From Candidatus Thiodiazotropha endoloripes (GTDB lineage: Bacteria; Pseudomonadota; Gammaproteobacteria; Chromatiales; Chromatiaceae): a stretch of DNA of 64,000 bases. Of the stretch, positions 1 through 64,000 are shown one piece after another. Below the pieces are notes generated by a model, which was given only the letters and a program-made list of their open reading frames with translations, searched no databases and was not told the origin of the DNA. A program made the position numbers and the translations under genes. The DNA lies in the NCBI GenBank assembly GCA_001709035.1, contig LVKA01000011.1, forward strand, positions 1,054,001 through 1,118,000, in the 5' to 3' direction. Within the stretch, counting starts at the first letter, position 1; each line of letters starts with the position of its first letter.

Positions 1-1041
1 TATGCACCTGGCCTGGGGTACTATGTGGCAGGTAGCCGAAAATTCGGTGATCAGGGGGACTTCATCACCGCACCTGAGGTCTCACCCCTGTTTGCCCAGT
101 GTCTTGCCCGCCAGGTGGCGCCGATACTCGATCTACTGCCCTCAGCCGACATACTTGAGTTTGGTGCCGGCTCAGGCATTTTGGCTGCCGACCTGCTGGA
201 GGCGCTTGCAGCGCTTGATCAACTTCCGGATCGCTACCAGATTCTGGAGGTCAGCCCGGAGTTGAAGAGCCGCCAGAAAGCCACGCTCGAGGCCAGAGTG
301 CCTGATCTGCTGGAGCGGGTTGTTTGGTTGGAACACATGCCTGAGCAGTTCTGCGGTTGTGTGTTGGCCAATGAGCTGCTGGATGCACTTCCGGTAAGCC
401 GGTTTCGTGTTGAGGATGGAGCCATACAGGAGTGTTTCGTCGTTCAGGATGGGGAGCAACTGAAGGCCAGCTATCGTGAACCGGTCACTCCGGGGCTTGA
501 GGCTGCGATAAAGCAGTTGCAGGCTCAGTATGGTCCTTTCAAATCCAGCTATCACTCTGAGGTGAACCTGCGTCAGAGTGCCTGGATAAAAAGCCTGGCC
601 CAGGCCATCAGTCAGGGGGTGGTGTTGTTGATCGATTATGGCTACAGCAGTTCCGAGTACTACCATCCACAACGTGATCAGGGCACGCTGATGTGCCATT
701 ACCGGCATCGTGCCCATAGCGATCCATTCCGTTGGGTCGGTATTCAGGATATTACCTGCCAGGTCGATTTTACCGCCGCCGCCAAAGTGGCGGTTGAGTC
801 GGGGTTCAGCCTTGGGGGTTATACAACCCAGGCGCATTTTCTGCTGGCCAACGGACTCGATAGCCTGCTGGCGGATTCCGATCCTGAGGATGTGGCCCGA
901 CACATGTCTCTGATGCAGGGGGTCAAACGGCTGACATTGCCGGCCGAAATGGGCGAGCGCTTCAAAGTGCTGGGCCTACTGAAAGGGTTACAACTCAATC
1001 TTCAGGGCTTCTCCATGCGGGATATGTGCGAGCGTCTGTAG
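1..1041 (+). CDS. SAM-dependent methyltransferase, MidA/NDUFAF7 family (5' truncated by window)
   Basis: The frame is already open at base 1 (YAPGLGYYVAG...) ahead of the first ATG at 25, so the start lies outside the window; the visible part is 346 codons plus TAG. The segment KFGDQGDFITAPEVSPLF and a glycine-rich SAM-binding motif EFGAGSG, followed by a later LLIDYGY strand, are typical of the DUF185/MidA family. The mitochondrial member NDUFAF7 dimethylates an arginine of the complex I subunit NDUFS2; the substrate of bacterial members is not established. The protein should be cytoplasmic. The next gene is 290 bp away and I see no clear signal in that gap. Confidence 0.9.
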   Translation, partial: YAPGLGYYVAGSRKFGDQGDFITAPEVSPLFAQCLARQVAPILDLLPSADILEFGAGSGILAADLLEALAALDQLPDRYQILEVSPELKSRQKATLEARVPDLLERVVWLEHMPEQFCGCVLANELLDALPVSRFRVEDGAIQECFVVQDGEQLKASYREPVTPGLEAAIKQLQAQYGPFKSSYHSEVNLRQSAWIKSLAQAISQGVVLLIDYGYSSSEYYHPQRDQGTLMCHYRHRAHSDPFRWVGIQDITCQVDFTAAAKVAVESGFSLGGYTTQAHFLLANGLDSLLADSDPEDVARHMSLMQGVKRLTLPAEMGERFKVLGLLKGLQLNLQGFSMRDMCERL

Positions 1042-1331
1042 TCACAAGCTGTTTGACGATCAATTGTTTTTTTACCTCAAATGAACGCGCGTGTTTTTTA
1101 CCGGATGTTCCGGGCACATTCTGTGTCAGCATCTCACTGATTGGTTATTTTTTTCTGATCAGCCTTTTAGGGTCAATTGAATTCGTCTTGACCGCCCTGG
1201 CAAAAAGTAATCAAAGATTATCCATTTACGGACTGAAAAAAGACCCATTCGTGTTTTTTAAATTAATTTAACCCCACTGTCGACTTCTCTGCGTTAGCCC
1301 TAATGAAACACAACTCGTTTGGGAGCAAACA

Positions 1332-3056
1332 ATGAAATTACGACAATTGAGCCTAACCCTCTCTGCCGCCATATTGAGCGGGCTGCTGGCGGCCTGTGGT
1401 TCGGCACCGGAGGCGGAAAGGGATCGGGTTACCGATGCCTCTGCGAAGCGGCATCAGCAGACGTTAAATGAAGCGGTACAGAGTCCGGCACCTGTTCAAT
1501 CCATGCATCAGGATCAAGCCGAGATGGCGACACAGGCCCCGGCCCGGTTATCTCTCACCGGACAGGCTTACTCCAAGGCAAAAATCGCAGCCCTGCCGCA
1601 GCGGCACAGGCCAACCGCCGAAGTTGACCGGGAACGCTATGGTGAACTGGATGAAAATGGGATTCATTCGGTGGCCGATAGGCCTGTCTCCACCTTCAGT
1701 GTCGACGTGGATAGTGGTGCCTATGCATTGGTCAGGCGGTTTCTCAATCAGGGGAGGATGCCGCCCAGAGACCTGGTGCGAGCGGAAGAGCTGATCAACT
1801 ATTTCAACTATCACTATCCCGCTCCTCATTCGGCAGAGCACCCTTTCAGCCTGACTACCGAAGTGGGAGCAACTCCCTGGAACAGGGATACCCGTCTGGT
1901 CCATATCGGTATTCAGGGTATCGCCACGGCCGCCGATCTGCGACCGGCCGCCAATCTGGTGTTTCTGGTCGATGTCTCCGGTTCGATGAGTGATCAAAAC
2001 AAACTCCCATTGCTCAAATCCGCCTTCAAACTTCTGCTTAACCAGCTCACCGCGGAAGACCGGGTCAGTCTGGTGGTCTATGCCGGTGCATCCGGTGTGG
2101 TGTTGGAGCCGACGGCCGGGGATCAGCGGGGCAAAATCGTCTCAGCCCTGGCGCAGTTGGAGGCGGGTGGCTCGACCCATGGCTCGGCCGGTATCAAACT
2201 CGCTTATGAGATGGCGGATCAGGCCCGCGTCGAGGGTGGCATCAACCGGGTGATTCTGGCGACCGATGGAGACTTCAATGTCGGTACGGTGGATCACAGG
2301 CGCCTTGTGGAGATGATCGAACAGCAACGCCAACGGGGCATCTCATTGACCACATTGGGCTTTGGGCAGGGTAACTACAACGACCATCTGATGGAGCAGC
2401 TGGCAGATAAAGGCAATGGCAACTACGCCTACATCGACAACATCAACGAGGCCAGAAAAGTTCTGGTGGAGGAGCTGAGTGCGACCCTTGAAACCATTGC
2501 CAAGGATGTGAAGATCGAAGTTGAATGGAATCCGGCACTGGTGGCTGAATATCGCCTGATCGGATATGAGAACCGCTTATTGGCTGCTGAGGATTTCAAT
2601 AACGATAAGGTTGATGCAGGAGATATTGGTGCCGGACATAACGTGACAGCTCTGTATGAGATTGCGTTGCATGACAGTGATGGGCAGCGTCTCTCACCAC
2701 GACGCTACCATTCGACCCCTGCCGAAAGTCATGAGAAGGCGGGGGAACTCGCCTTTTTAAGGCTGCGCTACAAACAGCCCGATCAACACCGGTCACAATT
2801 GATCACCCAGCCGATTTTTTTATCCGATCGAGAGCAACTGTCGACTACCAGTGAAGCCTATCGCTTCAGTGCTGCGGTTGCCGGCTTCGCCCAACTGCTC
2901 AGGGGTGGGCGCTATACCGAAGCTTTCGATTTTGATGATGCAGTGGCGTTGGCCAATTCGGCCCAGGGTGAGGATCGGTTTGGCTATCGCGGTGAGTTTA
3001 TCCGATTGGTCAGATTGGCGGGTTCACTTGCAGCACCTCTGAGCCTGAACGAGTGA
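1332..3056 (+). CDS. VWA-domain lipoprotein, YfbK-like
   Basis: 574-residue protein with a lipoprotein signal peptide ending in the lipobox LLAAC at about residues 18-22, so it should be lipid-anchored in the cell envelope. A basic low-complexity stretch is followed by the family's N-terminal domain (around PVSTFSVDVDSGAYA), then a von Willebrand factor A domain whose MIDAS motif DVSGSMS begins near residue 214, then a C-terminal region like that of E. coli YfbK (DUF3520). The domain order matches YfbK proteins; their function is unknown, although VWA domains usually bind proteins through a metal ion. It is followed 186 bp downstream by a sigma factor and a probable anti-sigma factor on the same strand, suggesting a shared envelope-sensing role (inference). 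ATG at 1332 follows GGGAG. Confidence 0.88.
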   Translation: MKLRQLSLTLSAAILSGLLAACGSAPEAERDRVTDASAKRHQQTLNEAVQSPAPVQSMHQDQAEMATQAPARLSLTGQAYSKAKIAALPQRHRPTAEVDRERYGELDENGIHSVADRPVSTFSVDVDSGAYALVRRFLNQGRMPPRDLVRAEELINYFNYHYPAPHSAEHPFSLTTEVGATPWNRDTRLVHIGIQGIATAADLRPAANLVFLVDVSGSMSDQNKLPLLKSAFKLLLNQLTAEDRVSLVVYAGASGVVLEPTAGDQRGKIVSALAQLEAGGSTHGSAGIKLAYEMADQARVEGGINRVILATDGDFNVGTVDHRRLVEMIEQQRQRGISLTTLGFGQGNYNDHLMEQLADKGNGNYAYIDNINEARKVLVEELSATLETIAKDVKIEVEWNPALVAEYRLIGYENRLLAAEDFNNDKVDAGDIGAGHNVTALYEIALHDSDGQRLSPRRYHSTPAESHEKAGELAFLRLRYKQPDQHRSQLITQPIFLSDREQLSTTSEAYRFSAAVAGFAQLLRGGRYTEAFDFDDAVALANSAQGEDRFGYRGEFIRLVRLAGSLAAPLSLNE

Positions 3057-3242
3057 ATGTTTGAGTTGCGTCCGCAAATGAACGCTAATGATCACAAATT
3101 TGCTTTCGGCTGATATGATCTGCTCCTGCTCAGTGGCGAATTCCATATCGTTGAAACAAGGCAGTAAAGGATTTGCATCGGTTAGGGTTCATCGGCGGAC
3201 TATATTTTAGTTTTAAAATCCCATGAATAAGGTCTCAAAGGC

Positions 3243-3791
3243 ATGAGTGACAAGGAGCAGAGTGATGAAGCGCTGTTTCGACTGTTCCGCAACGGGGATG
3301 ACAGAGCATTCGAAACCCTCTATCAGCGCTATCGTCAAACGCTTTATCTGTTTTTGTTACGCAGCACCCACTGCACGGGGGATGCGGATGAGCTCTATCA
3401 GGATGTCTGGTCGAGAATCATCTCTGCCGCTAAACCGTTTGATGGCGGTTCATTCAAGGCCTATGCGTTTCGTATTGCCCGTAACCTGATCATCGATCGA
3501 CATCGTCGTGCACATCTCACCTTGGTCACCGATCAGGGAGAGTTGCATGAGCCGGTCCAGCCGGGTAAGTCTGTGGAAGAGCAGATGCAGGATGAGGAGT
3601 GCAGTGAACGCATGAAACGTCATATCGGTCAACTCCCGATTGAGCAGCGGGAGGTGTTTCTGCTGAAAGAGGAGGCGGGTTTAACACTGGTACAGATTGC
3701 GGCAATGATTGATACGGGTCGAGAGACGGTAAAAAGTAGAATGCGATATGCCCTGAAACAGTTACGCCAACGGCTGGAGGAGTGCTTGTGA
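3243..3791 (+). CDS. RNA polymerase ECF-type sigma-70 factor
   Basis: 182 residues, the usual size for an extracytoplasmic-function sigma factor. Region 2 is visible at about residues 10-85 (FRNGDDRAFETLYQRYRQ, then AYAFRIARNLIIDRHRR) and region 4 at about residues 120-180, with the helix-turn-helix LTLVQIAAMIDTGRETVKSR. The stop overlaps the start of the next gene by 4 bp (GTGA), indicating translational coupling to the probable anti-sigma factor. It lies directly downstream of a YfbK-like VWA lipoprotein. The regulon cannot be read from this window. Confidence 0.93.
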   Translation: MSDKEQSDEALFRLFRNGDDRAFETLYQRYRQTLYLFLLRSTHCTGDADELYQDVWSRIISAAKPFDGGSFKAYAFRIARNLIIDRHRRAHLTLVTDQGELHEPVQPGKSVEEQMQDEECSERMKRHIGQLPIEQREVFLLKEEAGLTLVQIAAMIDTGRETVKSRMRYALKQLRQRLEECL

Positions 3792-4435
3792 GCGAATCAG
3801 ACAAGCTCCCGGAGGATTCGGGGCTCAACAGACTCTATCATGCCGGTCGGCATGAAGCGCCAAGTGAAGCACTTGATCAGGCTGTTTTGAACCAGGCACG
3901 CAAAGCGACAGCAAAGCATCGCAACCGCTGGATAGTACCGCTCTCATCAGCCGCTCTGCTGTTGCTTGGGATCGGTTTGTCGTTGCCGTTGATCGATCTG
4001 CGCAATGACATTTACGATCAACCACCGCGTCTACCAGCCCCGGCACCGCAGGCTGAATCGCGCTTTGAAAGTGATCAAACCTTACAAATACCCGCTCAAG
4101 CACCAGCCAGCAGTGCAATTGAGCTGCAAAAACGGTCTGAGCCGGTTCCTCAGGCCGAGTTGACTAGACCCCCCCTGATGGAGCAACGCGCCAGGGCAAA
4201 AGCCCGGGAAGGCGCAGCTGAAAGAAAACAGCTGCAAGAAGCGCCAGAGACAATCTTGCAGTCGATTGATTCTGAGAAAGCCCACAGGACGCCGCAACTC
4301 TGGCTGACCGAGATTGAAGCGCTGATCGAAGCCGGTCAGGATCAGGCAGCCAGGCGATCACTGGATGCTTTTATGGTGACCTATCCTGACTATCCGTTGC
4401 CGAAATCCCTGCAGAGCTGGCAATCTGCTCAATAG
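3788..4435 (+). CDS. probable membrane-anchored anti-sigma factor
   Basis: The start is placed at GTG 3788, because GGAGGAG at 3776-3782 is well spaced for it and this gives a 4-bp overlap with the sigma gene; a GTG at 3782 is an alternative. The 215-residue product has a cytoplasmic N-terminus of about 48 residues, one transmembrane helix at about residues 49-69 (RWIVPLSSAALLLLGIGLSL) and a long charged, proline/glutamine-rich periplasmic part. I see no zinc-binding anti-sigma (ZAS) motif. The anti-sigma assignment rests on topology and coupling to the ECF sigma gene, not on a recognised domain. Confidence 0.72.
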   Translation: MSESDKLPEDSGLNRLYHAGRHEAPSEALDQAVLNQARKATAKHRNRWIVPLSSAALLLLGIGLSLPLIDLRNDIYDQPPRLPAPAPQAESRFESDQTLQIPAQAPASSAIELQKRSEPVPQAELTRPPLMEQRARAKAREGAAERKQLQEAPETILQSIDSEKAHRTPQLWLTEIEALIEAGQDQAARRSLDAFMVTYPDYPLPKSLQSWQSAQ

Positions 4436-4457
4436 CTCTGGGGTGTGGCTGGCACCG

Positions 4458-4946
4458 TCAGATGTCAGTGAGCTTTTCGGCGGCGGTTTCCGCAGCATTG
4501 AGAATATAAAACAGCAGATAATCCATGGTGTTGATGCCGAGTATCCGCTCTGCCGCCTCTTCTCCGCGGCTGTCGAGAAACAGTAGGGTAGGGGTGACAA
4601 ACACGCTGTATCGTTGCGAAAAAGCCGAGGCGGCGACACGGTTACCCTGGAAGTCGTTGACCATTTCACCCTCATCGATCAACAGCTCTCTCACCAGGGC
4701 TGTCTGTTCAAAGTCTCCGCTGATGCTCATCGGGTAGAGCACCTCCTCTTTCATCCGGTCACAATACCCGCAATGGTATTGTGAGATCAGTAATACAATG
4801 GGTAGCTTTTTCTGGTTGGCCTCTATTGCGAGTCTTTGAAAATCGTGGACCTGTGGAATGGCGCTTTGATCCGCAAACGCCGGGCTAAGGAGCAACAAAC
4901 AGAGTATGAGCGTGATCGAAAGAGGCAACTTGGATCGGATTGGCAT
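4458..4946 (-). CDS. exported thioredoxin-fold protein (first of a tandem pair)
   Basis: 162 residues with a Sec signal peptide (cleavage near PAFA-DQ, residue 25). The thioredoxin-like domain carries the redox pair CGYC at C59/C62 and a cis-proline segment VTPTLLFLD. It should work in the periplasm and resembles SoxW-type or thiol:disulfide interchange proteins. It has the same layout as the gene at 5101-5559 on the same strand, which looks like an ancient duplicate. Its 3' end converges on the anti-sigma gene with a 22-bp gap. The partner reductase is not in the window. Confidence 0.85.
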   Translation of the reverse strand: MPIRSKLPLSITLILCLLLLSPAFADQSAIPQVHDFQRLAIEANQKKLPIVLLISQYHCGYCDRMKEEVLYPMSISGDFEQTALVRELLIDEGEMVNDFQGNRVAASAFSQRYSVFVTPTLLFLDSRGEEAAERILGINTMDYLLFYILNAAETAAEKLTDI

Positions 4947-5100
4947 GGATTGAATGATTGCTATGGCGTATAGGGCGGGAAAATCAGTATATCGCTTTCA
5001 GCCGCCGTGTACAGACAGGCGTGCGGCGTCCTCACAGATGATCAACAAGCTTGGGCTTCAGGAATCCCCGATGCAGCAAAGCGCCTGTTGATTCGCCCGG

Positions 5101-5559
5101 TCAGTCGAGGGCTTCGTAGGATACCAGCAGAGAGTCCTGCAACAGCCTCTCGTACTCTTCCTGGGAATTATAACCAACAATCGGGTCGGCGAGCAGATTT
5201 CCATCCGGATCCAGAATCAGCAGAGTCGGTACCGCAAACACCTGGTAGCGATCCTTGAATTGACGGCTGCGAATCAGATCACCGTTGAAGTCGGTGATTT
5301 TTCCACCGGCATAGATATCAATCTCTTTGATCACCGGTGGATTTTGCTCGGTTGAATCCGAAAAGGGTTTGAGAACTTCCTGCTTCAAGCGGACGCAATA
5401 GCCGCAATCCTCGGATTCGAACACCACCATGATAACCGTATGGTTTTGTCGGGCCAGGGCTGAGGTATCCGCCCAATTGATAGTGGAGTTGAGGGATTCG
5501 GCAACACTCAGACCGCTGCCGAAGAGAAGAAACATCGAGATCAATAACTTCTTTATCAT
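5101..5559 (-). CDS. exported thioredoxin-fold protein (second of a tandem pair)
   Basis: 152 residues with a signal peptide ending near SVA-ES (residue 20). The motif ESEDCGYC places the active cysteines at C52 and C55; VFAVPTLLILDPDG is the cis-proline strand. Both paralogues share CGYC followed by a basic residue and a KQEV/KEEV helix, plus a downstream D-F-(N/Q)-G element. The upstream region (5560-5770) is AT-rich and probably holds the promoter for this pair, which is separated by 154 bp. A periplasmic disulfide reductase or chaperone role is likely; the substrate is unknown. Confidence 0.85.
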   Translation of the reverse strand: MIKKLLISMFLLFGSGLSVAESLNSTINWADTSALARQNHTVIMVVFESEDCGYCVRLKQEVLKPFSDSTEQNPPVIKEIDIYAGGKITDFNGDLIRSRQFKDRYQVFAVPTLLILDPDGNLLADPIVGYNSQEEYERLLQDSLLVSYEALD

Positions 5560-5802
5560 CAGAATTTACTACATGATTGATGACTTGGAAAGGTAGTATA
5601 TACAAATTTTCTAATATTGCAATATATACGGTTTATATATACTCAGTATTGATTCCGTATGTGAAACATTTCACTTTTATTGAAGTATCGGTGTTAAAAA
5701 GATAGCAGTATGCTATAGCTGATGAGCATCGTGGTAAAACTTGTGCAGGTATCCGCAGGAATCCCTGAGCCGTTTTAGTCAGGCCCGGCTGTCAGCCCTG
5801 AT

Positions 5803-6750
5803 TCACTCAACGACTTGCCGGTAACGGTCGAAGCGCTTTCGGTAGCCCTGGTCGGCCAGGTAGCGAGGAACATGACTCTGGATGGATTGGGGCGAGATGC
5901 CCAAGGTAAGGAGGCCGTTGTTTTTGCAGACACTGTCTGTCTGCAGTGAGAGGTAGTTGTCCATGGTAAAGGGCTTGCCAGGTAGCAGGCCAAGCAGCCT
6001 GGCCTGCAGGCGCGAGAGGCTGGGATTGAGCGGTATAATCAAACGGCGGAGCCCCAGCTGTCTGGCGCAATACCGGACCAACTCTTTCAAGCTGTAGACC
6101 TCCGGACCACACAGGTCATAGTGGGCCCCGGCCGTCGATGAGTCCTCAAGTGCGCGGGCAAAGGCTTCCGCTACATCACCTACATAGACAGGGGCGAAAC
6201 GACTGTCAGGGGAGGCGAGTGGAAATATTCCGGGAGAAAGGCTCAACAGAGAGGCAAAGCGGTTGAAAAGTCCGTCTCCCGGGCCAAAGATCACAGACGG
6301 TCGAAAGCTGGTTACAGTCAGCGCTGAGCCACCATGGGTATGAGCGCGATTTTCACCCTCTCCCTTACTACGTAGATATTCACTGGAACCCTTGCCTGCA
6401 TCGGCGTGGAGTGCACTCATATGCAGCAGCCGGGTCGCTCCGCTTTTGATCGCAGCCTCAACGATCTGATCCACCAGTGCCACATGAGTATCCATGAAAC
6501 TGGCTTTGTTTGTCTCGTTGAGGATGCCTATAAGATTGATTATGCACTGACAACCGGCAAAGTGTTGCTGCAGGCTGGGTGAGTCAAATTGAGTGACTTT
6601 AACCAGTTCCACACCTGGGTAGACTTTCAATCCGGCATGGCGTTGTGGATGGCGGGATAGCAAGCGGCATGGGTAACCCCGCTTACTCAATACCGATACC
6701 AGTCGGTGACCGACAAATCCACTACCACCAAGTATACAAATTCGATTCAT
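5803..6750 (-). CDS. NAD(P)-binding epimerase-like protein, complex I NDUFA9 family
   Basis: 315 residues starting with a Rossmann dinucleotide-binding motif GGSGFVGHRL at about residues 8-17. Further features are INLIGIL and a FGPGDGLFNRFASLL segment typical of the atypical SDR subgroup that includes complex I subunit NDUFA9 and related bacterial NAD-dependent epimerase/dehydratase proteins. ATG at 6750 is preceded on the minus strand by AAGGAAC at good spacing. It appears monocistronic. Bacterial members are generally of unknown substrate; a link to respiratory complex I is by homology only. Confidence 0.85.
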   Translation of the reverse strand: MNRICILGGSGFVGHRLVSVLSKRGYPCRLLSRHPQRHAGLKVYPGVELVKVTQFDSPSLQQHFAGCQCIINLIGILNETNKASFMDTHVALVDQIVEAAIKSGATRLLHMSALHADAGKGSSEYLRSKGEGENRAHTHGGSALTVTSFRPSVIFGPGDGLFNRFASLLSLSPGIFPLASPDSRFAPVYVGDVAEAFARALEDSSTAGAHYDLCGPEVYSLKELVRYCARQLGLRRLIIPLNPSLSRLQARLLGLLPGKPFTMDNYLSLQTDSVCKNNGLLTLGISPQSIQSHVPRYLADQGYRKRFDRYRQVVE

Positions 6751-6995
6751 AGTCTGTTCCTTGATATCGGAATAGCGGGTTGATAATCAGAGCCTGGTCT
6801 CTTTATCTGTGCCTGGAAAGGCTCTTACAGAGTTGTGAATAGTTTGACAGGCTAGGCAAGACAACCTGTGCTTGGCTGCGAAATATTAACCAGATTGACG
6901 AAGATGGCAATACCCAGACGGCCAATCAACCCGGTAGAAATCAAACTATTTGATTGCCTGGATCGTTTTGATTGTCCGGATTGTTGCCTGACAGG

Positions 6996-7643
6996 TTACT
7001 TTTCCGGAAGATTGTCGGGCTCTTCGAGCAGATCCGTATCACTGGGTGGTTCGATTTGTGGTTGGGGGGGCGGGATCAGGGTTTGCGGGGGAATCGGGAT
7101 AGGCAGCTGTTTGAACAGCAGCAATACACCTTCCCGGTTACGCATGATCATGCGGCCGCTATCGAGTGCATACTGGTAGGTCTGGCTCATACCATTCTCC
7201 AGGTCGTGCATGTGTAAAAGATCCCCATCGATCTGGTAACGCCCGTCACGGTATGTCTCAGTGTCGGCATAGACCCGAAAATAGCCATACATCACCAGTA
7301 CGATCTCTCCACCTTGACCAATCCAGATGCCATCGACTTCAGAGCGAGGCTCGGTTGTGTAATGGGGAGGCATGGGGTAAGGCCCGGGAGGTTGTGTCGG
7401 TGGATAGTACTCCGGATAGGTTGGTGAGGCCCAGTAGGAGTAGGGATTCGGGTTGACCCGGTAGTTATCGCTATGCCAGTCGTCTCCCCGTTTATAGCGA
7501 TGAGCCAGATCACCCATGGTGTCCATCATGGTGAGCATGGCGCTGCTCATGATGCTTGCTGCTGAACTTCCCGCATGGCTTTGGGATAGGCCCATCGGAA
7601 GCAGCAGGATCAACCAGATCAAGCTGTTCCTCAGCCAACCCAT
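6996..7643 (-). CDS. exported proline-rich protein of unknown function
   Basis: An ATG exists at 7763, but the start at 7643 gives a proper signal peptide (MGWLRNSLIWLILLLPMGLS, cleavage near SHA-GS), so 7643 is preferred (215 residues). The mature protein has a Tyr/Pro-rich segment at about residues 55-95 and a compact central domain (IWIGQGGEIVLVMYGYFRVY...) that looks like a small beta-barrel reporting on ligand or structure. The C-terminal tail is rich in proline and acidic residues (PIPIPPQTLIPPPQPQ). I do not recognise the family. It should be periplasmic or outer-membrane associated. Confidence 0.7.
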   Translation of the reverse strand: MGWLRNSLIWLILLLPMGLSQSHAGSSAASIMSSAMLTMMDTMGDLAHRYKRGDDWHSDNYRVNPNPYSYWASPTYPEYYPPTQPPGPYPMPPHYTTEPRSEVDGIWIGQGGEIVLVMYGYFRVYADTETYRDGRYQIDGDLLHMHDLENGMSQTYQYALDSGRMIMRNREGVLLLFKQLPIPIPPQTLIPPPQPQIEPPSDTDLLEEPDNLPEK

Positions 7644-8441
7644 AGCACACTTTTTGCGTTTCAAATTGGAACGTTTGGCGTTGTACAAGCCATGAGATTG
7701 CCCGTTTATGTCAAGATTTACAGGCAACAAACACACTTTTTTTTCAACAGGATGATGGTCCATGACTTGTTCGCAGATTCCTTAAACAAGATCCAGCTTG
7801 ATGGTGATGGAGGGCATTTTTTGAGATTCCGATATTCCGCGATGAAATCGATAGGTTTCGCTGGATTGTAACTCGCTGAACAAGCGCCTGTATGAAGCTT
7901 CGCATCAGTTCAGTCCGATTGCAGCACAATCTTGTCACGCCAATCGTTTCATACTGATGAGCAAGCCACACTCTGAACATACTATGGCTGCGGATAGATA
8001 ATTGCAATCCATCGGCCAGGTTATGGACTTGGGGGTATTAACACCAATCCAATCGATCCCGCTGGGGTCGTTTAATGTCCAGTCAGGTGGGATGGGTGCG
8101 GTGAAGCCCGGCCGGATGAGCGAGCGATGATGCAGCTGGGTCTGTTGGATTGGCGTTAACTTGACCTAATAACGGTCGCCACACTGCAAAAATGCATGAT
8201 ATCATCGGATTATACTTTACAGTTCGCGACATACATTAATGACGATTGTTGTGATATTGTAATTTCTTTCAGAGCCTGTTCCTGTCTTTTAGACGATTTC
8301 TACGGGTTTTGGTTTTGTGTGAAGTGTCATCCTCGATACAGGATGCGCTTCGCAATCGAATGTTCACTCTGGCCGGTGGCTGCATTTTGATCTGGCCAGT
8401 TTGAGATTGCCCAAAATACTATGCCGTTACGGAGGCTTTTG
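7644..8441. other. 798-bp gap without a supported gene
   Basis: I find no convincing coding frame on either strand between the exported proline-rich gene and rsd. The stretch at 8038-8159 is an inverted-repeat element (listed separately). The region just upstream of 8421 is AT-rich in part and must contain the rsd promoter, but I cannot choose a -35/-10 pair with confidence. Confidence 0.5.
8038..8159. repeat. short inverted-repeat element, relative of the MITE at 9181
   Basis: The left end TTAACACCAATCCAA and the right end TTGGATTGGCGTTAA are inverted copies with one mismatch in 15. They resemble the inner part of the terminal repeats of the 9181-9451 element (GTTAACACTAATCCAATA). The interior is GC-rich and non-coding. 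It is probably a diverged or internally deleted member of the same miniature element family. Confidence 0.5.
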
Positions 8442-8891
8442 ATGAGTTCTCAAGGGGGAGCAGCAGAAGAGCGCAGAACCGTCACTCGAGATTTGATTGA
8501 CAAGCTCTTGAAAGAGCGACAAGAGATGTTGGTCTTATTTTGTGAAGTGGCCGGTCTGGAGCCATACCATCGGTCTGCTTCATTGGATCAGCAGTTACAG
8601 ACCTTTTGTCAGGTACTGATCGACTATACCGCATTTGGCCACTTTGAAGTCTTCGGTTATGTGAGTAACGGCAATGAGCGACGCAGCGGCGTCCTGCAGG
8701 TCGCCGAAAAAATCTATCCGGAGTTTGTCAGGGCGAGTGAAGTCGCAGTCAGTTTCAATGACCGCTATGATCTGTCTGACCATGAGTTACAGCTGGACCA
8801 TTTATCGGAAGATCTTTGTCAACTTGGTGAAGAGCTGGCTGTGCGTATCGAACTGGAAGATCAGCTTCTGGCAACCATGCTTGATCGATAG
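8442..8891 (+). CDS. rsd: Rsd/AlgQ-type anti-sigma-70 regulator
   Basis: 149 residues from ATG 8442, chosen over ATG 8421 because GGAGG at 8431-8435 sits 6 bp upstream. The helical protein matches the Rsd/AlgQ family (RDLIDKLLKERQEMLVLFCE, then LQTFCQVLIDYTAFGHFEVF). Rsd binds region 4 of the housekeeping sigma factor and favours use of alternative sigma factors; AlgQ does the same in Pseudomonas. It acts in the cytoplasm. It stands alone, with non-coding DNA on both sides and a MITE downstream. Confidence 0.9.
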   Translation: MSSQGGAAEERRTVTRDLIDKLLKERQEMLVLFCEVAGLEPYHRSASLDQQLQTFCQVLIDYTAFGHFEVFGYVSNGNERRSGVLQVAEKIYPEFVRASEVAVSFNDRYDLSDHELQLDHLSEDLCQLGEELAVRIELEDQLLATMLDR

Positions 8892-9180
8892 TCCGGATTG
8901 GCCAAGCCTTGGTGTAACCCATTGCTTGTACAAAAAGTGATGCCCTACTTGGGATAAATGACATCACAGAACTGCCACTCATCCATCTGATTACTCCCCG
9001 TAAGCTATTGAGCTGCCTGCAAAGCAGGTAGTCGGAACAATAATTGATCGTTGTAATATTAAAACGCTGTTCACATTTCTGTTCCGATGTGAATAAATCT
9101 CATTTTGTAATATTTAATTAATTAACCTCTTCATCTAGACTCACTCTATGTAACTTGCTGAGTTTCATGATAGTTTTACT

Positions 9181-9451
9181 CTAGGGCCTGTTAACACTAA
9201 TCCAATATGCCCTGTTGTGCCTGAAAAAGCGCCAATCAAGGCGCGAGGAGCGTAGTTTGGTTGTTCCAAATGAGTGACGAGCAACGCCGAGTGGCGCTTT
9301 TTCAGGCGCAACCCGAAGGGCTGGGTCTGTTTTTGCACCCAGCGGCGTTATCATTCGCTCATGTAGAATCACTACACCACGCTCATTCTGCCTTGCTGGG
9401 CACAAAAACAGTCCCAGCAGGGTATATTGGATTAGTGTTAACAGGCCCTAG
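9181..9451. mobile_element. complete MITE-like element with TA flanks
   Basis: The terminal inverted repeats are at 9181-9213 and 9419-9451, both reading CTAGGGCCTGTTAACACTAA and onward from the outside, with one mismatch over about 33 bp. If the outermost CTA is split as TA target duplication plus GGGCC end, the layout fits IS630/Tc1-mariner-derived miniature elements. The interior has no ORF of its own but folds into two further hairpins: CCTGAAAAAGCGCCA pairs with TGGCGCTTTTTCAGG (about 9219-9305), and CTGGGTCTGTTTTTG pairs with CAAAAACAGTCCCAG. Fragments occur at 15691-15738 and 56582-56606. No matching transposase is in the window. Confidence 0.8.
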
Positions 9452-9456
9452 CCTGG

Positions 9457-11958
9457 TTGGATACGAAGTTCATATCGGCAAATGCTTTTTGGGCTGATCC
9501 ACCAGACCGTCAATCCACCAATACATTGAGGATTTGTATTACCTTGGGCGTTCAACCGAATGTTGGAGAATTTCTTGCGCCGCTACGACGCTGTCCCTCA
9601 TGGCAGGTCAGTCTGGAGCAGTTTCAAATCGGCATCGATAATCGCCGTATCGATGTGGCGATCAGTCATCAATTCCGTAGCTCGCTGTTATCATTGGTTG
9701 AGAAGATTGTCCACGAAGATCTGGCTAAACATGGTTGGGCCCATACCGGACAATTCTCGTCCGGTGCGGATATCGAGAGTTTTAAATCAAACTATCGCAA
9801 TGTTCTGCAAGGTGCGCTGGAACAGATTCATGCGAATGCGGCAGTCAAGGAACTGCTGCAATTGCTGCATCTGGTGCTAATCAAGTTGATGTTGGATGCA
9901 CCGCAGAGTGCGCTATCGAAGCTGCGGGGACAGTTACAGCAGGACGTCGAATCCGCTGCCGATCTGCACAGTGGCCGAGCCATGGAGATGCATGATCGGA
10001 TTGTCGGTCTCGCCCGCCTCGAACCAGGGATTCGTTACCGTACCTTGAGTCGACTGTTCAAGATCGTACAGCGCCTTGAATCGAAGGAGCTGCGCAAAAT
10101 GCGTAAATCCGTTGTAGGTAGCTCCTGGGTGGTTTCCAAACGAATTTTGTTCAATCCGTTACTGCATCTTCCGGACCTTACCAGCGAAGAGTATCTGCTA
10201 AATCACTATCCGTTGCTTTGTGTCGACCGGGAAGGCGGCAACTACTTTGATCTGGCCAATCGCTATATCACCACAACCTACAGCGACTATCTTCCAGAAT
10301 GGGCAAAGCCTCAAGCGTCTGAAGCCGATAACCCGAAATCGGGCGATACGACTCAGTTTCAAATCACCCAGCGAGAGCGTCATAGCGGGTTTTCAGATTT
10401 TCTTGAGGGTCAACGATTGCTGGAACGCAATCTCTCTGCAGAAGAGTTCAAAGAGATTTATGTCAGTTGGTTGGATGATCCGAGAAATATGGAGATGCTG
10501 CTTAAGCAGAGTGGCGACGCCAGGAGTGGATGGTTTTCCCGTGCTCCGGTGAAACAGGACAAGGGGCTTTGGGATAATTCCGAGTACAACAAAGTACAGC
10601 AACAGTTGAAGTCGAACCTGCTTAAACAGTTTGACCGATCCGGACTGACGCGTCGTGCGATTGCGGCCTATCGTACTGAAAAACTCTATCGGCAATTTAA
10701 CGGTTTGATCTCAAATCGGGATATTTATCACTACCTGGTGGATGCGCTTCCGAAAAGAACGCTACTGAAAAAGCTCTCATCAACAGCCGACAAAGGTGCA
10801 TCGGTTGTCAAGGCACTTGACGTGGTGCATGGGTATATCCGCCGCATGCCGGCAATCAAGCAACAGGGCTACGCGATACGCTACCTGAAGGATTTTCTAA
10901 CCTTCCGTAGGGACCTGAAACTGGCCTACTATACCTATCAACAGATGAGCCAATTGAATATTCTGCAGGACAGCGAGAGCATTCAGTTGTCGCGGGATAA
11001 CGGCAGTCTCTATGAGTTTCGTCTCAGTCAGGACGGTGATGCACAGGAAGGCAAGATTAAAGCGCATGCAATTCTTAAAGCGGATGTCAGAGGTTCTACT
11101 GAAATCACCAGCCAACTGGTAGAGAAACGGCTCAATCCAGCCACCCATTTCAGTATGAACTTTTTTGGACCGATCACCAAGTTGCTGAATCGCTTTGGCG
11201 CCAAGAAGGTGTTTGTTGAGGGGGATGCTCTGATCCTCAGTGTCTTAGAGACGGGCGCTATGACCACTCAGGGGATGACGGTCGCCAATGCCTGCGGTCT
11301 GGCGAGAAAGATACTGCTGGTCATGGAAGCGCAAAACAATCAGAACAAAGCACACAATCTGCCGAAGCTGGAGTTGGGTCTGGGCATCGCGTTCAGTAGT
11401 GAGGCGCCGGCCTATCTGAATGATGAGCAGCGCAAAATCATGATTTCACCGGCCATCAACGAAGCAGATAGATTGTCGTCCTGTTCCTCTGAGTTACGTT
11501 ATGACACCAGTTGGCGCAAAAGCCAACGTCATCGTGTCGAGGTCTTTTCCGATGATGCCGGTACTGAGAGAAAAGGTGCCAGACGACTGCGTTTCAATGT
11601 CAACGGAATTGAGTTGGCTCCGCCTGCATTCAAAAAGCTCAGATCGGAAATGGTACTGCACAAGATGAAAGTACATAGTCGTTCCGGCGAAGGGGATACC
11701 TACCATGTAGGCCGATTTGTCGACCGCAGGGGCAGTGCTCACTGGCTGGTTATCAGAGAGGCTGTAATCAAGACCTGGCAGCGTGAGGATGATATGCCCA
11801 GTGTGGGTCAAGCCGACGCCAGCTTCTATGAAGTGGTGACCGATCCAGAACTGATTGGTAAGGTTAAAAAACGCCTCAACGCAAAACGCGCACCAAATCA
11901 GATGGAAGGTCAGCAGACAGAGGAGGTTATTCCTCTCAGCCTTGAATCAGACTCCTGA
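9457..11958 (+). CDS. large protein with C-terminal class III nucleotidyl cyclase-like domain
   Basis: About 833 residues. There is no ATG near the 5' end: TTG 9457 is the longest option, and TTG 9544 has GAGGAT at 9528-9533 and may be better. An in-frame TAA lies inside the MITE end at 9439, so the element defines the upstream limit. The first ~530 residues are helical and unrecognised. The C-terminal part has cyclase landmarks (numbering from 9457): ADVRGST with metal Asp 543, EGDAL with metal Asp 590, and INEADRL with the transition-state pair N668/R672. The usual substrate-specifying Lys before GD is Phe and the adenine-contacting Asp is missing, so activity and base specificity are uncertain. 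No signal peptide or transmembrane helix is seen. It overlaps slt by 12 bp, tail to tail. Confidence 0.75.
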   Translation: MDTKFISANAFWADPPDRQSTNTLRICITLGVQPNVGEFLAPLRRCPSWQVSLEQFQIGIDNRRIDVAISHQFRSSLLSLVEKIVHEDLAKHGWAHTGQFSSGADIESFKSNYRNVLQGALEQIHANAAVKELLQLLHLVLIKLMLDAPQSALSKLRGQLQQDVESAADLHSGRAMEMHDRIVGLARLEPGIRYRTLSRLFKIVQRLESKELRKMRKSVVGSSWVVSKRILFNPLLHLPDLTSEEYLLNHYPLLCVDREGGNYFDLANRYITTTYSDYLPEWAKPQASEADNPKSGDTTQFQITQRERHSGFSDFLEGQRLLERNLSAEEFKEIYVSWLDDPRNMEMLLKQSGDARSGWFSRAPVKQDKGLWDNSEYNKVQQQLKSNLLKQFDRSGLTRRAIAAYRTEKLYRQFNGLISNRDIYHYLVDALPKRTLLKKLSSTADKGASVVKALDVVHGYIRRMPAIKQQGYAIRYLKDFLTFRRDLKLAYYTYQQMSQLNILQDSESIQLSRDNGSLYEFRLSQDGDAQEGKIKAHAILKADVRGSTEITSQLVEKRLNPATHFSMNFFGPITKLLNRFGAKKVFVEGDALILSVLETGAMTTQGMTVANACGLARKILLVMEAQNNQNKAHNLPKLELGLGIAFSSEAPAYLNDEQRKIMISPAINEADRLSSCSSELRYDTSWRKSQRHRVEVFSDDAGTERKGARRLRFNVNGIELAPPAFKKLRSEMVLHKMKVHSRSGEGDTYHVGRFVDRRGSAHWLVIREAVIKTWQREDDMPSVGQADASFYEVVTDPELIGKVKKRLNAKRAPNQMEGQQTEEVIPLSLESDS

Positions 11959-13917
11959 AGTCCTGTTTCTGGCCTCGATCGGGGTCAGCCACTTTTTAGG
12001 CACCACTTTGGACTGCTCACCGAGACGGTAGTTATAGATCACGGTATAGGCCAGTACCCGCTTCAGATACTCTCTGGTCTCGTGGAAAGGGATTGTCTCA
12101 ATCCAGATATCGGTGGCCTGAGTTTGCTCTGGTAGCCAGCTTTTCACCCGATGTGGGCCTGCATTATAGGCCGCTGTCGCCAATACCGGATTCTCCTGCA
12201 ACTGTCGGTAGATCTTATTCAGATACCCGGTACCCAGCCTGATATTCACTTCCGGCCGAAACAGATCGTCAAGTTTGAGCGGCGAATGTTTCAGCTCCTT
12301 GGCGACCTGCTTGGCGGTTTTCGGCATCAGCTGCATCAGGCCCCTTGCGCCAGCTGAGGATCTTGCATCACTGATAAATGCGCTCTCCTGACGCAATATG
12401 GCATAGACCCAGGCTCGATCGATACCATGTCCCCGAGCCTGCCCGGTGATGGTCTCCTGGTGTGCCAGGGGGAAGCGCAGCTCCAGATCATTCCAGTGGC
12501 GCAGCTTCGCCAGGGTGATGATACTTTGGGACGGCCAGTTCCATTTTTGCGCCAGGTGCGCCGCCGCCTTCAACTCATCCGGTGGGGCCTTCTTCAGTGC
12601 CAGGTTCCACTCCCTGCGGGCCGACATGGGGCGTTTCAGGATATGCAGTTCACGGGCTCTTTGCAGGCCTGGGTTTAGGGCCATCACGGCTGTGATCGTC
12701 TGATCTGACTGCAGCGCGATATGCTCCAGTTTCGGCGGTACTCCCAATTGATTGGCCGCCATGAAGCCATAGTAGCTGCGCTCCTGGGAAAGGTGCTTGA
12801 GAATTGCTCTTGCCTCATTTTCCCGATCCAGTTTGGTCAGTGCACGGGCATGCCAGTATTGCCATTGGGCCTGCTGTTTTTCCGTTGCAGAGAGGGATTC
12901 CACGAGCTGCAGCACCCAAACCCAGTCATTGATCTGGAGTGCGGCCTGTAGTGCTTTCTCCGAAACTCTGCTATCCAGTTTCAGCTGTTCCGGCAGGAGT
13001 TGGTTGAAACGCTGAGTAAGCTGCTTGTCTGGCTCTCTCGCCAGTCCACCGGCCAAGGCATAGATCGCCTTTTGATGCTGTTTGTCTGAGAATATTCCCA
13101 TGGGCTGGAGTTTTTCCCATGCCCCGAAAGCTGCTTCCACATCGCGCCAGGCCAGTTTGCGGATGACCTGGATGGCCATCTCGTCCTTCATCGGGTGATC
13201 GATGCCATACAGCATCGCAACTTTACGGGGTTGGCGATAGAGCTTGAGCCAGAGGTCTGCGATCTGCTGCTCCGGTTTACTCAGGTAGCGTTTCAGATAG
13301 TTGGCCAACCTGGTCTGGCGCTGGGACATCGCCATATTGAATCGTTGCCAAACCTGCTGTTCAGTGAGGTGACCTGCATCGATCCAGCTTTTGAATACCG
13401 GATCGCATACCTTGGGCTGGGATCGGCCATTGAGCCACAATCCGGGAACCTCGGAGTAGGCCTGTTCAGTCTGTCCGGTTTTTAGCATCGCCTGGAGTCT
13501 GCGACACTGCTGTCTGACACTGCCTCCGGGCTTGGAGAATTGCAGATAGGTCTGCCAAAGATTGTGTTTCGACAGAAACCTGAGCCACTGATTGTTGAGC
13601 ATGCTCTGCAGTGGTGTCCCTTCGAGGCGAGAGAGTCTGTTGCTGATGCTTTGAACCGATTGCTGGTCGATATGTTTCACCGTCTCCTGGTAATCCAGAT
13701 AGACCAGGAGCGGGTAGCCAATCAGCGCATCTCTTAAGGCCTGGTAGGTTGTCAGATCGCCTTTTGAGAGTGCTCTCTCAGCTGCCAGGAAGCTTTCCCT
13801 TTGTAACGCCAGTTTTTCTTCACTCAGATTCACCTCGACTGCCAGAGTAGTCATAGGCAGCAGACTGATCAGCAATCCGATGAAGAGCGATTTGGCGAAC
13901 ACAGATGTCATGGTCAT
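11947..13917 (-). CDS. slt: soluble lytic murein transglycosylase (Slt70-like)
   Basis: 656 residues with a signal peptide (cleavage near LAVE, residue ~27). It has a long alpha-superhelical region typical of the Slt70 ring, then a C-terminal SLT catalytic domain containing ILRQESAF with catalytic Glu 511, and SSAGARGLMQLMPKTAK and AAYNAGP motifs. It cleaves the MurNAc-GlcNAc bond of peptidoglycan in the periplasm, forming 1,6-anhydromuropeptides, and acts in wall turnover. It converges with the cyclase-like gene (12-bp overlap of 3' ends). Confidence 0.94.
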   Translation of the reverse strand: MTMTSVFAKSLFIGLLISLLPMTTLAVEVNLSEEKLALQRESFLAAERALSKGDLTTYQALRDALIGYPLLVYLDYQETVKHIDQQSVQSISNRLSRLEGTPLQSMLNNQWLRFLSKHNLWQTYLQFSKPGGSVRQQCRRLQAMLKTGQTEQAYSEVPGLWLNGRSQPKVCDPVFKSWIDAGHLTEQQVWQRFNMAMSQRQTRLANYLKRYLSKPEQQIADLWLKLYRQPRKVAMLYGIDHPMKDEMAIQVIRKLAWRDVEAAFGAWEKLQPMGIFSDKQHQKAIYALAGGLAREPDKQLTQRFNQLLPEQLKLDSRVSEKALQAALQINDWVWVLQLVESLSATEKQQAQWQYWHARALTKLDRENEARAILKHLSQERSYYGFMAANQLGVPPKLEHIALQSDQTITAVMALNPGLQRARELHILKRPMSARREWNLALKKAPPDELKAAAHLAQKWNWPSQSIITLAKLRHWNDLELRFPLAHQETITGQARGHGIDRAWVYAILRQESAFISDARSSAGARGLMQLMPKTAKQVAKELKHSPLKLDDLFRPEVNIRLGTGYLNKIYRQLQENPVLATAAYNAGPHRVKSWLPEQTQATDIWIETIPFHETREYLKRVLAYTVIYNYRLGEQSKVVPKKWLTPIEARNRTSGV

Positions 13918-14304
13918 TTAGGTCATCCGTTGCAGGTATTCAACCAACGGGATGTTCTGTTGATATCAGATCACCCCAGTTAACTGCGTCGGTATTTTGT
14001 TGTTTTTATGAATCCTGAATCAGGATCGGCCCAACGCAAAGGCTTACACAATATTTGTAGGCGAGTATAAGCTGAAAAAGTACGACTTTTAATGCCTAAA
14101 TTGTAAAAAATTTGTCCTGCGATGAAACTGGCAGGAACGATGTGTGATAAGTGTTTTATCGGCCGGTCGCATATCAGCTTTAACTCGGTTTGCGATTGGT
14201 GTAATTAGACATTGTTAAGGAATAATCAAAAATAGAGGATCAGAGTTGCAGCAGGGGATCCCATTCCTGTTCGCTGTGGCTGATAACCAGACTGTAAAAC
14301 CGGG
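13918..14304. other. 387-bp gap, likely slt promoter region
   Basis: No coding frame is convincing. The segment lies between the 3' end of glcF and the 5' end of slt, both on the minus strand. An AT-rich part around 14080-14220 probably carries promoter elements for slt. I see no repeat or structured RNA. Confidence 0.4.
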
Positions 14305-15567
14305 TTACCGGCTTGCTGATTTTTCAGTTGGTGCTTGTAAGCGGCTGGGAGAGAGCAGCTCGATCCAATGCACAACCGGTGTGCTGCCCGGTGCGGTTTT
14401 ACTGATATGGCTCAGGCAACCGATATTGGCAGTTGCGATCAGTTCCGGTTGCCCCTTCATCAGCGCCTCGGTTTTACGCTCACCCAGTTGATTTGACAGT
14501 TCCGGTTGCAGGATCGAGTAGGTGCCTGCTGAACCGCAGCAGAGATGGGCTTCAGCAACCGGGGTCAGTTGATAGCCTATTCGGCTCAGAATCGTCTCTA
14601 CCACCCCGCTGATCTGCTGCCCATGCTGCAGGGTACAGGAGGCGTGAAAGGCGATCTTTGGGAGGCTTCTCATCGGCTGACTCAGGAATTCGATATCTTC
14701 CTGTTGGATGATTTCAGCGATGTCCTTGCAGCGGCTGACAAGCTGCCTGGCCTTGTCGGCATATTGCGCATCGTCAGCCAGTAACCTGTCGTACTCCTTC
14801 ACCATCTGAGTACAACCGCTGGCCGTGATGACCAGGGCTTCGGCTTGATCCTGGAGCAAGGGCAACCACTGGTCAATGTTGCGTCTGGCGGCCTGGCGTG
14901 ACGCTTCATGATCATCCAGATGGTGTTCGACAGCGCCGCAGCAGCCGGCTTTGGGGGTGGTGATCAGTGAGATGCCGAGCCGGTCCAGTACCTGGGCGGT
15001 TGCCAGGTTGATATTCGGTGCCAGGGCTGGTTGAACACAGCCATCCAGAATGAGCATTTTCCGCTGGTGCCGCACTGGCGGCCAATCGCTGTCATCGATC
15101 GACACTTTTTTTGGAATCAGACGGCTCAGGGTTGATGGCATCAGAGGTTTGAACAGTCTGCCTAGATTCAGCAGGGTGGCAAACAGATCGCTGCGAGGAA
15201 TCACTTTGCGCAGTAGCCATCTAATGGATCTATCGGGTAGTGTGCGGGATTGCCGCTGATGCAGGTGTTGTCGTCCGATTTCAAGCAGCCGACTGTAATC
15301 AACCCCGGATGGACAGGTGGTTTCACAGGCGCGGCACAACAGGCAGCGATCGAGATGCCGCTGTACCGCAGCACTGGGGCTGGCCCCCTCAAGCAACTGT
15401 TTCACCTGATAGATTCGACCACGGGGGCTGTCCAGTTCACTGCCGAGCAGCTGATAGGTCGGACAGGTTGCGGTGCAGAATCCACAATGCACACAGTTGC
15501 GCAGAATGGTTTCCGCTTCCTGGCCCTGTTCAGATGATAGAATGTCGGAGGTTAATTGAGTCTGCAT
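14305..15567 (-). CDS. glcF: glycolate oxidase iron-sulfur subunit GlcF
   Basis: 420 residues from ATG 15567, where the N-terminus (MQTQLT...) matches E. coli GlcF; a GTG at 15588 with AAGGTG upstream would add 7 residues. Two [4Fe-4S] ferredoxin motifs are present: CVHCGFCTATCP at about residue 25 and CLLCRACETTCPSG at about residue 76. Two CCG-type cysteine-rich domains follow (GCCGAVEHH and CCGSAGTY). GlcF passes electrons from glycolate oxidation by GlcD/GlcE to the quinone pool at the membrane. glcD and glcE are not adjacent: upstream lies a MITE fragment and an opposing thioesterase gene. Confidence 0.92.
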   Translation of the reverse strand: MQTQLTSDILSSEQGQEAETILRNCVHCGFCTATCPTYQLLGSELDSPRGRIYQVKQLLEGASPSAAVQRHLDRCLLCRACETTCPSGVDYSRLLEIGRQHLHQRQSRTLPDRSIRWLLRKVIPRSDLFATLLNLGRLFKPLMPSTLSRLIPKKVSIDDSDWPPVRHQRKMLILDGCVQPALAPNINLATAQVLDRLGISLITTPKAGCCGAVEHHLDDHEASRQAARRNIDQWLPLLQDQAEALVITASGCTQMVKEYDRLLADDAQYADKARQLVSRCKDIAEIIQQEDIEFLSQPMRSLPKIAFHASCTLQHGQQISGVVETILSRIGYQLTPVAEAHLCCGSAGTYSILQPELSNQLGERKTEALMKGQPELIATANIGCLSHISKTAPGSTPVVHWIELLSPSRLQAPTEKSASR

Positions 15568-15690
15568 AATCTTCGGCGGGTTACTCACTCAGCACCTTAT
15601 GAGGTCCGAGTATTGTGATGTGTTTTCGATGGAAAACCAAGATATTCCATAAGATCCCGAAGGGAGTTGTGGAGCTTGCCGGTGGTATAA

Positions 15691-15738
15691 CTTTTTCAGG
15701 CACAACAGGGCGTATTGGATTCGTGTTAACAGGCCCTA
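15691..15738. repeat. terminal fragment of the 9181-type MITE
   Basis: CTTTTTCAGGCACAACAGGG followed by an ATTGGATTCGTGTTAACAGGCCCTA-type end is the reverse complement of the left end of the 9181-9451 element, with about two mismatches in 48 bp. The other half is missing. It sits between glcF and the thioesterase-like gene, close to both 5' ends. Confidence 0.75.
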
Positions 15739-15763
15739 ACAGGCACAGGGATTGAGGCAGGGT

Positions 15764-16225
15764 ATGTCCGACAGTGACAACAAGCTGATACTGGCCGACG
15801 ATTTGGAACGCTTTCCCCCCTTTCAGAGCCTTGGGGTGAAGCTATTGTCGATCAGTGAGGATTGGGCTCAAGTACGCCTGCTTCTACCGCTGAACCACGC
15901 TACCAGGAATCCTGGTGGCAGTATGTTTGGTGGTAGTATTGCCGCATTGGCTGATCCAGTACCGGCCTTGGCCTGCAATCATCGGTTTCCGGACTATGAT
16001 GTATGGACCAAGGAGTTGGGTGTGGATTTCCGCCGCCCCGGGCTGAGTGATCTGGAGTTACGCTTTGATTTTCCGGATCGGACGTCGAAACAAATTGCCC
16101 ATGAGCTGGCTGAGAGAAATCGAAGTACGCCGGCTTTTGAGTTTGGTATCTACGATACGGATGGCGAGCTAGTCGCCTGGGTAAACAACAGGGTGGCTAT
16201 CCGACCAGCTAGCCAGGGCCAGTAG
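15764..16225 (+). CDS. hotdog-fold thioesterase-like protein (DUF4442/PaaI-like)
   Basis: 153 residues from ATG 15764 (GAGG upstream; a TTG at 15752 would extend it). The pattern NHATRNPGGSMFGGSIAALA followed by WTKELGVDFRRPG is that of hotdog-fold acyl-CoA thioesterase relatives in the DUF4442 group, with NPGGSMFGG in the position of the PaaI HGG-type loop. Substrate unknown; a cytoplasmic acyl-thioester hydrolase role is by fold only. The MITE fragment ends 25 bp upstream and may have altered its promoter. Confidence 0.78.
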   Translation: MSDSDNKLILADDLERFPPFQSLGVKLLSISEDWAQVRLLLPLNHATRNPGGSMFGGSIAALADPVPALACNHRFPDYDVWTKELGVDFRRPGLSDLELRFDFPDRTSKQIAHELAERNRSTPAFEFGIYDTDGELVAWVNNRVAIRPASQGQ

Positions 16226-16259
16226 AGTATGAGAAAACTGAAACAGTGAGAAGGTTAAC

Positions 16260-16694
16260 ATGACTGATTCAAACAGTGATATGGATTTTGAGTTGAGCAG
16301 TGCCATCGCAGCATTTGAAGGTAAAAACTTCTCCCGTGCCGCCGTACTGCTCTCGCCGTTGGCCGAGCAGGGCAGTGTCGAAGCCCAGTACCGCATGGCC
16401 ATTATGTCTCAGGGTGGACTGGGAATCGCTGTCAACGAGCTGATGGCCTACAAGTACATGAAGGCGGCCGCCGAATCCGGTCATGCCATGGCTCAGCATG
16501 GGCTGGGTTTCATGTATCTGGAAGGGGAGTGTGTGGAGCAGAATCTGGAAAGAGCCGTTGACTGGTTCAAGAAGGCGGCGGAGCAGGGGCTGGCCGGTTC
16601 TCAAACCACTCTGGCGATGCTCTATGAAGAGGGGCGCGGAGTGGAAAAAGATCCTGAAGAGGCCAAGCGCTGGTACAAGCTGGCCGGATTCTGA
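16260..16694 (+). CDS. Sel1-repeat (TPR-like) protein
   Basis: 144 residues, no signal peptide. At least three Sel1-like repeats are visible: GSVEAQYRMAIMSQGGLGI, GHAMAQHGLGFMYLEGECVE and GLAGSQTTLAMLYEEGRGVE, each with the A-x-x-x-L/M-x-x-M/L-Y-x-x-G pattern. Such proteins are protein-interaction scaffolds. It follows the thioesterase gene by 34 bp and faces the PilZ-like gene with an 10-bp gap. Specific partner unknown. Confidence 0.88.
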   Translation: MTDSNSDMDFELSSAIAAFEGKNFSRAAVLLSPLAEQGSVEAQYRMAIMSQGGLGIAVNELMAYKYMKAAAESGHAMAQHGLGFMYLEGECVEQNLERAVDWFKKAAEQGLAGSQTTLAMLYEEGRGVEKDPEEAKRWYKLAGF

Positions 16695-16704
16695 ACGGCA
16701 GGCC

Positions 16705-18540
16705 CTAGATCAGAGTTGACCAGAGGCTCTCATAATCTGAGTCGTCATCCAGATCGTTCTGATCCTCTTTCATTTTCGAAGCGGCATTTTCATCCAGGTG
16801 AACAAACTGGTATTGAGAGATGGAGCCGCTCGACTCCAGCAATCTGGTGAGTTTGATCTCCTGGGCGTTTTCCCCATCATTGATCAGCAGTGTCTTACCC
16901 AGACTGAATGGGTATGAAGGGCAGATCAGACTGGTGGGCTGGCCGGATGTGCCAACCTCCGGCAGAAGCAGACACTTCTCCTGTTGGCCAATGTTCTGGT
17001 CTGAGAGTTGGGCCGTAACCGCCATCGCGTTAGGTGCAATCATCTGCACCCCGACCTGCATCGATTCATCATCGGAATTTCGCATCCAGCGTACCATGCC
17101 AACGCCGAACTGGGCGGCAGACATGGCAGATTGTACGCCTATCAGTTCGCCAACCTGGATCTTGGGGATCTCTTTTCCGCGCCAGTCGAGGCAATAGCCA
17201 CCGGCACTCTCATTGATCGTGGTGAACAGACAGGTCGCCTTGTCCACCTGCTGCTCCTTGTCATCCTGCCAGATTTCAATATTTGGCTCGTTGGTGCTCT
17301 CGCTGATATCCGTGGAGTTAGGGCCAAACTCCTCGAAATTACCCCGACGGGGATTGTAGGAGGCGATATCCATTGGCTGCAGTGAGAATCTGGCTTCCAC
17401 ATGCATATCTTGGCCGTGAGCGAATTGAGCATCGATCCAGGTGGCCTCATCTTCAACTTCGGATTCAGGTGTTGGGTCCGGAATATCTCCCAGTGTGATC
17501 AGCTTATGCACCGAGCGAAGGCCAACGGCGATGCGCAGCTCAAAGTTCAACTTGGTGCGGACAAAGGCGCGTTTCTGTGCTTTCGACCAGAGCATGATCA
17601 ACTGGCGGATAACCCCTTTGTCCAGCTCGTTGATACCGGATAGGGTTGGTTCCGAATCCGGCTCATCGGTGAAGTGCTCCCGCATTTGCGACAACAGCCT
17701 GGAAACCTCAAGAATCAACAGATATTTGGTTGCGATGCTTGTCGCTTTGCTCTCATGGCTGGGCGCCATGTCGGTATCCTGATGGATGGTAATGGAGCTC
17801 TCTTCCGGGGCGTCGTCATAACCGTAAAGATTGGTGTATTGACTCCAGTTCAGCAATGTATCGAAGAGCTGTAAGTTCTCTTCCTGACGCATTTTGTAAG
17901 GGGATGCCAGAGAGAATAGCAGACAGCGGGTGTAGTTCTGATCGATTGTCGACTGTTTTTCCGATGCTTCGTAGGGATCACTGATGAGATCTGAACCGAC
18001 ACCATAGCGGCTGGCCAGCCTGTGGCAGACATGGAGTTCCTGCCAGGTGCGTTTGGGGCAGGGGTCATAGACAATGGCCGATAGCAGAACCACTTTTGAC
18101 AGATAAGTGATGCATCGATGGAGAGCCAGAGTCAGTTGGGCCCGATCCACACCCTCTTGTGCATGGGTCAACAGGTTGACGATGACCGCCTTATAGGCGG
18201 TTGCCATGCCACTGTGGAGCTCACGATTCAGGTTGGCTATCTTGTGTGACTTCTCACTGAGCGGAAAGCGGGTGCCGAGATAGTGTTTGTTCAGATTGGA
18301 GGCGACATAGGATAAGGGTTCGCGGAAATTCTCAATACTACGAAGTCGCTGCGCGGCGTCCAGACTGGTGCGGTTGAAGGCGCGCAGGGATTGGAAGATC
18401 TGTCTTGACGTTTCACCGATATTGGCCATTGGCAGCTCCTTCGCCCAAGCTGCGACCTGTTTATCATTCAGATAAAAGGGTACGCCAGACGGGGAGGATT
18501 GCTCCGGAATTCTCAAGCCGATCGGATTGCTGGTTGCCAT
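16705..18540 (-). CDS. large cytoplasmic protein with C-terminal PilZ-like motif
   Basis: 611 residues without signal peptide or clear membrane helices. The N-terminal two thirds is alpha-helical (for example ALHRCITYLSKVVLLSAIVY). The C-terminal part is predicted to be beta-rich and includes INESAGGYCLDW with N443, matching the PilZ (D/N)-x-S-x-x-G signature, preceded about 50 residues earlier by a basic NPRRGN element. This suggests a cyclic-di-GMP-related protein, in keeping with the diguanylate cyclase at 59911, but the spacing of the arginines is not the canonical RxxxR, so binding is uncertain. Confidence 0.62.
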   Translation of the reverse strand: MATSNPIGLRIPEQSSPSGVPFYLNDKQVAAWAKELPMANIGETSRQIFQSLRAFNRTSLDAAQRLRSIENFREPLSYVASNLNKHYLGTRFPLSEKSHKIANLNRELHSGMATAYKAVIVNLLTHAQEGVDRAQLTLALHRCITYLSKVVLLSAIVYDPCPKRTWQELHVCHRLASRYGVGSDLISDPYEASEKQSTIDQNYTRCLLFSLASPYKMRQEENLQLFDTLLNWSQYTNLYGYDDAPEESSITIHQDTDMAPSHESKATSIATKYLLILEVSRLLSQMREHFTDEPDSEPTLSGINELDKGVIRQLIMLWSKAQKRAFVRTKLNFELRIAVGLRSVHKLITLGDIPDPTPESEVEDEATWIDAQFAHGQDMHVEARFSLQPMDIASYNPRRGNFEEFGPNSTDISESTNEPNIEIWQDDKEQQVDKATCLFTTINESAGGYCLDWRGKEIPKIQVGELIGVQSAMSAAQFGVGMVRWMRNSDDESMQVGVQMIAPNAMAVTAQLSDQNIGQQEKCLLLPEVGTSGQPTSLICPSYPFSLGKTLLINDGENAQEIKLTRLLESSGSISQYQFVHLDENAASKMKEDQNDLDDDSDYESLWSTLI

Positions 18541-19198
18541 ATTACTTTTGCCACCGAAATTGACTGTTACTCATATAAAATTAGATTAGTCACTTTTTCC
18601 ATCAAATACACAGAACTGACTCTATGATCCGATTCTGTAATAACTGTTCAGGTTAGACACCGGAGACCATGGATAACAACACCCCCACTGACAACCTGCT
18701 GAGGATTGACGAGCTGATCTCTCCGACGGGATAGGTCTGCGGGATGGGATACCTGAGCCCCCAGGTCATCCGTGAGCAGGTCATTCAGTATCTTGAATAG
18801 ATAGGAAAAATACAGATTTTGTAAACGTTTGTAAATAACCCTGTAAACTCTGGGTATAGCCCTTTCCATGCCTTGTATATTCCCTGATTACTTTTCTCAA
18901 GCTGTTGATAATAAAGAATTTATGTCTGTCAACTCGCTTGCTATCCTATCAATATAAGCCGAGCTTTGACGGATTGCAATAGTGCCTTAAATTCCTCAGT
19001 TTAATCAGAAGGTTATGTCTAATGTCATGAAATGGTAATCGGTCTGTTCATGAACAACGAGTACCACCTGCAAGTAGCCGATCGTTTACCTGCGTGGAGA
19101 TTACTGGTCAACTGCAGATCTGGCGGTATAGAGCAAGACAGCAGGGGTGCCGGAGAGACGATGAAGCGCAGATGGTATGAATTAATGTGGTGGGTGAT
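18541..19198. other. 658-bp gap with only a small broken frame
   Basis: Apart from the interrupted small frame at 18669-18800 (listed separately), no coding frame is credible on either strand. The DNA is AT-richer than its neighbours. It should contain the promoter of the PilZ-like gene on its left side and that of the GST gene on its right side. Confidence 0.4.
18669..18800 (+). pseudogene. small frame interrupted by one in-frame TAG
   Basis: ATG 18669 follows CGGAGACC and opens 21 codons (MDNNTPTDNLLRIDELISPT and G) that stop at TAG 18732-18734. The same frame continues for 21 more well-behaved codons (VCGMGYLSPQVIREQVIQYL and E) to TAG 18798-18800. Both halves look protein-like and share the frame, which suggests a small gene or gene remnant with a nonsense mutation. 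I do not recognise the product. Confidence 0.3.
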
Positions 19199-19864
19199 AT
19201 GAAACTGAAACTGGTCAGCTTTGCAATCTGTCCATTTGTACAGCGTTCCGTGATTCTATTGCGGGAGAAACAGATCGATCATGAGATTGACTATATCGAC
19301 CTGAACGACCCACCGGAGTGGTTTCTTAAGCTATCCCCGACTGGAAAGGTACCACTGTTGTTGGTTGATGGCGCCACCCTGTTTGAGTCCTCAGTCATCC
19401 TGGCTTTTCTGGATGAGTCATTTCCGCCCGGCTTCCAGCCGGCAGACACCCTCAGAAGAGCTCAGCATAGATCCTGGATCGAATTTGGATCGACTCTGCT
19501 GATGGCGCAACATGCCATGGCGACCGCCAGTGACGAAGATACGTTTTTAGAGAAAAAGTATTTGCTTGAAGAGGATATTGCGCGCCTGTCCGAGCCTTTG
19601 AATGAAGGATTGTTTGCAAATCTGGATGAGTTTTCGCTGGTCGATGCAGCCATTGCACCACTTTTCATGCGCATCCAGCATCTGGCTGAACTAAATCAGC
19701 AGGCTGATGTAAAAATGCCGGATCCGGTACGCAGCTGGTCACAGCGTCTGTTGCAGCGTCCCGCCGTGCAGCAGTCGGTGGTAACGGATTTTGCGCATCG
19801 ATACAAGGCGTTCCTGGTGTCGAAAAACAGCTGGCTCTGTGTTGGGGATGCTTCTGATAATTAA
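19199..19864 (+). CDS. glutathione S-transferase family protein
   Basis: 221 residues from ATG 19199 (a GTG at 19187 would add four). The N-terminal thioredoxin-like domain has the catalytic-type start FAICPFVQRSVILLREK, with Cys in the active position as in omega/beta-type GSTs, and a cis-proline GKVPLLL followed by the ESSVILAFLDE glutathione-contact segment. The C-terminal half is helical (RRAQHRSWIEFG...). Likely a cytosolic glutathione-dependent transferase or thiol reductase; substrate unknown. It precedes selO by 69 bp on the same strand and may be co-transcribed, since both act in redox protection (inference). Confidence 0.88.
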   Translation: MKLKLVSFAICPFVQRSVILLREKQIDHEIDYIDLNDPPEWFLKLSPTGKVPLLLVDGATLFESSVILAFLDESFPPGFQPADTLRRAQHRSWIEFGSTLLMAQHAMATASDEDTFLEKKYLLEEDIARLSEPLNEGLFANLDEFSLVDAAIAPLFMRIQHLAELNQQADVKMPDPVRSWSQRLLQRPAVQQSVVTDFAHRYKAFLVSKNSWLCVGDASDN

Positions 19865-19933
19865 TGGTTGGTGCAAGATAACCCATTGATCTTGCATGGA
19901 TAAATCAGTTCCTTGCTATGCTAGTTTAGAGTC

Positions 19934-21385
19934 ATGGTGTTGTCGAATAGTTACACGGAGTTGGGCGGGGCCTTCTATCAGAGCATTCCCCCCGAGCCGG
20001 TGAGAGAGCCGAAACTGTTTCTTTGGAACAGCCCCCTCGCTGAAACGCTGCAACTGGAGCGGATACTGGAGAGCGACGGGTCTTCGCTGGCGCAGGTTTT
20101 TTCCGGCAACCGGCTGCTACCCGGCGCCAATCCCATTGCACTCGCCTATGCCGGCCATCAGTTTGGTCACTTTGTTGCTCAGCTGGGTGATGGCAGAGCC
20201 CATCTGTTGGGTGAGTTGACCGACTGTTGCGGAGAACTGAAAGAGATTCAACTGAAGGGATCCGGTCCGACTCCCTACTCCAGAAGCGGGGATGGACGTT
20301 ACGCATTAGGCCCGGCGATCCGTGAGTTCATCATGGGCGAGGCCCTGCATGCCATGGGCATTCCAACCACCCGCAGTCTGGCAGTAATCACGACCGGTGA
20401 AACAGTCTATCGGGAGACACCCAACCAGGGTGCAGTATTGACCCGAATTGCAGCGAGTCATCTGCGGGTGGGCAGTTTTGAATATTTTGCTGCAAAAAAG
20501 AATCACCAGGCGCTGAAACAGCTCTCTGACTTTGCCATCGGGCGCCATTATCCGGAACTGCAGAGCGAGGGAGAGGCGCGTTTTGCGCTACTCCTGGAGC
20601 AGGTGATCAGGCGACAGGTCGATCTGGTGGTTGAGTGGCTGCGGGTTGGTTTCATCCATGGCGTGATGAATACCGACAACACCACCATTTCCGGTGAAAC
20701 CATCGATTACGGACCCTGTGCGATGATGGGGGTTTACAGTCCGGATACAGTGTTCAGCTCGATCGACAGGGCCGGGCGCTACGCATTTGGCAACCAAGCT
20801 GCGATCGCTCAATGGAATATGGCCCGCTTCGCCGAGACTCTGCTGCCATTGATCCATCCTGAGGAGAAGCGGGCGGTAGAGATCGCCAGCCACAAACTGG
20901 AAGAGTTTGGTGATCTTTTTAATCTTCGGTATCTGCGGATGATGGCGCGCAAAATCGGAATCACCCAAGCAGCCCCCTCAGATGCAAAACTGATATCGGA
21001 GCTGTTGCAGCGCCTGCAACAGAAGCGCCTGGACTACACAGAGAGCTTTGACCGATTGACTCGCAGTCTCACTTCTCCAGCTCTGGCACAGCAGCTGAGC
21101 AGGGATTTGGGAGACTGGTATCAGCAGTGGCAGGCCCGTTTGAGCGCTGACGGGGAGCTTGAACAGGCGCAACCGATCATGCGGCAGATGAATCCTCTGG
21201 TGATTCCCAGAAATCAGCAGATGGAACAGGTGATTCAGATTTCCACGCAACAGGGTGACGCCAGTGCTGCGGAACAGTTCCTCGAAGTTCTACGATCACC
21301 CTACTCCCTGACAGATAATACAGCACTCTATCAGCAGACTACGCCCGATGCAGATCTGGGTTATCGTACCTTTTGCGGCACCTGA
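19934..21385 (+). CDS. selO: protein adenylyltransferase SelO (YdiU family)
   Basis: 483 residues covering the whole SelO/YdiU family. Recognised elements are AYAGHQFGHFVAQLGDGRAH, the flipped-ATP pseudokinase core KEIQLKGSGPTPYSRSGDGR, FIMGEALHAMGIPTTRSLAV, and the metal-binding MNTDNTTISGETIDYGP. The protein ends in FCGT, where the Cys three residues before the end takes the place of the selenocysteine of eukaryotic SelO. SelO transfers AMP to protein hydroxyls and modifies redox-active proteins such as grx and suc components. It is cytoplasmic. Confidence 0.96.
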   Translation: MVLSNSYTELGGAFYQSIPPEPVREPKLFLWNSPLAETLQLERILESDGSSLAQVFSGNRLLPGANPIALAYAGHQFGHFVAQLGDGRAHLLGELTDCCGELKEIQLKGSGPTPYSRSGDGRYALGPAIREFIMGEALHAMGIPTTRSLAVITTGETVYRETPNQGAVLTRIAASHLRVGSFEYFAAKKNHQALKQLSDFAIGRHYPELQSEGEARFALLLEQVIRRQVDLVVEWLRVGFIHGVMNTDNTTISGETIDYGPCAMMGVYSPDTVFSSIDRAGRYAFGNQAAIAQWNMARFAETLLPLIHPEEKRAVEIASHKLEEFGDLFNLRYLRMMARKIGITQAAPSDAKLISELLQRLQQKRLDYTESFDRLTRSLTSPALAQQLSRDLGDWYQQWQARLSADGELEQAQPIMRQMNPLVIPRNQQMEQVIQISTQQGDASAAEQFLEVLRSPYSLTDNTALYQQTTPDADLGYRTFCGT

Positions 21386-21413
21386 GCGAGGCCACGTAAC
21401 TAATTAAACCGGC

Positions 21414-21591
21414 GACTGAGTAGGTTGTGTTCAGGCGGCGTGTGCTGGCGTCTCTTTTAAGCTCACAATGATTGGCGCTTCAAGCCTGCTTTTGCCCGGT
21501 GTTGTGGCTGTTGCCAATGGAACAACCATTACCTGCGAGCCACGCCTTGATCAAAGGCAGGCTTGAAGCCCTGAACACAACCTACATAGTC
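21414..21591. repeat. nested inverted-repeat element (about 178 bp)
   Basis: The outer arms GTAGGTTGTGTTCAGG (21420-21435) and CCTGAACACAACCTAC (21570-21585) are perfect 16-bp inverted copies, extendable to 22 bp with two mismatches. The inner arms CTTCAAGCCTGCTTTTG (about 21479) and CAAAGGCAGGCTTGAAG (about 21552) pair with one mismatch. The element is non-coding, lies between selO and the double-barrel gene, and has the same two-arm design as 39649-39812, although the sequences differ. It could be a MITE or a large transcribed hairpin. Confidence 0.7.
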
Positions 21592-21745
21592 ACCGGGTCA
21601 ATATTAGGCATTCAATGGTGGAGTCTCGTCCGTGGTCGACTAAAATGGTCGCTATGAGAGCCTCTTGTCTGGAGAGAGGTTTCCTTAACAACCTTACCGT
21701 TGCTGCGTCCCAGGGACCTTCAGCAAAATAATAAACGGGTAGCTC

Positions 21746-24343
21746 ATGATTAAACAAAGCCACAAACCATTTGCCATTTCTCAGGGGTTTACATCGCTTA
21801 CCGTCGCCGCCGTATCGATCGGGGCCACGCTTTTTTCAAGTGGCCTTGAAGCGGCTACCGGGGTGCCGGACATCTACACCATCGATGCCAATGATCGCTC
21901 GGAAACCATCGTGGTAACGGTGAATGATCGTCTGGAGATCTCCACCCTGGAAGCGATCAATGCGATTGAAATCGTCTCGATCAGCACGCTCTCCAACTCC
22001 GCTGCAGGTTCCGTGCAGATCGATCCGGATGACAACTTCTCGATCAATGTGTTTCCCAATGCAGGATTCTCCGGCACTGTGACCTTCACCTATCGTGTCA
22101 GCGACATCAGAGGCACCAGCGATGACACCCTGGTGACCTTGAATATCGTCTCCTCCACCTCATCCCTGGAGACCGTCAACGATCACTATGTCAGCAGTGG
22201 CGGCGCAATCAATCTTTTTCCCCAGGAGAACGACATCCATCCGGGTATCGGGTTCCGTGTTGAGATTCTCTCCCAGCCCAGTCAAGGTACACTTTCCACA
22301 ACCGATGTTACCGGTCTCTATCTCTATACGCCTCCAGCGGATATCAGTGATCCGACCTCAGTCAGTTTCGACTATCGCCTGGTGGCTGACAGTGGTGAGG
22401 TAAGTGCACCGGCCAGTGTCACTATAAGCCTCGATCCGAGCCTGGATCCCATTGCCAATGCTGGTGCGGATGAGGCACAGAGCAGTCTTGCCAGGGTGAT
22501 GCAGGTGGCCTGTGACGCCAACTCGGCCGCTGGCGGATCACAGACCGATGCAGCCTTGGCTACCACCTGTAGCACCCTCTCGTCATTGAGCGGTTCAGAG
22601 CTTGACAGTGCACTGGAAGAGGTGCTGTTAAGGCAGGTGGGCGCCCAGGCGAACTCGATGAAAGGGGTGGCTGCAAACCAGATCAAGAATGTGGCTGGAC
22701 GTCTGCAGGAGATTCGTAGTGGTGTACCTGGTGTCAGCCTGGCCGGGTTGCAGGCCATCCTCAATGACCAGCAGCTCAATCTTGGACGCCTGCTGACCGG
22801 CATGCAACAGGGCGGAAGTGCTGGTGATGGCATGGCCAATGAGCGTCTGGGTGGGTTTATTACCGGAACGATCAATATCGGTGATGGGGAGTCGCGCAAC
22901 CGGGAGAACTCCTTCGAAATCGATAATCAGGAGTTGTTGGCCGGTCTCGACTACCGCTTCAACAACGATCTGGTGATGGGTACGGCACTCGGCTACAGCC
23001 GTTCTGAGACCAGTGAAAATGGTGGCGATACCGGTGTCGATGTGAATGGCTGGAACCTCTCGATCTACGGTAACTACTATCCGGCCAAAGATTGGTATGT
23101 GGATTGGTTGCTCGGTTATGGTGAGTCATCCATCGATACCAGTCGCTCAATCGATATCGGGGGTGTTGCCTCCCAGGCCGAGGGTGAAACGGATGCGGAT
23201 ATCTTCAGTGCCGTGGTTGGTACCGGATACAGCTACAACGTGCAAGCCTGGACGATCGACGGCTATACCGCGCTAGAGTATCGCAATAGTGAAATCGATG
23301 CTTACCGGGAGCGCAACGATGCCGGATTGGATATGAACATCTACAAGACCTCCACCGATGTTCTGTCCGGTCGGCTCGGTGTTCGGGCCAGTAACGCACT
23401 CAGCTTCAGCTTTGGTGTGCTGGTGCCGCAGTTCGAACTTGAGTTAGTCAAGGATTTCAAGAATGAAGCACCGGAGATCGAAGCGGAATTTGCATTGGTA
23501 CCGGAAGCGGGTAGCTTTACATTGACCAATGAGGATCCGGATGACAGCTATGTCAATGCGGGCATCTCACTCACCGGTCAATTCAAAAACGGCATCACAG
23601 GTTTTGTCCGGTACAGCACCATGCTGGCCAGGGATGATCTGGACCTGGATACCTGGCAGCTCGGCGCGCGCATGCCGTTTGGCGGTCCGGCAGAGGATAT
23701 CCATCTGGTGCAGGCCGGTGAGGATCAGCATGTTGCGGCGGGTCTGTTCATCGGTACCACCGGTCCCGGCCTGGCGCTGACTCTGCCTGTGCGCGGAGAG
23801 AGTCTCAACTTTCGAACTCTGCTGGCAACCATGCCCTATGACACGGAAGAGAAGCTCGATGATATCGAGTATGACATAGACTTGGATGTCTTCACTTGGG
23901 GAGCACTGCTGGATTGGCACCCGATGAATGGCGGGTTCAGAGTAAGCGGCGGACTCTATGCCCTGCAGTCCAATATCACAGCATCCGCTCAACCCACCGA
24001 GCCCGTGGAGATTGGCAGCACCACTTTCACTCCGGACCAGGTGGGCACCCTGGAGGCAGAGGTGGATTACAGCCGCAATCTGGCCCCCTATCTTGGTATC
24101 GGTTGGGGGAATGCGGTAAAGCCGGGCTCCAAGTTCAGCTTCAGTGTCGATTTCGGCATTCTGTTTACCGACAACCCGACGATTTCACTCGAAGCGGACA
24201 GTGCCCTGGCTGATGCCAACCCGGCGCTGAAAGCCCAACTGGAGTCGGAGCTGGCGGTTGAGGAGAACCGGATCAACAGTGAGGATCTGGATGACATCCG
24301 CTACTGGCCGGTGATCAATGTTGGTGTGTCCTACCACTTCTGA
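21746..24343 (+). CDS. autotransporter fused to a second outer-membrane beta-barrel
   Basis: 865 residues. A signal peptide (about 1-36) is followed by two Ig/cadherin-like beta modules (about 37-130 and 135-230), the second beginning TVNDHYVSSGGAINLFPQEN. A helical stretch (about 240-360) then leads into an autotransporter-type beta-barrel at about residues 368-650 (GGFITGTINIGD to TWQLGARMPFGG). After that, residues about 660-865 form a second complete barrel-like module of a different family (VAAGLFIGTTGPGLALTLPV, ALLDWHPMNGGFRVSGGLYA, APYLGIGWGNAVKPGSKFSF), ending in the typical outer-membrane C-terminus VINVGVSYHF. Members of that second family normally stand alone after a signal peptide. 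There is no frameshift. It is followed by a hairpin at 24411. Confidence 0.87.
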   Translation: MIKQSHKPFAISQGFTSLTVAAVSIGATLFSSGLEAATGVPDIYTIDANDRSETIVVTVNDRLEISTLEAINAIEIVSISTLSNSAAGSVQIDPDDNFSINVFPNAGFSGTVTFTYRVSDIRGTSDDTLVTLNIVSSTSSLETVNDHYVSSGGAINLFPQENDIHPGIGFRVEILSQPSQGTLSTTDVTGLYLYTPPADISDPTSVSFDYRLVADSGEVSAPASVTISLDPSLDPIANAGADEAQSSLARVMQVACDANSAAGGSQTDAALATTCSTLSSLSGSELDSALEEVLLRQVGAQANSMKGVAANQIKNVAGRLQEIRSGVPGVSLAGLQAILNDQQLNLGRLLTGMQQGGSAGDGMANERLGGFITGTINIGDGESRNRENSFEIDNQELLAGLDYRFNNDLVMGTALGYSRSETSENGGDTGVDVNGWNLSIYGNYYPAKDWYVDWLLGYGESSIDTSRSIDIGGVASQAEGETDADIFSAVVGTGYSYNVQAWTIDGYTALEYRNSEIDAYRERNDAGLDMNIYKTSTDVLSGRLGVRASNALSFSFGVLVPQFELELVKDFKNEAPEIEAEFALVPEAGSFTLTNEDPDDSYVNAGISLTGQFKNGITGFVRYSTMLARDDLDLDTWQLGARMPFGGPAEDIHLVQAGEDQHVAAGLFIGTTGPGLALTLPVRGESLNFRTLLATMPYDTEEKLDDIEYDIDLDVFTWGALLDWHPMNGGFRVSGGLYALQSNITASAQPTEPVEIGSTTFTPDQVGTLEAEVDYSRNLAPYLGIGWGNAVKPGSKFSFSVDFGILFTDNPTISLEADSALADANPALKAQLESELAVEENRINSEDLDDIRYWPVINVGVSYHF

Positions 24344-24410
24344 TGCAGGATGCGGCCGTGTTGGGTTGGCCCATCCTGTCGTTGTTATTCAGTTGAGGTT
24401 TGGGGATCAA

Positions 24411-24436
24411 AGGCAGAGAGCGGATGCTCTCTGCCT
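24411..24436. terminator. hairpin between converging genes
   Basis: AGGCAGAGAGC and GCTCTCTGCCT form a perfect 11-bp stem with a GGAT loop, between the stop codons of the double-barrel gene and dsbA. No T-run follows on the plus strand, so it is a terminator or mRNA 3'-end stabiliser rather than a textbook intrinsic terminator. Confidence 0.55.
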
Positions 24437-24502
24437 GTCGGGAGCGTGTCGCTAAAGCTCGGGTTTGATCAGCTGCGATCAACCCGGTAACTCTGATACG
24501 GC

Positions 24503-25132
24503 CTACTGGGCCGGTTTTGTGTTCTCACCGGCAACCAGTTGGCTGACGATTTCGAACATTTTGCTGTAGGAGCCGGCCCGGCTACCGCTGGTCAGATATT
24601 TACCATTGACCGCGATTGCAGGTACTCCATCCAGTTGGTAGCGCTGCCCCAGCTTCTTCGCATTCTGAACCTTTACGTAGACACCGAAGGAGTTCCAGGC
24701 TTCCGTGAACTTCTGTTTGTCCACACCCTGTTCCGCCGCAAAGTCGATCAGGGCGTTCTTGTCGTAAATTTTGCGTTTCTTGTCGTGGATGGCTTGAAAC
24801 AGGGGGGTATGCAGTTTTTCAGTCAAACCGAGGATTTCGGCGGTGTAAAAGAACTGTGCGTGGGCGGTCCAGCGACTGTTCAGTGGTGCAGGCACGCGGA
24901 CAAACTCCACATTTTCCGGCTTCGCTTTCAGCCAGCTCTCCAGATCGGGTTCCATGTGGTAGCAGTGAGGGCATCCGTACCAGAAGAACTCGAGAACCTC
25001 CACCTTGCCATCCGCAACGGAAGTGGCCACCGGCGGATCCACCGGATCATATCCCTCGCCCCATTCGGCGGCGTACAGTGTTTGGCTGGTAACAATGAGA
25101 AAAAGTAGTGTCAGTCGGTTGATCAAGGGCAT
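24503..25132 (-). CDS. dsbA: thiol:disulfide interchange protein DsbA
   Basis: 209 residues from ATG 25132, preferred over the upstream start at 25171 because AAGGACAG lies just before it and the signal peptide begins there (cleavage near LYA-AE, residue 22). The active site FFWYGCPHC puts the catalytic cysteines at C54 and C57, and the cis-proline loop reads DGVPAIAVNG. DsbA oxidises cysteine pairs of exported proteins in the periplasm and is reoxidised by DsbB, which is not in the window. The next gene upstream is divergent. Confidence 0.95.
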   Translation of the reverse strand: MPLINRLTLLFLIVTSQTLYAAEWGEGYDPVDPPVATSVADGKVEVLEFFWYGCPHCYHMEPDLESWLKAKPENVEFVRVPAPLNSRWTAHAQFFYTAEILGLTEKLHTPLFQAIHDKKRKIYDKNALIDFAAEQGVDKQKFTEAWNSFGVYVKVQNAKKLGQRYQLDGVPAIAVNGKYLTSGSRAGSYSKMFEIVSQLVAGENTKPAQ

Positions 25133-25275
25133 AATCTGTCCTTCAGTTTGTTGTAATGTTGATAGGATCAAATCCTATTGAAACCTGTTAGAAATTTGAA
25201 TAGCAGTATGGTTCCCGGTACGGTATGGCGAATTGACGCAAATCAACTTGAAATATCCTATGCGAGTTGTGATTC

Positions 25276-25521
25276 ATGGGAAATAATCAGATAGATCACT
25301 ATATCGAGATACTCTGCCAGAAGGGTTGCAGATCAGTCCGTGATGACATTAAGTTGTTGGAACAGGGCGTTATATTACCCGAATTGAAGGTTCTAGACGA
25401 CCTTTCAAGAAAGAAAGTCTTGAAAGAATTGCGCGCCATCATGGCGGTATATGGAGAGAGTTGCCCGATCGGCTCTCCCAAAGATAATCAGCGAAGCGGT
25501 ATCAAAGATGGCAAACAGTAA
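25276..25521 (+). CDS. small conserved protein of unknown function
   Basis: 81 residues with a cysteine-containing N-terminal half (YIEILCQKGCRSVRDDIKLL) and a charged helical remainder. The pattern with CQKGCRSVR and LRAIMAVYGESC looks like a small conserved gammaproteobacterial hypothetical family that I know only as uncharacterised. Its last 14 bp overlap the start of the SET-domain gene, so the two are translationally coupled. Three cysteines could serve metal or redox chemistry, but this is inference. Confidence 0.72.
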   Translation: MGNNQIDHYIEILCQKGCRSVRDDIKLLEQGVILPELKVLDDLSRKKVLKELRAIMAVYGESCPIGSPKDNQRSGIKDGKQ

Positions 25522-25840
25522 AATAAGACTCGGTAATATCGTCTATAAAGCTCCCTCCCGGATACACGGTAATGGACTGTTTGCCAAGGTATCCATTGCC
25601 AAAGGGGACTACATAGGAACCTATGAGGGCCCGCAAGCGAAGCGGGACGGCACCTATGTGCTTTGGGTGTTTGAAGATGACAAGCAACCGGTCGGCCGTA
25701 GCGGTAGAAATCTGCTTCGCTATCTCAACCATCATGATCAGGGTAATGCTGAATTTGATGGCTTCGATCTGTTCGCACTGAAGGACATCAAAGCCAACGA
25801 AGAGATCACCTTCGATTATGGAGGCTGGGAAGAGGAGTAG
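25508..25840 (+). CDS. SET-domain protein-lysine methyltransferase-like protein
   Basis: 110 residues from ATG 25508, which overlaps the previous gene; an upstream start at 25451 is possible but would overlap more. It is a minimal SET domain: HGNGLFAKVSIAKGDYIG at the N-terminal part, the pseudoknot motif NLLRYLNHHDQGNAEF (NHS-like), and EEITFDYGGW with the conserved catalytic-type tyrosine near the C-terminus. SET enzymes transfer methyl from SAM to lysine. There is no pre-SET or post-SET region. The target in bacteria is unknown; the coupled small protein could be a partner or substrate. Confidence 0.86.
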   Translation: MANSKIRLGNIVYKAPSRIHGNGLFAKVSIAKGDYIGTYEGPQAKRDGTYVLWVFEDDKQPVGRSGRNLLRYLNHHDQGNAEFDGFDLFALKDIKANEEITFDYGGWEEE

Positions 25841-25899
25841 GCTCCCCCTCTCTATCTCGTCTTCGGTTCGGCGACAGGCCCGAGGTCAGCCACCAGCTG

Positions 25900-27669
25900 T
25901 CAGGGATTCAAGGGTATCAGTAGATTCTGTTCGGCTTTATCAGCGGATTGGCTGGCGTCCTTTGCCTCGATCAGCTTCAGAATCTCATAATCCGACCAGC
26001 TGATTTCAGAATTAGGGCTGTAGATGGCCCTCTCCAGAGCATTTACTGCCTTTGCCAGATCCGGATGGCAGCGTCTGGCCAGTCTGCTGAGGTTGTTGGG
26101 CGGGTTGTCGGGCCAGCTGAGCAGAGCCCAGTGGAGCCAGGCATCTCTCGCCGCTTGCCCATCCTTGGCCTGATAGGCCTCGGCCAGCTGCTGCAGGACG
26201 TTTTCCAGCTCTGGCTGAATCGATCTCTGCTGGTTGGGCTCTTTGATTGCCACCGGCTTGGTGGGTTGCTTCTGTCGACTGCTGAACCACCAGGCGCTGA
26301 TTGTTATCAGCCAGGCCAATCCGAACAGGGTGGCCAACCAGGGGAAATCGTCAGCAGACTCCGGGCTGGCGCTGATTGTTTTTTCTACGCTCAGATTCTG
26401 TTCACTGGGTTGTGCTGCGGCCGAATGCTGAGCCTGATTAGCCATCCCGGATGGATTCGGCATAAAACTGATCTCTTTGGCGGGCAATCTGGCAATCTCC
26501 TGCTGGCGGGTCTCGGTATTCCACCAGGGAATCTCGATCGGGGGCAGGGTGTAAGTACCCGGGTCCGTGGCGATCAGGGTCAGGCTCTGCTGCAGTGAAC
26601 TGCTGATACCGGAGCGATTCGGCTTGTCATTCAGATGTGGGCTCTCCGGGTAGAGCTTGAGTCCGCTTGGCATGCTCTGTTCGATGCTTGGCAGATGGTT
26701 CGACATCACTCCGTCGGCGATAATCATCACACGCCGGGTGATCGGATTGCCGGCCAGCGCCATCTCGTCGTCGATACCATTCTCCACAATCTGCAGATTT
26801 TCAGCCGGTAGCCAGCGTTCGCCGGTAAATCCTTGTGGAATTGGCAGTATCTCCAGAGAGACCGGGTTGGATTCAGCTCGAATGATACGCCCGGACTGTT
26901 GATGTGAAGGAAAGCCATTGCTGAAAAAGGAACTGAAGGGATCCCGGCTGCCACCTGAGCGGCCTCGAAATTTGACCCCATTCAGTGTCAGCGTGCCGGT
27001 TTGGCGTGCGAACAGGGCGTAGACTCGCTCCACCACCCGGTAGTCCACCCCATCCTTGCGGCTGCTGTAGCGATCCTCATGGATCAGGCTGATCTGGGTG
27101 TTGTCCAGGGAGGGTACAGGCGGATCCAGGGACTCACCCCGGACTCCCTTGGCCTGGTAGAGCTTGAGGGTCAGCAGGATCTGTTCTTCGAGATAGGCGG
27201 AATCCTTGTTCAGGCTCAGTTCGATCAGTGCCTGCCTGGTTGCCTGTGCCTCCTCCTGGGACTTTTGCTCCACCTGCAGCGGCAGTGGCTGTGTGGTTTG
27301 GTCACCAACCTCGATTGCCGGGATGGTCAAACTGCCGCTGCGTAACGGCAGCAGGGTGAGGTTGAGGGAACGCTTTGACGTCATCTCCCCATTGATTACC
27401 GAGATGCTCTGCTGGGTGGAGCGGCTGAGAATTTCAAAATCCTGCTCTAGGGGGGTGAGATTGGGAGAGAGATCCTCTCCGCCATCGATCTCTATGGTCA
27501 GCCGTACCGGCTGATCCAGGCCGGTTACCTGGTGGGAGAGCCGGCTCTGCACCTGGGCTTGAAGTAAGCCTGCCGGAAGGCACAGCAGAAACACCATCAG
27601 GCGGGCAAGATGAGCGGTGTTGATTGTTAAAAACTCTGGCATAGTCCTGGTTGTATTGCGGTTTTCCAT
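25900..27669 (-). CDS. batD: BatD family membrane protein
   Basis: 589 residues from ATG 27669, with ATG 27642 as an alternative. A signal peptide or anchor (LARLMVFLLCLPAGLLQAQV) precedes repeated beta-sandwich modules typical of BatD (RLSHQVTGLDQPVRLTIEID, then RSLNLTLLPLRSGSLTIPAI). A transmembrane helix follows at about residues 445-465 (WLATLFGLAWLITISAWWF), then a short cytoplasmic tail. BatD belongs to the Bat (Bacteroides aerotolerance) MoxR-associated envelope systems. Here no batA, batB, batC or moxR is next to it, so it is orphaned in this window. Confidence 0.88.
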   Translation of the reverse strand: MENRNTTRTMPEFLTINTAHLARLMVFLLCLPAGLLQAQVQSRLSHQVTGLDQPVRLTIEIDGGEDLSPNLTPLEQDFEILSRSTQQSISVINGEMTSKRSLNLTLLPLRSGSLTIPAIEVGDQTTQPLPLQVEQKSQEEAQATRQALIELSLNKDSAYLEEQILLTLKLYQAKGVRGESLDPPVPSLDNTQISLIHEDRYSSRKDGVDYRVVERVYALFARQTGTLTLNGVKFRGRSGGSRDPFSSFFSNGFPSHQQSGRIIRAESNPVSLEILPIPQGFTGERWLPAENLQIVENGIDDEMALAGNPITRRVMIIADGVMSNHLPSIEQSMPSGLKLYPESPHLNDKPNRSGISSSLQQSLTLIATDPGTYTLPPIEIPWWNTETRQQEIARLPAKEISFMPNPSGMANQAQHSAAAQPSEQNLSVEKTISASPESADDFPWLATLFGLAWLITISAWWFSSRQKQPTKPVAIKEPNQQRSIQPELENVLQQLAEAYQAKDGQAARDAWLHWALLSWPDNPPNNLSRLARRCHPDLAKAVNALERAIYSPNSEISWSDYEILKLIEAKDASQSADKAEQNLLIPLNP

Positions 27670-27960
27670 CCTACCCGGCTGCTGGCTGGTATGCTGTGGA
27701 AACCCTCTGTTTCAGCACTACCGGGTTGCAGCGGGGTGACTGTGAGTGTTGCTTAAAGACCTGCACAGGCACAACTCAGGCTCGCTTGCCCTATAATCGT
27801 GCATTCGTGACAGGTTCAAGGTCACCCCTTTAGATGGGGGTGGCAAACATAAGTTTCCAATGGATTTTACAGAGTTTTTACTCTGATATCCTTAGGCCGT
27901 TAGGTATCGCACAGAACGACTCTGAAACGGAAATATCGTGCCAGGCAGAATAATAACTCA

Positions 27961-29694
27961 GTGAAAATCCAAGCAAGAAATCAACCGTCAGAGCCTCACC
28001 GGTTTTCAGCAGAGATCCACCCGGTGCTGCAGCGGATCTACCATGCCAGGGGTTTGACCCGGCAGGAAGAGCTCGACCTGGCCCTGTCACAACTCTGTCC
28101 AGTGTCCCGGCTGAAAGGGGTGGAAGCCGCAGCTGAGCTACTGTTCGAGACCATCCGTGCTGGAGAGCCCATTGTCATTATCGGCGATTATGATGCAGAT
28201 GGGGCGACCAGTACCGCACTCTCGGTGCTCGCTCTGCAGGCATTCGGTAGTGATAAGGTCTCCTATCTGGTGCCCAACCGGTTCGAGTTCGGCTATGGCC
28301 TGAGTCCGGAAATTGTCGACCTGGCCTCACCACGCAGTCCAGGTCTGATTGTGACTGTGGATAACGGCATTTCCAGTCTCAGTGGGGTTGAGCGGGCCAA
28401 CTCTCTGGACATTCCGGTTTTGATCACCGACCACCATCTGCCGGGGCAACAGCTGCCTGAGGCCGCCGTGATCGTCAATCCGAACCAGACGGATGACGAT
28501 TTTCCCAGCCCCTATCTGGCCGGTGTTGGGGTGATCTTCTACGTGATGATTGCGCTCTACAATCTGCTTAAAACCAATGACTGGTTTCAGCAGCAGGGGC
28601 TGAAACACCCGCAACCGGCAGATTGGCTCGATCTGGTCGCATTGGGCACCATCAGCGACCTGGTGCCGCTGGACCGAAATAACCGGATACTGGTTTCGCA
28701 AGGCTTGAAACGGATTCGCGCCGGACGCTGCAGGCCCGGAATTCTGGCGCTGTTGGCCGTGGCCAAGCGCAACTATCAGCGTGTGGTCGCTTCAGACATG
28801 GGTTTCGCCGTGGGTCCCAGGCTGAATGCCGCCGGTCGTCTCGACGATATGGGGTTGGGTATCGAGTGTCTGTTGAGTGAAGGTATTGATTCGGCCACCG
28901 CCATCGCGGCCGAACTGGACCGGCTCAACCATGCCAGACGGGCGATCGAGCAACAGATGAAGCAGCAGGCAGAGAGCCTGTTGCAGCAGCAGCTGCCATC
29001 TGCCGACGGTGTCCTGGCCCAGGGTTTGTGTCTCTACGAAAAGAGCTGGCATCAGGGGGTGATCGGGATTCTCGCATCGAGGATCAAGGAGCAGTATCAT
29101 CGCCCGGTAATCGCTTTTGCAGATGCCGGCTCCGGGATAATCAAGGGTTCGGCCCGCTCCATTGCCGGGCTGCACATACGCGACTTACTTGAGCGCATCG
29201 ACAGCGTCAATCCCGGTCTGATCAAACGCTTTGGTGGCCATGCGATGGCCGCTGGTTTGAGTCTCTCTGCGGAAAGGTTTGACGATTTTAAACACGCCTT
29301 TGAGCAAACGCTTGAACAGCAGCTGGATCCCCAGTTGCTCGAGGGGGTTATACTGACCGACGGTGTTCTCAGCCAGGAGGAGATGAATCTCAGTCTGGCG
29401 GAACAGATCCGCGCCGGTGGTCCCTGGGGGCAGGGATTTCCTGAGCCGATGTTTGAGGGGCGGTTTGCGGTGAAGCAGCAGAGAGTGGTTGCCGAGCACC
29501 ATCTGAAGCTGGTGCTGGGGGATGACAGTGGTGAGTGGCTGATCGATGCCATTGCCTTCAATCAGCCACCGCTGTCTGATCCTGCCGGGCAGGTGTTGCT
29601 GGCCTACCGACTGGATGTGAACGAATTTCGTGGTCAGAAGAGCGCGCAATTGATTGTGGAGAAGATAGCATCGACATTCGAGACGACGAACTAG
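27961..29694 (+). CDS. recJ: single-stranded-DNA-specific exonuclease RecJ
   Basis: 577 residues starting at GTG 27961. DHH-family motifs are present: IVIIGDYDADGATSTALS (metal-binding Asp cluster, about residues 71-88) and ITDHHLPG (about 155-162), plus the DHHA1 glycine-rich segment RFGGHAMAAGLSLS. RecJ degrades single-stranded DNA 5' to 3' in recombination and mismatch repair. The 3' end overlaps the deduced start of darP by about 25 bp, giving a recJ-darP unit. Confidence 0.96.
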   Translation: MKIQARNQPSEPHRFSAEIHPVLQRIYHARGLTRQEELDLALSQLCPVSRLKGVEAAAELLFETIRAGEPIVIIGDYDADGATSTALSVLALQAFGSDKVSYLVPNRFEFGYGLSPEIVDLASPRSPGLIVTVDNGISSLSGVERANSLDIPVLITDHHLPGQQLPEAAVIVNPNQTDDDFPSPYLAGVGVIFYVMIALYNLLKTNDWFQQQGLKHPQPADWLDLVALGTISDLVPLDRNNRILVSQGLKRIRAGRCRPGILALLAVAKRNYQRVVASDMGFAVGPRLNAAGRLDDMGLGIECLLSEGIDSATAIAAELDRLNHARRAIEQQMKQQAESLLQQQLPSADGVLAQGLCLYEKSWHQGVIGILASRIKEQYHRPVIAFADAGSGIIKGSARSIAGLHIRDLLERIDSVNPGLIKRFGGHAMAAGLSLSAERFDDFKHAFEQTLEQQLDPQLLEGVILTDGVLSQEEMNLSLAEQIRAGGPWGQGFPEPMFEGRFAVKQQRVVAEHHLKLVLGDDSGEWLIDAIAFNQPPLSDPAGQVLLAYRLDVNEFRGQKSAQLIVEKIASTFETTN

Positions 29695-30179
29695 AGCAGG
29701 ACGAGGGGCCGAGCAAAAGCGAGATCAAACGTGAAATGCTCGCCCTGCAGAAACTGGGTGAGCGGTTGACCGGTCTGTCAGCGACCCAGCTGGGTAGAAT
29801 GCCACTGAGTGAAACCATGTTGGCCGCCCTGGCGGAGGCAAAACGGATCAAATCGCTGAATGCCCTGCGCAGGCACTACCGGCGCCTGGGTAAACTGTTG
29901 CAACAGGAAGATCTGGATGCGATCCACCAGGTGGTGGATGAGCTGGACAATAAACATCAGGCATCGGTTGCAAAGTTTCACAATCTCGAGCGTTGGCGGG
30001 ATCGCCTGATCGAGGGGGACAGCGAAGCGTTCGGTGCTTTTCTGGCGGAGTATCAAAATGCCGACCGTCAACATCTTCGACAGCTGATTCAAGCGGCCAA
30101 GCGGGAGCAGGAGAAGGGTGGTTCCCCTCAGGCCTTCCGCAAATTGTTCAAGTATCTGCGAGAAGTGTCCGGGCTATAG
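29670..30179 (+). CDS. darP: ribosome-associated protein DarP (YjgA/DUF615), non-canonical start
   Basis: The first ATG in frame is 29736 (147 residues), but the conserved family segment SKSEIKRE lies upstream of it, encoded at about 29712-29735. The frame is open back to a stop at 29577 and contains no ATG, GTG or TTG before 29736. GGAGAAG at 29658-29664 is ideally placed for ATC 29670, which gives 169 residues, near the usual length of about 170-185. I therefore annotate 29670, by inference. DarP takes part in late 50S ribosomal subunit assembly. The C-terminus (DRQHLRQLIQAAKREQEK) matches the family. Confidence 0.82.
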   Translation: MDIRDDELEQDEGPSKSEIKREMLALQKLGERLTGLSATQLGRMPLSETMLAALAEAKRIKSLNALRRHYRRLGKLLQQEDLDAIHQVVDELDNKHQASVAKFHNLERWRDRLIEGDSEAFGAFLAEYQNADRQHLRQLIQAAKREQEKGGSPQAFRKLFKYLREVSGL

Positions 30180-30307
30180 TGTCCCTGTCATGGAATCTCT
30201 CCTATTCAGTTGGTCAGTACCAGGTGATCCGGCCACTGCAGGAACCGCAATGTCCTATTGGCGGTGCCGTCAGTCAAACCAGTTGAGCCACTTGCCGGCA
30301 TAAGGAG

Positions 30308-31201
30308 TCAGAGCCCGCTTGAGCTCGCGCTCCTTAGAGACTCGGTCCGCCATCTTGGAATCGCCCATTGCCAGAGTGCTTCCGGGCTCTCCGGCTGCTC
30401 CGGAGGCAGTGGCTGTTGCAGGAAGGCAAGGACACTGAGCAGGGAGTTCAGGGGATCTTTCGGCTCCACCGGCCTGTCCCGATCCTGTTTACTCAGTTTA
30501 CGCCCACTTTGATCGACTGCCAGCGGCAGGTGTAGATAGTTGGGTTGCTCCAAGCCGAGCAGCTGTTGCAGGTAGCACTGCCTGGGGGTTGAGCTGAGCA
30601 GGTCGGCGCCACGCACCACATCGGTGATTTTCTGCCAGGCATCATCCACCACCACGGCCAGCTGGTAGGCGTGATAGCCATCCACCCGTCTGATCACGAA
30701 ATCGCCGATCTCTGTTCCAGGATTCTGCCGAAACTTCCCCTGCAATCTGTCTTCTACCAGGATTTCCCGATCCTCGGTCACCAGCCGGATGCTGTTTGTG
30801 TCAATGCCCGGTTTTTTTTCGGATCGACAGGTTCCCGGGTAGATCGGGCCTTCCGGGCCGATCCGAGCACGTTCACGAATCTCTTTACGGGAGCAGCTGC
30901 AGGGATAGGCCAGGTCAGCGGCAAGCAATTGTTCAACCACTTCGGCATAGCTTGCCGTGCGCCGGCTCTGATAGATCACCTCGCCATCCCAGTGCAGAGC
31001 GAAAGCCTCGAGGCTGGAGAGGATCTCCGCTGCGGACCCGGGGATTTCCCGGGTACGATCCAGGTCTTCAATTCTCACCAGCCACTCACCTTTGTGATGG
31101 CGGGCATCGAGAAAGCTGCCAACGGCAGCGACCAGGGAGCCGAAATGGAGTTTTCCCGTCGGTGATGGCGCAAAGCGTCCCCGATAGGTGCTACGGCTCA
31201 T
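30308..31201 (-). CDS. gluQ: glutamyl-Q tRNA(Asp) synthetase
   Basis: 297 residues, about the expected size for a truncated GluRS paralogue. The class I signature is GRFAPSPTGKLHFGSL (HIGH-type motif at H19) and the KMSKS-like motif reads GRKLSKQDRD. A zinc site is suggested by CSCSRKEI and the later YPGTC. The enzyme activates glutamate and attaches it to queuosine at the wobble position of tRNA(Asp). It lies downstream of dksA on the same strand, as in many gammaproteobacteria, with a strong terminator between them. Confidence 0.95.
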   Translation of the reverse strand: MSRSTYRGRFAPSPTGKLHFGSLVAAVGSFLDARHHKGEWLVRIEDLDRTREIPGSAAEILSSLEAFALHWDGEVIYQSRRTASYAEVVEQLLAADLAYPCSCSRKEIRERARIGPEGPIYPGTCRSEKKPGIDTNSIRLVTEDREILVEDRLQGKFRQNPGTEIGDFVIRRVDGYHAYQLAVVVDDAWQKITDVVRGADLLSSTPRQCYLQQLLGLEQPNYLHLPLAVDQSGRKLSKQDRDRPVEPKDPLNSLLSVLAFLQQPLPPEQPESPEALWQWAIPRWRTESLRSASSSGL

Positions 31202-31220
31202 CGTCCCCTATCCATAACGC

Positions 31221-31247
31221 AAAAAACCGGCTTGCGCCGGTTTTTTT
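31221..31247. terminator. bidirectional intrinsic terminator downstream of dksA
   Basis: AAAAAACCGGC-TTGC-GCCGGTTTTTTT forms a GC stem with A and T tracts on each side. On the minus strand it ends dksA transcription before gluQ; read-through would be required for gluQ expression from the dksA promoter. Confidence 0.85.
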
Positions 31248-31269
31248 ACTGGAAAAAACCTGATCAGCG

Positions 31270-31710
31270 TCAGCCCATCTGTTTTTCACGAATCTCATCT
31301 AACGTCTTACAGTCTATGCAGAGGGTGGCAGTCGGCCTGGCCTCCAGCCGGCGGATGCCGATCTCGATGCCGCAGGACTCGCAATAGCCATACTCTTTGT
31401 TATCGATCTGCTCCAAGGCTTCATCGATTTTCTTGATCAGTTTCCTCTCCCGATCCCTTGTACGCAGCTCAAGACTGAATTCAGACTCCTGGGTGGCGCG
31501 GTCATTCGGGTCAGGGAAATTGGCAGCCTCATCCTGCATATGGTGAACCGTACGGTCGACCTCCTGCATCAGATTGGCTTTCCAAGCAGCAAGTATGGAG
31601 CGGAAATGGTTCTCCTGCCCCTCACTCATATACTCTTCACCCTTAGCGGGTTCATAGGGATCGATGCCGAAGGATCCAGCTCCTTTAGCTGTGGCTTTCT
31701 TCTGGGCCAT
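31270..31710 (-). CDS. dksA: RNA polymerase-binding transcription factor DksA
   Basis: 146 residues. The coiled-coil region carries [16 protein letters not shown] with the functional Asp-x-x-Asp-type tip (DPND), and the C-terminal zinc finger has C110, C113, C131 and C134 (YGYCESCG ... LCIDC). DksA inserts into the secondary channel of RNA polymerase and works with ppGpp in the stringent response. ATG 31710 follows AAGAGGT at good spacing. The rpsB promoter in this window has a GC-rich discriminator, the type of target DksA represses. Confidence 0.96.
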
Positions 31711-32190
31711 TCATGGTACCTCTTACGTGAAGGCGCATATCTATACCAGAAAGGGGAGAACGACACAATACATGGTTAAACCAGAATCAAGAATCGGGCA
31801 CTGAGTTGGTGCACAGGGCGCTCATCCGTGTAAGGCGATTAACAGCCAATTGCGAAGTTCTCTCTTCCATCAATAAGGTTGGCCAAAATTCAGAAAAAAT
31901 AAAGGTAGAGCAGGAATAACATTCCCTGTAGATGCTTCGTTGTTGATCTAGAGCAGGCATTTGCGTCATTTGTTATCGATGGATTGAGCCGCTGAATGAC
32001 CGGATTACTTCGGTACATTCGGCGGAATATCCGGGAGGTAATCGAGAAAAATGCTAAACCCTGACACTTAGCGGGGAAATCGCAGCATCAATTACCCCAC
32101 TTGATCATGTGCGAGCAACTCCGGTTTTGTTGTTACACTATTCCGCCATCGGGGTACTCATCCCGGGTTGTACATGATGAAGGTGTGAAA
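31711..32190. other. 480-bp gap between divergent dksA and cbbY
   Basis: No credible coding frame is seen on either strand. Both flanking genes are transcribed away from it, so it should hold two promoters, but I cannot name -35/-10 pairs with confidence. It has no repeats of the families found elsewhere in the window. Confidence 0.4.
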
Positions 32191-32964
32191 ATGGCTGAAT
32201 TAGAGGCATTGATATTTGATGTGGACGGCACCCTTGCCGACACCGAGAGAGATGGTCATAGGGTCGCGTTCAATCTGGCATTCAAAGAGGCCGGACTGGA
32301 TTGGGAGTGGTCTGTGGAGCTGTATGGAAAACTGCTTGCGGTAACCGGCGGCAAGGAGCGTATCCGCCACTATCTGACAAACTACAATACCGCTTTTCAA
32401 GGTCCGGCGGAGCTGGATCAGTTCATAGCCGGGCTGCACGCCGCAAAAACCGAGCACTACACCAGGATGCTTGCGGAGGGCATGATTCCTGTGCGAAACG
32501 GTGTCAAAAGGTTACTGCAGGAGGCGAGAGAGCAGGGTATGCGCCTGGCAATCGCCACCACCACCACACCGGCAAATGTCAGTGCGCTGCTGCAGCACAG
32601 TCTGGATCCGCACGCGGAATCCTGGTTTGAAGTGATTGCGGCAGGCGATATCGTACCAGCGAAAAAACCGGCGCCGGATATCTATATCTGGGCCATGCAG
32701 CAGATGAAGTTGAAGCCACAGGTCTGTATGGCATTCGAGGATTCCCATAATGGGGTTCAGTCGGCGAGTCGCGCCTCGATTGATACCATTCTGGTGACGA
32801 CCAATGGCTATACCGTGGAGGATGATTTTACCGGCGCCAGCCTGATCATCGACCAGCTGGGTGAACCTGATCAGCCTTTCCAGCGCCTGAACGGCAGTGT
32901 CGGTGATTTCAGTTACACCAATATCGAGATGCTGCGAGCACTCCATGGACTTGGTGTGAAATGA
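32191..32964 (+). CDS. cbbY: HAD-family phosphatase, CbbY-like
   Basis: 257 residues from ATG 32191, with AAGGTG upstream. HAD motifs: FDVDGTLADTE with nucleophile D10 and acid/base D12, IATTTTPAN (motif II), KKPAPDIY (motif III) and FEDSHNGVQSA (motif IV). The cap segment YGKLLAVTGGKERIRHYL closely matches CbbY proteins. The Rhodobacter enzyme hydrolyses xylulose-1,5-bisphosphate, an inhibitor of Rubisco. Its presence is compatible with Calvin-cycle metabolism, but no Rubisco is in the window. It overlaps the next gene by 4 bp (ATGA). Confidence 0.88.
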   Translation: MAELEALIFDVDGTLADTERDGHRVAFNLAFKEAGLDWEWSVELYGKLLAVTGGKERIRHYLTNYNTAFQGPAELDQFIAGLHAAKTEHYTRMLAEGMIPVRNGVKRLLQEAREQGMRLAIATTTTPANVSALLQHSLDPHAESWFEVIAAGDIVPAKKPAPDIYIWAMQQMKLKPQVCMAFEDSHNGVQSASRASIDTILVTTNGYTVEDDFTGASLIIDQLGEPDQPFQRLNGSVGDFSYTNIEMLRALHGLGVK

Positions 32965-34118
32965 CCGAGATCGCCAGGCGCATGGCGCAAATCGCGCCAT
33001 TTCACGTGATGGATCTGCTGGCAAAAGCGCGTCAGCTGGAGGCTCAGGGCCGTTCGATCATCCATATGGAGATCGGTGAACCCGACTATCCAACCCCGGA
33101 ACCGGTGGTTGCGGCAGCGCAGAGGGCCCTCAGCGGCGGCAATGTCCACTATACCCCGGCTACCGGCTTGCCGCAGTTGCGTGAGAAGATTGCCGCCTAC
33201 TATAAAAGCAAATATCGGGTCGATGTGGACCCGCATCAGGTGATCGTGACACCCGGCTCATCCGGTGCGTTGCAGTTGTTGATGAATGTGCTGATCAATC
33301 CGGGGGAATCGGTTCTTATGGCCGATCCCGGATACCCCTGCAATCGCCATTTTGTTTCGATGGTCGATGGGATACCCGTGGGGGTGCCGGTCGGGGAGGA
33401 GAGCGCCTACCAATTGACCGCCGACTTGGTGGAGCAGGCCTGGCGGGATGACACCAAAGCGGTTCTGATCGCCTCTCCCTCCAATCCCACCGGTACATTG
33501 CTGGCTGAAGCCGAGCTGCGACAGCTGTATGACAAGGTGACCGAATTGGGTGGTGTACTGATCGTTGACGAGATCTATCTGGGCCTGACCTACGGTGTTG
33601 AAGCAAATACCGCCCTGGATATCAGTTCCGAGATCTGCGTGATCAGCAGTTTTTCAAAATATTTCTCCATGACCGGCTGGCGATTGGGTTGGATGGTTGC
33701 CCCCGAGGAGATGATCGATCCACTCGATCGTTTGGCGCAAAACATGTTTCTCTCTGCACCAACCCTGTCGCAGATGGCCGCCTTGAGTGCCTTTTCTCCA
33801 GAGGTGATTTCGATTCTGGAGCAGCGACGCCTGGCCTTCCAGCAGCGGCGGGATTTTCTGCTGCCGGCACTGCGGGAGCTGGGTTTCTCTCTGCCGGTGA
33901 CCCCCCAAGGTGCATTCTATCTCTATGCCGGCTGTGGAGAGCACGCCAGTGACAGTCAAAAGCTGGCCCAACAGCTGCTCAATGAGGCAGGCGTTGCCGT
34001 CACCCCGGGTCTCGATTTCGGTTTCAACCGGCCTGAATCCTATTTGAGATTTGCCTATACCACTGCAATGGATCAGCTGCAGGAAGGGGTGCAACGGATC
34101 GCCCGTTTTCTTGCCTAG
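32961..34118 (+). CDS. pyridoxal-phosphate-dependent aminotransferase (class I/II)
   Basis: 385 residues of the AspC/AlaT-like fold. Visible are the substrate-side MEIGEPDYPTP, the cofactor-loop TPGSSGALQLLMN, ASPSNPTGTLL, the PLP-binding VDEIY aspartate strand, and the Schiff-base lysine in SSFSKYFSMTGWRLGW. The exact amino donor is not readable from sequence. The start codon overlaps the cbbY stop (ATGA), so the pair is co-translated. It ends 31 bp before the converging cysZ stop. Confidence 0.92.
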   Translation: MTEIARRMAQIAPFHVMDLLAKARQLEAQGRSIIHMEIGEPDYPTPEPVVAAAQRALSGGNVHYTPATGLPQLREKIAAYYKSKYRVDVDPHQVIVTPGSSGALQLLMNVLINPGESVLMADPGYPCNRHFVSMVDGIPVGVPVGEESAYQLTADLVEQAWRDDTKAVLIASPSNPTGTLLAEAELRQLYDKVTELGGVLIVDEIYLGLTYGVEANTALDISSEICVISSFSKYFSMTGWRLGWMVAPEEMIDPLDRLAQNMFLSAPTLSQMAALSAFSPEVISILEQRRLAFQQRRDFLLPALRELGFSLPVTPQGAFYLYAGCGEHASDSQKLAQQLLNEAGVAVTPGLDFGFNRPESYLRFAYTTAMDQLQEGVQRIARFLA

Positions 34119-34149
34119 TGGCCCACTAGGGCCTGTTCACAGGCGCAGG

Positions 34150-34893
34150 CTACAACTTCGGCATCTTTTGTAATTGCTGATGCCAGAATACCGTGGCGCC
34201 GGCCACCCCGGCCGGCATGGCCAGAAAGTTCAGCAGGGGTACCATCATCATCGCGGTCAGGCCGCCGCCAAACGCCAGCGAGGTCATCCGTGCCCGCTTT
34301 AAGCGTTGATGTTGTTCCTTGAAAGGCAGCTTGTGATTGGCCATCGGGTAGTCGCCATATTCCAGGGCAAGAAACCAGGCGCTGAAGAGTATCCAGAGAA
34401 AGGGGGCTGCCAGGTTGATCACAGGAATCAGAAACAGTAACAACAGGGGTATGGCGCGAAGCAGAAAATAGAAGAGTTTGCGTAATTCAGAGAGTAGTGA
34501 GGGTAATACCTCTTTCATGATCTGTTTTGCACCAGCGGGTTGATTGCCAAGTTTACCGCCGAGATAGAGTTCCACCTTCTCAGCCAACAGGCCGTTGAAC
34601 GGTGATGCAATCAGATTGGCAATGACAGTGAATGTATAGAAAACAACCAGAATGATGGCGATCGCGAAAAGTGGCCACAACAGCCAGCGAAGCCAGGCCA
34701 GCCAGCTCTCATCATCGGGCAGAAAACGATCCATCAATTGCTCGAATTGATCGACACCTACCCAGACCAGCAGACTGAATACCAGAATATTGATGAGTAA
34801 CGGGATCAAAACAAAGGGCCTGATTCCCGGTTTGAAAAGTAACTTTAAACCTTCTAACAGATAGCCGACACCGGAGATTGGATTGCTCTTCAT
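34150..34893 (-). CDS. cysZ: sulfate transporter CysZ
   Basis: 247 residues with the CysZ pattern: several hydrophobic segments (FVLIPLLINILVFSLLVWVG, WPLFAIAIILVVFYTFTVIA, AIPLLLLFLIPVINLAAPFL) and SPFNGLLAEKVE, then a final membrane segment before the C-terminus. CysZ is an inner-membrane sulfate permease that supports cysteine biosynthesis. It is a single gene here with no other cys genes nearby. Confidence 0.93.
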   Translation of the reverse strand: MKSNPISGVGYLLEGLKLLFKPGIRPFVLIPLLINILVFSLLVWVGVDQFEQLMDRFLPDDESWLAWLRWLLWPLFAIAIILVVFYTFTVIANLIASPFNGLLAEKVELYLGGKLGNQPAGAKQIMKEVLPSLLSELRKLFYFLLRAIPLLLLFLIPVINLAAPFLWILFSAWFLALEYGDYPMANHKLPFKEQHQRLKRARMTSLAFGGGLTAMMMVPLLNFLAMPAGVAGATVFWHQQLQKMPKL

Positions 34894-35372
34894 CTATGAA
34901 TACCTGGATTGCTTGATCTGGATGAAATGTGGATAAGGGAGAGCCAATAACTGATTCTGATTTGCTCGGAGAGTACACTGATTCTAACGATCAGAAAAAT
35001 CTTTGGCAGCGATTCGAGGAGTGCCATACACTTTTTTACAATTCGGAGAGTGTGCCTCAGATTGGATAATAAAACAGTCTGAAATGCAGTAGAGGCTTCT
35101 TTAAGACAATCGATCGAAGCATTCTCAAAAGATTGATTCAATTCACAATAGACTCAAACTCACCGCACAGGGTGATGAGTTGAATGGCTTTTATGTCCAG
35201 CAGGACACGAACACACCAGGTGGAGAATTCAGCTATGTTGATATCGTAGATAGTTGCTACCACAGCGCCGTCCCCGTCAGTCCCGATAACGATTTCATCA
35301 TCGATGAAAGCTACTGCCCACTCTACCGATGCTTGAGTGATTCAAGAAAAACGGATTATCTGATCAGGTTTT
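34894..35372. other. 479-bp gap with a possible decayed frame
   Basis: The plus strand holds a frame open from 35105 to 35383 that reads as protein-like (LKLTAQGDELNGFYVQQDTN ... DNDFIIDESYC) but lacks an ATG or GTG near its beginning; TTG 35180 is the only usual start. It could be a remnant of a secreted protein gene. No family is recognised and I do not call it as a gene. The cysZ promoter should lie at the left of this stretch. Confidence 0.35.
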
Positions 35373-35747
35373 TTATTTTGTAATGGTTTTCTCGATACGT
35401 TCAGAGATCGGGCCATTCCGGCCATCGGTATCGTAGGCCGCAATTCCGAAAAAGTAACGGCCGGGCCTCATGCTGGAGAGATAGTAAGCGGTTGTGAGGC
35501 CATCCTTGATATCGGCAATCAACTCCAGATTGTTTGACGATGGGCCACTATAGATTTTATATCCAGCAAGCTCGCTGAGGTCCAGGAAGCTGCCGTCCGT
35601 TCTGGTGGATGGGGCAACCCAGATCAACTGCTGTACCTGATTATCCGATGGATCAACAGAGGTATTGTCATCCTCCCCACCACCATCTCCACAGGCAGTA
35701 AGCCCAGAGGCGAATACCGCTAGTGTGTAGAGTGCTGATTTTTTCAT
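35373..35747 (-). CDS. small lipoprotein with fibronectin-type III-like fold
   Basis: 124 residues with a lipobox GLTAC at residues 15-19 and a short Gly/Asp-rich linker (GDGGGEDDNTS). The remaining domain has the pattern IWVAPSTRTDGSFLDLSELA, YKIYSG and RYFFGIAAYDTDGRNGPIS, which is characteristic of fibronectin type III modules in extracellular proteins. It should be anchored in the outer or inner membrane facing the periplasm. Its function is unknown. It lies alone between cysZ and glnD. Confidence 0.75.
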   Translation of the reverse strand: MKKSALYTLAVFASGLTACGDGGGEDDNTSVDPSDNQVQQLIWVAPSTRTDGSFLDLSELAGYKIYSGPSSNNLELIADIKDGLTTAYYLSSMRPGRYFFGIAAYDTDGRNGPISERIEKTITK

Positions 35748-35979
35748 GGTTTCCTACCGCTGTTCTGTGTTGCCAGAATCCGTTGTTGAGATGTTACATC
35801 ACAAAGTGGCTTTAGCACGGTTATGTGCTCATTTTAGCGGAAGCAGGTTTTACGGTGCGCCCACTGAAATGATACAAAGCAACGTTCAACATCGACCGCA
35901 TGGCCCGCTCGGTCAATTGGATTCAGCAAGGCCCTCGTCCATGATAGTTCCAGAGCCTATGGAACCGGTGTGATCTGCT

Positions 35980-38634
35980 TCAGTTTTCCGCCTGTTCAGT
36001 GGCTTCCGGCATACGGTTCATGACGGCGCTTTTCAGGCAATCGAGCGTGGAATCGGACCATAGAGGCTTGTTCTGTCGATCTGTAATGAAAAAGATATCC
36101 TCTACTCGGGCACCCAGGGTGGTGATCTTCGCGTGCTGCAAGCGGATATTGCATTCTGCAAAGGCTTGCCCTACATCAGAGAGTAAGCCGGGTCGGTCCA
36201 GGGTGACCAGCCGCATGATGGTGCGTTCCAGGGTGGGTTCCTGAGTGAAATAGATTGCTGTCGAGTTATCGAAGTGTTTGTTCTGTCTGGGAATTCTCCG
36301 GCTTACGCTGAGTGGCTGGTCACCATCCTGGCATATCCCCTCTCGCAGCGTGTTGACGATCTCCTCACTACGTAGACCAAATTCAACCGGTGAGCCATCC
36401 TGTTCGAGAACCAGATAGGAGTTGAGTGAGAAGCCGTTTGAGGTACTCATTACCCGGGCATTGACGATCGAGAGGGTTAGCTGGTCGAGGAGGGTGGTCG
36501 TCACGGCGAACAGGTTGTCCCTGTCGATACCGTAATAGAGCACCTCGGTTCCTCCCCGCTTCTGGGTCTGACGCATCTGAATCAGCGGAAAGGCGTCCGC
36601 AGGGGCCTGCAGGATGGATTTGCTGTGCCGCTGGATGGCATTCGGTGAATGGGTGAGGAAATACTCATGGGTAAAGGTGGACCAGAGCTGACGCACCGCC
36701 GTTTCATCAACCTGCTGGTTTTTCAACTGATGCAGTGCGGCCTGCTGTTTTTCCTGAATCAGTTCCTCCTGGGCGAGGGGGTTCTCCAGACCGCGAATCA
36801 GTGCCCGTCGGGTGGCATTGAACAGATCCCTGAGCAGCGAATCTTTCCAGGAGTTCCAGGCATCCGGATTGGTGGCGCGGCTGTCAGCGAAGGTGAGCAG
36901 GTAGAGATAGGTCAGTCGGTTCAGGTCGCCGACCAGTGCGGCAAACTCCTGAACCACCTTCGGGTCGGTGATATCTTTGCGTTGTGCCGTCATCGACATC
37001 ACCAGATGGTTGCGCACCAGCCAACTGACCAATTGGCTGTCATATTCACTCAGGTGGTGGAGGCGACAGAAATCGTAGGCGTCTACGGCTCCCAGCTCTG
37101 AGTGGTTGCCACCACGGCCTTTGGCAATGTCGTGGAACAGGGCGGCCAGATAGATCAGTTCTTCCTTGGGCAGGGTTTTGGCCAGCTGGGTACAGAAGGG
37201 ATATTCATCTGCAAATTGGTCGACACTCAATCGGCGGATATTGCGAACCACCATCAGGGTGTGTTCGTCGACGGTATAGACGTGGAACAGATCGTATTGC
37301 ATGCGCCCGACGATATTTTCGAACATCGGGATATAGGCCGCCAGAACCCCGTAGATATTCATTCGTCGTAATACTCTGGTGAGCCCTACTGGCTGACGCA
37401 GAATCTCCATGAATAGGCTCTGCGCCCGGATATCCTGGCGAAACGCCTCATCGATCAGATAGGTATGGTTTCTGATCAGGCGTATGGTGCTGGCTCTGAC
37501 CCCGATCAGGTCCGGGTGTTCCTGCATCACCAGAAACATTTCCAGCAGTGCGTTAGGGTTGCGCCTGAAGACGCTTTCGTCGGTGACTTCCAGAAATTGA
37601 CTGCGCTGCTGGAAGCGCTGATTGAGCTCGACCGGTTCACCGAGCTTGTCTTTCAACAGAATGCTCTCCTGAAAGTGCTGCAGCAGCATTTCGTTGAGAC
37701 GACTGAGCTCCATTACCGTGCGGTAGTAGTCTCGCATGAAGCACTCGACAGCCAGGTTGGCGTGATCGGCGTCATAACCAAGATAACTGGCGAGGGTACG
37801 CTGATGATCGAACAGCAGCCGGTCGTCACAACGTCCGGTCAGCAGGTGCAGAGCAAAGCGAACCCGCCAGAGGTGGTTCTGTCCCTCGATCAGGGTCTGG
37901 TACTCGGCTTCGGTAAGAAACTCATGTTTGACCAGGTCGTGTAGGTCATGGATCTGGAAATGGCGTTTCGCGACCCAGCCGATCATCTGTATATCCCGCA
38001 ATCCACCGGGGCTCTCTTTAAGATTGGGTTCGAGATTACTCAGGCTGCAGCCCTGCTTGGTGTGGCGTGTACGCTGCTCATTCCATTTCGCCTCAAAAAA
38101 CTCATCGCTGTTCCACATCCTGTCGGGAGCGATTGCCAGCCGCATATTCTCGTAAAGTGCTACGGAGCCGGTCAGCAGACGTGCTTCGATCAGGTTGGTG
38201 ATGACGGTGATGTCCTGCTTGGACTCACGTTCTGCATCATCGATGGTTCTAACGCTCTGTCCGATTTCCAGGCCGATATCCCAGAGCAGTGTCAGAAACT
38301 GCTGCAGCTGGTCCTCATAGGATTCAAACTGACTCTCATGCTCCAGCAGAATCATGATGTCGATGTCCGAGGCAGGGTGGAGTTCCCCCCGGCCATAGCC
38401 CCCGACTGCAACCAGGGAGGCCGCCGCCTGGTCGGAAAAAAAACGCTTCCAGGCCTGTTTCAGAATCTCATCGATCAGATCGGCCCGCTCGGCAACCAGC
38501 TCACTGGTGGGTGTCTGTCCAGTGGTAAAGCGTTCATTGACATCCTCAACGTAGCGTTTCAGATAGTCTTTACAGGGTTGGATTGGGGAGACGTCGTGGG
38601 TGAACGCCTCTCTCAGGGCGGCATAATCAATCAT
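35980..38634 (-). CDS. glnD: bifunctional uridylyltransferase/uridylyl-removing enzyme GlnD
   Basis: 884 residues, the normal length. The nucleotidyltransferase domain shows VAVGGYGRGELHPASDIDIM at about residues 75-95. The HD phosphohydrolase domain has LFHDIAKGRGGNHSELGA in the middle, and two ACT domains close the protein (VTTTLLDQLTLSIVNARVMS and LVTLDRPGLLSDVGQAFAEC). GlnD modifies PII proteins in response to glutamine and so controls nitrogen assimilation. It lies upstream of map on the same strand in the classical glnD-map arrangement, separated by a repeat element. Confidence 0.97.
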   Translation of the reverse strand: MIDYAALREAFTHDVSPIQPCKDYLKRYVEDVNERFTTGQTPTSELVAERADLIDEILKQAWKRFFSDQAAASLVAVGGYGRGELHPASDIDIMILLEHESQFESYEDQLQQFLTLLWDIGLEIGQSVRTIDDAERESKQDITVITNLIEARLLTGSVALYENMRLAIAPDRMWNSDEFFEAKWNEQRTRHTKQGCSLSNLEPNLKESPGGLRDIQMIGWVAKRHFQIHDLHDLVKHEFLTEAEYQTLIEGQNHLWRVRFALHLLTGRCDDRLLFDHQRTLASYLGYDADHANLAVECFMRDYYRTVMELSRLNEMLLQHFQESILLKDKLGEPVELNQRFQQRSQFLEVTDESVFRRNPNALLEMFLVMQEHPDLIGVRASTIRLIRNHTYLIDEAFRQDIRAQSLFMEILRQPVGLTRVLRRMNIYGVLAAYIPMFENIVGRMQYDLFHVYTVDEHTLMVVRNIRRLSVDQFADEYPFCTQLAKTLPKEELIYLAALFHDIAKGRGGNHSELGAVDAYDFCRLHHLSEYDSQLVSWLVRNHLVMSMTAQRKDITDPKVVQEFAALVGDLNRLTYLYLLTFADSRATNPDAWNSWKDSLLRDLFNATRRALIRGLENPLAQEELIQEKQQAALHQLKNQQVDETAVRQLWSTFTHEYFLTHSPNAIQRHSKSILQAPADAFPLIQMRQTQKRGGTEVLYYGIDRDNLFAVTTTLLDQLTLSIVNARVMSTSNGFSLNSYLVLEQDGSPVEFGLRSEEIVNTLREGICQDGDQPLSVSRRIPRQNKHFDNSTAIYFTQEPTLERTIMRLVTLDRPGLLSDVGQAFAECNIRLQHAKITTLGARVEDIFFITDRQNKPLWSDSTLDCLKSAVMNRMPEATEQAEN

Positions 38635-38676
38635 ATTACTCAGTATAAAGGCAGTGAGGCTCAGGCTGTAAGAGAA

Positions 38677-38782
38677 TTAACCGCCAATCAACGCTGATTA
38701 TCGTGAATCTGCGCAAATCGAGGCCACGATGGGATAATTATTCGCGGCATTTTGCGGTGATTGGCGTTAATTCGCGGTTAAC
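38677..38782. repeat. inverted-repeat element with TTAACCGC ends
   Basis: The left end TTAACCGCCAATCAACGCTG and the right end (reverse complement TTAACCGCGAATTAACGCCA) match at about 18 of 23 positions. It lies between the 3' end of map and the 5' end of glnD. A similar pair is found at 56275-56498, and a lone half-like CCGCAAATGAACGCTAAT occurs at about 3072, so this is a dispersed family. Confidence 0.65.
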
Positions 38783-38842
38783 TCACTGCGGTGGATTTCA
38801 GGACCTTGATTAAGACAGGCTCTGCAGGGTATTTACTCCCGG

Positions 38843-39619
38843 TCAGCAGCGGCTTTCCCGCTCTTCCTCGCGCAGAGTCAGCACTTCAAAACCGCTCTCG
38901 GTAACCAGGATGGTGTGTTCGAATTGCGCTGAAAGGCTGCGATCCCGGGTGATCACGGTCCAGCCGTCCTGCTTTAATTTGACCTGTTGTTTGCCGGCAT
39001 TGACCATCGGCTCAATGGTGAAGCACATGCCGGGCTGCAGAACCATGCCGGTGCCGGATTGGCCGTAGTGCAACACCTGGGGGTCCTCATGGAAATCCTT
39101 GCCGATACCATGGCCGCAATACTCTCTGACCACACTATAGTGGTGATTCTCGACAAAGGTCTGGATCGCATGACCGATATCGCCGAGCCGGCAGCCAGGC
39201 TCTACCTTATTGATCCCCAGCCACAAGGCATCCTGGGTGACATCGATCAGTCGCTTGGCAAGAATTGAGGGTTGGCCGACGGTGAACATCTTGCTGGTGT
39301 CGCCATGGTAACCATCCTTGATCACGGTGATATCGATGTTCACGATATCGCCCTTTTTCAGACGTTTTTCGTTGGGAATTCCGTGACAGACAACCTGATT
39401 GACCGAGGTGCAGATCGACTTTGGAAAGCCTCGGTAGTTCAGCGGTGCCGGAATGGCCTGCTGCTGGTCGACGATGTAGTCGTGGCAGATGCGGTCCAGC
39501 TCCAGGGTTGTCACGCCAGGCTGTACATGAGGAGCAATCATCTCCAGTACGTCAGCCGCAAGTTTGCCGGCCTGTCTCATCTTTTCTATTTCTTGCGCTG
39601 TTTTTATTGTGACGCCCAT
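38843..39619 (-). CDS. map: type I methionine aminopeptidase
   Basis: 258 residues from ATG 39619, because the conserved N-terminus MGVTIKTAQEIEKMRQAGKL begins there; the frame upstream is not conserved. Metal-site motifs: CHGIPNEKRLKKGDIVNIDI, GYHGDTSKMF, the His of GHGIGKDFHEDPQVLHYG, and the Glu residues of FTIEPM and FEHTILVTESG. It removes initiator methionine from nascent proteins in the cytoplasm. It is divergent from rpsB, as in E. coli. Confidence 0.97.
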   Translation of the reverse strand: MGVTIKTAQEIEKMRQAGKLAADVLEMIAPHVQPGVTTLELDRICHDYIVDQQQAIPAPLNYRGFPKSICTSVNQVVCHGIPNEKRLKKGDIVNIDITVIKDGYHGDTSKMFTVGQPSILAKRLIDVTQDALWLGINKVEPGCRLGDIGHAIQTFVENHHYSVVREYCGHGIGKDFHEDPQVLHYGQSGTGMVLQPGMCFTIEPMVNAGKQQVKLKQDGWTVITRDRSLSAQFEHTILVTESGFEVLTLREEERESRC

Positions 39620-39648
39620 GTGAAATCGCTTGAAAGTCCGGGAAGTTA

Positions 39649-39812
39649 AACCTGAATCCGAGGGTTCATGACGGCACATAGCGCAAGCTATTGCTTCCCC
39701 AGCGGTTCAAAAAATGCCCGCTTAACCTATGGGTGGAGCTAAGATTGTTTGATTCCACTGGGGAATCAATAGCTTACACTCTGAACTCGCCATCAACCCT
39801 CGGATTCAGGTT
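39649..39812. repeat. nested inverted-repeat element (164 bp)
   Basis: The outer arms AACCTGAATCCGAGGGTT (39649-39666) and AACCCTCGGATTCAGGTT (39795-39812) are perfect 18-bp inverted copies. The inner arms AAGCTATTGCTTCCCCAG and CTGGGGAATCAATAGCTT pair with one mismatch. Size and two-level arm layout match the element at 21414-21591, with different sequence. It ends only 26 bp before the rpsB -35 box and lies between divergent map and rpsB. Confidence 0.72.
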
Positions 39813-39838
39813 AAAAGGGAATGGCGGGTGCGGCAAGA

Positions 39839-39867
39839 TTGTCGCAACAAGCCGGTTATGGTATAAA
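39839..39867 (+). promoter_or_regulatory. sigma-70 promoter of rpsB with GC-rich discriminator
   Basis: TTGTCG (39839-39844), a 17-bp spacer and TATAAA (39862-39867), preceded by a TGG extended -10 element. The following ACGCCCCGC is a GC-rich discriminator, the hallmark of stringently controlled ribosomal promoters. Expected start of transcription is near 39874. Confidence 0.75.
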
Positions 39868-39874
39868 ACGCCCC

Positions 39875-40078
39875 GCTGAATCGCAAACGCTTCAGCATCC
39901 CAAGTCCGCGGAGGCCCTAGGGTTATTCTCGCGGGTAGAAAACACACACATATCGTCACATGGTCCTGGGTGCCTTGGAAGATACTGAGTATTACTAAGT
40001 TTTGCTTATTAATCAGTATCATAAGGTTGGATTATGGGATATGTGGAGGTTTAACCCGATACATATCAGGAGTCACTC
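39875..40078 (+). promoter_or_regulatory. rpsB 5' leader (about 204 nt)
   Basis: The distance from the -10 box to the S2 start is about 205 nt and has no ORF. Gammaproteobacterial rpsB leaders are known to contain an S2-binding autoregulatory structure; this leader is of the right length and position. I have not folded it, and I cannot point to the conserved stem with certainty. The end holds an AGGAG Shine-Dalgarno sequence before ATG 40079. Confidence 0.5.
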
Positions 40079-40828
40079 ATGAGTGAAGTATCAATGCGCC
40101 AGATGCTTGAGGCAGGCGTACATTTTGGTCATCAGACCCGTTACTGGAACCCGAAAATGGGTTCTTACATCTTTGGACATCGCAATAAGATCCACATCGT
40201 CAATCTGGAAAAGACGATGCCCCTTTTCAAGGATGCGATGAATTTCATCGGTTCCCTCTCCGCCAACGGCGGCAAAGTTCTGTTTGTCGGCACCAAGCGT
40301 GCGGCACAGTCCGTGGTCCGCGAAGAGGCGGAGCGTTGTGGTATGCCGTTCGTCAACCATCGTTGGTTGGGTGGCATGCTAACCAATTTCAAGACCATCA
40401 AACAGTCCATCAAGCGACTCAAAGAGCTTGAGGCGATGTTCGAAGACGGTAGTGTTGAGCAGCGTTTCAACAAGAAAGAGGCGCTCGGATTGAGCCGCGA
40501 GCTGGAGAAGCTGGAGCGCAGCCTCGGCGGTATCAAGAACATGAACGGTCTGCCCGATGCTCTCTATATCATCGATGTTGGCCACGAGAAGAATGCTGTG
40601 GCTGAAGCCCGCAAACTGGGTATTCCAGTGATCGGCGTGGTGGATACCAACAACGATCCGGATGATATCGATTACGTGATTCCGGGTAACGATGATGCGA
40701 TTCGCGCAGTCCAGCTCTATGTGCAGGGTGCTTCGGCCGCAATTCTGGAAGGTCGCGCCAGCGCCGCAAACAATGTAGCAGCGAATAGTAACGAGGAGTT
40801 TGTCGAGGTAGCGCCTGATCAGGCCTGA
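40079..40828 (+). CDS. rpsB: 30S ribosomal protein S2
   Basis: 249 residues with the conserved start [20 protein letters not shown] and the family motif [20 protein letters not shown], plus [21 protein letters not shown]2 binds the back of the 30S head-body junction. AGGAG precedes the ATG at good spacing. The gene leads the rpsB-tsf unit, with a hairpin before tsf. Confidence 0.99.
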
Positions 40829-40842
40829 TCCATCGGCAAAGT

Positions 40843-40866
40843 GGCCGGACTCCCCGGAGTCCGGTC
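40843..40866 (+). terminator. hairpin between rpsB and tsf
   Basis: CCGGACTCC-CC-GGAGTCCGG is a perfect 9-bp stem with a 2-nt loop as written, placed in the rpsB-tsf gap and followed by TCAGCATTTCTT. E. coli also has an attenuator-like hairpin here that makes rpsB more abundant than tsf. The T-run is weak, so partial termination or RNA processing is likely. Confidence 0.65.
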
Positions 40867-40918
40867 AGCATTTCTTGTAAGACAGTTTTAGTACTTAAAT
40901 ATTATAGGTAGGCGTATT

Positions 40919-41806
40919 ATGGCAATTACAGCCTCTCTGGTGAAAGAGCTGCGTGATCGTACCGGCGCAGGGATGATGGAGTGTAAAAAGGCATTGGTTG
41001 AGTCCAATGGCGACGTGGATGCAGCCATCGAGCAGATGCGCAAATCCGGTCAGGCGAAGGCGGCCAAAAAAGCGGGCCGTATCGCAGCTGAGGGTATCAT
41101 CGTGTTGAGCTTCAACGATGACAGTACCCAGGGTGCAATGGTTGAGGTCAACTGTGAAACGGATTTTGTCGGCAAGGACGACAATTTCACCTCCTTCGCA
41201 AAGGCCGTTGCAGAGCGTGTTCTGGCCGGTGGTGCAGACGATGTCGCCGCACTGATGGAGCAACCGCTGCATGAAGGCGAAGAGACCACAGTCAATCAGG
41301 CCCGTGAGGCATTGGTCTCAAAACTCGGCGAAAACATGAATGTACGCCGTTTCGTCCGTTTCAATGCCTCATCCGGTAAGCTGGTCAGCTATCGTCACGG
41401 CGTTCGTATCGGTGTGGTGCTTGAGCTCGACGGCGGCGATGATGAGCTGGGACGCGATCTGGCGATGCATATTGCGGCAACCAATCCGATCTGTCTCTCT
41501 GCGGAGCAGATGCCACAGGATATGATGGACAAAGAGCGTGAGATCGTCACCGCTCAGGCCAAAGAGAGCGGCAAGCCGGATGAGATCATTACCAAAATGG
41601 TCGAAGGCCGGATGCGCAAGTATCTCGCAGAGAACACCTTGATGGGTCAGGCCTTCGTCAAGGATCCGGATACCAGTGTGGAAAAGCTGCTGAAAAGCAA
41701 AAATGCACAGATTGTGGATTACAAACGCTTTGAAGTCGGTGAAGGTATCGAAAAGAAGCAGGAAAACTTTGCTGAAGAGGTCATGGCTCAAGCCAAGATG
41801 TCTTGA
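40919..41806 (+). CDS. tsf: translation elongation factor Ts
   Basis: 295 residues with the N-terminal motif VKELRDRTGAGMMECKKALV and the later VNCETDFVGKDD motif of EF-Ts. EF-Ts exchanges GDP for GTP on EF-Tu. It follows rpsB after a hairpin and precedes pyrH by 121 bp. Confidence 0.99.
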   Translation: MAITASLVKELRDRTGAGMMECKKALVESNGDVDAAIEQMRKSGQAKAAKKAGRIAAEGIIVLSFNDDSTQGAMVEVNCETDFVGKDDNFTSFAKAVAERVLAGGADDVAALMEQPLHEGEETTVNQAREALVSKLGENMNVRRFVRFNASSGKLVSYRHGVRIGVVLELDGGDDELGRDLAMHIAATNPICLSAEQMPQDMMDKEREIVTAQAKESGKPDEIITKMVEGRMRKYLAENTLMGQAFVKDPDTSVEKLLKSKNAQIVDYKRFEVGEGIEKKQENFAEEVMAQAKMS

Positions 41807-41836
41807 GTTTTCTGCGCCAAGCCCATGGGCCTAGTG

Positions 41837-41868
41837 GGAAGGCATCCATCGCAAACCGATGCCTTTCC
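41837..41868 (+). terminator. hairpin between tsf and pyrH
   Basis: GGAAGGCATC and GATGCCTTTCC pair over about 10 bp with one bulge around an 11-nt loop. No T-run follows, so this is more likely a pause or processing structure than an efficient terminator. Confidence 0.4.
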
Positions 41869-41927
41869 ACAGCCAGCCACTGCGATGGCTGGTCACCATT
41901 AATAACAGACCCCAGGAAAGGGATGAT

Positions 41928-42650
41928 ATGAGTGCGCTAATTTGCCAACGCATCTTGCTGAAACTGAGTGGTGAGGCCCTGATGGGAGAGGGGGACTTCG
42001 GTATTGATCCTGGCGTGCTTCAGCGGGTTGCTGAGGAGATCAGGGATCTGATCGATGCCGGCATTCAGATGGGGGTTGTGATCGGTGGCGGTAACATCTT
42101 TCGTGGTGCAGGTCTGGCTCAGGGTGGCTTTGACCGGGTACGGGGCGATCAGATGGGTATGTTGGCCACCGTAATGAATTCACTGGCGATGCAGGATATG
42201 CTCTCCCGCCTGGGCGTGGAAGCCGATGTCTACTCGGCGCTTGCCATGCCCGATGTTTGCGAATCCTTTACCGCGAGAGATGCCAGGCGTAGCTTGGAAC
42301 AGGGTCGGGTTGCCATTCTCGCGGCAGGTACCGGCAATCCCTACTTTACCACTGACTCCGCTGCCAGCCTGAGAGCGGTGGAGATTAAAGCGGATCTGCT
42401 GATCAAGGCGACCAAGGTGAATGGTGTCTATTCAGCCGACCCGATGAAAGATCCCCAGGCAACCTTCTATCCCCGTTTGACCTACGATCGCGCTTTGGCG
42501 GAAAACCTTCAGGTCATGGATGCCACGGCAATCGTTCTGTGCCGGGATAATGGCATGCCCCTGCGGATCATGAATATCAACGACCCGGGTGCTCTCATGC
42601 GTTTGATGCGTGGAGAGGCAATTGGCTCCCTGGTGGAAAAAGGCGACTGA
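41928..42650 (+). CDS. pyrH: UMP kinase
   Basis: 240 residues from ATG 41928, which is preceded by AGGAAAGGGATGAT; an upstream start at 41859 is not conserved. Motifs of the amino-acid kinase fold: [11 protein letters not shown] and [11 protein letters not shown] at the phosphate-binding loops, and [20 protein letters not shown] near the nucleotide site. It phosphorylates UMP to UDP. Cytoplasmic. The gene is followed 2 bp later by frr. Confidence 0.98.
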
Positions 42651-42652
42651 CT

Positions 42653-43210
42653 ATGATTGATGATATTAAGAGTGATGCGTCAACCCGTATGGGTAAGAGT
42701 GTAGAGTCCCTGGTGCATGAACTGGCCAAGGTGCGTACCGGCCGCGCCCATCCCAGTCTGTTGGATCATATCCGGGTCGATTACTATGGATCGGATGTGC
42801 CGATCAGCCAGGTGGCGAACATCAATGTCGAGGATGCTCGCACGCTGACTGTGGTGCCCTGGGAAAAGAACATGGTTTCGGTTGTGGAGAAGGCGATCAT
42901 GACGTCCGATCTGGGGCTCAACCCGATGAGTGCCGGTTCGGTTTTACGGGTGCCAATGCCTCCATTAACCGAAGAGCGGCGCAAGGATCTGATTCGAGTC
43001 GTCCGCCAGGAGGCTGAGCAGGCTAAAGTTGCGGTGCGCAATATCCGGCGCGATGCCAACCATGATCTCAAGGATCTGGTTAAAGAGAAGATGATTTCAG
43101 AGGATGATGAACACCGTGGGCAGGAACTGATCCAGAATCTGACAGACAAACACATTAAGCAGGTTGATGCGTTGCTGGAGGAGAAAGAGAAGGACTTGAT
43201 GGAGATTTGA
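42653..43210 (+). CDS. frr: ribosome recycling factor
   Basis: 185 residues, the normal size. [20 protein letters not shown] and [20 protein letters not shown] are conserved in RRF, and the long helices of its tRNA-like shape are apparent. It splits post-termination ribosomes with EF-G. It begins two bases after the pyrH stop, so translation is coupled. Confidence 0.99.
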
Positions 43211-43238
43211 TCCTCCTGAAGATCCCAATGAAACCTCT

Positions 43239-44012
43239 ATGACAAGCGGCATGACAAAGGACCCCGAAACTGTCGTCGCAGAACTGCCTCGGCATTTAGC
43301 GATTATCATGGATGGCAATGGCCGCTGGGCGCAAAAGCGTGGCCTACCGCGTTACGCTGGTCATCCGGCAGGTGTCGATGCCGTGCGTCGGGTGGTTGAA
43401 GCCTGTGTGGTGCGCCAGATACCGGTTCTGACCCTGTTTGCCTTCAGTAGCGAGAACTGGCGGCGGCCCGCCAAAGAGGTCAATCTGATCATGGATCTTT
43501 TCATCCGCTCCTTGAGGAAAGAGATCAAACGTCTCGACCGTAATCAGGTCAAACTCAAAGTGATTGGCGATCGCAGCGCATTCTCCAAAAAGCTGCAGCA
43601 GCAGATCGCCGAAGCAGAGCAGCAGACCGCATCCAACCAAGGCCTGCTGTTGCAGGTGGCTGCCAACTACGGTGGTCGCTGGGATGTTACCCAGGCTGCC
43701 AGATGCCTGGCGCAATCGGTCGCATCAGGAGAGCTCTCCGCCGAACAGATCGATGAGCAGGCGCTGGCACAGCACCTCTCATTTGCCGGGGTTCCGGAAC
43801 CCGATCTGTTCATTCGCACCGGCGGTGAAAAACGGATCAGCAATTTCCTGTTGTGGCAGTGTGCCTATACCGAACTCTACTTCACTGATCTGCTCTGGCC
43901 GGACTTCGATGACCAGGCCCTGGATGCGGCAATTCAGGATTATTCAGGCCGACAACGTCGTTTCGGTCGTACCGGAGAGCAGGTTCAGGGACAGACTGCT
44001 GAAGCCTCTTGA
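43239..44012 (+). CDS. uppS: undecaprenyl diphosphate synthase (di-trans,poly-cis)
   Basis: 257 residues with the catalytic P-loop LAIIMDGNGRWAQKRGLPR (Asp 25), FAFSSENWRRP and the C-terminal IRTGGEKRISNFLLWQ. It adds eight isopentenyl units to farnesyl diphosphate to make undecaprenyl diphosphate for cell-wall lipid carriers. The start is ATG 43239; a second ATG at 43251 is possible. It is followed by cdsA after 10 bp. Confidence 0.98.
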   Translation: MTSGMTKDPETVVAELPRHLAIIMDGNGRWAQKRGLPRYAGHPAGVDAVRRVVEACVVRQIPVLTLFAFSSENWRRPAKEVNLIMDLFIRSLRKEIKRLDRNQVKLKVIGDRSAFSKKLQQQIAEAEQQTASNQGLLLQVAANYGGRWDVTQAARCLAQSVASGELSAEQIDEQALAQHLSFAGVPEPDLFIRTGGEKRISNFLLWQCAYTELYFTDLLWPDFDDQALDAAIQDYSGRQRRFGRTGEQVQGQTAEAS

Positions 44013-44022
44013 GCCGTCCGCT

Positions 44023-44841
44023 ATGCTGAAGCAGCGTGTGATCACAGCCCTGATTCTGGCCCCTCTGGTCATCTCTTCAGTTCTGCTGCTGCCAACCACT
44101 TATGTGGCCCTGCTTCTCGCCGTCGTGGTATTGGTGGGTAGTCGGGAATGGGCCAGACTGAGTGGTTTTACCAATCTGCCCCAACAACTGCTCTATACGC
44201 TGCTGATGCTGCTACTGTTAGGTTGCAGCTACTTTTTGATGCCCCCATCATGGATTCCTGTCATCACCGGTTTTGCGGTTGTTTGGTGGTGTTTTGTGCT
44301 GGTGCGGATCATGCGTTATCGGGCGGATCAGACCCCCTCCGATCATTCGCTGTTGAAAGGCCTGGAGGGAATCGTTGTGCTGCTTCCTCCCTGGCTTGCG
44401 CTGATCACCCTGCATCAGATACCCGGCTTCGGCCCCGGTTTGATGTTGTTTGTTCTGATGCTGATCTGGAGTGCGGATGTGGGAGCCTACTTTGCTGGGC
44501 ATCGCTGGGGGAGCCATAAGCTGGCGCCCCAGGTGAGCCCGGGCAAGACCAGGGAGGGCGTCTATGGGGCCATGGGCAGCGCCCTGTTGTGTGGAGTCGT
44601 TCTAATCTGGTGGCTGGAGAGTTCTGTTCTGAAATCGATACTGATCTTGCTTCTCTGTCTGGTTACCATGCTCTCCTCGGTGGTCGGAGACCTGTTCGAG
44701 AGTCTGTTGAAGCGACAACGGGGAATGAAGGACAGTGGTACCCTGCTACCCGGACATGGTGGTATGTTGGATCGTATCGATAGTCTGACGGCCGCGGCTC
44801 CAGTATTTCTCTTCGGCCTGACCCTGTTGGGGGAAGCGTGA
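44023..44841 (+). CDS. cdsA: phosphatidate cytidylyltransferase
   Basis: 272 residues from ATG 44023. Multiple hydrophobic helices start at residue 5, and the C-terminal CDP-DAG synthase signature is present ([20 protein letters not shown] followed by DRIDS). It makes CDP-diacylglycerol for phospholipid synthesis at the inner membrane. Its stop overlaps the start of dxr (GTGATG), so the two are coupled. Confidence 0.97.
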
Positions 44842-46037
44842 TGATAGGTTTGACGATTCTGGGATCGACTGGCTCGATCGGCATCAGCACCCTGGATGTG
44901 GTGGCCAGACATCCGGATGAGTACCAGGTTGTCGCCTTGACCGCCAATCGGGATGTGGAGGGGCTGCTGAGCCAGTGTGAAAGGTTTCAGCCGAAGATTG
45001 CGGTGATGGGCGATCCTCACTGTGCCGACCAGTTGGCGAAAGGGCTGAATCAGCGCGGACTGCCGATAGAAGTGCTCTCCGGGTTGCGCGGCCTGGAGAT
45101 TGCGGCAGCCATGCCGCAGGCCCACTATGTGATGGCGGCAATCGTCGGTGCGGCCGGATTGTTGCCGGCGCTTGCGGCTGTGCGGGCCGGCAAACGTCTG
45201 CTGCTGGCGAATAAAGAGGCGTTGGTGGTGGCCGGTGACCTGTTCATGCAGGAAGTGAAGGCTCACAATGCACTGGTGCTGCCCATCGACAGTGAACACA
45301 ATGCTGTGTTCCAGTGCATGCCGGAGGACTACCAGGGTAATCTGGCGCAGTCCGGAGTGAAGCGTATTCTGCTGACCGCATCCGGTGGGCCGTTTCGTGA
45401 AACCCCGGTGGAAGCACTGCATGATGTCACACCAGATCAGGCCTGTGCTCATCCAAACTGGGAGATGGGCAGGAAGATCTCAGTCGACTCGGCAACCATG
45501 ATGAACAAAGGGCTGGAGGTGATCGAGGCGCACTGGCTGTTTCAGGCCGGGGCGGATAAGATCGAGGTGGTGTTGCATCCCCAGAGTGTCATCCACTCCA
45601 TGGTTGAGTATGAGGATGGCTCGGTGCTCGCCCAGCTGGGACAGCCGGATATGCGGACACCGATTGCCCATGCACTGGCTTGGCCGAAGCGGATTCAGTC
45701 CGGGGTTGAAAGCCTGGATCTTTTTCAGATCGGCCGTCTCGATTTTGAGCCACCGGATCCTCAGCGATTTCCCTGCCTGGGCCTGGCCTATCAGGCAATC
45801 CAGAGTGGCGGTACCGCCAGTGCGGTGCTGAATGCGGCCAATGAGGTGGCGGTGGATGCGTTTCTCAATCAACGTCTCGGTTTTACCGGAATCGCCGAAG
45901 TGGTCGAGGAGACCATGCAACAGCAGCCGGTGGAGCAGGTCACGGATCTGCAGAGCCTGCTGGAAGCGGACCAGAAGGCGCGAAATATGGCGGAACAAGT
46001 CGTGCAGAAAAGGGTCTCAAGCTGCGGTATCAGCTGA
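44841..46037 (+). CDS. dxr: 1-deoxy-D-xylulose 5-phosphate reductoisomerase
   Basis: 398 residues from ATG 44841; GTG 44838 would add one residue. NADPH-binding [47 protein letters not shown] with the catalytic acidic residues, and the substrate loop [20 protein letters not shown] are typical. It converts DXP to MEP, the first committed step of isoprenoid synthesis, feeding uppS upstream. Its start overlaps the cdsA stop. Confidence 0.98.
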
Positions 46038-46046
46038 TTAGACATA

Positions 46047-47417
46047 ATGAATTCACTACTCTTCACCATCATCTCGTTTCTAGTTGCACTGGCAATCCTG
46101 ATCGCTGTGCATGAGTTCGGCCACTTCTGGGTGGCGCGTAAACTGGGCGTCAAGGTGTTGCGTTTCTCCATCGGCTTCGGCAAGCCGCTGTGGAAAAAGA
46201 CCAGTCAGGTGGATGGTACAGAGTACGTCGTTGCGGCCATTCCACTCGGTGGCTATGTGAAAATGCTCGATGAACGGGAGGCGCCAGTCCCCGAGGCGAT
46301 GCAGAATCAGGCGTTCAACCGCCAGTCGCTGCCGGTGCGCAGCGCGATTGTGGTTGCCGGTCCCCTATTCAACTTCCTGTTTGCAATCTTTGCCTTCTGG
46401 CTGATTTTCGTGACCGGTGATACCGGCCTCAAACCGCTGGTCGGTAAGGTGGAGGAGGGGTCCCTGGCGCAGCAGAGCGGATTTGTGGTTGGTGACCGGA
46501 TTACTTCGATTGCCGGTAAAGCCACCCCCACCTGGGAGAATGTGGTCTATGCGATGCTCTCCCAGGCATTGGATAAGGATATCCTGCAGATCGGAGTGTC
46601 CAATCCTCAGCAGGGTGAGCGTCAACTGCTGCTGCCAAGCCAGGATCTTGCGACAATGGCGGAAGAGGGGCAGTTGCTGACTAATCTGGGGTTGACCCCT
46701 GACCGACCAGAGATTCCACCGGTGATAAGTGAGATTGTGGCTGGTGAAGCGGCTGACAAGGCTGGCATGAAGGTGGGAGACCGGATCATTCGGGTTGATG
46801 ATCAACCGGTTACCGATTGGGTCGAATGGGTCAGCTATGTTCGGGAGCGGCCAGGTCAGATGATGTTGATCGAGGTCAGTCGGGAGAGAGAGTCGCTGAT
46901 CATCGAGGTAACGCCGAAAACGGTAAATCCCGATCAGGGCGAGCCTTACGGACGGATCGGTGCCGGGGTTGAACAGATACCGAGTGAACTGTGGGACGAC
47001 TATCGGGCGGTTGTGCGCTACGGACCGTTGGAATCGGTCGGGCAGGCGGTCAGCAAGAGCTGGGATCTGTCGGTGCTGATGCTGAGAATGCTCGGCAAAA
47101 TGATCATCGGCGAGGTCTCGGTCAAAAACCTCAGCGGCCCTATATCGATTGCTGATTCTGCTGGTAAATCAGCGAGTTTTGGCCTGGTCTATTTTATTAA
47201 GTTTCTCGCTGTCGTGAGTATCAGTCTGGGGGTGTTGAACCTTTTGCCCATCCCTGTGTTGGACGGCGGTCATCTCTTTTATTTCCTGATCGAGGCGATT
47301 CAGGGTAAGCCCCTGTCCGATCGGTTTATGGAGCAGGGACAGAAAATCGGCCTGTTGATTCTGCTCGGTGTCATGAGTCTTGCTTTTTATGTCGACCTGA
47401 ACCGTTTTCTGGGGTAG
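46047..47417 (+). CDS. rseP: site-2 zinc metalloprotease RseP
   Basis: 456 residues. The zinc site VHEFGHFWVARKLGV has H22, E23 and H26 in the first membrane helix, and the second metal ligand is in NLLPIPVLDGGHLFYFLIE near the C-terminus. Two PDZ domains lie in between. RseP cleaves RseA within the membrane after DegS and so releases sigma-E; it also clears remnant signal peptides. It is co-oriented with dxr and bamA, as expected. Confidence 0.97.
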   Translation: MNSLLFTIISFLVALAILIAVHEFGHFWVARKLGVKVLRFSIGFGKPLWKKTSQVDGTEYVVAAIPLGGYVKMLDEREAPVPEAMQNQAFNRQSLPVRSAIVVAGPLFNFLFAIFAFWLIFVTGDTGLKPLVGKVEEGSLAQQSGFVVGDRITSIAGKATPTWENVVYAMLSQALDKDILQIGVSNPQQGERQLLLPSQDLATMAEEGQLLTNLGLTPDRPEIPPVISEIVAGEAADKAGMKVGDRIIRVDDQPVTDWVEWVSYVRERPGQMMLIEVSRERESLIIEVTPKTVNPDQGEPYGRIGAGVEQIPSELWDDYRAVVRYGPLESVGQAVSKSWDLSVLMLRMLGKMIIGEVSVKNLSGPISIADSAGKSASFGLVYFIKFLAVVSISLGVLNLLPIPVLDGGHLFYFLIEAIQGKPLSDRFMEQGQKIGLLILLGVMSLAFYVDLNRFLG

Positions 47418-47564
47418 CCATTCGTATCCGTTCAAGGGGATAGCTCTGTATCCTGAAGCTGTAAGATAACTTATACTTACGCCCTTTGTGACATTGCTGA
47501 CTTGTCGGAGATTTCTGCCAACAGGCAGCCGAATAATGAATAAACTCTGTTGTTTCAAACCATA

Positions 47565-49856
47565 ATGCCATTTTTCTTGCGGATTTTTATCACTCTACTG
47601 CTGTCTGCCGGTGCCCTGTTTCCGCAATTGGCCGCCGCTTTTGTCGTCCAGGACATCCGTGTCGAGGGGCTTCAGCGCATCTCAGCGGGAACGGTCTTTA
47701 ACTATCTGCCGGTGAAAACCGGTGATGAAGTGAATAAGGGGAACACCGCGAAGATCATTCGTGCCCTCCACAAAACCGGCTTTTTCCAGGAAATTCGACT
47801 GGAGCGTGAAGGGGATGTGCTGATCGTCTTCGTGCATGAGCGGCCGGCGATTGCTGAGATCGACATTACCGGTAACAAGGATCTCGATACGGAACGGTTG
47901 ATGGCCGGGCTGAAGGATGTTGGGCTGGCAGAGGGTCGGGTCTTCAAGCGTGCTCTGCTGGAACAGGTCGAACAGGAGCTGAACCGGCAATATTTCTCCC
48001 GTGGTAAATACGGCGTCAAGATCAAATCCGAGGTGACCCCGCTTGAGCGCAACCGGGTGGGGATCGATATCGAGATCTCAGAGGGACTGACGGCGCGGAT
48101 TAAAAACATCAACATTATCGGCAATTCAGCCTATGAAGATGATGATCTGCTGGATGAATTCGAGCTGGGAGTGCCTGCCTGGTACGCGATCTTCTCCAGC
48201 CGGGACAAATACTCCAAACAGGCCCTTGCCGGTGACCTTGAGACCCTGCGCTCGTTCTACCTGGACCGGGGCTATATCGATTTTAAAATCGAATCGACTC
48301 AGGTATCGATTACCCCGGACAAGAAGGATATCTACATTACCATCGCTCTCGATGAGGGGGATGTATTCACCCTCAGCGATATCAAACTGGCCGGTGATCT
48401 TGAGCTGCCGGAAGAGGAGCTGTTTCCGCTGATTCACTTGCGCCGGGGTGGGGTGTTCTCGCGTAAGCGGGTCACCGCCAGTGCAGAGCGGTTGAACAAA
48501 AAGTACTCCGATGCGGGTTATGCCTTCGCCAACGTCAACAGTATTCCGGATATCGACAGAGAGAACCGCAAGGTGGCGATTACCTATTTCGTGGATCCGG
48601 GTAAACGGGTCTACGTCCGCTATATCAATATCTCCGGAAACTCCACAACCCGCGATGAGGTCTTGCGCCGGGAGATGCGGCAGATGGAATCCGCCTGGTT
48701 CTCCGGGGAGAAGACCCGGCTCTCCCGAGAGCGTCTGCAACGGCTTGGCTTCTTCAATGACGTCAATATGGAGACCCCGGCGGTACCCGGCACCACGGAT
48801 CTGGTGGATGTCAATCTGAGCGTCACAGAAGCCGCTTCGGGCAGTTTGAGCGCCGGTGTCGGCTACTCGGAGACCCAGGGCGTGTTGTTCAATGCCAGTA
48901 TCAGCCAGAACAACTTTCTGGGCACCGGTAACCGGGTCAGCGCCGGTTTTGACACCAGTGATGCGACCAAGAAGGTGACGATTGTCTATACCGATCCCTA
49001 CTACACCATCGATGGGGTCAGTCAGGGTTATGAATTGAGCTATCGGGAGACCGACTTTTCAGAGCTGAATATCTCCAGCTACTCCACCGATGTAGGGCGT
49101 CTGGGGGTCAATTTCGGTGTGCCGGTATCCGAGTACGACCGCCTGAGATTCAGTCTGGCCTATGAAAATACGAAATTTTTCATCGCCGACTCGGCCTCGG
49201 ATGAAATTCAGGACTTCGAAGAGAAATATGGAACGAAATTCTCCGATTTTGAGTTGGTGGGTAGCTGGATCCGGGACACCCGGGATCGGGCAATCTTTCC
49301 GAACAAAGGTGGTCGTCAGGTCTTTACCACGGAATTGAACACACCGGGCAGTGATCTTCAGTATTACCGCGTCAGCTATCGGAATGCCCAGTATTTCCCC
49401 TTAACCAACAACCTGACCTTAAAACTGAATGGTGAGTTGGGTTATGGTGACGGTTACGGAAATAACGAAGAGTTGCCTTTCTATCGAAATTTCTACGCCG
49501 GTGGCATAGGTTCGGTCAGGGGTTTCGAAGAGAATACCCTGGGTCCGAAAGATTCAGAAGACGATGCGATAGGCGCAAATGCTAGAATCGTGGGACAGAT
49601 CGAGTTACTGTTCCCGATCTTTGGTGACGACTTCAAAGATACAGTACGAGCCGGATTGTTTGCCGATGTGGGCAATGTCTTCGATCTGGCAAATGACGAG
49701 GAGATCAAGTGGGATGGATTTAGGGCTTCTACGGGTCTGATGTTATCCTGGTTTTCTCCGGTAGGTGCACTCTCGTTCAGTTTGGGATATCCGCTGAAGG
49801 AGGAAGAGGGTGACAAGACTAAATCGCTTCAATTCCGAATTGGTAGCGGATTCTAA
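47565..49856 (+). CDS. bamA: outer membrane protein assembly factor BamA
   Basis: 763 residues from ATG 47565 (TTG 47550 is the upstream alternative). A signal peptide with the core [18 protein letters not shown] is followed by five POTRA domains (from [20 protein letters not shown]) and a C-terminal 16-stranded barrel with RGF in [14 protein letters not shown], ending in the strand [10 protein letters not shown]. BamA inserts beta-barrel proteins into the outer membrane and should handle the double-barrel autotransporter described here. It lies downstream of rseP. Confidence 0.97.
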
Positions 49857-49877
49857 AATTAATTAGGGAGTCGATGG

Positions 49878-50393
49878 GTGAACTCAATACGTTTTTTACT
49901 AATCACTTTGAGCTTGGCGATTTTTGCTGCCGGTAGTGCCTACGCTGAGGAGTATCGCATTGCTTTTGTCAATGCCACCAAGGTATTTGAAGAATCACCG
50001 CAATACAAAACTGCGAGGGAGCGCCTGCAGACAGAGTTTTCCCGGCGTGAGAAAGACTTGCTGGCCTCACAGAAGCAGCTCAAGCAGCTGGAGGAGAAAC
50101 TGCAGCGGGACGGTTCGGTGATGAGTGAGTCCGAAGTCAAGCGTCTTGAGCGTGATATCCTCAGTCGCAGTCGCAAACTGAAAAATGCCCAGACAGAGTT
50201 TCGTGAGGATCTGAACCTGCGTCAGAATGAGGAGTTCAAGAAGCTGCGTCAGCAGGTTCGTGAGGTCATTCAGGAGGTGGGTAAGAGCGAAAAAATCGAC
50301 CTGATCGTCTCAGATGGGGTGGTCTATTTCAGCAAAAAGATCGACATATCTGACAAGGTGTTGGAAAAACTGCGTGAACGAAAAGCTGAATAA
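49878..50393 (+). CDS. skp: periplasmic chaperone Skp (OmpH)
   Basis: 171 residues starting at GTG 49878. A signal peptide (cleavage near AYA-EE) is followed by EEYRIAFVNATKVFEESPQY and a long coiled coil rich in K, E, L and Q (for example KELLASQKQLKQLEE-type residues). Skp holds unfolded outer-membrane proteins in the periplasm for BamA. It sits between bamA and lpxD as usual. Confidence 0.95.
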   Translation: MNSIRFLLITLSLAIFAAGSAYAEEYRIAFVNATKVFEESPQYKTARERLQTEFSRREKDLLASQKQLKQLEEKLQRDGSVMSESEVKRLERDILSRSRKLKNAQTEFREDLNLRQNEEFKKLRQQVREVIQEVGKSEKIDLIVSDGVVYFSKKIDISDKVLEKLRERKAE

Positions 50394-50408
50394 CTCGGAT
50401 TTTTACAC

Positions 50409-51446
50409 TTGTCCATTCGACTCGGAGAACTAGCTGAGGCGGTAGGTGCTGAGCTGCGCGGAGACCCGGAGATCGCCATTCAAGGGGTCGGTACGCTGCA
50501 GCGTGCCACAGAGGGGCAGCTGAGCTTTCTCAGTAACAGCGCGTATCGGTGCTACCTTGCGGAGACCGGTGCTTCAGCAGTCATTCTGTCGCAGGAGGCC
50601 GCAAGCGACTGTAGCGTGGCCGCACTGGTCACCGACAACCCCTATCTGGCCTATGCACGGGCTGCCAGCCTGCTTTTTCCTGTTGCGGAAGCCGCCCCGG
50701 GTATTGCCGATTCTGCGGTGATTGCTGCATCGGCTGAAATCGACAAAAGCGCCTCGATCGGCCCCTGCAGCGTCATCGGTGAGCGAGTCAGGATTGGTGC
50801 CGATGTGGTTATCGGCCCAGGCTCAGTGATCGAATCGGATTGTGAAATCGGCGAGCAGACAAGGTTGGTGGCGCGAGTTACCCTATGCCATCGGACTCGA
50901 GTCGGCGCCCGCTGTCTGCTACACCCGGGTAGTGTATTGGGCGCCGACGGTTTCGGTCTGGCCAACGATCAGGGTCGATGGGTCAAAGTGCCTCAGCTGG
51001 GAAGGGTCTGGCTCGGGGATGATGTGGAGATTGGTGCCAATACCACGGTTGACCGGGGTGCTCTGGAGGATACGATCCTGCATGATGGTGTTAAGCTCGA
51101 TAATCTGATACAGATCGCACACAACGTGGAGGTGGGCGAGCACACCGCGATGGCGGGTTGTGCGGGTGTTGCCGGCTCGACGAAGATCGGTCGGAACTGT
51201 ACTATCGGTGGTCAAACCGGTCTGGTAGGGCATATCACGATCGGTGATAATGTACACATTTCAGGTGCGGCCCTGGTTTCTCGTTCATTTCCCGAGGCAG
51301 GCTATTACAGCGGTAATCTTCCCGCGATGGAAAATAGTGCTTGGCGAAAGCTGATTGCCAGGCTCAGACGCCTTGATAATATGGCTAAGGATCTGAAATT
51401 ATTGAAAAAAACAGTGAAATCTCTCACTGGAGAGTCATTCAAATGA
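50409..51446 (+). CDS. lpxD: UDP-3-O-(3-hydroxyacyl)glucosamine N-acyltransferase
   Basis: 345 residues starting at TTG 50409; the following [20 protein letters not shown] aligns with the start of known LpxD proteins, so the unusual codon is real. The left-handed beta-helix shows hexapeptide repeats ([20 protein letters not shown]), and the acceptor-site His is in [17 protein letters not shown]. It adds the second acyl chain of lipid A precursor from acyl-ACP. It is followed by fabZ 25 bp later. Confidence 0.97.
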
Positions 51447-51471
51447 AACGTTTGAGTCATGGGAGGGTAGT

Positions 51472-51921
51472 TTGATAGCGATGGACATCAACAAGGTGCT
51501 GAGTCTACTGCCGCACCGTTACCCCTTTCTGCTGATCGATCGGGTTACCGAGTATGAAAAAAATACCCGCTTGCGGGCGCTGAAGAATGTCACCTACAAC
51601 GAACCCTTTTTCAATGGACATTTTCCGATTCAACCGGTCATGCCCGGTGTCCTGATCGTAGAAGCGATGGCCCAGGCGACAGGCCTGTTGGCGATGGAAT
51701 CCAATCCGGAAACAGTGAATGAGACCACCATCTATCTGTTTGTCGGTATCGATAAAGCACGTTTCAAGCAGCAGGTAGAGCCAGGCGATCAGCTGATCAT
51801 CGATGTGCAGCAGAACAAACTCAAGCGGGGCATCGGTTTCTTTACCTGCTCAGCGACTGTGGATGGCCGTACTGTGGCCACAGCAGAGATCATGTGTACT
51901 GCCCGGGAGATAGGCAACTGA
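51472..51921 (+). CDS. fabZ: 3-hydroxyacyl-[ACP] dehydratase FabZ
   Basis: 149 residues from TTG 51472, which has GGGAGGG 4 bp upstream; ATG 51481 would give the minimal conserved start. [14 protein letters not shown] and the catalytic [20 protein letters not shown] (His and Glu) identify FabZ. It dehydrates 3-hydroxyacyl-ACP for fatty acid synthesis, competing with LpxA and LpxD for substrate. Its last four bases CTGA contain the probable CTG start of lpxA. Confidence 0.97.
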
Positions 51922-52688
51922 TCGACTCACGCGCAGTTATAGATCCACAGGCGGAATTGGATGAGGGGGTCACCGTCGGACCCTTCTCGATCATCGGTCC
52001 TGACGTGAGCATCGGCGCTGGTACGGTGATCGGGCCCCATGTGGTTGTCAATGGGCCGACCCGCATCGGCAGGGACAATCGCATCTACCAGTTTGCCTCA
52101 GTCGGTGAAGATCCCCAGGATAAGAAATATGCGGGAGAACCGACTTCTCTGGAGATCGGCGATCGGAATGTGATTCGGGAGTTTGCCACCCTGCATCGTG
52201 GCACGGTTCAGGATCAAGGCGTCACCCGCATCGGCAACGATAATCTGCTGATGGCCTATATCCATGTAGCCCATGACTGTGTCTTGGGTGATCATGTGAT
52301 TTTGGCCAATGCGGCCTCACTGGGTGGCCATGTGATGATTGACGACCATGCCATTCTGGGAGGCTTTTCCAAGGTTCATCAATTCTGTCGTATCGGCGCC
52401 CACAGCTTTTCCGGAATGGGATCTGCGATCAATATGGATCTACCCCCCTACATGATGGCAGCTGGGCAGCCGACCAAGCCCCACGGCATTAATCGTGAGG
52501 GGTTGAGCCGGCGAGGTTTCAGTAAGGATGCCATCCGGCAGATCAAGCGGGCTTACAAAATTATCTATCACTCAGGACAGCGTCTGGAAGCAGCACGTGA
52601 GGAGATCGAAAGTCTGGCCACGGAGACTCCTGAACTGAAGATTCTTGTCGATTTCCTCTCCCATAGTGGAAGAGGCATTCTGCGATAG
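51918..52688 (+). CDS. lpxA: UDP-N-acetylglucosamine O-acyltransferase LpxA, probable CTG start
   Basis: The family begins M-I-D-x-R-A-x-I-D-P. Here the equivalent is [20 protein letters not shown] with CTG at 51918 in the Met position. GGGAG at 51905-51909 lies 8 bp upstream. The first ATG/GTG/TTG in frame before it is GTG 51894, with a weak ribosome-binding site and 8 extra residues. I prefer CTG 51918 (256 residues, the usual size), which overlaps fabZ as CTGA. Hexapeptide repeats form the beta-helix, and the catalytic His is in the [14 protein letters not shown] segment. It starts lipid A synthesis. Confidence 0.9.
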
Positions 52689-52700
52689 ACATTCTGTCGA

Positions 52701-53891
52701 ATGCCTTCAGAGCACCCTCTGATGCAATCCGCAAACCAGCCAAAAGCAATAAGAGTCGGCATCATCGCGAATGAGGTCTCCGGTGATCAGTTGGCTGCTG
52801 CCTTGATCCAGGCTTTGCAGGAGCGCTCGCCAGAGGTGGTCTTTGAAGGTATGACCGGTCCACTGATGGAGGCAGCCGGTTGCCGTTCCCTGGCCAGCAT
52901 GGATCCGGTGATGGGGCTGTTTGAGGTGCTTGGTCATCTGCCCGGTTTATTGAAAACCCGCCGGCAACTGATCAGCCACTTTCTCAATGATCCCCCGGAC
53001 CTGGTACTCGGCGTGGATGCACCGGATTTCAACCTGGCGCTGGAGACCCGACTCAAGCAGTCGGGCATCAAAACCGCCCACTGGGTGAGCCCCACTGTTT
53101 GGGCCTGGCGGCAGGGACGGGTTAAAAAATTGCGCCAAGCGGTCGACTTAATGTTGTGTATCTTCGATTTTGAGGTTGATTTTTTGCAGCAGCATCAGGT
53201 GCCGGCCGCTTATGTTGGCCATCCGCTTGCAGATCAGATTCCGCTGCGGCCGACAGATCCGATTGAGCTCAGAAGTAAACTGGGATTGGCGCCCGAGTTG
53301 CCGGTGGTTGCACTGCTCCCCGGCAGTCGGATGAGTGAAGTGAGTCGGTTGGCTGAACCATTTGCAGAAACGGCCTGTTGGTTGAAGCGGCTAAAACCTG
53401 AACTGCAGTTTGTCGCACCGATGGTCAATGAGACAATCAAGCAGGCGTTTCAGGCTGCCTTGGCAAAGCAGTCACCGAGTGTGGATGTGAAACTGCTTGA
53501 CGGTGAACCCAGGCTGGCGATCGGCGCCGCAGATCTGGTTTTGACCGCTTCAGGAACCGCTACGCTAGAGACCTTGTTACTGAAGAAACCGATGGTTGTC
53601 GCCTACAGATTGTCACCACTTACAGCCTGGTTGATCCGTCGATTCAAGCTGCTTAAGACACCCTATGTGGCGATTGCCAATCTGCTGTCAGAGAAGATGC
53701 TGGCGCCGGAGTTTCTACAAGAGGCCTGTCAGGCAGAGTTGATGGGGCAGGCGATCATCGATCTGTTGGATGATCCGCAGCAGCGTGAAGAAATTTCGAA
53801 GACTTATCAACAGATTCACCAGCATCTGCGGCAGAATGCGGCACAAAGGGCGGCGGATCTGGTTCTCGATTTGATTGGCCCGAAAACGTGA
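52701..53891 (+). CDS. lpxB: lipid-A-disaccharide synthase
   Basis: 396 residues. GT-B-type glycosyltransferase motifs: VGIIANEVSGDQLAAALIQA, DFNLALETRLKQSGIKTAHW and the later SGTATLETLLLKKPMVVAYR, with VSPTVWAWRQGR. It condenses UDP-diacylglucosamine with lipid X at the inner membrane. ATG 52701 begins 13 bp after lpxA. A different gene follows, rather than rnhB. Confidence 0.96.
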   Translation: MPSEHPLMQSANQPKAIRVGIIANEVSGDQLAAALIQALQERSPEVVFEGMTGPLMEAAGCRSLASMDPVMGLFEVLGHLPGLLKTRRQLISHFLNDPPDLVLGVDAPDFNLALETRLKQSGIKTAHWVSPTVWAWRQGRVKKLRQAVDLMLCIFDFEVDFLQQHQVPAAYVGHPLADQIPLRPTDPIELRSKLGLAPELPVVALLPGSRMSEVSRLAEPFAETACWLKRLKPELQFVAPMVNETIKQAFQAALAKQSPSVDVKLLDGEPRLAIGAADLVLTASGTATLETLLLKKPMVVAYRLSPLTAWLIRRFKLLKTPYVAIANLLSEKMLAPEFLQEACQAELMGQAIIDLLDDPQQREEISKTYQQIHQHLRQNAAQRAADLVLDLIGPKT

Positions 53892-54041
53892 CGAGGCAGG
53901 CCCAATCCGGTAGTTAGTGAGGTCGCCGCCAGATTAGTTAGGGTCTGTAGAAACAGCTGAAACATTAACCGATAAATTGGCCTTTATTGGTTTTCGATCG
54001 TACCTGGCAGAAAGTCGATAGAAGGAGTCACATTTCAAGCA

Positions 54042-55616
54042 ATGGCTACACTACTACACGAGCTGATATTTGAGTCTGCCATCGACAGGCCGGAACAGCC
54101 AGCGCTGCAGTATAAGTCCTCGCTGCTCAACTACGCGCAGCTGGAGCGTCAGATTCGGCTGTTTGCCGGTTCACTGCAGACAATCGGTATCGAACCCTCG
54201 GATTGTGTCGCCATCTATCTGCCGAAATGTCTTGAGAATGTGATTGCCATCTTTGGCACGCTGGCCGCCGCGGCGGTATTCGTACCGATCAATCCGGTAC
54301 TCAAGCCCCATCAGGTGTTGCATATCCTGAAAGATTGCGATGCCAAGCTGTTGATCACAACCTGCGGTAAATATCGTGCTTTGGTTGATGATCTCGATGA
54401 AGCTGTGGATCTGAACAATCTGGTGGTGATTGACGATTGTGATATCAGTGAGGCTACGGCAGGCGTGCAGCATCTCTTCTCATGGGATGGCTTTATGCAT
54501 CTGGATCAGCCGCAAGGTCTGCCGCAAATCAATGACACCGATCTCGCCGCTTTGCTCTATACATCCGGCAGTACCGGCAGACCCAAAGGCGTCATGCTGA
54601 GCCACCGTAACATGGTGATCGGTGCGAAGAGTGTGGCGGAGTATCTGGATAATCGTCCCTCTGACCGGATTCTGGTCGTCCTGCCACTCAGTTTCGACTA
54701 TGGGATGAGCCAGCTGACAACCGCGTTTCTGGTGGGCGCCACGGCGGTATTGATCAACTATCTGTTGCCGATGGAGGTGATCAATACCCTGGTTAAAGAG
54801 CGCATCACCGGCCTTGCCGCAGTGCCACCACTCTGGAATGCGCTGGTTGAGCTGCAGTGGCCTGCAGAAGTCGCAAAGCACCTCAGGTATATCACCAGCT
54901 CCGGTGGTGTGGTGCCGGTGGAGACGACAGAGCAGTTGCGACGTAATCTGCCGAATACGGATATCTATCTGATGTATGGTTTGACCGAAGCCTTTCGCTC
55001 AACCTATCTGCCGCCGGACCAGCTTGATCGTCGCCCAACCTCCATGGGGCGGGCGATTCCCAATGCCGAAGTGAGGGTATTGCAAGATGACGGCAAGCCC
55101 TGTGAAATCGATCAACCTGGTGAGCTGGTACATCTGGGTCCATTGGTGGCCCAGGGTTACTGGAAAGACGATCAGGCCACCCGGCAGCGGTTTCGTCCGA
55201 TTCCCGACAGCTCGGATCAATCGAATGCTGTCTGGTCCGGTGACATCGTGAAGCGGGACAGTGAAGGCTATCTCTATTTCATCAGACGAGCCGATGATCA
55301 GATAAAAACCTCGGGTTATCGGGTCAGTCCAAATGAAATTGAATCAATTTTTCAGGCTACGGGATTGTTGAACGAAGTGGTGGCCCTGGGGATGCCCCAT
55401 CCAGTGCTGGGCCAATCGATTGTGCTGATTGTTTCACCCAAGCTTGATCAAGGGGTTACCGAAGAGTCGTTGATCAATCTCTGTAAAAAACAGTTGACCA
55501 GTTATATGATTCCCAGCCGGATCATATTTCGTAGCACAATGCCAACCAATCCCCATGGAAAACTGGACAGAAAGTTGATGGCGCAGCAGTTAATGGACGA
55601 AATCGTCGATCAGTAA
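54042..55616 (+). CDS. acyl-CoA ligase (AMP-forming), exosortase A-associated type
   Basis: 524 residues of the ANL superfamily. P-loop [40 protein letters not shown] and the C-terminal hinge/lysine region [33 protein letters not shown] and NPHGKLDRK are clear. The text around [14 protein letters not shown] resembles the ligase of exosortase A/PEP-CTERM loci (TIGR03098 type), which probably activates an acyl group for exopolysaccharide-linked chemistry. No other exosortase gene is near. It separates lpxB from rnhB, which are normally adjacent. A GAAGGAG lies about 13 bp upstream of ATG 54042. Confidence 0.9.
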
Positions 55617-55648
55617 CCAGCAGAATCCTATTTGAAACTCCCGCTCTT

Positions 55649-56239
55649 ATGAATGATAAAAAGAAATTGCCTATTGCCCAGCTTATTGCTGGAGTCGATG
55701 AAGTCGGCCGGGGTCCTTTGGCCGGTCCGGTCGTGGCGGCTGCCGTCATACTTCACCCTGAACTGCCGATTGAAGGGCTTGCCGATTCAAAGAAGTTGAG
55801 TGAAAAGCGGCGTGAGTCTCTCGATCTGATCATCCGTGAAAGGGCCTACAGCTGGTCACTCGGACGTGCGGAGGTGGAAGAGATCGATCGTATCAATATT
55901 CTACAAGCCAGTCTGTTGGCGATGAAGCGGGCGGTTGAAGGGTTGGCGGATGCCCCCGGTCATGCATTGGTGGATGGTAAGCATCTGCCTCAATTGAGTT
56001 GCAGTGCCGAAGCGGTGATCGGTGGTGACAGTCGTGTTGAGGTGATCAGCGCGGCATCGATCATAGCCAAGGTTGCCAGGGATAGAGAGATGGTTGAGCT
56101 GGATCTACAGTATCCCGGTTATGGGTTGGCCAAGCATAAGGGTTATCCCACCAAGCAACACCTTCAGGGATTGGAGGATCTGGGGGTCTCTCCCATCCAT
56201 CGCCGATCTTTCGGACCGGTGAAGCGACTACTGGATTGA
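55649..56239 (+). CDS. rnhB: ribonuclease HII
   Basis: 196 residues with the active-site motif [20 protein letters not shown], containing the Asp-Glu pair, [13 protein letters not shown], and the downstream [13 protein letters not shown] acid. It removes ribonucleotides from DNA:RNA hybrids. It follows the ligase gene by 32 bp; dnaE is not next but lies 5.5 kb further on, separated by inserted genes. Confidence 0.97.
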
Positions 56240-56274
56240 GGCAAATTCGCTTGCCTGGATCTTTGGGTTCCTAT

Positions 56275-56498
56275 CCGCCATTGGACGCCAATAACTGCAA
56301 ATCGTACTTGGCTTTTTTTCAGCTGATGAACGCAAATAGTGCCGATGAACAGATGTGGGTGTGATTGGTTGATATCCACTGACTATCGGACCGGCTGAGA
56401 TTTTAGTTGATGCACAATTTCGGCCCGCGTCAGAATCACCGAACATCACCCCGATCTTTTATTGGTGACTGTTTGTGGTAATTGGCGTCGATTCGCGG
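56275..56498. repeat. degenerate inverted-repeat element of the TTAACCGC family
   Basis: The left arm CCGCCATTGGACGCCAAT (56275-56292) and the right arm ATTGGCGTCGATTCGCGG (56481-56498) match at about 15 of 18 positions when inverted. The right flank TTCGCGGCTTAACTC resembles the end of the 38677-38782 element. The stretch from 56240 to 56738 between rnhB and the Rieske fusion gene has no coding frame and consists mostly of this element plus the MITE fragment next to it. Confidence 0.55.
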
Positions 56499-56581
56499 CT
56501 TAACTCTCTCGATTAGAAAAGTACGCGTCTCAGCCCATTATTCGTCCTGCATAGCCTTGAGTGATCTGTCTTGATCGGGCC

Positions 56582-56606
56582 GATTGGATTCGTGTTAACA
56601 GGCCCT
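56582..56606. repeat. terminal fragment of the 9181-type MITE
   Basis: GATTGGATTCGTGTTAACAG followed by GCCCT equals the terminal repeat of the 9181-9451 element in reverse complement with one mismatch. Only this end is present. Confidence 0.65.
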
Positions 56607-56738
56607 GGTTGGATGAATTGGCTCTCCTGGGCTAGGCTTTTCTCCTATCTGTATCCATAAAAAATGTTTGCCTGATTGATTTGACTGCTGTTGTCCAAAG
56701 TTGATGCTCAAGGCAAGCGAATAACTTCAGGAACAACA

Positions 56739-58358
56739 ATGAACAAAATTGCCATTTTTGCTTGGGACGAACTCGAACCGCTTAACCCTACTTATGCATT
56801 GGTCGCTGATGTGGACCTGGTTGTTATCCGCTGGCAGGAGGGGGATCAGGTCTCTGTGTTGTATGGGCGATGTGCGCATCGTGGCGCATTGATGGCGGAT
56901 GGCCGTATCGAGGGTGAGGATCTGATCTGCGGCCTGCACGATTGGGATTACGGCTATAAAACCGGGGTGAGTTCCTATAATCCGGCTGAGAAACTCAATC
57001 GGTTTCAAGCTTGGGTTGAAGCAGGGCAGGTCTGGGTGGATGAGGATGAGATCAGGGCTTGGGCACAACACAATCCTCAACCCTATCATCGTGAGCGCTA
57101 TCAGGGGCTCTACAAGGATCTGCATGGCGGCCCTGAGGAGCCTCACTATAAATATATCCAGCATCTGGCTGAGCATGGTCTGTCGAAGGTGGGACATCAC
57201 GGGCGGGTCAGTGCCATGGGTGTGCCCCGGGATCAGCTGCCGAAGTGGGAGCAGATCCAGTTATTGACGGCCCAGTTACATCGGCTGCCACTGCTTGACG
57301 ACCATCCGGTGGGAACCGAGGTGGTGATTGGTCCCAAGGCCGAAAGACCGCTCCATCTGGATCGTCCCCTGTTCGTCTCCGATATGAGTTTTGGTGCGCT
57401 CTCTGAAGAGGCCAAGGTCGCTCTGGCCAAGGGTGCGGAGCTGGCGGGTACCGGTATCTGTTCCGGAGAGGGGGGCATGCTGCCCGATGAGCAGGCTTCA
57501 AACAGTCGCTATCTCTATGAGCTGGCATCAGCCCGTTTCGGCTATTCAATGGAGAAGGTGAAGCAGTGCCAGGCATTTCATTTCAAGTGTGGGCAGGGGG
57601 CGAAGACCGGGACAGGTGGGCATCTGCCGGGTAGCAAGGTCAAAGGCCGTATTGCCGAAGTCAGAGGGCTGGAGGAGGGAAAGTCGGCCGTCTCTCCAGC
57701 AAGATTCCCTGATTGGCAGTATGTTGAGGATTACCGGCGTTTTGCGGCCGAGGTTCGCCAGCAGACCGGCGGTATCCCGATTGGCGTCAAGCTCTCCGCG
57801 CAGCATATCGAAAGGGATATCGAGGCCGCACTGGAGATTGGGGTCGACTACATCATCCTGGATGGTCGGGGTGGCGGCACCGGTGCTGCGCCACTAATCT
57901 TCCGTGACAATATCTCGGTGCCGACGATTCCCGCACTGGCCAGAGCGCGTCGCTATCTGGACAGAAAGGGCAGGGATGATGTGTCACTGATCATTACCGG
58001 TGGCCTCAGACTACCGGCAGACTTTATCAAAGCACTGGCACTGGGCGCTGATGCGATTGCTCTTTCCAACTCGGCCCTGCAGGCGATCGGTTGCCTGGGC
58101 ATGCGTGCCTGCCACACCAATAACTGCCCGGTGGGTATCGCCACCCAGAAAGCGGAATTGAGAAAGCGCCTGAAGATCGAGAAGGGGGCCGAACAGCTGA
58201 ATAACTTCTTCCGTGCCTCAACCGAATTGATGCAGGTGATGGCGCGGGCCTGCGGCCATGATCACCTGAACGGATTCGCTCTGGATGATCTGACCACCTT
58301 TGATCGGGAGCTGGCTCATCTCGCCGGTATAGCTTATGCCGGCGTCTATTCAGGCTGA
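56739..58358 (+). CDS. Rieske ferredoxin fused to glutamate-synthase FMN domain
   Basis: 539 residues from ATG 56739 (AGGAACAACA upstream). The N-terminal Rieske domain has C45-x-H47 and C64-x-x-H67 ligands (CAHRGAL and CGLHDWDYG), binding a [2Fe-2S] cluster. Residues about 200-520 are the GltS-type FMN barrel (LFVSDMSFGALSEEAKVALA, ASARFGYSMEKVKQCQAFHF, ILDGRGGGTGAAPLIFRDNI), with the [3Fe-4S] cysteines C452, C458 and C463 (CLGMRACHTNNCPVG). No glutaminase or GltD domain is present. An intramolecular route Rieske to 3Fe-4S to FMN is plausible; the substrate is unknown. Confidence 0.92.
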   Translation: MNKIAIFAWDELEPLNPTYALVADVDLVVIRWQEGDQVSVLYGRCAHRGALMADGRIEGEDLICGLHDWDYGYKTGVSSYNPAEKLNRFQAWVEAGQVWVDEDEIRAWAQHNPQPYHRERYQGLYKDLHGGPEEPHYKYIQHLAEHGLSKVGHHGRVSAMGVPRDQLPKWEQIQLLTAQLHRLPLLDDHPVGTEVVIGPKAERPLHLDRPLFVSDMSFGALSEEAKVALAKGAELAGTGICSGEGGMLPDEQASNSRYLYELASARFGYSMEKVKQCQAFHFKCGQGAKTGTGGHLPGSKVKGRIAEVRGLEEGKSAVSPARFPDWQYVEDYRRFAAEVRQQTGGIPIGVKLSAQHIERDIEAALEIGVDYIILDGRGGGTGAAPLIFRDNISVPTIPALARARRYLDRKGRDDVSLIITGGLRLPADFIKALALGADAIALSNSALQAIGCLGMRACHTNNCPVGIATQKAELRKRLKIEKGAEQLNNFFRASTELMQVMARACGHDHLNGFALDDLTTFDRELAHLAGIAYAGVYSG

Positions 58359-58384
58359 GCCCTTGATGTCAAGCAATGCGGAAA

Positions 58385-58425
58385 ACTCCGGCAGTAGACA
58401 ATACTTTTCAATCAGCTGCCGGAGT
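58385..58425 (+). terminator. hairpin downstream of the Rieske fusion gene
   Basis: ACTCCGGCAG and CTGCCGGAGT form a perfect 10-bp stem around a 21-nt loop in the gap before the converging lipoprotein gene. No T-run follows, so it is a weak terminator or an mRNA stabiliser shared by both directions. Confidence 0.45.
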
Positions 58426-58440
58426 GTCTGCTATCGTCTG

Positions 58441-58974
58441 TTAAATATTGGATAGCGCTTCAATTCCTTGTTCAATGTTCAGCTTTGTGGCTGCTTCGGT
58501 AGCCAGCATGATTCGGTTTACCGCCATGCTTTCATCATCTCGGGTCTTCACAGCAGAAGTGACAATCGATCTCTTCCAGACTACCTCGTCAGAGCTGCCA
58601 TTTTTCAGCGCCCAGGCTATCTCAACATTAACAGTCATATCTTTACCGGCAACAGGTTGCCCGACTTTGACAATGAACAGTTCCAGTTTGTAATCAGGAT
58701 TCTTATCAACCACCTGCTTGAAAAGCTTGGTTTGTACGATGGTATCCTTGACAGCATTCAGCAGAGTCTCATTGGGTACTTCATTGATGCCAAGAGGGTC
58801 CTTTTCCCGGCCACCGGAAACTGAAACCGAGAGGGTGTCGTTGAAATGTCTGCCAACTGTAGTGCCTTCCGGTGTAATTCCCTCTGATGTCAACTGCTTG
58901 GTCTGCGCGCATCCTGTAATGAGGAGAAAGATTATTACCAGTATCAGAACTCTGGATTGGTTGATTCCATTCAT
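58441..58974 (-). CDS. predicted lipoprotein (DUF4410-like)
   Basis: Start at ATG 58974, because AAGGGTGA is well placed upstream and the signal peptide begins there (ILVIIFLLITGCAQTK, lipobox LITGC). The mature domain has alternating strands (DTLSVSVSGG, YKLELFIVKVGQPV, MTVNVEIAWALKNGSSDEVV) and a final helix, resembling DUF4410/DUF4136-type outer-membrane lipoproteins. It lies 1 bp after the stop of the similar gene at 58976, so the two are co-translated. Function unknown. Confidence 0.78.
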   Translation of the reverse strand: MNGINQSRVLILVIIFLLITGCAQTKQLTSEGITPEGTTVGRHFNDTLSVSVSGGREKDPLGINEVPNETLLNAVKDTIVQTKLFKQVVDKNPDYKLELFIVKVGQPVAGKDMTVNVEIAWALKNGSSDEVVWKRSIVTSAVKTRDDESMAVNRIMLATEAATKLNIEQGIEALSNI

Positions 58975-58975
58975 T

Positions 58976-59419
58976 TTATTCACCCTTTTCAATTTTCAAT
59001 AGCATGGCGTCGATGGTTTCCGATGCCATCTCTTTGGTGGACTTGCGGGCGAGAGAGGTACGAATTGTCTCTCCGGCGACTATCGGGTAACGACTTTTAG
59101 CGTCACGAAATTCAACATTGAGTTGAATCAGATAATTGGACAGATCCCAAAACCAGCGATCTTCATAGGTAACCAGAATATCCGAATCAGAGGCTATTTT
59201 TGCTGCTGGACCGTGAGTGGCCTGATAGCCTTTCTCCCGTAACAGTTCACTGATTTCGGCATCGATATTTCGCTTATCCTGAGGTTGGTGGATGACATAG
59301 AAGCTCTGGATGGCGGACTGGTCCCGGTTCGGGACAAGCTTTGTAATATGGCTGACTACAGAGCATCCGGTGAGAAGTGTAAAAGCGGCAATGACTATCG
59401 TTGTTAGGCTGTATTTCAT
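58976..59419 (-). CDS. predicted lipoprotein (DUF4136-like)
   Basis: 147 residues with a lipobox LLTGC in a signal peptide (LTTIVIAAFTLLTGCSVVSH). The body fits the DUF4136 kind of fold (FYVIHQPQDKRNIDAEISEL, SDILVTYEDRWFWDLSNYLI). It is the upstream member of a lipoprotein pair with the gene at 58441. Both are expected on the periplasmic face of a membrane. No known function; the pair could form a small envelope complex (inference). Confidence 0.75.
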   Translation of the reverse strand: MKYSLTTIVIAAFTLLTGCSVVSHITKLVPNRDQSAIQSFYVIHQPQDKRNIDAEISELLREKGYQATHGPAAKIASDSDILVTYEDRWFWDLSNYLIQLNVEFRDAKSRYPIVAGETIRTSLARKSTKEMASETIDAMLLKIEKGE

Positions 59420-59910
59420 GTGAATTCCCTTTCTGCCAGAGAAGTGAAGTGTGAAGATTAACCCCTAACAAAGGACATATCCAGAGAGGGGGTTTGATGT
59501 CGATCAGTCAATTCGAGATAAATCCCGTGCTAACTGGAAAGATAGTATTTTAATTCAATGTCAATTTGAGGTTAGGCCTGCATAGGAATTGCTCGGTTTA
59601 TCGCTAAACTGAGGTATGGTTATCCAGTTGAGAAATAGAAATTGCAAATACGATATCGAGTCTCTTCATGATGTTGCGCTGTGGTAGAAAATTGAGTGAA
59701 CCCGTGCATAAAGAGTTTGCTGAAAAAGTAGGTTGAAGCCTGATCTTATGAGTTGATTTCAGTCAGCTAAAAAGTTGATGGCACTGGTATTTACACTGCC
59801 GGCAATCTATTCTGGCAACGTTCTCACTTGAATGTAGAAGTATCCCCCCAGATTTTAAAGCTTTGTATAGGCGAGGCTGATTGGGGTGGTTGATCATTTG
59901 GATGGGTTAA
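59420..59910. other. 491-bp gap between divergent genes
   Basis: The region separates the lipoprotein pair (minus) from the diguanylate cyclase gene (plus). It is AT-rich and has no credible coding frame or family repeat. AACCCCTAAC at about 59460 and GGGGGTTT 30 bp later could pair as an imperfect hairpin. Promoters for both directions should be here; I cannot define them. Confidence 0.4.
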
Positions 59911-61530
59911 TTGAACAGTAGAAAAATATTCCTCGTCCTGACATTACTGATACTGCTCAGCGATCTGATCTTTGTCGGAATCAACTACTATGCCAGCCGG
60001 CACGCCTTGAATCTGACCCTGGATAGTAACGGCAGGAATCTCAAGCATGCGTATCAGCTCACGCTGGAGCTTGTTTATGAGAACATGTTGCAGATCTCAA
60101 CCTATATCGCCAGTCAGCAAAATGTTCAGCAGCTGTTTCTTGCCGGTAAACAGGCGGTTGCTCAGGAGGGTGGCGGTGCCGGTCGGGCGCTGGCGGCAGA
60201 TGTCAGGGAGAGGCTCTATCGGTCGCTGATACCCAGCTGGTCGCCACTGATGGAGGAGTACGGCGCCAGACAGCTCCATTTTCATCTTGGTCCCGGATCG
60301 CTCAGTTTTCTTCGAGTACACAAGCCGAAAAAATTCGGTGACCGAATGGATGATGTTCGCCATATCATTGTCGACAGCTTCAAGCACAAACAGGCCAAGG
60401 TCGGTTTCGAGATCGGCCGGATATATGCCGGCTTGCGCGGGGTGACACCGGTCTGGTCAACGGCAGGGTCGGACGCTCCTGAGTTGATCGGGGTGCTCGA
60501 AGTCGGTTCCTCGTATCAAACCGTACTCGATAAGATCAATCAACAAACCGGTGTTGAGATGATGGTGCTGCTGAATCAGGAAAAAGTCCACATGGCCATG
60601 TGGCCGGAATCGATCAGAAAGCAGATCGTCAAACTGTCGAGCGAGTCGTCCTGTTACATTGAGGCCATTTCAAACCCTATTGTCTCCGAGGTGCTGGGTA
60701 ATTGCGAAGTGCTGGAGCCCTATAAACATGAATTACGCACTTTTACACTCAGTCACGGTGACCGCTTTTATGGCATCACACACTTTCCATTGCATGACTA
60801 CCGCTCTCAAGCCGCTGGTGAAACTCAGCAGGTCGGTATGGTGGTTATGCTGATGGATGTCAGCGAGGCTGTTCTGGCAAACAAGCACCAATTGAAGCTC
60901 AACCTGGTCTATGCGGTCGTCGGTTTTGCCGTGATCGAGATGCTTCTCTATCTGGTGATCGTGTATGGATCCAGACGGGTCCATTCACTCATCGATCAGC
61001 AGACGGATGAGATCCATCGACTGAAAGAGTTCTATAAACACCGCTCAGAGCGTGATAGCTTGACCGCCCTCTACAACCACCGCTACTTCAATGAACGTCT
61101 TCTACAGGAGATGAGCCGAACGAGACGCTCGACTGCCCGGCTTAGTTTGTTGATGTGCGATCTGGACAATTTCAAGGCTATCAATGACCGTTTCGGACAC
61201 CTGGCGGGCGATGCGGTTCTTCAGCAGGTCGCAGCGATCATTCAGCAACTGGTACGCCAAAGTGATCTTGCAGGGCGCTACGGTGGTGAGGAGTTTATTA
61301 TCGCCCTGCCCGAAACAGCCTTGCAAGATGCTGTGGGCATTGCTCAGCGTTTGGTCCAACACATTGCCGATCTGGCTTTGGATGAGCTCGATGGTCAGCA
61401 AGTCACTGCCAGTGTCGGTGCCGCTATGTGGGATGGTCAGCAGAATCTCAATGAGCTGATTCAAAATGCCGACAGCGCACTCTACAATGCGAAACAAAAG
61501 GGTAAGAATCAGGTCGTGTCCTTGCCATGA
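59911..61530 (+). CDS. membrane diguanylate cyclase with periplasmic sensor domain
   Basis: 539 residues from TTG 59911. Transmembrane helix 1 at about residues 7-27 and helix 2 at about 330-353 flank a periplasmic dCACHE-like sensor domain that includes VTPVWSTAGSDAPELIGVLE. A short coiled linker (HSLIDQQTDEIHRLKEFYKH) leads to the GGDEF domain. GGEEF is at residues 458-462 and the inhibitory I-site RxxD at R449-D452 is intact. It should make cyclic di-GMP from GTP in response to a periplasmic signal. It stands alone upstream of dnaE. Confidence 0.95.
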   Translation: MNSRKIFLVLTLLILLSDLIFVGINYYASRHALNLTLDSNGRNLKHAYQLTLELVYENMLQISTYIASQQNVQQLFLAGKQAVAQEGGGAGRALAADVRERLYRSLIPSWSPLMEEYGARQLHFHLGPGSLSFLRVHKPKKFGDRMDDVRHIIVDSFKHKQAKVGFEIGRIYAGLRGVTPVWSTAGSDAPELIGVLEVGSSYQTVLDKINQQTGVEMMVLLNQEKVHMAMWPESIRKQIVKLSSESSCYIEAISNPIVSEVLGNCEVLEPYKHELRTFTLSHGDRFYGITHFPLHDYRSQAAGETQQVGMVVMLMDVSEAVLANKHQLKLNLVYAVVGFAVIEMLLYLVIVYGSRRVHSLIDQQTDEIHRLKEFYKHRSERDSLTALYNHRYFNERLLQEMSRTRRSTARLSLLMCDLDNFKAINDRFGHLAGDAVLQQVAAIIQQLVRQSDLAGRYGGEEFIIALPETALQDAVGIAQRLVQHIADLALDELDGQQVTASVGAAMWDGQQNLNELIQNADSALYNAKQKGKNQVVSLP

Positions 61531-61796
61531 TTTTTCATGTGTCTGGCTGCTTTATCTAGAAAAATCAATATATTATCACCTTGAGATGGTGGTCGAATGG
61601 GTACGGCGAAATGGCACATCGGCCTGCGTAATCAACTTCCCATTCGATCATGCAGACTCATCTTTTGAGCTCGAATCGGGTTAGAATAGCCGGGCTTGCA
61701 GGTAGCAAAGGTTGAAGCTGATTTTCGGTTGAGTAGTGGGGTTCGGAAAAGGCTGATCACTACAACTCCCACACATCAACAGGTCACTGGGGTGAC

Positions 61797-64000
<2,204 letters not shown>

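What the first reader, a model, noticed from the sequence alone, without database searches (positions are those of the whole stretch)
21746..24343. One polypeptide with two different outer-membrane beta-barrels in tandem
The first barrel (about residues 368-650) is autotransporter-like and ends in a strand (TWQLGARMPFGG) where such proteins normally stop. The chain then continues without a break into a second, complete barrel-type module ending in VINVGVSYHF. That module resembles a stand-alone outer-membrane family usually preceded by its own signal peptide. Two BamA-dependent barrels in one chain are rare. The first barrel would have to fold with a tail leading back to the periplasm, so the normal C-terminal signal would belong to the second barrel only. 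Two Ig-like modules at the N-terminus would be the passenger.
Basis: partly seen in the sequence, partly recalled or inferred. Interest (0 to 1): 0.72.

Follow-up and report, generated by a model that had tools for sequence, protein, structure and literature searches.

The report
Autotransporter with second fused membrane barrel
A gene in a relative of sulfur-oxidising clam symbionts, with counterparts in a few distant bacteria, encodes one protein predicted to form two different outer-membrane barrels in a row, so that the first barrel's folding signal is not at the end of the chain where such signals normally sit.

The parts
21746..24343 (+). Fusion gene: passenger + autotransporter barrel + CarO-like barrel, 865 aa
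   Evidence: open frame; conserved in relatives
21746..21859 (+). Residues 1-38: Sec-type signal peptide, by eye
   Evidence: hydrophobic stretch and Ala37-Thr38 invariant in 8 of 8 fusions; fastest-changing part (dN/dS 0.58-1.55); no signal-peptide program was run
21860..22441 (+). Residues 39-232: two Ig-like (Big_9 / cadherin-like) modules, presumed passenger
   Evidence: Pfam, 2 stretches; Big_9 also in 5 of 5 fusion relatives scanned
22442..22846 (+). Residues 233-367: linker with helices; the long helix 283-324 falls inside the stretch aligned with known autotransporter units; Cys256 and Cys275 invariant in 8 of 8
   Evidence: models and structural alignments; alignment
22847..23680 (+). 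Residues 368-645: autotransporter barrel, 12 long strands; last strand 632-645 ends in an internal beta-signal-like QLGARMPF
   Evidence: PF03797; AF2 strands; VIA-align; motif
23681..23731 (+). Residues 646-662: linker between the barrels, presumed periplasmic, 646-658 of low model confidence, same spacing in 8 of 8 fusions
23735..24340 (+). Residues 664-865: CarO-like barrel ending in VINVGVSYHF

Best explanation
The gene makes a two-barrel type V autotransporter. After export by Sec, one chain brings two complete barrel units to the outer membrane. The 12-strand unit (about 287-645) is an ordinary autotransporter translocator: helix in the pore, and a presumed passenger of two Ig-like modules displayed outside. 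The chain then passes through a linker of about 17 residues in the periplasm and enters a CarO-like 8-strand barrel (664-865), which ends the chain. Even strand numbers (12 and 8) put all barrel ends in the periplasm, so the topology closes without strain. Each barrel keeps its own beta-signal-like last strand; BAM must therefore use one at an internal position and one at the C-terminus. The most likely role is surface display of an Ig-like adhesin or binding module that is permanently paired, one to one, with a small uptake or anchoring barrel. Shown here: frame, domains, predicted folds, conservation, purifying selection, grouping of the fusions. Inferred: insertion of both barrels, passenger export, side of the linker, function.
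Confidence: 0.8

Rival explanations
1. The chain is cut in the linker after insertion, so the fusion is only a way to make two separate barrels in equal amounts.
For: The linker is among the least confident stretches of the model and would be exposed in the periplasm; many autotransporters are processed (recalled).
Against: Spacing across the linker is fixed in 8 of 8 fusions down to 41% identity, more than a mere cutting site would need; no cleavage motif was tested.
Confidence: 0.12
2. A read-through accident: a stop codon was lost or the assembly is wrong, and the tail is a passive appendage.
For: Fusion is rare: only the window's own gene among 369 class genomes and among 398 phylum genomes at E 1e-60, where at most a few candidates per genome were scored.
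Against: Same frame in 4 of 22 genus genomes and in 4 loci of other genera; dN/dS in the tail about as low as in barrel 1; the module is kept to its last strand.
Confidence: 0.03
3. One larger barrel of about 20 strands is formed by both parts together.
For: Foldseek lists TonB-dependent receptors (22 strands, recalled) over 600-odd columns, best E 3.5e-10 and 4.0e-12; three EspP rows cross the linker.
Against: Those receptor matches have rmsd 21-32 A and TM-scores of 0.14-0.26, no real superposition; none is named among the 50 rows shown by VIA-align for either model, whereas each half fits a whole known barrel.
Confidence: 0.03
4. The second barrel serves assembly, not transport: it supplies a C-terminal beta-signal or a lateral partner that helps BAM take an otherwise slow autotransporter.
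For: The C-terminal signal now belongs to barrel 2; internal signals are reported to be read by BamD (PMC10945584, abstract seen).
Against: Barrel 1 keeps its own signal-like end; unfused homologues occur in the same genus.
Confidence: 0.15

Closest known systems
Multi-barrel outer-membrane proteins (Solan et al. 2021, PNAS 118(31), doi 10.1073/pnas.2104059118; e.g. YjbH/GfcD)
   Same: Two barrel domains in one chain, by prediction; PMC11494523 (passages seen) describes GfcD with a 12-strand N-terminal and a 13-strand C-terminal barrel
   Different: In the passages seen GfcD has a periplasmic domain between its barrels and no autotransporter or CarO module is named; Solan et al. itself could not be read, so its list may hold this pairing
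Type Va autotransporters (PF03797; EstA, AaaA, NalP, EspP)
   Same: Leader, N-terminal presumed passenger, helix and 12-strand barrel
   Different: The 33 others measured end 20-33 residues after the Pfam match; here 220 residues with a second barrel follow the last strand
CarO of Acinetobacter baumannii (4FUV, 4RL9, 4RLB; NF038067)
   Same: Fold and sequence profile of an 8-strand barrel
   Different: Far under the CarO equivalog cut-off (38.8-66.2 bits for the tails scanned, cut-off 300); no own signal peptide; placed behind another barrel

Membership tests
Type Va autotransporter | PF03797 domain over the curated cut-off | tested here: met
   179.8 bits against 26, profile 6-255/255
Type Va autotransporter | 12-strand barrel preceded by a passenger and a helix | tested here: met
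   by prediction only:
Type Va autotransporter | translocator barrel at the C-terminus of the chain | tested here: not met
   220 residues follow the last strand
Type Va autotransporter | passenger exported to the cell surface | not testable with these tools
   needs cells
CarO ornithine-uptake porin (NF038067 equivalog) | score over the curated cut-off of 300 bits | tested here: not met
   55.8 bits for the tail alone; 38.8-66.2 bits for the tails of six fusion loci
CarO-like barrel fold | sequence-profile and fold match to solved CarO | tested here: met
Multi-barrel outer-membrane protein | two separate barrels in one chain | tested here: met
   by prediction only
Multi-barrel outer-membrane protein | both barrels inserted in the membrane | not testable with these tools
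   needs an experiment

The most novel reading that the evidence does not exclude
A natural autotransporter whose beta-signal is internal: BAM assembles two unlike barrels from one chain, the first translocates its passenger although its last strand is not the C-terminus, and the result is a covalent one-to-one complex of a displayed Ig-like module and a CarO-like barrel, kept in bacteria of three orders as NCBI ranks them (Chromatiales, Oceanospirillales, Pseudomonadales).
Probability: 0.6. Interest if true: 0.7.

Novelty: new variant of a known kind. Interest (0 to 1): 0.57.

Why it matters
The usual account places the decisive beta-signal in the final strand of an outer-membrane protein (PMC10945584, abstract seen), and a review describes release of EspP's C-terminal, signal-bearing strand from BAM (PMC13067283, passages seen). 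Here a conserved natural protein has an autotransporter barrel that must be closed and released while 220 more residues, themselves a barrel, are still attached. It is a ready-made substrate to ask whether BAM works on one barrel at a time, in which order, and whether the C-terminal position of the signal is needed. It would also be a case of a surface-display module coupled for good to a small barrel.

Tried and rejected
Rejected: lost stop or assembly error. One merged barrel. Full membership in the CarO equivalog. Plasmid-borne copies: 188 plasmid records match, none over 80% of the query; the 10 rows listed are autotransporter domains alone. An RNA regulator upstream: six Rfam matches at E up to 5, all far under gathering score; leader fold z -0.94. 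Promoter scan: 2 sites against 2.7 expected, nothing to report. A scan of viral contigs for autotransporter relatives, meant to deepen the alignment, gave none.

Literature: 'Thiodiazotropha' with 'autotransporter' gave no paper; at least three of five terms on double-barrel autotransporters gave none; three papers hold 'Hahella' and 'autotransporter', seen as a listing only. Searches were listings, from which the papers cited were looked into.

The first barrel-1 tree labelled L035, the window's own gene, as unfused and so reported two changes; one search repeats it with the label corrected and gives one.

Limits: genome contigs kept the best 80 of 232 relatives, found through one peptide pattern, so further fusions may be unlisted. 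Pfam was run on 5 of the 6 fusion loci (L086 left out); NCBIfam on the tails of all 6. One search covers 34 PF03797 proteins with a held locus, mostly the best-scoring. In one search, 24 unfused loci were examined: two gave no long frame ending in F or W, 18 of the other 22 fit the pattern, and some of the 22 are the same gene twice. One search scored only a few candidates per genome (2 in the rows seen). Trees are quick searches with SH-aLRT only; no AU test was run.

Full report
What is there. Window 21746-24343 (+) is a single 865-residue frame. Pfam gives two Big_9 stretches, a complete PF03797 domain at 375-624, and a weak OMP_b-brl match at 714-865. The tail alone is closest to CarO, 55.8 bits, well under that model's cut-off. 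A profile of the tail and its relatives finds the three solved CarO chains in the PDB (E 1.7e-17 to 5e-14); the whole chain finds EstA by residues 370-601 (E 5.8e-5) and CarO by residues 669-864 (E 1.3e-4).

Where the first barrel ends. I measured how far the open frame runs beyond the PF03797 match in 34 proteins whose locus was held: 33 run on for 20-33 residues, this one for 241. Residue 624 plus 21 is F645, the end of GARMPF; unfused autotransporters in the same genus end in GLRMEF, GLRIEF or similar.

The second module. Stand-alone relatives occur in the same genome (G000:C10:402007-402645) and in many others; aligned with the tail they match from just after their signal peptide to the last residue. 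The tail has all parts but the signal peptide. The tails of six of six fusion loci, searched alone, match CarO and nothing else in NCBIfam at E up to 1, at 38.8-66.2 bits, under the cut-off. Pfam is less telling: at E up to 1 it sees no tail domain in L087, L088 and L090, and its best OMP_b-brl stretch in L085 and L089 lies in barrel 1.

Is it real and kept? In the genus, 4 of 22 genomes hold the full gene at 94-95% identity. dN/dS (Nei-Gojobori, six pairs) is 0.025-0.044 in barrel 1, 0.025-0.071 in barrel 2, and 0.58-1.55 in the signal peptide. Pfam on five of the six finds Big_9 and PF03797 in each. From the end of barrel 1 to a conserved LDD/LDS motif in barrel 2 the distance is 58 residues in 8 of 8. 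Two further CarO-like loci have long frames (L123, 494 aa; L158, 533 aa) without an autotransporter domain.

How rare. With the tail profile: 4 fusions among 210 genomes of the order, all four in this genus; 1 among 369 of the class, the window's own. With the fusion profile at E 1e-60: 1 of 398 in the phylum, own, with only a few candidates per genome scored. No plasmid record covers 80% of it.

History. In a tree of 93 tail modules the 8 fusions are one clade, SH-aLRT 100. In a tree of 31 barrel-1 domains likewise, with or without the one long-branched row; but 22 of its 23 unfused rows come from this genus, and the program warns of long branches that meet, so autotransporters of other bacteria could still fall inside. 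The inner order is nearly the same in both trees, with Thiodiazotropha next to H. ganghwensis, which suggests one fusion event and later transfer into Thiodiazotropha from a Hahella-like source; the direction is inference, the outermost splits are weakly supported and the root is not fixed. G+C of the gene is within about 0.025 of its surroundings in each host. Neighbours differ: SelO and a DsbA-like gene here; PqiA and MlaD genes, a peptidase S15 and a CHASE kinase, or a protein kinase and a phosphonate transporter elsewhere. Within the genus the gene was also lost: G009 keeps only the two ends of it between SelO and DsbA, and G008 shows two short collinear traces of the signal-peptide region (E 2e-4 and 9e-4). 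In the other 16 genomes SelO is not found beside DsbA within the stretch held.

How it may work. Twelve and eight are both even, so each barrel starts and ends in the periplasm and a linker of about 17 residues can join them there. Both last strands fit the loose beta-signal pattern, barrel 1 in 8 of 8 and barrel 2 in 7 of 8; a random 8-mer of the same make-up fits in 0.4%, but the pattern also occurs 2-6 times per chain, so it supports and does not prove (the pattern itself is recalled). BamD is reported to read internal signals as well as the C-terminal one (PMC10945584, abstract; PMC13067283, passages). I take it that BAM inserts both barrels, each by its own signal. The Ig-like part is the likely surface module. 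CarO is said to lack a continuous channel and to pass glycine and ornithine (PMC7573547, passages), so the tail may be a small uptake or anchoring barrel; its sequence is too far from CarO to claim the substrate.

What is known. Multi-barrel outer-membrane proteins were described by Solan et al. 2021; I saw this only as a reference and through PMC8592465 (passages and section 17) and PMC11494523 (passages); the paper is not held. [quoted passage not shown] I cannot say whether this pairing is in Solan's list. Hence: a new variant of a known kind, real and conserved, with a directly testable folding question.

Noticed in passing
window 21428-21603: Inverted-repeat, MITE-like stretch upstream of the fusion; two more copies (76-80% identity) and one 39-base fragment elsewhere in the genome; the alignment of the three sister genomes shows nothing like it at this place.
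   Followed up: partly
window 21620-21745: 5' leader conserved in four genomes; no Rfam family reaches its gathering score and the fold is hardly better than shuffles.
   Followed up: partly
L029 5872-6174 (G009); L197 about 2270-2328 (G008): Relic of the fusion gene, and weaker traces of it, between SelO and DsbA genes.
   Followed up: yes
L087 806-2470: Hahella ganghwensis has a second, unfused Big_9 + PF03797 autotransporter close upstream of its fusion gene.
   Followed up: partly
window 22511-22513 and 22568-22570 (residues 256 and 275): Two cysteines before barrel 1 are invariant in 8 of 8 fusions; a disulfide is possible.
   Followed up: no
G000:C15:51607-57518 (L001, L002, L004): Three further autotransporters lie close together in the window's own genome.
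   Followed up: no
L123 5104-6585; L158 5008-6606: CarO-like proteins of 494 and 533 aa with long N-terminal parts that match no convincing Pfam family.
   Followed up: no
L090 730-3959: Upstream of the Mangrovitalea fusion lie a caspase-like/Sel1 gene and a protein kinase gene.
   Followed up: no
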